The notes beneath the pieces are model-generated. The model ran no database searches, had not been told where the DNA came from, and saw only the letters and a list, made by a program, of their open reading frames with translations. Source: Elusimicrobiota bacterium (GTDB lineage: Bacteria > Elusimicrobiota > Elusimicrobia > Elusimicrobiales > Elusimicrobiaceae). Taken from it: a stretch of 35,878 bases of DNA. A program made the position numbers and the translations under genes. Location: the NCBI GenBank assembly GCA_031264445.1, contig JAISDW010000036.1, positions 1-35,878 of the forward strand, written 5' to 3'. Each line of letters opens with the position of its first letter. Within the stretch, counting starts at the first letter, position 1. Shown one piece after another: positions 1 through 35,878 of this stretch.

Positions 1-946
1 CGCAGCTTTTCCTTACAGCGGCATACAGCTGCGGGAAATCCTGCAATTCCAATATTTTCTCCTGCAGTTTTCTTCCCTCTCCGGACTGCGCAATCTGTTG
101 GAATTTGCCGCCTTCCATAAACTTCTTAAGCTCCCGTGCCGTTTTTTCATCAGGCTGATGCGTTTTGCCGTATTCTTCCACGGTTGTCAAAAGAGCCTTT
201 CTCAATCTTTCATCCTTTGTGTCCATATTCATCAGCTTCAGATAAAACGCATAATTCTCGCGGTATGTTTTAAGCTCAGGATATTTCAGCTCGGCCTCGT
301 ATAAACGCCGCGGATTTACTACGGGAATGTCTTTGTTATATTTCTCCCGCTGGCCGAAATATTCGGGATGTTTAAAAAGAACGTCTCTGATAAATTCAGG
401 ATCATTTCTTTCAGTATCAGGAGTTCCTTTAAAATCTTTTGTGTGATATGTGCTTATTTCCGCCGGCGCGGGTACAGTGGAAGAACAAAGTATGAAAACC
501 AGAGTAGCAACAAGAGTACCAACAACTGCAAGCCCGCCGCCGACAAAGATTCCCACTCCCAAGTTCTGAAGCCATATCGGTGCATTTAATAGATGCATGA
601 TGATTGCGCCAGATATAATAGCTAATGTCCCTCCTGCAAGAAGACCCAGGCCAATTTTCCCTTCTGTTTCATCAAGGTTACTTTCTTTGTCCGCGTTCGC
701 TTTTGTTCCCTTTAATTCTGCTGTTCTTTCTAACTCTTCAATGTGTTTAAGTAACATTTCCTGTTGTTTTTGCAGTTTTTGATACTCGGCAGCCATATTT
801 TTTAAAGAGTCTGCAATTTGCATGACTTTTTTATCAGCCGGCGATTGCTGGGCAAAAACCGGCGAGTTGATATTAACAAGCATTATTGCCGTTAATACAA
901 TGCTTACAACCTTGGTTATAAGCTTTTTTGTTTGCTGTTTTTTCAT
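1..946 (-). CDS. hypothetical exported/membrane protein, partial (runs off the left edge)
   Basis: Minus-strand frame read by eye: ATG at 946-944, RBS AAGGAGGC just upstream (951-958), MKKQQTKKLITKVVSIVLTAIMLVNINSPVFAQ... signal-like N-terminus, internal hydrophobic segment, open to window edge. Not in the ORF track because it is truncated. Confidence 0.75.
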   Translation of the reverse strand, partial: MKKQQTKKLITKVVSIVLTAIMLVNINSPVFAQQSPADKKVMQIADSLKNMAAEYQKLQKQQEMLLKHIEELERTAELKGTKANADKESNLDETEGKIGLGLLAGGTLAIISGAIIMHLLNAPIWLQNLGVGIFVGGGLAVVGTLVATLVFILCSSTVPAPAEISTYHTKDFKGTPDTERNDPEFIRDVLFKHPEYFGQREKYNKDIPVVNPRRLYEAELKYPELKTYRENYAFYLKLMNMDTKDERLRKALLTTVEEYGKTHQPDEKTARELKKFMEGGKFQQIAQSGEGRKLQEKILELQDFPQLYAAVRKSC

Positions 947-1019
947 TAATGCCTCCTTAGCTGAAAAATCTAATTATAATAAAAGTATAATATTATTGCA
1001 GAATCAAGACAAGGGCCAA

Positions 1020-1041
1020 AAGTCCTATTCTCACATAGGAC
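1020..1041. terminator. short hairpin, possible terminator on the minus strand
   Basis: AGTCCTAT-TCTCAC-ATAGGACT; minus-strand reading is followed by TTTT. Confidence 0.35.
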
Positions 1042-1085
1042 TTTAGGGCATGATTATTAGTAATTATATTTATGTTTATCGCGGG

Positions 1086-1147
1086 AAATCCCTCGCCCGC
1101 CTTCGCTTCGCTACGGCGTGGCACTCCCTTTACGAAAGGGAGAAAAC
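1086..1147. repeat. family A half-element upstream of uvrB
   Basis: AAATCCCTCGCCCGCCTTCGCTTCGCTACGGCGTGGCACTCCCTTTACGAAAGGGAGAAAAC; only a few mismatches over 62 bp to 9628..9689 and to the reverse complement of 23538..23599. Confidence 0.85.
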
Positions 1148-1276
1148 TGCATAAATATCCAAAATCACAATAATGCCCTTTGCGCGAAAGGGAAAAAAGA
1201 ACTTTACGGCCAGAAAATCTTCCGCCCTTCGGGACAATTATCACGAGGGGCGTTTTCTTTTTTATATAATTTATAC

Positions 1277-3316
1277 ATGGGATTGTTCAAGTTAAAAGCT
1301 CCTTTCAGGCCCGCGGGGGACCAGCCCAAAGCCATTGAAAAGCTGGCGGACGGCATCGCCGCGGGCCAAAAAATGCAGACTTTGCTTGGCGTAACCGGCT
1401 CCGGCAAGACTTTTACCATAGCAAATGTCATACAAAAGCTGGACAGGCCCGTGCTGATAATGTCCCCCAACAAAGTGCTGGCCGCGCAGCTCTACGGCGA
1501 ATTTAAGCAGTTCTTTCCCGAAAACGCGGTTGAATATTTTATTTCCTACTACGATTATTATCAGCCGGAAGCCTATATCCCGCAGACGGATTCTTATATA
1601 GAAAAAGACGCTTCAATCAATGAGCATATTGAAAAGCTGCGCCTTAAGGCCACCACCTCGCTGCTGAGCCGGCGCGATACAATTGTGGTGGCCTCGGTGT
1701 CTTCAATATACAATATCGGCTCGCCCGAGAGCTTCCAAAAATTAAGAATACATCTAAAAAAAGGCGAGCTGCTGGCAAGGACGGATTTCACAAAACATTT
1801 AATAAAAATCCTCTACGAGCGCAGCGATACGGAATTTATTGCCGGCCGCTTCAGGCTGCGCGGCGCTTTTGCGGACGTGTTCCCAACATATTCGCAAAAC
1901 GCCCTGCGCGTGGAAATTGAGGGCAACCGCATAAAGAATATTTACGAAATCCACCCCGTGAGCGGCGATATAATAAATGATATTGAAGAGGCTTGGCTGT
2001 CGCCCGCGAAGCAATTTGTCTCCGACGATGATAATATGGAGCAGGCAGTGGCCTCCATACGCGCGGAATGCGAAGAGCGCGTGAAATTTTTTGAAGCTCA
2101 GGGAAAACTGCTGGAAGCGCACCGCATCAAACAGCGCACTTCTTACGACCTTGAAATGCTTGCCCAGACCGGCTTTTGCGCCGGTATAGAAAATTATTCC
2201 CGTCAGTTGGAGCTCCGCGCCGCGGGCAGCCGGCCCAGCTGCCTGCTGGATTACTTCCGCCGGTATGATGATTTCCTGACGGTGGTTGACGAATCCCACG
2301 TAGCCGTGCCGCAGATACGCGGCATGTACAACGGCAACAGAGCGCGCAAACAAATGCTGATAGATTTCGGCTTCCGCCTGCCCAGCGCGCTTGATAACCG
2401 CCCGCTTAAATTTGAAGAATGGGAAACCCTGCTGTCGTCAACCGTTTTCACTTCCGCCACACCCGGGCCTTATGAACTCAGCATAAGCGGCAATAATATT
2501 ACGGAACAGATTATCCGCCCCACCGGCCTTGTTGACCCGCCGGTAATCATGCGCCCTACGGAAGGGCAGATACACGATTTGCTCGCCCGTGTGCAGCAAA
2601 AAACCGCGGACAAAGAGCGCAGCCTTGTGCTTGCGCTTACCAAAAAAACGGCGGAGGATTTATCTTCCTTCCTTCTGGAAAAGGGCATAAAAGCGCGCTA
2701 CCTGCACAGCGGCATTGAAGCGCTGGAGCGCATTGACATACTTAAAGATTTTACGCGCGGCGTTTTTGACGTGCTGGTGGGCATCAACCTGCTGCGCGAG
2801 GGTATAGACATACCGCAGGTTGGCCTTGTGGCGATACTTGACGCCGACAACGAAGGCTTCCTGCGCAATGCCACAACGATTATACAGATATCCGGCCGCG
2901 CGGCGCGCAATGTCAACGGCGAAGTGGTGCTTTACGCGCAGGGCAGCACGCCGTCCATTGAATACGCGCTGGCTGAAATGAGCCGCCGCCGCGCCCTGCA
3001 GGAAGCCTATAACAAACAACATAATATCACGCCCAAAACCATACAGAAAGCCGAGGTGGAACTTGAAGAATTTGAAAACCGCGTAAAATCCGAGGGCATC
3101 AACGTAATACACACCTTGAGCGCCGCGCTGCCGCAGGCCAAAAATATACCGGCGCTGCTTAAAGATTTGGAAAAGCAAATGACGACCGCGGCGGATAATC
3201 TTAATTTTGAGCTCGCGGCCGAGCTGAGGGACAGGCTTTTTGAGCTGCGGGAAATGTCTGTAAAAACGGCGCAGGCAAAAAGAGCCGCGCCTAAAAATAA
3301 AAAGAAAGGGAAATAA
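1277..3316 (+). CDS. uvrB: excinuclease ABC subunit B
   Basis: MGLFKLKAPFRPAGDQPKAIEKL...LLGVTGSGKTFTIANVI...ISYYDYYQPEAYIP...LREGIDIPQVGLVAILDADNEGFLR; C-terminal UVR motif. The ORF-track start at 1118 lies in a repeat; ATG 1277 fits the family N-terminus. Confidence 0.97.
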   Translation: MGLFKLKAPFRPAGDQPKAIEKLADGIAAGQKMQTLLGVTGSGKTFTIANVIQKLDRPVLIMSPNKVLAAQLYGEFKQFFPENAVEYFISYYDYYQPEAYIPQTDSYIEKDASINEHIEKLRLKATTSLLSRRDTIVVASVSSIYNIGSPESFQKLRIHLKKGELLARTDFTKHLIKILYERSDTEFIAGRFRLRGAFADVFPTYSQNALRVEIEGNRIKNIYEIHPVSGDIINDIEEAWLSPAKQFVSDDDNMEQAVASIRAECEERVKFFEAQGKLLEAHRIKQRTSYDLEMLAQTGFCAGIENYSRQLELRAAGSRPSCLLDYFRRYDDFLTVVDESHVAVPQIRGMYNGNRARKQMLIDFGFRLPSALDNRPLKFEEWETLLSSTVFTSATPGPYELSISGNNITEQIIRPTGLVDPPVIMRPTEGQIHDLLARVQQKTADKERSLVLALTKKTAEDLSSFLLEKGIKARYLHSGIEALERIDILKDFTRGVFDVLVGINLLREGIDIPQVGLVAILDADNEGFLRNATTIIQISGRAARNVNGEVVLYAQGSTPSIEYALAEMSRRRALQEAYNKQHNITPKTIQKAEVELEEFENRVKSEGINVIHTLSAALPQAKNIPALLKDLEKQMTTAADNLNFELAAELRDRLFELREMSVKTAQAKRAAPKNKKKGK

Positions 3317-3319
3317 TTT

Positions 3320-3886
3320 ATGCATAATTTCTGCCTTAACAGATTTGTGGAACTTGAGGAAACGGCCTCAACGCAGGACGTCGCCAAACAGCTGGCGCAA
3401 ACTTATGACGAGGACTGCGTGCTGGTGCAGGCAAAAATGCAGACGGGCGGCCGCGGCCGCTATGACCGCGGGTGGCACTCGGCCGAAGGCGGGCTTTACA
3501 TAAGCCTGCTGCTGAGGCCGCGCAAACCGGTAAAATCCACAGCGGAGCTCAGCGTAAAAACCGGCGAAGCCGTAGCGCAGACGCTGCAACAGCTTTACGA
3601 CATAAAAACCAAAATCAAACTGCCAAACGACGTGCTTGCGCTTTATAAAGATTCTTACAAAAAAATTTCTGGCGTTTTGATAGAGACATCCGCCGAGGCG
3701 GATAAAATCGGCTGGCTGATAATCGGCATTGGCGTAAACCTGAACAATAATCCTTCCAAAGACATTGATGGCATAAGCGCGCGGCGGATAACCGGCGCGG
3801 CGGCTGACATAACAATTTTCCGCGACGCGCTGCTGGGGAATTTTGCCCAAAAATATATTCAGTGGCAGATGGTAATGCAGAAGTGA
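3320..3886 (+). CDS. birA: biotin--[acetyl-CoA-carboxylase] ligase, catalytic domain only
   Basis: TASTQDVAKQLA, GGRGRYDRGWHSAEGGLYISLLLRP, KLPNDVL, KISGVLIET, GIGVNLNN motifs of biotin protein ligases; no N-terminal HTH. Confidence 0.88.
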   Translation: MHNFCLNRFVELEETASTQDVAKQLAQTYDEDCVLVQAKMQTGGRGRYDRGWHSAEGGLYISLLLRPRKPVKSTAELSVKTGEAVAQTLQQLYDIKTKIKLPNDVLALYKDSYKKISGVLIETSAEADKIGWLIIGIGVNLNNNPSKDIDGISARRITGAAADITIFRDALLGNFAQKYIQWQMVMQK

Positions 3887-4390
3887 TTACGGATACATAT
3901 AAACAAACCCTTCTTTTTTGGTAAATCCGGCGTCAAGACACAGTTTTACTTTTGTTTCATTTTCAGAGCCGCCGCCGGCATAGCAATTAGTTTTATTCCC
4001 GTTTAGGCCGTTATGCAAAATAAGATGAAGCCCGTTCGCAAACAACGTTTCAAAAGTAAGAGCCTTGGAGCTTGGCTGAAACCACACAAATGTATAAAAA
4101 TGAGGACTGGTAAGGGTGCACCCATTTCCTATGATGTCATCGCATGCGCCGGTAACAGTTCCGTTATAAGTAATGTCCAGTTTGCGCACATCGGTCGTAT
4201 AAACGCCGTTAGCCAGGAAATACATCTGCTCGGCATTATATAAACTGCGTTGTAACTGTACCGCTTCCGCCGCGCGGCTTCTTAAAACCGCTTTATTATA
4301 CTGCGGCAGTGCGATTGCCGCTAAAATGCCGATAATTAAAACAACAACTAATAATTCAATTAGTGTAAAAGCTTTTTTGTTGGAAAACAT
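3887..4390 (-). CDS. type IV pilin-like prepilin (N-terminal methylation motif)
   Basis: KKAFTLIELLVVVLIIGILAAIALPQYNKAV; RBS-like GGAGGC upstream. Confidence 0.93.
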   Translation of the reverse strand: MFSNKKAFTLIELLVVVLIIGILAAIALPQYNKAVLRSRAAEAVQLQRSLYNAEQMYFLANGVYTTDVRKLDITYNGTVTGACDDIIGNGCTLTSPHFYTFVWFQPSSKALTFETLFANGLHLILHNGLNGNKTNCYAGGGSENETKVKLCLDAGFTKKEGFVYMYP

Positions 4391-4429
4391 GTAAGCCTCC
4401 TCGTGAATTTAGTTATATACCCATATAAT

Positions 4430-4458
4430 TATATACTAAAATCAATCCGCTTACGCAA
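4430..4458 (-). promoter_or_regulatory. putative sigma70-type promoter of pilin 3887..4390
   Basis: Minus strand: TTGCGT-17 bp-TATATA, with spacer similar to the other two pilin promoters (GGATTGATTTTAG). Confidence 0.5.
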
Positions 4459-4470
4459 GAGGTTAAATGC

Positions 4471-4503
4471 AAAATCCCCGCGTATTAAATACGCGGGGAT
4501 TTT
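4471..4503. terminator. long palindromic hairpin, possible bidirectional terminator
   Basis: AAAATCCCCGCGTATT-A-AATACGCGGGGATTTT, a near-perfect palindrome with flanking A/T tracts. Confidence 0.6.
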
Positions 4504-4597
4504 AGTGCGGTTAAAATTTTGACTATCGTTTTAAATTATTCTCCCTCTGCCTCCGTGAGGGAACCAAGCTTCTGTCTTTTGGTTTGCGCGGCATTTT

Positions 4598-4828
4598 CCA
4601 CCCTCACCCGCTCACTGCGTTCGCCGCCCTCTCCCGTCAAGGGAGAGGGGAACTGCCTTTCAATACTCCGTCAACTAAAATAGCATTCTTTGGCGTAATA
4701 TTGACATATCTCTTTCCGTCAAGGTATAAAGAAACTGCTATTCAAATCTCCCGCTCCCTTTATGACGGGCGAACCCTCTTTTTTTCTCCCTCTCCCTTCG
4801 TGATGGGAGAGGGCCGGGGTGAGGGTGG
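4598..4828. repeat. intergenic inverted-repeat element, family B (231 bp)
   Basis: Begins CCACCCTCACCCGCTCACTGCGTTCGCCGCCCTCTCCCGTCAAGGGAGAGGG and ends CCCTCTCCCTTCGTGATGGGAGAGGGCCGGGGTGAGGGTGG; same termini as 21290..21397 in opposite orientation. Confidence 0.8.
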
Positions 4829-4854
4829 CTTGTTGTGGGGTAGGGTTTAAAGCT

Positions 4855-5015
4855 GTCATTCTCAAATGCGCTTGCGATGCGCGTTTGAGAATCTATAACC
4901 GTTGAAAACAGTTATATCATATTGGTGCTGTTATTAATACTTATAAAGCATAAATTAAGACATGCGCTTTGCGCATAGATTCTAAAAACGCTGTGTATGC
5001 GGTTTTTAGAATGAC
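4855..5015. repeat. composite inverted repeat, family C (GTCATTCT...AGAATGAC ends)
   Basis: GTCATTCTCAAATGCGC...GCGCGTTTGAGAATCTAT (4855-4896) and ATAGATTCTAAAAACGC...GCGGTTTTTAGAATGAC (4975-5015), arranged inverted. Confidence 0.7.
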
Positions 5016-5079
5016 GACCGGAGGCTGTGAAAACAGTTTGGAGAATGACGGCGGAAATAGTTTCCTCTCTCCCTTAATT

Positions 5080-5132
5080 CCCCTCCATTGGAGGGGTGGC
5101 CTCGCCATAGCGAAGCGAAGGCGGGGACGGGG
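5080..5132. repeat. short palindromic intergenic repeat, family D
   Basis: CCCCTCCATTGGAGGGG hairpin followed by CATAGCGAAGCGAAGGCGGGG, which resembles the family A arm. Confidence 0.55.
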
Positions 5133-5172
5133 TGGTCAAGAGAAGGTTAAAAGGAAAATACGCAATTCTAAA

Positions 5173-5583
5173 TTACGCAGGCCAGGCTATGACTTCCACC
5201 GCAATACCGGCGCGGCGGGCGGCGGAAAGTACCTTTTCCACGGTCTTCTGGTCCGGCAGCGAAAAGCCCCTTATGCGCTTCAAATTCCAATAAACCTTCG
5301 CGCCGCGCGGCAGTTCCAGCAGACGGTCAATAAAATAATCCGTGCCGATGACAATATCGTCCCTTTGCGTGATTTCGGCGAAGGAGGAAACTTTTGTCGC
5401 CGTCTCAAAAAGGCTGTATCCCCAATCCAGCCCGTTATGCCAGGAATACATTTCATAAGAGCTTTGCGGCGCGGGCGCGCTGATATCGCTCACGGGGTTA
5501 AGGCTGCTTATTTCAAAGCGCGGCGCGGCGCAGGCGCAAAACAGCGCGGCGAGCGCGGGCAAAATTACAAGAAGGCGTTTCAT
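5173..5583 (-). CDS. putative lipoprotein / secreted hypothetical protein
   Basis: MKRLLVILPALAALFCACAAPRFEIS signal-like N-terminus; start overlaps the 3' end of the thioesterase gene (translational coupling). Confidence 0.65.
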   Translation of the reverse strand: MKRLLVILPALAALFCACAAPRFEISSLNPVSDISAPAPQSSYEMYSWHNGLDWGYSLFETATKVSSFAEITQRDDIVIGTDYFIDRLLELPRGAKVYWNLKRIRGFSLPDQKTVEKVLSAARRAGIAVEVIAWPA

Positions 5584-5993
5584 AGGGGTTTCCTCACATT
5601 GATTGTTTTGGGGTGCAGCACAACTTTCTGCGCGACATACTGCGGCCACGGTGCGGGCGCGCCCTGTTTATTGACGCTTACCAGAGTGGTGGTGCCGTAA
5701 TTTATCAGCCGGCCGTTTTGGTTTGTTATATGATATTCGTAAACCATGCGCACGGGCGTAAGCTCCACTGCTTTGGCGGCGATTTCCAGCTCGTCCCCGT
5801 AAAAAGCGGGATATTTGTAAAAAATTTCCTGATGGCTTACCACTATATAGCAGCCGTCCCGCATAAGCTGCCCGACGGTCAGGCCCGCCTCTTCCAGCGC
5901 GGCGGTGCGCGCCTCCTCGTAAAAGTGCAGGTAATTGGCGTGATAAACCACGCCGCCGCAGTCGGTATCGTAATAATAAATTTTGCGTTTCAT
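5580..5993 (-). CDS. acyl-CoA thioesterase, YbgC/FadM-type hotdog family
   Basis: YYDTDCGGVVYHANYLHFYEEARTAALEEAG is the YbgC/4HBT motif; ATG at 5993 preferred over the ORF-track start at 6023. Confidence 0.9.
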   Translation of the reverse strand: MKRKIYYYDTDCGGVVYHANYLHFYEEARTAALEEAGLTVGQLMRDGCYIVVSHQEIFYKYPAFYGDELEIAAKAVELTPVRMVYEYHITNQNGRLINYGTTTLVSVNKQGAPAPWPQYVAQKVVLHPKTINVRKPL

Positions 5994-6042
5994 TTTTTCG
6001 GCTCCCCTAAAAAATAATATCATTTTATGTTAAAATTATGTT

Positions 6043-6819
6043 ATGGAAAACAAAGCTAAAAAGGAAAATAAAGGGGATTTGCTTTACTCACTGCAGATAG
6101 CGGGCGTGGTTGCCGCGGCGCTGCTTTTGGCGGTTCCGGTTTTTCTGTACATGGCAAAGGCCAATAATATCGGCGGGGCGATATCGCAGGAAAGGCTGGA
6201 GTCTTTTGTATCTTCCACCGCGGAAATTAAAGCCCCCTCCCGCCCAGCGCGTCTGCCTTCCGGCGCGCCGGCCTCGGGCATTACGCTCGGCAGCAAATAC
6301 GATAATGCGGGTTCGGCAATACTAAGCGTTTCCCCGCAGAATATCGCCAGCCTTACGGCCGATGATTTCCACATGATAGGCGAAACCCCCTTCAGCCTCA
6401 TGAATACCGTCGCGGGCAATCAGGCCGTGCCCAGCGTGGTGGCCGTGGTATTTGACAACCGCCAGGTGGTGAGCGCTTTCTTAACCCGCCCCACGACGCA
6501 GGAGCTGCTTAATAATCCGCAAAAACTGGCCGACATGATAAAGAGCAATGATTATATTATTGAAAGATTTTTCGCCAGTCCGGCGGTGGCGCAGACGCTA
6601 AATAACGAGTCCGTGATGCTGGCCGTCAACAACAGCGTTTTGTTCAGCAATATTCTGCAGTCAAAAACAGGGCAGTATTTTATCAAAAATCCGCGCGCGG
6701 CGCGGCAGCTGGTAAACGATAATAAAACGCTCGCGCCGCTTTTGCAGAACGAAAGCCTGCGCAAATTCGCGGAAATTAACCCGCAAACCAGGGCCGCGGC
6801 CGCGGCGTTTTACCAATAA
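6043..6819 (+). CDS. hypothetical protein with N-terminal transmembrane segment
   Basis: MENKAKKENKGDLLYSLQIAGVVAAALLLAVPVFLYMAKA; one open frame directly upstream of ligA. Confidence 0.75.
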   Translation: MENKAKKENKGDLLYSLQIAGVVAAALLLAVPVFLYMAKANNIGGAISQERLESFVSSTAEIKAPSRPARLPSGAPASGITLGSKYDNAGSAILSVSPQNIASLTADDFHMIGETPFSLMNTVAGNQAVPSVVAVVFDNRQVVSAFLTRPTTQELLNNPQKLADMIKSNDYIIERFFASPAVAQTLNNESVMLAVNNSVLFSNILQSKTGQYFIKNPRAARQLVNDNKTLAPLLQNESLRKFAEINPQTRAAAAAFYQ

Positions 6820-6851
6820 TTCCGGCGCGGGCAACCGCGCGGCGGCAAAAT

Positions 6852-8828
6852 ATGACAGAAGATATCAAAAAAGAAATTGAAAGCCTGCGCGCGCGGATAG
6901 AATATCACAATAATCTCTACTACAATAAAGACGCGCCCGAAATTTCCGACTACGATTATGATTTATTATACTCAAAACTCAAAGAGCTTGAGGCCGCGCA
7001 CCCGCAGTATATAAACCCCGAGTCCCCCACGCGCCGCGTCGGCGGCCGCGCGGCCTTTGCGCCCGTGCGCCATATCGTGCCAATGACTTCGCTTGACAAT
7101 ACTTATAACGAAGAAGAACTGCGCGCCTGGCACGCGCGCTGCGTCAAAACGCTGGGCGCGGATAATTTTGAAATGACGGTTGAAAGTAAAATTGACGGGC
7201 TTTCGTGCTCGCTGGTTTACGCGGACGGCGTTTTGGCGCAGGCCTCCACGCGCGGCGACGGCAAAACGGGCGAGGATATCACCGCCAATGCCAAAACAAT
7301 AAAAACCGTGCCGCTTAAACTCAAAGAACCCATGCCCGGGATTTTTGAGGTGCGCGGCGAAGTCTTCCTGCAAAAAGACGACCTTGAAACTCTCAACAAA
7401 AAACAGCTTGCCGCCGGCCTGCCGCAGTTTGCCAATGCGCGCAATGCAGCCGCGGGCAGCCTGCGCCAGAAGGACGCAAATATCACGGCCGCGCGGCCGC
7501 TGAAATTTTTCGCGCATTCCTGCGGCGCGGGCGAAACTGGCGCAGCCTCCTTCAGCGGGTTTATTGAAAAATGCAAAGTTCTGGGGATACCCGTTTCACC
7601 GGTGCGCCGCCTTTGCCGCGATATAGAAGAAGTGATAAAATTTTACAATGATTTTAAGGAGCAGATACAACTGCTGGAATACGACGCCGACGGGCTTGTG
7701 GTAAAAGTAAACTCCTTTGAGCAGCAGCGCTTTTTGGGCTTTACGGCCAAAAGCCCGCGCTGGGCAATCGCGCTGAAATATCCGGCGCAGCGGGCGCGCA
7801 CCAAAATCCTAAAAATAATTTTTTCCGTTGGGCGCACCGGCATTATTACGCCCGTGGCGGATTTGGAGCCTGTAAAACTATCCGGCGTTATGATATCTTC
7901 GGCCACGCTGCATAATTTTGACGAGACGCAAAGGCTGGGCGTAAAAGAAGGCGACGAAGTTATAATTGAGCGCGCGGGCGAGGTTATCCCCAAAGTTATT
8001 TCCGTCGCGGTGAGCGGTAACGGACCCCAAACGCTGCCGCCCGCCGGCTGCCCGGTCTGCGGCGCGCTTGTAAAAAAAGACGAGGGCGCGGTAGCCTATT
8101 ACTGCCCGAACCCGGGCTGTCCGGCGCAAATCAAAGGCCGCGTGCAGCATTTTGCGCACCGCGCCGCAATGGACATTGAAGGCCTGGGCGAAGCCGCCGT
8201 AAACCAGCTGGTTGATTTGGGAATAATCAGGGAGCTCAGCGATATTTACACCCTGACGGAATTTGATTTAATGCGGCTGGATTTGTTCGGCGATAAAAAG
8301 GCCGATAATCTTTTAAAAGCCATAGAGCGCGCCAAAACCCGCCCGCTGGATAAATTTATTTACGCGCTCGGCATAGCGAATATCGGCGGGAAAACGGCCG
8401 AAGTCCTTGCGCAGGAATTTGGCGAGATTGATAAACTTGCCGCCGCTTCCGCCGCGGATTTACAGAAAATACCGGAAGTCGGGCCCGTGGTGGCGCAGGC
8501 GGTTTATGATTTTTTCAATACCGCGCAGGTGGCGGCGGAGCTCAAAAAATTTAAACAGGCCGGCTTGCGGCTTACGCCCGCCGCGAAAAAAACCGGCGGC
8601 GTTTTGGAAGGGAAAACTTTTGTCTTCACCGGAACGTTTGAAAACATGACGCGCGAGCAGGCCGAAGCTCTCGCCAAAGAAAACGGCGGCAGGGCGGCGG
8701 CATCCGTCTCTGCAAAGACTTTTGCCGTGGTCGCGGGCGCGGACGCCGGCAAAAAGCTGGAAAAAGCGCAGGCTTTGGGCATTAAAATCCTGACGGAAGC
8801 GGAATTCTTAAAGCTTATCGGCAAGTAA
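6852..8828 (+). CDS. ligA: NAD+-dependent DNA ligase
   Basis: KIDGLSCSLVY adenylation motif, CPVCG...YCPNPGCPAQ zinc finger, HhH region, C-terminal BRCT (GKTFVFTGTFENMTREQAEALAKENGG). Confidence 0.98.
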   Translation: MTEDIKKEIESLRARIEYHNNLYYNKDAPEISDYDYDLLYSKLKELEAAHPQYINPESPTRRVGGRAAFAPVRHIVPMTSLDNTYNEEELRAWHARCVKTLGADNFEMTVESKIDGLSCSLVYADGVLAQASTRGDGKTGEDITANAKTIKTVPLKLKEPMPGIFEVRGEVFLQKDDLETLNKKQLAAGLPQFANARNAAAGSLRQKDANITAARPLKFFAHSCGAGETGAASFSGFIEKCKVLGIPVSPVRRLCRDIEEVIKFYNDFKEQIQLLEYDADGLVVKVNSFEQQRFLGFTAKSPRWAIALKYPAQRARTKILKIIFSVGRTGIITPVADLEPVKLSGVMISSATLHNFDETQRLGVKEGDEVIIERAGEVIPKVISVAVSGNGPQTLPPAGCPVCGALVKKDEGAVAYYCPNPGCPAQIKGRVQHFAHRAAMDIEGLGEAAVNQLVDLGIIRELSDIYTLTEFDLMRLDLFGDKKADNLLKAIERAKTRPLDKFIYALGIANIGGKTAEVLAQEFGEIDKLAAASAADLQKIPEVGPVVAQAVYDFFNTAQVAAELKKFKQAGLRLTPAAKKTGGVLEGKTFVFTGTFENMTREQAEALAKENGGRAAASVSAKTFAVVAGADAGKKLEKAQALGIKILTEAEFLKLIGK

Positions 8829-8868
8829 AAATAGCTGCATTTTTGTCATTTATTTATGAGAGAACTCT

Positions 8869-9351
8869 TTAATTAAGCATGTATCGGTCGTAAATTGTCG
8901 CTCCACCCTTTTCTCTCGCGCCAAAGGATTTACAGGTTCCTCTATTCTCCGTTGTTTTTTCATCGCATACTATACCTGTTCCGGGTTTAAAGGAAAGGTC
9001 AGGAAAATCACTTGTAATGGCAATCAGTTTATATCTAGCATTTGGTTTTTCTATAGCATGGATTGCCCCGTTAGGATCTAAAATATAAGAGTAATGATTG
9101 TTTGGATTAGAGATATCAATTTTTACGTCAAAATCTGTCAATTGCTCAATTGTTGTTGCCGTTGTTCCATAAGTAAGTTTATATCTATCCCAAGCTTCTC
9201 TTAAAGCTTTAAGATTCATAAAGGCTTCCGTTGCTCTGCTTTTTTCAACGGCTTTTTGATATTGCGGCAAAGCAATGGCGGCAAGTATGCCGATTATTAA
9301 AACAACCACTAATAATTCAATTAGAGTAAAACCGTTTTTGGCGGATTTCAT
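8869..9351 (-). CDS. type IV pilin-like prepilin
   Basis: KNGFTLIELLVVVLIIGILAAIALPQYQKAVEKSRATEAF. Confidence 0.93.
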   Translation of the reverse strand: MKSAKNGFTLIELLVVVLIIGILAAIALPQYQKAVEKSRATEAFMNLKALREAWDRYKLTYGTTATTIEQLTDFDVKIDISNPNNHYSYILDPNGAIHAIEKPNARYKLIAITSDFPDLSFKPGTGIVCDEKTTENRGTCKSFGAREKGGATIYDRYMLN

Positions 9352-9390
9352 TGTAGTATCCTCGTAAATTCTAGTATAAACATCTATTCT

Positions 9391-9420
9391 TTTATACTAA
9401 ACTTAATCCTGTTTTTGCAA
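9391..9420 (-). promoter_or_regulatory. putative promoter of pilin 8869..9351
   Basis: Minus strand TTGCAA-18 bp-TATAAA with spacer AAACAGGATTAAGTTTAG, near-identical to the 20662 pilin promoter. Confidence 0.6.
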
Positions 9421-9507
9421 TGAAATTGTAGGATATCAGAAGATAATGGACATTTGATAGTTTAAGCCTTTTTCTTTCTTTAGTAAGGCGGGCGCTATGC
9501 ACCTGTC

Positions 9508-9689
9508 GTTTTCTCCCTTTCGTAAAGGGAGTACCGGCGCAGGGACAATTGTCCCGAAGCCGGGGAGGGATTTAATATTTCCGTTATTAAAAAGAGCCAT
9601 TTGCAGTTTTACAACTCTACAGACATTAAATCCCTCGCCCGCCTTCACTTCGCTACGGCGTGGCTCTCCCTTTACGAAAGGGAGAAAAC
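9508..9689. repeat. MITE-like intergenic element, family A, full copy 1 (182 bp)
   Basis: Termini GTTTTCTCCCTTTCGTAAAGGGAG ... CTCCCTTTACGAAAGGGAGAAAAC are inverted repeats; interior homologous to the reverse complement of 23538..23712. Confidence 0.85.
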
Positions 9690-9754
9690 AACCTTTACAA
9701 AAGAGAAAAACCCTTTCGCAATTGATAATCAGGCCTGGGCGGGGATAGCGGTAT

Positions 9755-10171
9755 TTACAGCTTCGGATGTTTGGATTTTACTTTCAGCAGCAGGAGGGCT
9801 TTCTTGATTTCCATCTCGGCAAGTTCCATGTCAATATCGCTGTCATGCGCGCTTAGCGCGGCTTTGGCTTTGACAAGTTTTTGCCTTTCTTCTTCAATAT
9901 CAATTTCGTCTTCAAGCGCGGCGTCCTCGGCAAAGACGGAGACATTATTATGCTCAATCTCCGCCAGGCCGCCCATGACGGCAAAAGTGCCTTCCTGCGC
10001 GCCGTCTTTATACCGCAAAACGCCGTAATTGAGTTTGGCCACATATTGTATGTGCCCGGGCAGCACGCCCATTTCCCCGTTACAGGCAGGCAGGGCGACA
10101 AAATCCACCCGTTTATCCAGCACGGGCCGCTGCGGCGTAATTATTTGCAGTCTTAATTTATTTTGACCCAT
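9755..10171 (-). CDS. atpC: ATP synthase F1 epsilon subunit
   Basis: LRLQIITPQRPVLDKRVDFVALPACNGEMGVLPGHIQYVAKLNYGVLRY; last gene of the atp operon. Confidence 0.95.
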   Translation of the reverse strand: MGQNKLRLQIITPQRPVLDKRVDFVALPACNGEMGVLPGHIQYVAKLNYGVLRYKDGAQEGTFAVMGGLAEIEHNNVSVFAEDAALEDEIDIEEERQKLVKAKAALSAHDSDIDMELAEMEIKKALLLLKVKSKHPKL

Positions 10172-10754
10172 TTTCTTTCTTTATAATCTTTTGTATTTTT
10201 GGTATTTTAATTGACGAAACTTTGTCTACAAAAGATTGCTTATTATTTATTACATCTACTATTCCGCCTTTACCGTCGTATTCTCGGAACGCAAATTGAT
10301 ATGAAATCAAAGAACCGTCTATTATCGCAAACTTAAAAACGTTAAACTCCGCGATTTTTCCATCCGGCGTCCAAGTGAAAAAATCAATCATCGCTTCATT
10401 TTTATCTTCGGCAAGATATGTTTTGTATTTTGCTTGCGGATTTGAAGCTAGCAGGTTCTGAGATGTTACTAATGCCATTTGTTCAGGAGCATGTTTAGAA
10501 ACAGCAACGCCATAATCTCTTATTGCCACCATTTTAATCCAGCGTTCAAGAGTATCGCCTTTTCTTAAATACTCGTTAAGCCATTTTGGATTGTAGTTTT
10601 CCCCACCGTCTGAATAAGCAAGCGCGTAAGTTTCGCCGTCAAAAGAAACCGTTGAGGTTGTAGAAGCAGTCTCATTTTTTTTAGATGCATTTTGAGCAAA
10701 GGCAATGCCCACAAACAAAACGCCGCACAAAATAACTGTTAATGTTTTTTTCAT
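10158..10754 (-). CDS. exported hypothetical protein inside the atp operon
   Basis: MKKTLTVILCGVLFVGIAFAQ signal peptide; 198 aa; 3' end overlaps the atpC start by 14 nt. Confidence 0.8.
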   Translation of the reverse strand: MKKTLTVILCGVLFVGIAFAQNASKKNETASTTSTVSFDGETYALAYSDGGENYNPKWLNEYLRKGDTLERWIKMVAIRDYGVAVSKHAPEQMALVTSQNLLASNPQAKYKTYLAEDKNEAMIDFFTWTPDGKIAEFNVFKFAIIDGSLISYQFAFREYDGKGGIVDVINNKQSFVDKVSSIKIPKIQKIIKKENGSK

Positions 10755-10773
10755 GCATTTTCTCCTGTAAGTT

Positions 10774-13129
<2,356 letters not shown>

Positions 13130-13131
13130 GG

Positions 13132-14061
13132 CTACCTTCTTCCGGCCCTTGTTTCCAGAAAGTCAACGTATTCGGCTATGCCCTTTTCAAGAGTGTAATC
13201 TGGGGAATAGCCCGTCTTTTCCGTCGTGCAGGAAATATCGGCCTGCGTTTTAAGCTGGTAGAAGCTGTAAGGGTTTTCTATATAATCCGTGCTCAGGTTT
13301 TTGCCCAGCTCGTTATTGAGGCACTTGATAATATCGTTGAAATTGCGCGGTATGCCGGTGCCGACGTTTACAACGCAGGATTCTTTGGCATTGTTAAGCG
13401 CGCACAGATTGGCTTTTACGACGTCCCTGATATAAATGAAATCCCGTTCCTGCTCGCCCGATTTAAAAATTCTGGGGTTATTGTCTTTGCGTATCTGATT
13501 GTAGAGCTGGTATATCATGCTTGCGGTTTTGCCTTTATGGAATTCCCCCGGGCCGTACACGTTGAAATAGCGCAGCCCGACGATAACCATATCGCTGTTT
13601 GCGGCGGCGTACTGGCGGGCCACGTTATCCATAACGGCTTTGGAGAAGCCGTAAATATTTTCCGGCGCGGCTGGCTGGGAAATTTTCATCGGGCACTCCC
13701 CGTTGCCGTAAACCGCGGCCGAGGACGCGTAAATCACGCGCCTGATTTGGTTTTTTGCCGCGTAATTTAAAAGATTTTTAAAGGCTTCCACGTTTTTTTC
13801 CATCATCAGCTTCTGGTCGTGGATATCCGTATCAGTAATGGCCGCCTGGTGGAAGATAGCGTCGTAATAAGCGTCCGGCGGGAGTTTTTCCGCAAGGTCC
13901 GCGGCAATAACGTCGCCGGAGAACCCGATAAGATTTTTAAAACTGCCGGAGGAGAAATCGTCAACCACCGTCACATTGTGGCCCTGTTTCAGCAGTTCCG
14001 CCGTCAGATTGCCGCCTATAAAACCGGCGCCGCCAGTTATAAGATATTTTTTTGTGGTCAT
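13132..14061 (-). CDS. NAD-dependent sugar-nucleotide epimerase, HldD-like (ADP-heptose 6-epimerase type)
   Basis: [20 protein letters not shown] Rossmann motif, YGFSK YxxxK motif, [40 protein letters not shown]. Confidence 0.85.
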
Positions 14062-15581
14062 TTTATGTTCTCCTTAAAGACGGGCCTGAACTCGTCCAAC
14101 AAAGCTTTTATTTTGGTTTTTAGCGCGTCGTCCATCTGCGCGGCGGTTTTGATTTCCTTCAATAACTGCGGCGCTTTTACGCGGGCATAGCTTATAAGTT
14201 CCTTTTCAAAAGCGGCGACTGCGCCGACGGGTATATCGTCCACGTAGCCGCTGGTGCCGGCAAACAGCGATAAAACCTGCTCCTCTGTCAGCATGGGGCT
14301 GTACTGCGGCTGCTTGAGAAGTTCCTTCATACGCGCGCCGCGCGCCAGCTGCTGCTGGGATTCTTTATCCAGCTCACTGCCGAACTGCGAAAAACTTTCC
14401 AGTTCCTGATACTGCGCCAAATCTATGCGCAATGTGCCGGAAACCGCGCGCATGGCTTTTTTCTGCGCGCTGCCGCCCACGCGAGAAACGGATAAACCCA
14501 CGTCCACCGCCGGCTTAACGCCCGCGCGGAAGATATTGGAGTCAAGGTAAATCTGCCCGTCCGTTATGGAAATAACGTTTGTGGGTATATACGCCGAAAT
14601 ATCATTGGCCTGCGTCTCAATAATCGGCAAAGCGGTTATGGAGCCGCCGCCGTTTTTGTCGCTCAGTTTACAGGCGCGCTCCAGCAAACGCGAATGCAGA
14701 TAAAAGACGTCGCCCGGGTAAGCCTCGCGCCCGGGGGGGCGGCGCAGCAGCAGAGACATCTGCCTGTAAGCCTGCGCGTGTTTGGAAAGGTCGTCATAAA
14801 CAATAAGCACGTCTTTGCCTTTCCACATAAAATATTCAGCCATGGCGGTAGCGGCATAAGGCGCGGCGTACAGCAGCGAAGCGGCGTCCGCCGCGGCCGC
14901 GCAGACAACTATAGTATAAGGCATGGCGCCGCTGTCGGCCAAAGTTTGCACCGCCTGCGCCACCGTGCTTTGCTTCTGGCCTATTGCGACATAGATGCAG
15001 ATTACGCCTTCGCCCTGCTGCTTCTGGTTTAAAATTGCGTCTATGGCAATAGCGGTCTTGCCGGTCTGGCGGTCGCCTATAATAAGCTCGCGCTGGCCTT
15101 TGCCTATGGGCACCATGGCGTCTATGGCTTTAAGGCCGGTTTGCAGCGGCTGTTTGACGGGCTGGCGCTCCACAACGCCCGGGGCGACTATTTCCATGGG
15201 GCGGGTTTCCGTGGTTGCGGGCGCGGGTTTGCCGTCAAGCGGCTCACCCAGCGGGTTCACAACGCGGCCAAGCAGCGCTTCGCCCACGGGTATGCTGATT
15301 ACTTTGCCCGTGCGTTTTACGAGCTCGCCCTCTTTTACCAGGCTGTCGTCGCCCAGCAAAACGCAGCCGATATTATCGTATTCCAAATTTAAAACAAGCC
15401 CTTTTATGCCCGATTCAAAATCCAGCAGCTCGCCCGCGACGGCGTTACTCAGGCCGTAAACCCTGGCGATGCCGTCGCCCGCGCTGATTACGCTGCCGGC
15501 TTCGCTGAGCTGCGCCGAGGGGACAAAATTTTCTATTTCGCTTTTTATGATGGAAGATATTTCATCAGGTCTTATTGCCAT
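14058..15581 (-). CDS. atpA: ATP synthase F1 alpha subunit
   Basis: [19 protein letters not shown] Walker [34 protein letters not shown]. Confidence 0.98.
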
Positions 15582-15585
15582 TTTT

Positions 15586-16110
15586 TCACTTTCCCGTTAA
15601 AATTTTTGACAGCTGCCGCACGCGGCCCAGCGCGCTTGCGTCTATCAGTATATCGCCGCTGCTCACGCGCGCGCCGGCCAGAAGCTCGGGCTTGTTTTCA
15701 TACGAAGCCTCCACCCGGCCGCCCAGCAAACGCGCCAAAGCCCGCTCAAAATCCGCGTCCGGCGCGGGCATTGCGGCTGTCTGGATTAAAGCGCGCCTGA
15801 CGCCCTGCCTCGCGTCAAGCATGTTTTGCAGTTCTTTCATAATCAGCGGCGCGAGCGCAAAACGCTTGTGAGCCGTCAAAACTTTTATAAAATTTTCCGC
15901 CGCGCTGCGGCCCGCGCAAACCCGCGCAAGAAAGGCCAGCTTTACGCTTTGGGCGATTACCGGATTATTAAGATAATCCGCAGCCGGCGCAAGCGCGTCA
16001 AGCAATCCCCGCAAAGCCTGCAGATTGGCCCGCGCGTCCGCCGCGCCGGCGGCGACGGCGTCGTAAGCGCGCGCGTATTTGCGTGCTAAAAATAAATTGC
16101 CTTGCTTCAT
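15586..16110 (-). CDS. atpH: ATP synthase F1 delta subunit
   Basis: [11 protein letters not shown]...C-terminal [26 protein letters not shown]; operon position. Confidence 0.93.
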
Positions 16111-16598
16111 TTTTCAATATCTTTGAGCAGGTCGCGCGCAATCTGCCCGCCGTTTTCGGCGGCGGCTTCCCGGCCGATTATTTTCTTCACGGCCAGAAGC
16201 GCGATTTCCGCAAACTCTTTTTTAAGCCGCTGCGAGGCTTTATCCGCGTCCGCTGCGGTCTGCACGCGCGCGGCTTCAACCAGCGCGGCGGCGCGGGTTT
16301 TGGCTTCGTCAAGGATTTCCTGTTTTTGCAGCTCGCCCAGCGCGGCGGCTTCTTTGAGTTTTTGCGCGCTCTGCGCGGCGATATCGTCAAGCCGCGCTTT
16401 TAAATCTTCTTTTATTTTCTGCGCGTCTTCATTGGCTTTGCGGGCGTTTTCTATATCGGCGGCGACTTTGCTTTCCCGCGCGTCAAGCGCGGCGACGAGC
16501 GGCTTCCACGCGAATTTGGCCAGCAAAAACGCCAGAATTAAAAAATTAACCGCCGTCCAGAAAGTAAGCCCCCAGTCAGGCTTAAACAGAGCTTCCAT
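16107..16598 (-). CDS. atpF: ATP synthase Fo b subunit
   Basis: PDWGLTFWTAVNFLILAFLLAKFAWKPLVAALDARESKVAADIENA. Confidence 0.95.
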   Translation of the reverse strand: MEALFKPDWGLTFWTAVNFLILAFLLAKFAWKPLVAALDARESKVAADIENARKANEDAQKIKEDLKARLDDIAAQSAQKLKEAAALGELQKQEILDEAKTRAAALVEAARVQTAADADKASQRLKKEFAEIALLAVKKIIGREAAAENGGQIARDLLKDIEK

Positions 16599-16610
16599 AC
16601 CGATTCCTTA

Positions 16611-16838
16611 TTATTTCGTTACCATCATAAAGCAAATGATAAGGCCGAAGAAAGTGGCCCCTTCAACCAGCGCGGCCGCGATAATCATGGTAACGCGCGC
16701 AGTGTTGGCGACTTCCGGCTGGCGGCCAGTGGCCTCCAGTGCGGCCACGCCGATTTTGCCGATTCCCAGCGCGCCGCCTATAACGGCCAGGCCGGCCCCC
16801 AGGCCGGCGGCAACATATTTAAGTGCTTCAAGTTCCAT
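16611..16838 (-). CDS. atpE: ATP synthase Fo c subunit
   Basis: 75 aa two-helix hairpin, GRQPE loop, IIAAALVEGATFFGLI with the ion-carrier Glu. Confidence 0.96.
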   Translation of the reverse strand: MELEALKYVAAGLGAGLAVIGGALGIGKIGVAALEATGRQPEVANTARVTMIIAAALVEGATFFGLIICFMMVTK

Positions 16839-16863
16839 AAAATCCTCCTTTGATATTTACAAA

Positions 16864-17610
16864 TTAATGAGCATGCATTTGCAGGCCGGTGAAAATGGCC
16901 GTCAAAAGCGTGAACACATAAGCCTGTATGGCCGCGACAAGCAGCTCAAGCAGGCTTACAAAAAGCGTCATGAACAAAACCGGCCCCGTCGCCGCAATGC
17001 CGGCCGCCGCGCTGCGCGCGCCCATAAGGAAAATGAAAGAAAACAACCCCAGCAGCACCATATGCCCGGCGGCCATGTTCGCAAACAAACGCACCGCGAG
17101 CACAAAAACCCTTATGAGCAGGCTTGCGGCCTCCAGCGGGAAGATAATCGGCACCAGCGGCCACGGCACGCCGGAGGGTACGAAAGTTTTCAAAAACCCG
17201 CCGAGGCCGTTTTCCCTTATGCTGAGGCCGGTTATGAGCAGCCCGCTTACCAAAGCAAGCCCGAGCGTGACGGAAATATTTGCCGTTATTGTGCTGCTCA
17301 AAGGCACAAGGCCGAGGTAGTTTGCAAACAACAGAAAGACTAGCATCGTGCAGAAAAACGGCGTAAAATTTTTGCCTTCTTCGCCGAGGTTCGGCAGCAC
17401 GATGTCGTCGCGCACGAAGGCGACAAAAAAATCAGCGGCGGTTCTTATGCGCCCGCCTTTGAGTCGCAAAACCAAAGGCAGCAGAACAAGCAAAGCGGCG
17501 CTTATCCCGAGCATATACAGCGCATGCACGGTAATGCCAAGCTCCAGCCCGAAGATGCGCAGGGTTAAAGCGTGGTCAAGAATATGATGGGATAAAATTT
17601 CTTCTATCAT
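16864..17610 (-). CDS. atpB: ATP synthase Fo a subunit
   Basis: VRLFANMAAGHMVLLGL with the conserved Arg; hydrophobic; operon position. Confidence 0.96.
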   Translation of the reverse strand: MIEEILSHHILDHALTLRIFGLELGITVHALYMLGISAALLVLLPLVLRLKGGRIRTAADFFVAFVRDDIVLPNLGEEGKNFTPFFCTMLVFLLFANYLGLVPLSSTITANISVTLGLALVSGLLITGLSIRENGLGGFLKTFVPSGVPWPLVPIIFPLEAASLLIRVFVLAVRLFANMAAGHMVLLGLFSFIFLMGARSAAAGIAATGPVLFMTLFVSLLELLVAAIQAYVFTLLTAIFTGLQMHAH

Positions 17611-17613
17611 TTT

Positions 17614-17817
17614 TTATCTGCCCGCGGCTGAGCGCGCGGATCTGACTACCAGATACAGCGCCAGCGCAAAAGCGGCGCAACAGCATAGAATCAAAAGCCA
17701 GGGGGAGGTGTTATACCGCTTATCCAGCCACTGCCCGCCGAAGAAGCCCGCGCACATAACAAGCGCAAACTCCACGCCGAGGCCGGCTATGATATAATGG
17801 TCGTTTTTTTTGAGCAT
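17614..17817 (-). CDS. AtpZ/AtpI-like small membrane protein
   Basis: GLGVEFALVMCAGFFGGQWLDKRYNTSPWLLILCCCAAFALALYLVVR, at the head of the atp operon. Confidence 0.8.
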   Translation of the reverse strand: MLKKNDHYIIAGLGVEFALVMCAGFFGGQWLDKRYNTSPWLLILCCCAAFALALYLVVRSARSAAGR

Positions 17818-17851
17818 ACAGCCTACAAGCCTACATTACAATACTACCAAA

Positions 17852-19030
17852 TTATAAAAGACATTTAAAGATATCCAGATGTTTTTCCAGCTCGGCGGTG
17901 ATTAAAAAATGCTCGCGGACGTATTCATGCCCGTTCCTGCCGAGCCTGCGCGCAAGCGCGGGATTCTGCAAAATTTCCAGCACGGCGGCGGCGCAGGTTT
18001 TGGCGTCGCGGCACAGCAGGCCGGTTTTGTCATGCTTAATCTGCAGCGGTATGCCGCCCACGTCGCTTGCCACCACGGGCCGCGCTTTCCACAAAGCTTC
18101 TGTTATGGCAAGGCCGAAACTCTCGCTCAGCGATTTTTGCACAATAACGTCGCTTATACTTTGCAGCGCGGCTATTTTATAATCCTGTTTATCAATCGCC
18201 ATAATAAAAATATCCGCTTCGCCGGCGGCGTATTTTTGCAGCGCGTCAAAATTAGCCTGCGAATCCGTATCCTCGCGCGCGTGCCCGCCCGCAAGCACAA
18301 GCGAACACGGCATCTGCCCGCGCACCAGACGGAAGGCGTCTATCACGCCGAATGGGTCTTTGGTTTTATCAAAGCGGCCAACCTGCGTAATCAGCGGCCT
18401 GTCCGAAGGAATTTTAAATTCTTTAAGGACTTTCACGGCTTCTTCGCGCGGGACAAAAGTATTCTTTACCGTGCACGGGTCTATTGAAGGCGGGATATAA
18501 AAAATATTTCCCTTAAGTTCCCTGTGAAAGGAAGGATGCGTAAAAATAATCGCGTCGCAGGCTTCTATATAAGGTTTAAAAAATTCCCAGACTTTGCGGT
18601 TCGCGCCTGAAATATCAAAATGGCAGCGGTAAATTTTTTTGGCGGGGCTGTACTCTGCCGCGATAAGGCCCGGGTGGTCGTTAAGGTAAAGCGCGTCATA
18701 TCCGCAGTCGTCAAAATCCAGCTCCTGCGAGAGGCGGGCAAAGCGTTTGAGTTCGGCGTCGCTCACGCTTTCATAGCTGAAACACAAAGCATTGGTTATT
18801 TTTTTTGAGAGCGCAAAAAACTCGTCGCCGGCAATAATATTTTCCCAGCCGGAACACAGGCCCAGCTGGTTAAAATAACCGTTGACGCGTCCGATTACCT
18901 CTGAAACGCCGCTGCCGTATCTGCCCGCGGTGATGATATTAAGACGCAGGCCGGCCGCGGCCTTATATTCCTGCAGCAGGCGCGAGGTGCCAACCCCGCA
19001 GACTTCCTGCAGTTTCGCCAAATTACCCAT
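17852..19030 (-). CDS. GT4 glycosyltransferase, trehalose-synthase (TreT)-like
   Basis: VGRFDKTKDPFGVIDAF, VQKSLSESFGLAITEALWKARPVVASDVGGIPLQI; start MGNLAKLQEVCG. Confidence 0.85.
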   Translation of the reverse strand: MGNLAKLQEVCGVGTSRLLQEYKAAAGLRLNIITAGRYGSGVSEVIGRVNGYFNQLGLCSGWENIIAGDEFFALSKKITNALCFSYESVSDAELKRFARLSQELDFDDCGYDALYLNDHPGLIAAEYSPAKKIYRCHFDISGANRKVWEFFKPYIEACDAIIFTHPSFHRELKGNIFYIPPSIDPCTVKNTFVPREEAVKVLKEFKIPSDRPLITQVGRFDKTKDPFGVIDAFRLVRGQMPCSLVLAGGHAREDTDSQANFDALQKYAAGEADIFIMAIDKQDYKIAALQSISDVIVQKSLSESFGLAITEALWKARPVVASDVGGIPLQIKHDKTGLLCRDAKTCAAAVLEILQNPALARRLGRNGHEYVREHFLITAELEKHLDIFKCLL

Positions 19031-19164
19031 AAAACAATTGTAGAATTTTTTGACGGGAAGATAAACGCCGGATATCATTGGACTTTTGCTCCAGAAACTG
19101 CTATAACTTAATTAAACTAGGGTTGGGTCCGTACGCGCGCAATAAAAAATTCAGGGGTGAATTT

Positions 19165-20634
19165 ATGAGAACAAATCCTCATGTTCTTGAAATAAATACG
19201 CATATTTGGTTCCGCACTCTGCAAAGAAACGGCAACGGTTCGCCGCAGACTTTAGCCGACGTGCCGCAGGAAGGCCTGCTTTCAATAAAAAAGCTCGGCT
19301 TTGACGCCGTATGGCTTATGGGCGTGTGGCTGGAAAGCCCCGCCTCCCGACAAATAGCCCGCAATGACAAAGCGATAAACGACTATCTGCAAAAAGTCCG
19401 CCCGGGGTACAGCAGGGAAGATATAATGGGCTCGCAGTATTCCATTTACGGCTATGACGTGCACCCGTTCCTCGGCGGAAACGAAGCTCTGCTGAAATTA
19501 AAAAAACGCCTCAATGACATGGGCATCGCGCTGATTCTGGATTTCGCGGGCAATCATTTATCCGTTGACCATCCGCTTACGCTGAGCGAGCCGGAAATTT
19601 TTGTGCGCTCCCAGGGCGAGCCGCAGGATAAAACGCTTTTCTTCCAAACCAAAAACGGCGACTGGCTTGCCCACGGCAAGGACCCGTATTTCCCGCCGTG
19701 GACGGATACCGCGCAAATAAACCATTTCAACCCGAAGGCGCGCAAATTCCTGACTGACAGTTTGCTGAAAATATCCAAACTCTGCGACGGGCTGCGCTGC
19801 GATATGGTAATGCTGATGCTAAATAAAGTTTTCAAAGACGCCTGGGGCCGCTTCGTCAGCGAGCCCGCCCCGCAGGAAGAATTCTGGCCGCAGGCTATCG
19901 CCGAGGTTAAAGCAAACGCGCCGCTGTTCGTCTTCAGCGCGGAGGTTTACTGGGGCCTTGAATGGGAAGTGCAGGAAAGCGGTTTTGATTATACCTACGA
20001 CAAAATTCTTTACGACAGGCTTTTGATGTCCTCCCCGCAGGATATCCTGGGCCATCTGAACGCGGAGCACCTGTATCAGAAGCGTTCTATCCGCTTTATT
20101 TCAAACCATGACGAGCAGACGCCCTCAACCGCCTTCGGCGTGGAAAAATCAAAAGCGGCGGCGGCCGTCATGTCAACAATATCGGGCATGAAACTTTTTA
20201 CCATACCGCAGCTCTGGGGAGTCAAAGAACGCTTTCCGATACAGTATATCACCAAAGGCTTTGAAGTCAACCGCGATATTTTTAATTTCTACAATAAGCT
20301 GCTCGCAATAGTCAACGACCCGTGCTTCCACGGCGGGCAGGTTGCTTTGAAGCGCATACGCCCCGTAAGCGACGATGACCAGACTTCCGCAAATATCATG
20401 GCCTGGGCGTGGACGCAGTTTACCACCTGCAAAATAGTCGCGATCAACTACAGCAATGCGCCGGCGCGCTGCCTGCTGCCCATAGACAAGGTCCCGCAGA
20501 GCGCGATGCTGCCCATAACCGAGGAGTTTACGCAGCAGGTGCTGCGCGTGCCCACGGACGAAGCCAAAAAAACCGGCCTGCGGCTGGAGCTTAAGCCCTA
20601 TGAATGTAAAATTTTCACATCGGAGTTTTGTTAA
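19165..20634 (+). CDS. GH13 alpha-amylase-family glycoside hydrolase
   Basis: LGFDAVWLMGVW, DFAGNH, DGLRCDMVMLM (nucleophile Asp), FSAEVYW (acid Glu), FISNHDEQ (third Asp); RBS AGGGGTGA upstream of ATG 19165. Confidence 0.88.
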   Translation: MRTNPHVLEINTHIWFRTLQRNGNGSPQTLADVPQEGLLSIKKLGFDAVWLMGVWLESPASRQIARNDKAINDYLQKVRPGYSREDIMGSQYSIYGYDVHPFLGGNEALLKLKKRLNDMGIALILDFAGNHLSVDHPLTLSEPEIFVRSQGEPQDKTLFFQTKNGDWLAHGKDPYFPPWTDTAQINHFNPKARKFLTDSLLKISKLCDGLRCDMVMLMLNKVFKDAWGRFVSEPAPQEEFWPQAIAEVKANAPLFVFSAEVYWGLEWEVQESGFDYTYDKILYDRLLMSSPQDILGHLNAEHLYQKRSIRFISNHDEQTPSTAFGVEKSKAAAAVMSTISGMKLFTIPQLWGVKERFPIQYITKGFEVNRDIFNFYNKLLAIVNDPCFHGGQVALKRIRPVSDDDQTSANIMAWAWTQFTTCKIVAINYSNAPARCLLPIDKVPQSAMLPITEEFTQQVLRVPTDEAKKTGLRLELKPYECKIFTSEFC

Positions 20635-20661
20635 AAACGCCGGCCGGCCTGGCAGGAGTTT

Positions 20662-21183
20662 TTACGGCATTTTATACAAATTCCAGCCCCCGTTGTCGCT
20701 TTGGTATAAGGCGGCATTATACAGGGTTTTGCACATGCCGTCCGGGACGGATGCGGCGTTAATGCAGAAAACCTGCCCGTTGGAATAGGCAAAACCGCTG
20801 AGTTTATATTTGCCGGAGGAGCGGACAATCACAACCGAGCTATACCAAAAGGGATCAGGGTGGTTGCTTATCACGTAATCAAAATACTGCCCTCCCAAGA
20901 TGCCGCCCGCAGCGTGCGCCATGATTCCCGCCACGGTTGGATTTTCCGTTGTATTCGGAATGCTTATGTCAAAATTCGCAAAAGTGAGCGACGGGCCGCC
21001 GGTGGCAAGTTTATAAAAATCCTGCGCGCGGCCCAGTGTGCCTATAAGGGTAAGGGCCTCTGCGAAGCGTCTCTTTTCCACCGCTTTTTGGTATTGCGGC
21101 AGCGCGACAGCGGCAAGAATGCCGATAATTAAAACAACGACTAATAACTCAATTAGAGTAAAAGCCTTTTTGTTGAATTTCAT
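20662..21183 (-). CDS. type IV pilin-like prepilin
   Basis: KKAFTLIELLVVVLIIGILAAVALPQYQKAVEKRRFAEALTLI. Confidence 0.93.
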   Translation of the reverse strand: MKFNKKAFTLIELLVVVLIIGILAAVALPQYQKAVEKRRFAEALTLIGTLGRAQDFYKLATGGPSLTFANFDISIPNTTENPTVAGIMAHAAGGILGGQYFDYVISNHPDPFWYSSVVIVRSSGKYKLSGFAYSNGQVFCINAASVPDGMCKTLYNAALYQSDNGGWNLYKMP

Positions 21184-21221
21184 TGTAGTCTCCTCTGGGA
21201 TTTAAAAATAAATGTCTCTTT

Positions 21222-21250
21222 TTTATACTAAACTTAATCCCGTTTTGCAA
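21222..21250 (-). promoter_or_regulatory. putative promoter of pilin 20662..21183
   Basis: Minus strand TTGCAA-17 bp (AACGGGATTAAGTTTAG)-TATAAA. Confidence 0.6.
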
Positions 21251-21289
21251 TAATTTCTGTAATATTGATGTTAAGGAAAATTTTTATAT

Positions 21290-21397
21290 CCACCCTCACC
21301 CCGGCCCTCTCCCATCACGAAGGGAGAGGGAGATAAAAAAAGATACCCTCTCCCTTGATGGGAGAGGGCGGCGAACGCAGTGAGCGGGTGAGGGTGG
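21290..21397. repeat. intergenic inverted-repeat element, family B (108 bp)
   Basis: CCACCCTCACCCCGGCCCTCTCCCATCACGAAGGGAGAGGG ... CCCTCTCCCTTGATGGGAGAGGGCGGCGAACGCAGTGAGCGGGTGAGGGTGG. Confidence 0.8.
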
Positions 21398-21488
21398 AAA
21401 GATTCTTCTCTCTTTGGTAAAGAAGGAAAAAGATATGTGCTCCGCGCCGTCATGCCAAACGCTTCTTTAAAATTGTTATAATTTGCAT

Positions 21489-22436
21489 ATGACTGCCGCC
21501 GGAAAACATTTTTTAGCCGTTGTTCTCGCCGCTGACGACGCTTCTTCCTTCGCGCTGGGGACGGCGCTGCTGAGTTTTAAAAAAAACTCCCCGCTGTTGT
21601 TTAAACGCGCGCAATTTACAGTGTACACGCAGGATATGTCCCAGCAAAACCGCGCGGCGCTGGGCAGGATTTGCGATATAACTTTTAAAAATTTTAAGCT
21701 GCCGTTTGACTCCGCCACAATCCCGGAGATAAAAAAGTATACGGAACTGACGCTGTCGCGCTATGAATGTTTTTATATGCTTAAGGACTATCAAAACGTC
21801 CTGTGGCTGGATATTGATATTTTAATTACTTCGGAAATCGCGGATATTTTATCTTACGGCAAAACCGGCGTCGCGCTTGCGCATGATTTGAATTTAACCG
21901 CTTTCAATTTTTTTAAAGCGCCGCCGCAAGAATATGATTTAACGCGCCCGAACTTCAATGCCGGCGTTATGCTGCTTACGCAAAACCTGCCAAATCCCGA
22001 CGGCTGGGCGGATTTCTGCCTGCGGGCAACGCAGGCTTTGGCCCCGCTGCTGCGCTGGCCGGACCAGGCGATACTAAATCTTGCCCTGCAGCATTTTGGC
22101 CTGCAGCCCGGCGTGCTGCCAACGGGTTTTAACGCGCATCCTTTCAGCGCGCCCGTGCCGTGTTATAAAGCCGCGCTTTTACACGCCATGGGCAGGCATA
22201 AATTCTGGACGGACTGCCCGCTGCCGCAATGGGCAGAGCTTTACGCCGGCTGGCTGGCTGTGGGCGGCAAGCCCATGCCGGTGCAAAAACATGATACGGC
22301 GGCGCGGCTGATTTTCAAAATAAAAATCTTAGCGGAGAGAGTGCCGCTTTTATGGACCGTTTTCAATTTCTTAAATAAACGGCGTTTCAAAAAAATCAAC
22401 AAAAAAATTTTAAAGCAGGTAATTAACGACAGTTAA
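21489..22436 (+). CDS. family 8 glycosyltransferase (LPS galactosyl/glucosyltransferase type)
   Basis: YQNVLWLDIDILI DxD motif, NFNAGVMLLTQNL, WPDQAILNLAL, LLHAMGRHKFW. Confidence 0.85.
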   Translation: MTAAGKHFLAVVLAADDASSFALGTALLSFKKNSPLLFKRAQFTVYTQDMSQQNRAALGRICDITFKNFKLPFDSATIPEIKKYTELTLSRYECFYMLKDYQNVLWLDIDILITSEIADILSYGKTGVALAHDLNLTAFNFFKAPPQEYDLTRPNFNAGVMLLTQNLPNPDGWADFCLRATQALAPLLRWPDQAILNLALQHFGLQPGVLPTGFNAHPFSAPVPCYKAALLHAMGRHKFWTDCPLPQWAELYAGWLAVGGKPMPVQKHDTAARLIFKIKILAERVPLLWTVFNFLNKRRFKKINKKILKQVINDS

Positions 22437-22448
22437 AGGGAGAAACTA

Positions 22449-23417
22449 ATGGAACTCAGGCTTCTTATCATCGGAATAATAGCTTTTATTTTTGCGAAAC
22501 TTTCAAAATATTTTAAAAAAAGAAAGATTTTTGACAATAAAAAGATTTTCATCGCGTGGAACTGCGCCTTTGCGCTGATTGCGGGCGCAATGGTTTACTG
22601 CCTGCTGAATTTTATGGCCAAAAACGGGATTGAGGGCGGCCTTTCCGCCGGCACGGCCGCGTTTATAATAACCGCGACCGCGGCTTATTGCGCTTTCAAT
22701 ATTTATAAAGCAAAAACTGCGGACGCAAAATCGGCTGATAAAATTTACGCTTTCAATCTTGACTGGGCCGAGACGGTGTACTTCGCAGGTTTTTTTGCAT
22801 CGGTGGCGATGTTCTTTCTGATGCAGGCTTTCAAAATACCTTCGGCTTCCATGCGCAATACTCTGTTGGAGGGCGATAATCTCTTCGTCAATAAAATCAC
22901 CTACGGCGTGCGGCTGCCTTTTATGCGCGGTAAACTGGTTAAGTTTAACGATATTAAACGCGGTGATATAATAGTTTTCAGCTTTCCTGCCGAAGACAAA
23001 AGGCAAATCAACTGCGGGGAGCCGCAGTACGGCCGCGATTTTGTCAAGCGCGTGATAGCGCTGCCCGGGGAAACCGTAGAAATAAAAAACAAACAGGTTT
23101 TTATCAACGGCGAACTTATGCCGGGCCAGCCTTACGAAGTTTACGACGGGCACGAGCGCAAGGAATACGAGCAGCCCGTCCCGCCCGCTGAGTACCAGAA
23201 AATTTGGGAAGACCGCGAGCTTGAAAAATATTTCGGCCTGTATCTGCGCGATTACTTCGGCCCGGTTAAAGTGCCGCAAGGCATGTACCTGGGCATTGGC
23301 GATAACAGAGATTTTTCCTGCGATTCCCGTTTTTGGGGCCCGATACCGGAAGCGAATATCAAAGGCAAAGCCTGGTTCATCCACTGGCCGCTTACCCGCG
23401 CCGGTTTGATAAAATAG
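22449..23417 (+). CDS. lepB: signal peptidase I
   Basis: IPSASMRNTLLEGDNLFVNK (catalytic Ser), RDFVKRVIALPGETVEI (catalytic Lys), GDNRDFSCDSRFWGPIP. Confidence 0.96.
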   Translation: MELRLLIIGIIAFIFAKLSKYFKKRKIFDNKKIFIAWNCAFALIAGAMVYCLLNFMAKNGIEGGLSAGTAAFIITATAAYCAFNIYKAKTADAKSADKIYAFNLDWAETVYFAGFFASVAMFFLMQAFKIPSASMRNTLLEGDNLFVNKITYGVRLPFMRGKLVKFNDIKRGDIIVFSFPAEDKRQINCGEPQYGRDFVKRVIALPGETVEIKNKQVFINGELMPGQPYEVYDGHERKEYEQPVPPAEYQKIWEDRELEKYFGLYLRDYFGPVKVPQGMYLGIGDNRDFSCDSRFWGPIPEANIKGKAWFIHWPLTRAGLIK

Positions 23418-23537
23418 GGCTGGTAAAAGAAGGCTGGGGAAATAAGGTTCAGAAAATGAGGGTAAGGAAAGAAGATTTAAAAAATAAAAGGCGCGGCACA
23501 TTAGTGGAAGGAAAGGCTCGTCAAAATTGTCATGGCT

Positions 23538-23712
23538 GTTTTCTCCCTTTTGTAAAGGGAGTGCCACGCCGTAGCGAAGTGAAGGCGGGCGAGGGATTTA
23601 ATGGCCGTAAATCTTTAAAATTGTAAACTGCTTTTTTTGATAACGGCTTATATTAAATCCCTCCCCGTTTTCGCTCCGCTCAGCCGGTACTCCCTTTACA
23701 AAAGGGAGAAAA
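23538..23712. repeat. MITE-like intergenic element, family A, full copy 2 (175 bp)
   Basis: GTTTTCTCCCTTTTGTAAAGGGAGTGCCACGCCGTAGCGAAGTGAAGGCGGGCGAGGGATTTAAT ... ATTAAATCCCTCCCC...ACTCCCTTTACAAAAGGGAGAAAA; opposite orientation to 9508..9689. Confidence 0.85.
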
Positions 23713-23723
23713 TGGCCCGTCAA

Positions 23724-24755
23724 CTACCTCGTTGCGCCGGCTTTTATAAGCAAATCGGCTATTTTGCGGTGTTTATGGCCTTCGGCTCTTGATAAAGCCG
23801 TCTTACCGTACTTATTTTGTAAATTAAGGTTGGCTCCTGCTTTCAGCAGCATGGAAACAATTTCTTTGTATCCGTTTTCGGAAGCAAACATTAATGCCGT
23901 ATAGCCGGCTTCATTTTGCAAATCAGGGCTAGCTTTGGCTTTCAGCAACATGGAAACCATTTTTTTATGTCCCTTTATGGGAACCTCTCTTTTATGCTTG
24001 AAATACCTTCTTACATTCCTGTCTGCGGAAGAAAGCAATATTAATGCCGTATCACCGCTTTTATCTTGTAAATCTGGGTTAGCTCCGGCGTCCAGCAGCA
24101 TGGAAACAATTTCTTTGTGGCTTTCCTTCGCAGCAGATATTAACGCCGTATAGCCGTATTCATCTCGCAAATCAGGGTTGGCCTTGGCTTGCAGCAATAT
24201 AGAAACCATTTTTTTGTGCCCGTTGTAGGAAGCACGCATTAATGCAGTTTGGCCGTCTTCATCTTGCAAATCAGGGTCAACTCCGGCGTCCAATAGCACT
24301 GAAACAATTTCTTTGTGACCTTTCTCCACGGCAGATATTAACACCGTCCAGCCGCTTTCATCTCGCAAATCAGGATTGGCCCCGGCTTGTAGCAGCAGGG
24401 AAACAATCTCTTTATGTTCTGAAGACATCATTAACGCTGTCCGGCCAAACCATCTTTCATTTTGTAAATCAAGGTTAGCTCCGGCTTTCAGCAGCATGGA
24501 AACAATCTCTTTATCTCCTAATAGGGAAGAAGCCATCAATGCCGTAAGGCCGTATTTGCCCTGAGCATTGATATCAGCGCCTTCTTGTATAAATTTTTGG
24601 ACTTGGGCGATATTTCCTTTCTCAACAGCTTCTATCAAATTAGATGGTTCCGTTAAATTATCCTTATTATCGCGGATGTTTTTACTGCACGAGATAAACA
24701 AAACGGTCATAAAAACCGTGCACAAAATAATGCCTGATGCTTTTTTAAATTTCAT
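23724..24755 (-). CDS. ankyrin-repeat putative lipoprotein
   Basis: MKFKKASGIILCTVFMTVLFISCSKN lipoprotein-like signal; about eight ~33-aa ankyrin repeats (e.g. GHKEIVSVLLDAGVDPDLQDEDGQTALMRAS). Confidence 0.92.
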   Translation of the reverse strand: MKFKKASGIILCTVFMTVLFISCSKNIRDNKDNLTEPSNLIEAVEKGNIAQVQKFIQEGADINAQGKYGLTALMASSLLGDKEIVSMLLKAGANLDLQNERWFGRTALMMSSEHKEIVSLLLQAGANPDLRDESGWTVLISAVEKGHKEIVSVLLDAGVDPDLQDEDGQTALMRASYNGHKKMVSILLQAKANPDLRDEYGYTALISAAKESHKEIVSMLLDAGANPDLQDKSGDTALILLSSADRNVRRYFKHKREVPIKGHKKMVSMLLKAKASPDLQNEAGYTALMFASENGYKEIVSMLLKAGANLNLQNKYGKTALSRAEGHKHRKIADLLIKAGATR

Positions 24756-24822
24756 AAACCCTCCTCAGCGGCGTAGTAAAATAATATCTTACAACTTACA
24801 AAAATTATACAAAATATAACGG

Positions 24823-25023
24823 AAAGTCTTAGTTAAAGGCAGAGTTTTATCTTTAGTCGTAATTGCGGAAGGAGCAATAAATATTTTTGTTGTCATTCCC
24901 GAAGGTCGTAATCGGGAATCTGAAAAAGGCCGGATGCCCGATAAAGGCTTTCGGGCATAACAACGGAGAAACGGATTACTTTAGAGCATGGAATTGTGCA
25001 TATCTGTCTTTAACTAAGACTTT
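24823..25023. repeat. ~200 bp inverted-repeat element
   Basis: AAAGTCTTAGTTAAAGGCAGA (24823-24843) vs inverted TCTGTCTTTAACTAAGACTTT (25003-25023), 20/21 match; inner GTCATTCCCGAAGG..CGGGAATCT hairpin. Confidence 0.65.
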
Positions 25024-25514
25024 ACAAAATATAATATGCGCCGGCGGTTTGTATATTTTTTTACGGATGGCATATTGTCACAACCATTGCGCGAAGGGCA
25101 AAAAAACAATAAGTTAGTTAAACTAATATCTTCCTACTGCGGGGCCTGCCTTGCCGCCGTTTAGCACCGCTTGCCGCGCTGCGGAATTTTGTTTTGCGGG
25201 CCGAGCCCACATAAAATTAGGCGAACTAACTTTTGCCTTTTTCTTTCTTTTTTGCGCGGCGGCGGCTTTGCGGCGGGCACAATTTGTGTGGAAATTGTGA
25301 GCAAAAGCCTGCCGGATTTGCGCTAAAGCCCATTAAATTTATCCAAAAACGGCCAAAATCACATTCTTTTTGGCAAAAATGCATTTTAGGAGCTTTTTGC
25401 ACTCTGCCCGCAGGATTTATCAAAAAGAAAAACAAAAGCAAAAATAAACGCCATTTTGGTTAAAAGCGATTTTCTACGACGAGAGTTTTCAATAAACACC
25501 CATGTTTTCTCAAC

Positions 25515-25551
25515 AAAAAAGACTTGCGGCCGCAAAACTGCCTGCCGCAAG
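25515..25551 (-). terminator. rho-independent terminator of the parA-parB operon
   Basis: Minus strand CTTGCGGC-loop-GCCGCAAG, then TCTTTTTT; downstream of the parB stop. Confidence 0.7.
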
Positions 25552-25557
25552 CCCCAT

Positions 25558-25581
25558 AAAAGTTTTCACATGAAAACTTTT
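25558..25581. promoter_or_regulatory. parS-like palindrome 1
   Basis: AAAAGTTTTCACATGAAAACTTTT; core resembles parS TTTCACGTGAAA; between the parB stop and its terminator. Confidence 0.65.
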
Positions 25582-25596
25582 GCTTTTATAATCTTT

Positions 25597-26466
25597 CTAT
25601 AACATTTTACTTTTAAGTCTTTCTGCCAGCCTGTCCAGTTCTTCAAGTGAATTATAGTGCAGCATCAAAATGCCTCTGCCGTGTTTTGAGCTTTGGCGCA
25701 GCTCAACTTTTGCGCCAAGCGCTTCTTGGAGGCTCTGCTCAAAAGACTGTATATCGGGCGTTTTGGCGGTTTTTTTGGTTTCCTTTGAAGGCAGCAAAAG
25801 CGCGCGGGCCGCGCTCTCCGCCTGCCGCACGGACATCTTGCCCGCGATAATCTTTTTCAGCAAAATATCTTGCTTTTTTTCATCAGAGAGCATTAAAAGC
25901 GCGCGGCCGTGGCCTTCGGTTATTTTGCCGGAAGAAATGGCTTCCTGTATGCCGGACGGAAGCTCCAGCAGGCGCAAGGTATTTGAGACCGCCGCTTTAG
26001 ACTTGCCGCAGTATTCGCCCAGCTCGCTCTGCGATACTTCAAATTTTTGTATCAAGCTCCTATAGCCCAAGGCGGTTTCTATGGGATTCAGATTTTCGCG
26101 CTGGATATTTTCTATAAGAGCAAGGGCGCAAAGCTGTTTTTCGTCCAGTTTGGAATGGACTATAGCCTGCACATCTTTAAGGCCGGCCAGCTGGGTAGCG
26201 CGCCAGCGGCGCTCACCCACGACGAGTTCATATTTATCCAGCCCGCTGTCATATACAACAACCACCGGCTGCGTCAGCCCGTGCTGCTTGATGGACTGCG
26301 CCAGCTCCTTAAGGCTTTCTTCATTAAAAGTTTTGCGTGGCTGGTAGCGGTTGGGGATTATTTTATTGACAGGTATGCTTTGTACCCCATTATTGCTGCT
26401 GCCGTCCTGCGGGATTTGCGCCCCGCCTAAAAGGGCCTCCAGCCCTTTGCCTAAGGCTTGTCTCAT
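25597..26466 (-). CDS. parB: chromosome partitioning protein ParB
   Basis: MRQALGKGLEALLGG, IPNRYQPRKTFNEESLKELAQSIKQHGLTQPVVV, GERRWRATQLAGL, ENIQRENLNPIE, HTH GEYCGKSKAAVSNTLRLLELP. Confidence 0.97.
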   Translation of the reverse strand: MRQALGKGLEALLGGAQIPQDGSSNNGVQSIPVNKIIPNRYQPRKTFNEESLKELAQSIKQHGLTQPVVVVYDSGLDKYELVVGERRWRATQLAGLKDVQAIVHSKLDEKQLCALALIENIQRENLNPIETALGYRSLIQKFEVSQSELGEYCGKSKAAVSNTLRLLELPSGIQEAISSGKITEGHGRALLMLSDEKKQDILLKKIIAGKMSVRQAESAARALLLPSKETKKTAKTPDIQSFEQSLQEALGAKVELRQSSKHGRGILMLHYNSLEELDRLAERLKSKML

Positions 26467-26471
26467 GTTAA

Positions 26472-27305
26472 TTATCCTCCGAAGTCAAAATCCGCTTTTA
26501 TGCCGGCGGAATACTGATAATCTTTATAATCCCCGGGTTTTGCGCCGCGGCGTTCAAGAAATTCAACGGCTAAATCAAGGTAGGCGCGCGTGCCGCGGCA
26601 GGAAGGGTCATATTCAAAAATGCTTTGGCCGAAGCTCGGTGCTTCCGCCAGGCGGATATTGCGCGGTATAGGCGTTTTATAGACTTTATCGCCGTAGAAT
26701 TTAGAAATTTCATCTTTAACCTGATTGGCCAGATTCATGCGGGCGTCATACATGGTAAGAATACCGCCGTCAACCTTAAGCTGCGGGCTCAAAAATTGCT
26801 TTACTTTACCCGTTGTATTGATAAAATGTGCAAGGCCTTCCATAGCATAATATTCACATTGTATAGGGGAAATTACACTGTCCGCCGCTACAAGCGCATT
26901 TATGGTTAAAAGGCTCAACGACGGGGGGCAATCTATAATGATAAAATCATACATCTTTTTTACTGTGGAAAGCGCTTCCCTGAGCACTTTTTCCCGCCCG
27001 GGGAGGTTTACAAGCTCCACTTCTGCGCCGGCAAGATCTTTGCTGGCGGGCAAAACATCTAACAGTTCATGGCTGCTCTGGCGTACAATATCTTTAAAAG
27101 CCGCTGTTCTGGTAAGCAGATGGTAAACCGATTTTTCATCATCTTTCAATATAATGCCCAAGCCTGAACTTGCATTGCTCTGCGGGTCAAAATCAACCAG
27201 TAAAACCTCCTGCCCGAGGCAGGCCAAAGCATAGGAAAGATTTACGGAAGTCGTCGTTTTGCCGACGCCGCCCTTCTGATTTGCGACGCATACTATTTCG
27301 CCCAT
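26472..27305 (-). CDS. parA: chromosome partitioning ATPase ParA/Soj
   Basis: VCVANQKGGVGKTTTSVNLSYALA deviant Walker A, VLLVDFDPQSNASSGLGI, FIIIDCPPSLSLLTINAL. Confidence 0.97.
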   Translation of the reverse strand: MGEIVCVANQKGGVGKTTTSVNLSYALACLGQEVLLVDFDPQSNASSGLGIILKDDEKSVYHLLTRTAAFKDIVRQSSHELLDVLPASKDLAGAEVELVNLPGREKVLREALSTVKKMYDFIIIDCPPSLSLLTINALVAADSVISPIQCEYYAMEGLAHFINTTGKVKQFLSPQLKVDGGILTMYDARMNLANQVKDEISKFYGDKVYKTPIPRNIRLAEAPSFGQSIFEYDPSCRGTRAYLDLAVEFLERRGAKPGDYKDYQYSAGIKADFDFGG

Positions 27306-27399
27306 ATAATACTCCCAACTGTTTTAAAATTATATAAATATTAAATATAATAAATAGCGCGAAGTCAAGCGCGCAGGAGGGGCGGCATGGATTGATTGA

Positions 27400-27423
27400 C
27401 TGAGTTTTCACGTGAAAATTTTA
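27400..27423. promoter_or_regulatory. parS-like palindrome 2
   Basis: CTGAGTTTTCACGTGAAAATTTTA with exact TTTCACGTGAAA core, upstream of parA. Confidence 0.7.
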
Positions 27424-27447
27424 TATGTTTGCGCAGGATTGGCCACA

Positions 27448-27471
27448 AAAAGTTTTCATGTGAAAACTTTT
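27448..27471. promoter_or_regulatory. parS-like palindrome 3
   Basis: AAAAGTTTTCATGTGAAAACTTTT, exact reverse complement of palindrome 1 over 24 bp. Confidence 0.65.
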
Positions 27472-27682
27472 ATGAGGATTGTAAAGATCTATGCGGTATG
27501 CCACCGCCACAAAAAGAATGCTGGGCAATAAATTCCCCTGCATAAAATTATAAAATAACATCATCTACAAACTTTCGCATACAGCGGCGGCGCAGTTAGC
27601 TTGACTAACTTTATATTATCTCATTTGCACGCAAAATAAAGACAGAAACGGACATATGCCCTGCGGAGGAAATAAACAAAAG

Positions 27683-28309
27683 CTACTTAAAAACTATACT
27701 GTTTTTAACACGGATAATGTCTTCCTTTGGGACGCTGTGGGTTTTTGAAAGTATTATGGCCGAATATTTGTCCTCGTCCATTTTGCAAACAAAAGTTATA
27801 TATTCATATTCACTTTTACTGTCTTCAAGAATTTTTACGTAGTATAAACACTCTTTCCCTGATATTACCGTAGGTTTTTTATTAACTATCCATATCCACT
27901 TATCCTCGGAAGAAGCTTTAATAAAACCATCGGCCGCGTTTTCTAAGGATCCGCGCATTGGGTTATTTCCAAAAAAACTAATTGTGAGGTCGTTCGGGAT
28001 ACTTATAAAAAATTCCTCCCCAGCTTTTACAATAGGATAAGGGAACTCCACCCTGGCTATATCCGTATCACGTGTGCGCCAGTGCGAGGAGAAAGACCAA
28101 TCAACAAGCAAATATCCTGCTATTAAAAAGACGCATACGCCGGCAAACCATTTAATTCTGACAAGCAGCCTGAAATTTTTATTTAAAAATTTTCTTATTA
28201 GTATATACGGCAGATAAATAAAAGCCCAGATAAAGGCGATTATCCATATCACAGACAGGGGAATTATAATTCTCGGTATCAGCTCTAAAATATCCAATAA
28301 AATATGCAT
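27683..28309 (-). CDS. hypothetical membrane protein
   Basis: 208 aa with two N-terminal hydrophobic segments (IIIPLSVIWIIAFIWAFIYLPYILI, WFAGVCVFLIAGYLLV). Confidence 0.7.
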   Translation of the reverse strand: MHILLDILELIPRIIIPLSVIWIIAFIWAFIYLPYILIRKFLNKNFRLLVRIKWFAGVCVFLIAGYLLVDWSFSSHWRTRDTDIARVEFPYPIVKAGEEFFISIPNDLTISFFGNNPMRGSLENAADGFIKASSEDKWIWIVNKKPTVISGKECLYYVKILEDSKSEYEYITFVCKMDEDKYSAIILSKTHSVPKEDIIRVKNSIVFK

Positions 28310-28488
28310 TTTTTAATTCCAGCCGTTAAATATTGTCATGCAATGTTACACATTTTGTATAAAGATATTTTTAAGTATAGCAATATTTTATTTATTTTGC
28401 ACTATATTTAAGAATGTACTTTACGAATTAAGGAGTATTTAAAGACAGCGGGGGAGGGAAAGAAAAATTAAATATAATAAAAAATAAT

Positions 28489-28546
28489 CCACCCCCGCCC
28501 CGGTCTTCCCCCTCATAAAGAAAGAGGGAAATTGGGGAGAGGGTGG
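28489..28546. repeat. degenerate family B palindromic element
   Basis: CCACCCCCGCCCCGGTCTTCCCCC...GAGGGTGG, downstream of gyrA. Confidence 0.5.
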
Positions 28547-28565
28547 AAAACCTAACGCGAGCGGC

Positions 28566-31094
28566 CTAATCTGCGGCTTTGGCTGGTGCGCCGGCGGCGC
28601 CTTCCGCATCCTCGCGGCGCTCCTCTTCTTCCTTTACCACGGGGGCCACGCGGGCAATCCTGTCGCCGTCGTCCAGCTTGACAAGCCTTACGCCCTGCGC
28701 GTTGCGGCCCACGCTGCGGATTTCTTCGCACCGGATGCGTATGGCCATGCCCTTTTCGGTGATAATCATGAGGTCTTTGCTCTCGTCCACCAGTTTTATG
28801 CCGACCACCGGGCCGTTGCGCTCGCTCGTTTTAATAGTTATAACGCCCGATCCGCCCCTGTTCTGCGTGCGGTATTCGCCAAACTCGGTGCGTTTGCCGT
28901 AGCCGTTTTCGCAGACGGAAAGAACATCCGGCTGCGCGCTTTCGCGCGGGGCGTGCTCCATGCCTACGGCACTGTCGCCCTCGGCCATGCGTATGCCTAT
29001 CACGCCTTTGGCCGTGCGGCCCATGGCGCGCACCTGATTTTCGTCAAATCTTATTGATTTGCCCTGCCTGGTGGCTATTACGATATCGCTCTTGCCGTTT
29101 GTAAGCTGGACTGACATCAGCACGTCGCCTTCTTCCAGCCCGATGGCGATTATGCCCGTGCGGCGGATATTGGCAAACTCAGCGAGCTCGCAGCGTTTTA
29201 TGGTACCCATACGCGTGCACATAGTAAGGTAAGTCTCGCCCGCGTTTTTGGGGTCAAAATCGCAAATGGCGACGGCGGAGGTAACTTTCTCCTCCCCTGA
29301 TATCTGCAGCAGATTGACTATAGCCTTACCCTTGCTCTGGCGGTTGCCTTCGGGGATTTCAAAGGCTTTTAAGGCAAATACGCGCCCGCGGTTGGTAAAC
29401 ATAAGTATAGTGGCGTGGCTGGAGGTGACGAAAAGATGCTCTATAAAATCCTCTTCTTTCGTCTTGCCGCCGATAATGCCCTTGCCGCCGCGGTTCTGCG
29501 ATTTGTAAGTGTCCAGCGGTATGCGTTTTGCATAGCCGTCGTTGGAAAGAGTGATTACGACGTCTTCCTCATCAATCAAATCTTCTATTGAAAAGTCAGT
29601 GATATCGGTGGAAATTTCGGTGCGGCGTTTGTCGCCGTAATCCTTAATCATCTGATTAAGTTCCTGTACGATGATTTCCAGGACGCGCTGAGGGCTGCCA
29701 AGGATATCCTGCAGGTCTTTGATGAGAGAGGCAAGTTCTTTTTGCTCCTGCTCTATTGCCAGCGAAGACAGCTGCGTAAGCTGGTGCAGGCGCATATCAA
29801 GTATGGCCTGCGTCTGCGCCTCGCTGAGCGAGAATCTTTTGATTAAAGCCAGTTTAGCCTCGTTTGCGTCGCGCGATTTGCGGATTATGGCGACAACTTC
29901 ATCCATATTGGCCAGCGCGACAAGGAAGCCCTGCAAAACGTGGTCGCGCTTTAAAGCCTTGTTTAAATCAAAGCGCGTGCGGTTGTTGACGATTTCCTGC
30001 CGGTGCCTGACATACTGGCGCATGACGTCTTTTATGCCCAGCACGCGCGGCTTGCCGTCAACTATGGCAAGCATATTCACGCCGAAGCTGGTTTGCAGCT
30101 GCGTGTGTTTGAAAAGCTGGTTTAAAACGACCTGCCCCGTGGCGTCGCGTTTTAATTCTATCACAAGGCGCATGCCGCGGCGGTCGGATTCGTCGCGGAT
30201 ATCCGAAATTTCTGTTATCTTTTTATCGCGCACCAGGCCGGCTATTGATTCTATCAGATTGGTTTTGTTGACCTGATAGGGGATTTCGGTCACAATAATG
30301 GCTTCGCGGCCGCCTTTCATTTCCTCTATCTCCGCGCGCGCCTGCAGTTTGAGCGAGCCGCGGCCCGTCTCAAAATAATCCATTACGCCTTTTGTGCCGC
30401 GCAGTATGCCGCCCGTGGGGAAATCCGGCCCTTTTACTATGTGCATCATTTCCCTGGTGGTTATTGCGGGGTTATTAATAATCTCTATTATGCCTTTGCA
30501 AACTTCCGCCAGATTATGCGGGGGAATATTTGTCGCCATGCCGACGGCAATGCCGCTTGAGCCGTTTACAAGCAGCTGCGGAATTTTGGCGGGCAGCACC
30601 GAAGGCTCCTGCAAAGAACCGTCGTAGTTGGGGATAAATTTTACCGTGTCTTTATCAAGGTCGCTGAGCAGTTCGTCCGCTATGGCCTGCAGGCGGACTT
30701 CCGTATAACGCATAGCAGCCGGATAGTCGCCGTCTATTGAGCCGAAGTTTCCCTGACCGTTGACCAGCATATTGCGCATTGAAAAATCCTGCGCCATGCG
30801 CACCAGCGCGTCATAAACCGCGACGTCGCCGTGCGGGTGGTATTTACCCAAAACGTCGCCGACGACGCGGGCGGATTTTTTATAGGGCTTATTGTATTTG
30901 AGGCCCATTTCATCCATTGCGTAAAGTATGCGGCGGTGTACTGGCTTAAGGCCGTCGCGCACGTCGGGCAGGGCGCGGCCCACGATTACGCTCATCGCAT
31001 AGTCTATATAGGAGGATTTCATCTCCTCCCCGATATCGCGCTGCCTGACGCTGCCGAATAAATCTATATTTTTTTGTTCATTGGTTTCTGCCAT
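28566..31094 (-). CDS. gyrA: DNA gyrase subunit A
   Basis: [72 protein letters not shown]; GyrA-box-like QNRGGKG. Confidence 0.98.
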
Positions 31095-31105
31095 AAAATT
31101 TTCCT

Positions 31106-33595
<2,490 letters not shown>

Positions 33596-33889
33596 TTAAC
33601 TTTTAAAATTATCTATAAACCTTTTTTCATTTGCGAACTATTTTACACCACATTACTTAAGAGCTATATTATGGCACCACGGTAAATTCTGCAACACCTG
33701 TTGCACTATTTTAGAACCTTCATAAATCTTGGCAAATTTTGACATACTCGCGTTGCTGAGCCAACAGTATTTGCTGCTTCACATCGCTTACGGTTTTAAA
33801 ATATTCATTTGTATTGATTAACATTTTTACCAATTGGCAATATAATTTTTATTTAAACTCTTTTTAAGCATAGCTTTACCCTGCTATTT

Positions 33890-35311
33890 TTATTGCGCTT
33901 TCTGTTGACTCTTTTGCTCTTGTTCTTGTTTTAATAAAATTAAACAATCTTTTGTTTCTTGAACTTTATCTCTATTGTTAATAAAAGAAGTAATTATTTC
34001 GGAACATTGTTCTTGGTCTGGCAAATATTTTAAAGCAATCGCAAGCGGTTCAAGATAGTCTGAAAAATTGTATCCAGAATTACCTATGTTTTCTATATTT
34101 ATCTTTTGTATATATTCATTAACAATTTTTTCAAATACTTCCTGAGGATTTTGTATTTGAGACGATAAATAGTCCACAATAGATGATTCTCTCCAAAAAG
34201 CACTAGAGAAAATAACATTGCCCAGAACTTTAGCAGATACTTGTGCGCCATTTTCAACAAGAAATTTGAGTATGTCTATCTTTGCATAGTGAGTATGACG
34301 ATCGCTTTGTGGATATGAATAATATTCAATCAGCGTTTCCGAATATGGAAGACATTGCTCATTTAAATCTCCGCCTTTACTAAACATAAATTTAAAATCT
34401 TCTATATTACGAAGGCCGCAAAGAGTAGGTTTTACCCCTTTTGATATGAGATATTCAGCAAAAGGTTTATCTCCCATAAAAAATGATAAATCAACTGCTT
34501 CCGGCGAAAAGCCGCGCTCCAATAAATGTTGTGTAAATTGTTGCCCTGACCTCACTGGGGGAGGAAGCCCTTCACAGGTTGGGTCAAAGAAAACCGCGCT
34601 ATAAGTTAATGGATATACGCCATTATCAATTAAAAAATCCGCCAATTCTATATCTTGGCTGCGGTTTACTTCTTCTATGATAAAATCTTTAAGAGTATAA
34701 TCCTTAACACACCCGTCCCAATAACAAACAATAGTATCTGATGCAAAACCGTTTTTTATTAAAACTTTCATTATATTATAATCTCTTTTTTTCAAAGCAA
34801 CAAAAAAAGCAGTATCCTCATAGTTTTCTGGGCAGTAGTATTCATCAGAAGAATACCGTAAAAACTTACAACTATTTGCGCTGCCGCCGTTTTCTAAAGC
34901 TTTTTTTAATCTTTCTACATCGCCTGCTTGCACAGCGTTATATACTTCTGTATTTTTTGCTTGTTGTTGCTCTTCCGGCGTCATTTCAACGGCAGGTTCT
35001 TCGTTAGGTAATTCTTCGGCTTTTGCTTCAATATTTTCTTCTATTTCTGTTATTTCATTATTGTCTGTTTTTTCTTCATCAATATTGCCGGTGCCTTTAT
35101 CCTCTTCAATAACAAAAGTTTGTTCAGGCATTGCATTTGCGTTTGCTGCCGGAATATTTTTTGCCGCCGCCGTGTTTTGCGCGGGATATATAACCGGCGC
35201 AGTTTTTGCCGCTGTAAGTTTATTGAATGCATAAGCGGCAGACAATACCGCCGACAATATTACCGCCCATGTAATCAAATTTATAATCAAACCTTTTGGC
35301 AATTTTTTCAT
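33890..35311 (-). CDS. membrane-anchored ankyrin-repeat-like protein
   Basis: MKKLPKGLIINLITWAVILSAVLSAAYAF anchor; acidic linker; degenerate ankyrin repeats (YNAVQAGDVERLKKALENGGSANS, DIELADFLIDNGVYP, IDILKFLVENGAQVS). Confidence 0.75.
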   Translation of the reverse strand: MKKLPKGLIINLITWAVILSAVLSAAYAFNKLTAAKTAPVIYPAQNTAAAKNIPAANANAMPEQTFVIEEDKGTGNIDEEKTDNNEITEIEENIEAKAEELPNEEPAVEMTPEEQQQAKNTEVYNAVQAGDVERLKKALENGGSANSCKFLRYSSDEYYCPENYEDTAFFVALKKRDYNIMKVLIKNGFASDTIVCYWDGCVKDYTLKDFIIEEVNRSQDIELADFLIDNGVYPLTYSAVFFDPTCEGLPPPVRSGQQFTQHLLERGFSPEAVDLSFFMGDKPFAEYLISKGVKPTLCGLRNIEDFKFMFSKGGDLNEQCLPYSETLIEYYSYPQSDRHTHYAKIDILKFLVENGAQVSAKVLGNVIFSSAFWRESSIVDYLSSQIQNPQEVFEKIVNEYIQKINIENIGNSGYNFSDYLEPLAIALKYLPDQEQCSEIITSFINNRDKVQETKDCLILLKQEQEQKSQQKAQ

Positions 35312-35375
35312 TGTATAAGTCCTTGTTTGTAATCTCAAAATTTTTGCCTGTATATTTTATCTTTTTAAACCACCA

Positions 35376-35878
35376 TTACTTTTTTGTTTCCTTAGAGGTT
35401 TTATGTTTTTTCAATTCCGCCTCAATTTCCTTAATGGAAGGCAAGGAATTTTTAAAATTCTTTGGCAACACTTTTGAAAATTTATACTCGGAAATCCCTA
35501 TCGGCTGGCTGTTGCTTTCCAAAGAATACTGCGCAACAATATTATCCTTTGTTTTGCAAATAATCAGCCCTATTGTCGGGTTGTCGGCTTCTTTTTTTAA
35601 TTGATGGTTTACTGCTGACACATAAAGTCCTAGCTGCCCTGTGTGCGCGGCTTCAAATTTGCCAGTTTTCAGTTCAATTACTACATAACAGCGCAGATTT
35701 AAATGATAAGACAGCAAATCAATAAAAATATCTTCTTTACCGACTGTCAAATGTATTTGCCTGCCTACATAAGAAAAACCCTGCCCCAATTCCAAAAGGA
35801 ATTTTGTTATGTTTTTAGTCAGGGCATCTTCCAATTCCTTTTCGTTGTATTGTGCGGTGAGCGTTAAAAAATCAAAAT
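35376..35878 (-). CDS. YhcG/DUF1016-type PDDEXK nuclease domain protein, partial (runs off the right edge)
   Basis: LTKNITKFLLELGQGFSYVGRQIHLTVGKEDIFIDLLSYHLNLRCYVVIELKTGKFEAAHTGQLGLYVSAVNHQLKKEADNPTIGLIICKTKD; frame continues upstream (FDFLTLTAQYNEKELEDALTKNI). Confidence 0.88.
   Translation of the reverse strand, partial: FDFLTLTAQYNEKELEDALTKNITKFLLELGQGFSYVGRQIHLTVGKEDIFIDLLSYHLNLRCYVVIELKTGKFEAAHTGQLGLYVSAVNHQLKKEADNPTIGLIICKTKDNIVAQYSLESNSQPIGISEYKFSKVLPKNFKNSLPSIKEIEAELKKHKTSKETKK

What the first reader, a model, noticed from the sequence alone, without database searches (positions are those of the whole stretch)
25558..27471. Three parS-like palindromes bracketing parAB, with a diverged flank
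AAAAGTTTTCACATGAAAACTTTT (25558-25581), CTGAGTTTTCACGTGAAAATTTTA (27400-27423) and AAAAGTTTTCATGTGAAAACTTTT (27448-27471). Sites 1 and 3 are exact reverse complements over 24 bp. The core matches canonical parS (TGTTTCACGTGAAACA) at TTTCACGTGAAA but the outer bases differ (AGTTTT...AAAACT). Sites 1 and 3 have an asymmetric centre (CACATG/CATGTG). This suggests a lineage-specific parS and an origin-proximal locus.
Basis: partly seen in the sequence, partly recalled or inferred. Interest (0 to 1): 0.6.

Follow-up and report, generated by a model that had tools for sequence, protein, structure and literature searches.

The report
Rewritten bacterial centromere code in Elusimicrobia
The three palindromes are the chromosome's own ParB-loading sites (parS), but written in a changed code, GTTTTCAC instead of GTTTCAC in each half, that goes hand in hand with loss of an arginine in ParB said to be invariant, a paired change that recurs in several distant groups of bacteria.

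Summary
The three sites are the only matches at <=1 mismatch in the 1.57 Mb genome (0.08 expected). They flank parAB, and no canonical parS is present. In a single-contig relative the same locus lies within 7.4 kb of the contig junction beside dnaA, where GC skew switches.

The flank is not random drift. Each half-site carries one extra T: GTTTTCAC (class X) instead of (T)GTTTCAC (class Y), so the outer G sits 1 bp further out. ParB residue 157, equivalent to Caulobacter R173, which hydrogen-bonds G1 of parS and was called absolutely conserved in ParB, is lysine here.

Across about 160 ParB loci, Y sites always go with R173 (56/56). No non-R173 locus was class Y. Of all ParB columns, 173 predicts site class best. 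The pairing recurs in Omnitrophota and other phyla, in genomes chosen by DNA motif before the protein was read. One Elusimicrobiales genus with R173 uses both half-site types, sometimes in one palindrome.

I read this as a coupled, reversible ParB-parS specificity switch within an otherwise ordinary chromosomal ParABS. Binding was not tested, and the phylogenetic test was underpowered (5 supported independent pairs, none opposed).

The parts
25558..25581 (.). parS-like site 1, AAAAGTTTTCAC|ATGAAAACTTTT, downstream of parB
   Evidence: exact match to GTTTTCAYRTGAAAAC; exact reverse complement of site 3.
27400..27423 (.). parS-like site 2, CTGAGTTTTCAC|GTGAAAATTTTA, in the parA upstream region; one half imperfect
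   Evidence: 1 mismatch to GTTTTCAYRTGAAAAC.
27448..27471 (.). parS-like site 3, AAAAGTTTTCAT|GTGAAAACTTTT, in the parA upstream region
   Evidence: exact match.
25597..26466 (-). parB, 289 aa: ParB_N, HTH_ParB and ParB_C domains, with GERRWRA and ENIQR motifs
   Evidence: Pfam; the only HTH_ParB in the genome; motifs read from the translation.
25996..25998 (-). codon of ParB K157, equivalent to Caulobacter R173, the residue that contacts base 1 of parS
   Evidence: Alignment to the chain in 6t1f (GKSK versus GKSR); top-ranked column of the scan.
25984..25986 (-). codon of ParB S161, equivalent to Caulobacter A177, the second-ranked co-varying column
26472..27305 (-). parA, 277 aa, ParA/MinD-type ATPase with KGGVGKTT Walker A
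   Evidence: Pfam AAA_31 2.8e-65.
28566..31094 (-). gyrA (context: origin-type gene neighbourhood)
   Evidence: NCBIfam; next to dnaA/dnaN in relative G079.
31277..33577 (-). gyrB (context)
   Evidence: NCBIfam.

Best explanation
The palindromes are the functional parS sites of this chromosome. ParB dimers load on them, spread as CTP clamps and are moved by ParA, as in any chromosomal ParABS (this part follows from family knowledge). What is unusual is the recognition code. The half-site has gone from (T)GTTTCAC to GTTTTCAC, so base 1 is T instead of G and a G now stands one base further out. ParB has correspondingly lost the arginine (R173) that reads G1 in ordinary ParB; here it is lysine. 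Shown: the sites, their uniqueness and position, the residue, and the co-occurrence of residue and site class across several phyla. Inferred: that the residue change causes the altered preference, with R173 imposing G1 and its loss, usually to K and usually with S177, allowing or favouring T1 with G0.
For: Uniqueness and position. Single ParB in the genome. Same motif beside parAB through the order, canonical parS in the other clades, nearly disjoint. Contingency: Y sites 56/56 R173; X sites 76 non-R (K, V, P, I, S) and 11 R. Without choosing the column beforehand, position 173 ranks first of all ParB columns and 177 second (balanced accuracy 0.943 and 0.900). Half-sites with G1: 86/86 in Y loci, 3/238 in non-R X loci, 21/118 in the R173 X/mixed loci (Fisher 1.8e-8 for the last two). 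Replication chosen by DNA motif first: an 18-mer scan of 85k species found non-Elusimicrobiota sites, and ParBs found beside them have K, V or P at 173. In a second phylum, X genomes have K, I or S, and Y genomes all have R. X genomes whose adjacent ParB lacks R173 have no canonical site. GC content does not explain it: X and Y loci both have median 0.45 and span 0.26-0.66. Structure: R173 hydrogen-bonds G1, and parS-specific variants in a deep mutational scan had invariable R173 (PMC7383237). Origin proximity in a relative.
Against: Eleven class X loci and eight mixed loci in Elusimicrobiales have R173, so loss of R is not required for T1 half-sites. No binding data exist for any of these proteins. 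Phylogenetically independent pairs on supported branches are few: 5, all the same way or tied, p 0.0625; 3 in a second tree, p 0.25.
Confidence: 0.86

Rival explanations
1. Ordinary parS with neutral flank drift. ParB specificity is unchanged and positions 0 and 1 simply do not matter here.
For: The 12-bp core TTTCACGTGAAA is identical to canonical parS. Some R173 ParBs live with both half-site types.
Against: Positions 0 and 1 are 92% G and 96% T among half-sites of non-R173 class X loci, not random. G1 half-sites are nearly absent beside non-R173 ParBs (3/238) and universal in Y loci (86/86). In Caulobacter, position 1 is read by R173 (PMC7383237).
Confidence: 0.07
2. The sites are operators for autoregulation of parAB, or for another regulator, rather than centromeric loading sites.
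For: In several f15 loci two copies sit directly after a sigma-70-like promoter of parA. Two of the window's sites are upstream of parA.
Against: Site 1 is downstream of parB. Two f1 genomes carry the motif at 8-10 places on several contigs with unrelated flanks, as dispersed parS do. Canonical parS occupies the same location in sister clades (e.g. L048-L050). Site sequence tracks the ParB recognition helix. The two roles are not exclusive.
Confidence: 0.05
3. They are intrinsic transcription terminators (A/T-rich hairpins at gene ends).
For: Sites 1 and 3 can fold as AU-rich hairpins (-10.5 and -11.1 kcal/mol). Site 1 follows parB.
Against: Site 2 does not fold (-1.1 kcal/mol). The terminator scan does not list any of them. 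They do not recur at other gene ends. Sites with the same core recur at the same loci across phyla and track the ParB recognition helix, which a terminator would not need.
Confidence: 0.02

Closest known systems
Canonical chromosomal ParABS (Caulobacter, B. subtilis Spo0J/Soj), parS TGTTTCACGTGAAACA
   Same: parA-parB operon, three-domain ParB, GERRxRA and ENIQR boxes, palindromic sites beside parAB near the origin, shared 12-bp core, contact residues Q162, K171, N178, G201 and R204 retained.
   Different: Half-site GTTTTCAC instead of GTTTCAC; R173 replaced by K; A177 replaced by S.
Noc / NBS (Bacillus), ATTTCCCGGGAAAT
   Same: A ParB-family case where changing residue 173 goes with a change of base 1 (Q173 with A1).
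   Different: Noc also has K179, K184 and R201, and C at position 6. Here T179, E184 and G201 are present, position 6 stays A, and the protein falls below the Noc model cut-off (238 versus 315 bits).
Bdellovibrio bacteriovorus parS TGTTCCACGTGGAACA (PMC10547168)
   Same: Natural chromosomal parS variant; its ParB did not accumulate on Caulobacter parS in that paper.
   Different: The change is at position 4 (T to C); G1 is kept.

Membership tests
Chromosomal ParABS | parA-parB operon with deviant Walker A ATPase | tested here: met
   Pfam calls on ParA and ParB; KGGVGKTT in ParA.
Chromosomal ParABS | ParB with N-terminal CTPase fold (GERRxRA, ENIQR), HTH and C-terminal dimerisation domain | tested here: met
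   PF02195, PF17762 and PF23552 all above cut-off; GERRWRA and ENIQREN in the translation.
Chromosomal ParABS | Palindromic parS sites near parAB and the replication origin | tested here: met
   Three sites only at parAB. Relative G079: parAB 5.6-7.3 kb from the contig end, dnaA at the other side of the junction, GC-skew switch there. For the window's own genome, origin proximity is inferred from gyrAB.
Chromosomal ParABS | parS sequence TGTTTCACGTGAAACA within about 2 mismatches | tested here: not met
   None in the genome at <=2 mismatches, with positions 5 and 12 free; class X differs at 4 positions. This is a variant property, not a test of the system.
Chromosomal ParABS | Arginine at position 173 of ParB | tested here: not met
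   K157 in the window ParB.
Chromosomal ParABS | ParB binds the sites, hydrolyses CTP and spreads | not testable with these tools
   Needs protein biochemistry or ChIP.
Noc/NBS | Q173, K179, K184, R201 and NBS sites | tested here: not met
   K, T, E, G at these positions; NCBIfam Noc score below cut-off.
Intrinsic terminators | G+C-rich stem followed by a T run at gene ends | tested here: not met

The most novel reading that the evidence does not exclude
A third natural ParB-family recognition code, beside ParB/parS (R173 with G1) and Noc/NBS (Q173 with A1): residue 173 not arginine, mostly K, paired with a half-site lengthened by one base (G0T1). It has arisen and reverted several times in distant phyla. 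In one living genus R173 ParBs use palindromes that mix the old and new half-sites, a natural dual-specificity state of a kind that laboratory mutational paths to Noc did not need.
Probability: 0.6. Interest if true: 0.75.

Novelty: new variant of a known kind. Interest (0 to 1): 0.62.

Why it matters
parS is usually treated as one of the most conserved DNA elements in bacteria, and R173 of ParB was described as absolutely conserved (PMC7383237). Here a natural, repeated change of both partners is visible in genomes, with canonical, mixed, shifted and further diverged stages. That makes the question of how an essential protein and its DNA site change together, without losing chromosome segregation, testable with existing proteins. 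Practically, parS searches with the canonical motif miss the centromere of most Elusimicrobiales and some other phyla.

Tried and rejected
Terminator hypothesis: rejected. Noc-like protein: rejected. GC-content confounding: rejected. Simple rule 'K173 is necessary for GTTTTCAC': rejected, because 11 class X and 8 mixed Elusimicrobiales loci have R173, and V, P, I and S occur elsewhere. Rule 'S177 is sufficient': rejected, because 10 canonical loci have S177. R173 as the ancestral intermediate of the mixed-site genus: not supported; in the tree that genus is nested inside K173 branches (98 and 99% SH-aLRT), which looks more like reversion, but the root is not known. The paper library holds no paper printing GTTTTCACGTGAAAAC, and the 2007 parS survey of Livny et al. 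is not held. The last genome search, meant to find R173 relatives of the CSMAG lineage, returned only 5 genomes, the four with a match all K173 with X sites.

Full report
OBSERVATION. In the window and in the whole genome they are the only matches to GTTTTCAYRTGAAAAC at <=1 mismatch, where 0.08 would be expected. Weaker matches are at chance level. No canonical parS occurs, even at 2 mismatches. The genome has one ParB-type HTH protein, the one between the sites. The protein is a standard three-domain ParB beside a standard ParA.

ORIGIN. The window carries gyrB and gyrA next to parAB. In single-contig relative G079 (1,643,562 bp, which I take from memory to be Elusimicrobium minutum) dnaA, dnaN (both recognised by eye from the translation), gyrB and gyrA lie at 0.5-8.6 kb. 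parA-parB lies at 1,637,978-1,636,269, that is 5.6-7.3 kb from the contig end. GC skew of sampled 20-kb stretches is positive from position 1 to about 758 kb and zero or negative from 820 kb to the end, so the switch is at the contig junction. For the window's own fragmented genome the same position is an inference.

THE CODE. Caulobacter numbering is used: half-site (T0)G1 T2 T3 T4 C5 A6 C7, centre, inverted. In the window the half-site reads G0 T1 T2 T3 T4 C5 A6 C7: one more T, with G one base further out. In the ParB-parS crystal structure R173 hydrogen-bonds G1. Noc has Q173 and A1. R173 was called absolutely conserved in ParB, and parS-specific variants of a deep mutational scan all had R173 (PMC7383237). 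The window ParB has K at that position (GKSK for GKSR). The other contact residues (Q162, G170, K171, S172, N178, G201, R204) are retained, which fits the unchanged inner core.

PHYLUM SURVEY. Among 341 genomes of the phylum, AGTTTTCAYRTGAAAACT (<=1 mismatch) occurs in 126 and TGTTTCACGTGAAACA (<=1 mismatch) in 94, nearly disjoint and by clade. The window's family and most of its order are class X. Within the order, genus g16 is canonical, and within family f15 genus g60 is canonical. Reading ParB in these loci gives R173 for canonical and K173 for most X loci.

ASSOCIATION. Over the loci with both features: canonical sites go with R173 in 56/56. X sites go with K, V, P, I or S in 76 and with R in 11. 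Mixed sites go with R in 8 and K in 2. Ten further-diverged loci are all K. A scan of all ParB columns, with no column picked in advance, ranks 173 first and 177 second. Half-sites with G1 are 86/86 in canonical loci, 3/238 in non-R X loci and 21/118 in R173 X/mixed loci (Fisher p 1.8e-8 between the last two). These counts are of related sequences; the p-value does not correct for relatedness.

REPLICATION IN OTHER PHYLA. The exact 18-mer was sought in 85k species: 85 stretches, most from Elusimicrobiota. Where ParB lay close by in other groups, residue 173 was K in Omnitrophota (L170, L238, L239, L242), K in records labelled Pseudomonadota (L217), Actinomycetota (L216) and an unnamed bacterium (L195), V in a Clostridiaceae record (L199) and P in a Coriobacteriales record (L190). 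In the phylum of G349, titled Omnitrophota, X genomes gave K, I or S, and canonical genomes gave R in every case read. Genomes in which an 18-mer was isolated and far from ParB served as controls: G353 has R173 and two canonical sites.

PHYLOGENY. On a ParB tree built without the DNA-binding columns, site class changes at least 10 times and residue 173 at least 12. Of 5 independent pairs on supported branches, on average 4.7 go the same way and none the other, median p 0.0625. A second, smaller IQ-TREE analysis gives 12 and 14 changes and 3 supported pairs, none opposed. So repeated joint change is likely, but the formal test is underpowered. The R173 genus with mixed sites is nested among K173 branches with 98-99% support, which suggests reversion of K to R with partial return of G1 half-sites. 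The root and direction are not proved.

FURTHER DIVERGENCE. In family f15 the parA upstream region carries paired sites such as GTTTTCAC|GTTTGAAC, GTTTTCAC|GAGTAAAC and GTTTTCTC|AAGAAAAC. All these ParBs are K173. The code seems to keep drifting there.

MECHANISM. Most likely, R173 makes G1 obligatory. Its loss, often after or with A177S, removes that requirement and selects sites with T1 and G0. The R173 Elusimicrobiales with T1 half-sites show that other residues contribute. Everything downstream (CTP clamp, spreading, ParA movement) is inferred from the family.

VERDICT. The larger result is a recurring, coupled change in a pair of molecules regarded as nearly invariant. It is a new variant of a known system, not a new system.

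Noticed in passing
L084, L085, L089-L093, L096 upstream of parA (family f15): parS-like sites diverged beyond class X (GTTTTCAC|GAGTAAAC, GTTTTCAC|GTTTGAAC, GTTTTCTC|AAGAAAAC), mostly as pairs about 36-40 bp apart just after a sigma-70-like parA promoter.
   Followed up: partly
G068 (10 copies) and G023 (8 copies), e.g. L184, L189, L202, L221, L227-L229, L235, L241, L179, L183, L209, L230: Two genomes of family f1 carry many dispersed copies of the 18-mer with unrelated flanks, like the dispersed parS of some Firmicutes. The match of these handles to the named records is by copy number and coordinates.
   Followed up: partly
L009 / L203 (G300 contig C196, 3389 bases): A contig in an Endomicrobium bin encodes a ParB 74% identical to the window's, with three X sites, while the same bin also has three canonical parS matches; probably a mis-binned contig or a transfer.
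   Followed up: no
L279 (genome G440, phylum of G349): Nine copies of TGTTCCACGTGGAACA-type sites near parB, the Bdellovibrio-like parS variant.
   Followed up: no
window 12230-15581: An NAD-dependent epimerase gene (13132-14061) lies between atpA and atpG in the F1 ATPase cluster.
   Followed up: no
window 3887-4390, 8869-9351, 20662-21183: Three dispersed pilin-like genes with nearly identical N-terminal methylation segments; 186-nt shared 5' regions.
   Followed up: partly
window 1086-1150, 9581-9700, 23527-23646; 4595-4828 and 21290-21400: Dispersed repeats of 53-120 nt, 86-97% alike, in both orientations, mostly between genes; probably a genome-wide interspersed repeat.
   Followed up: no
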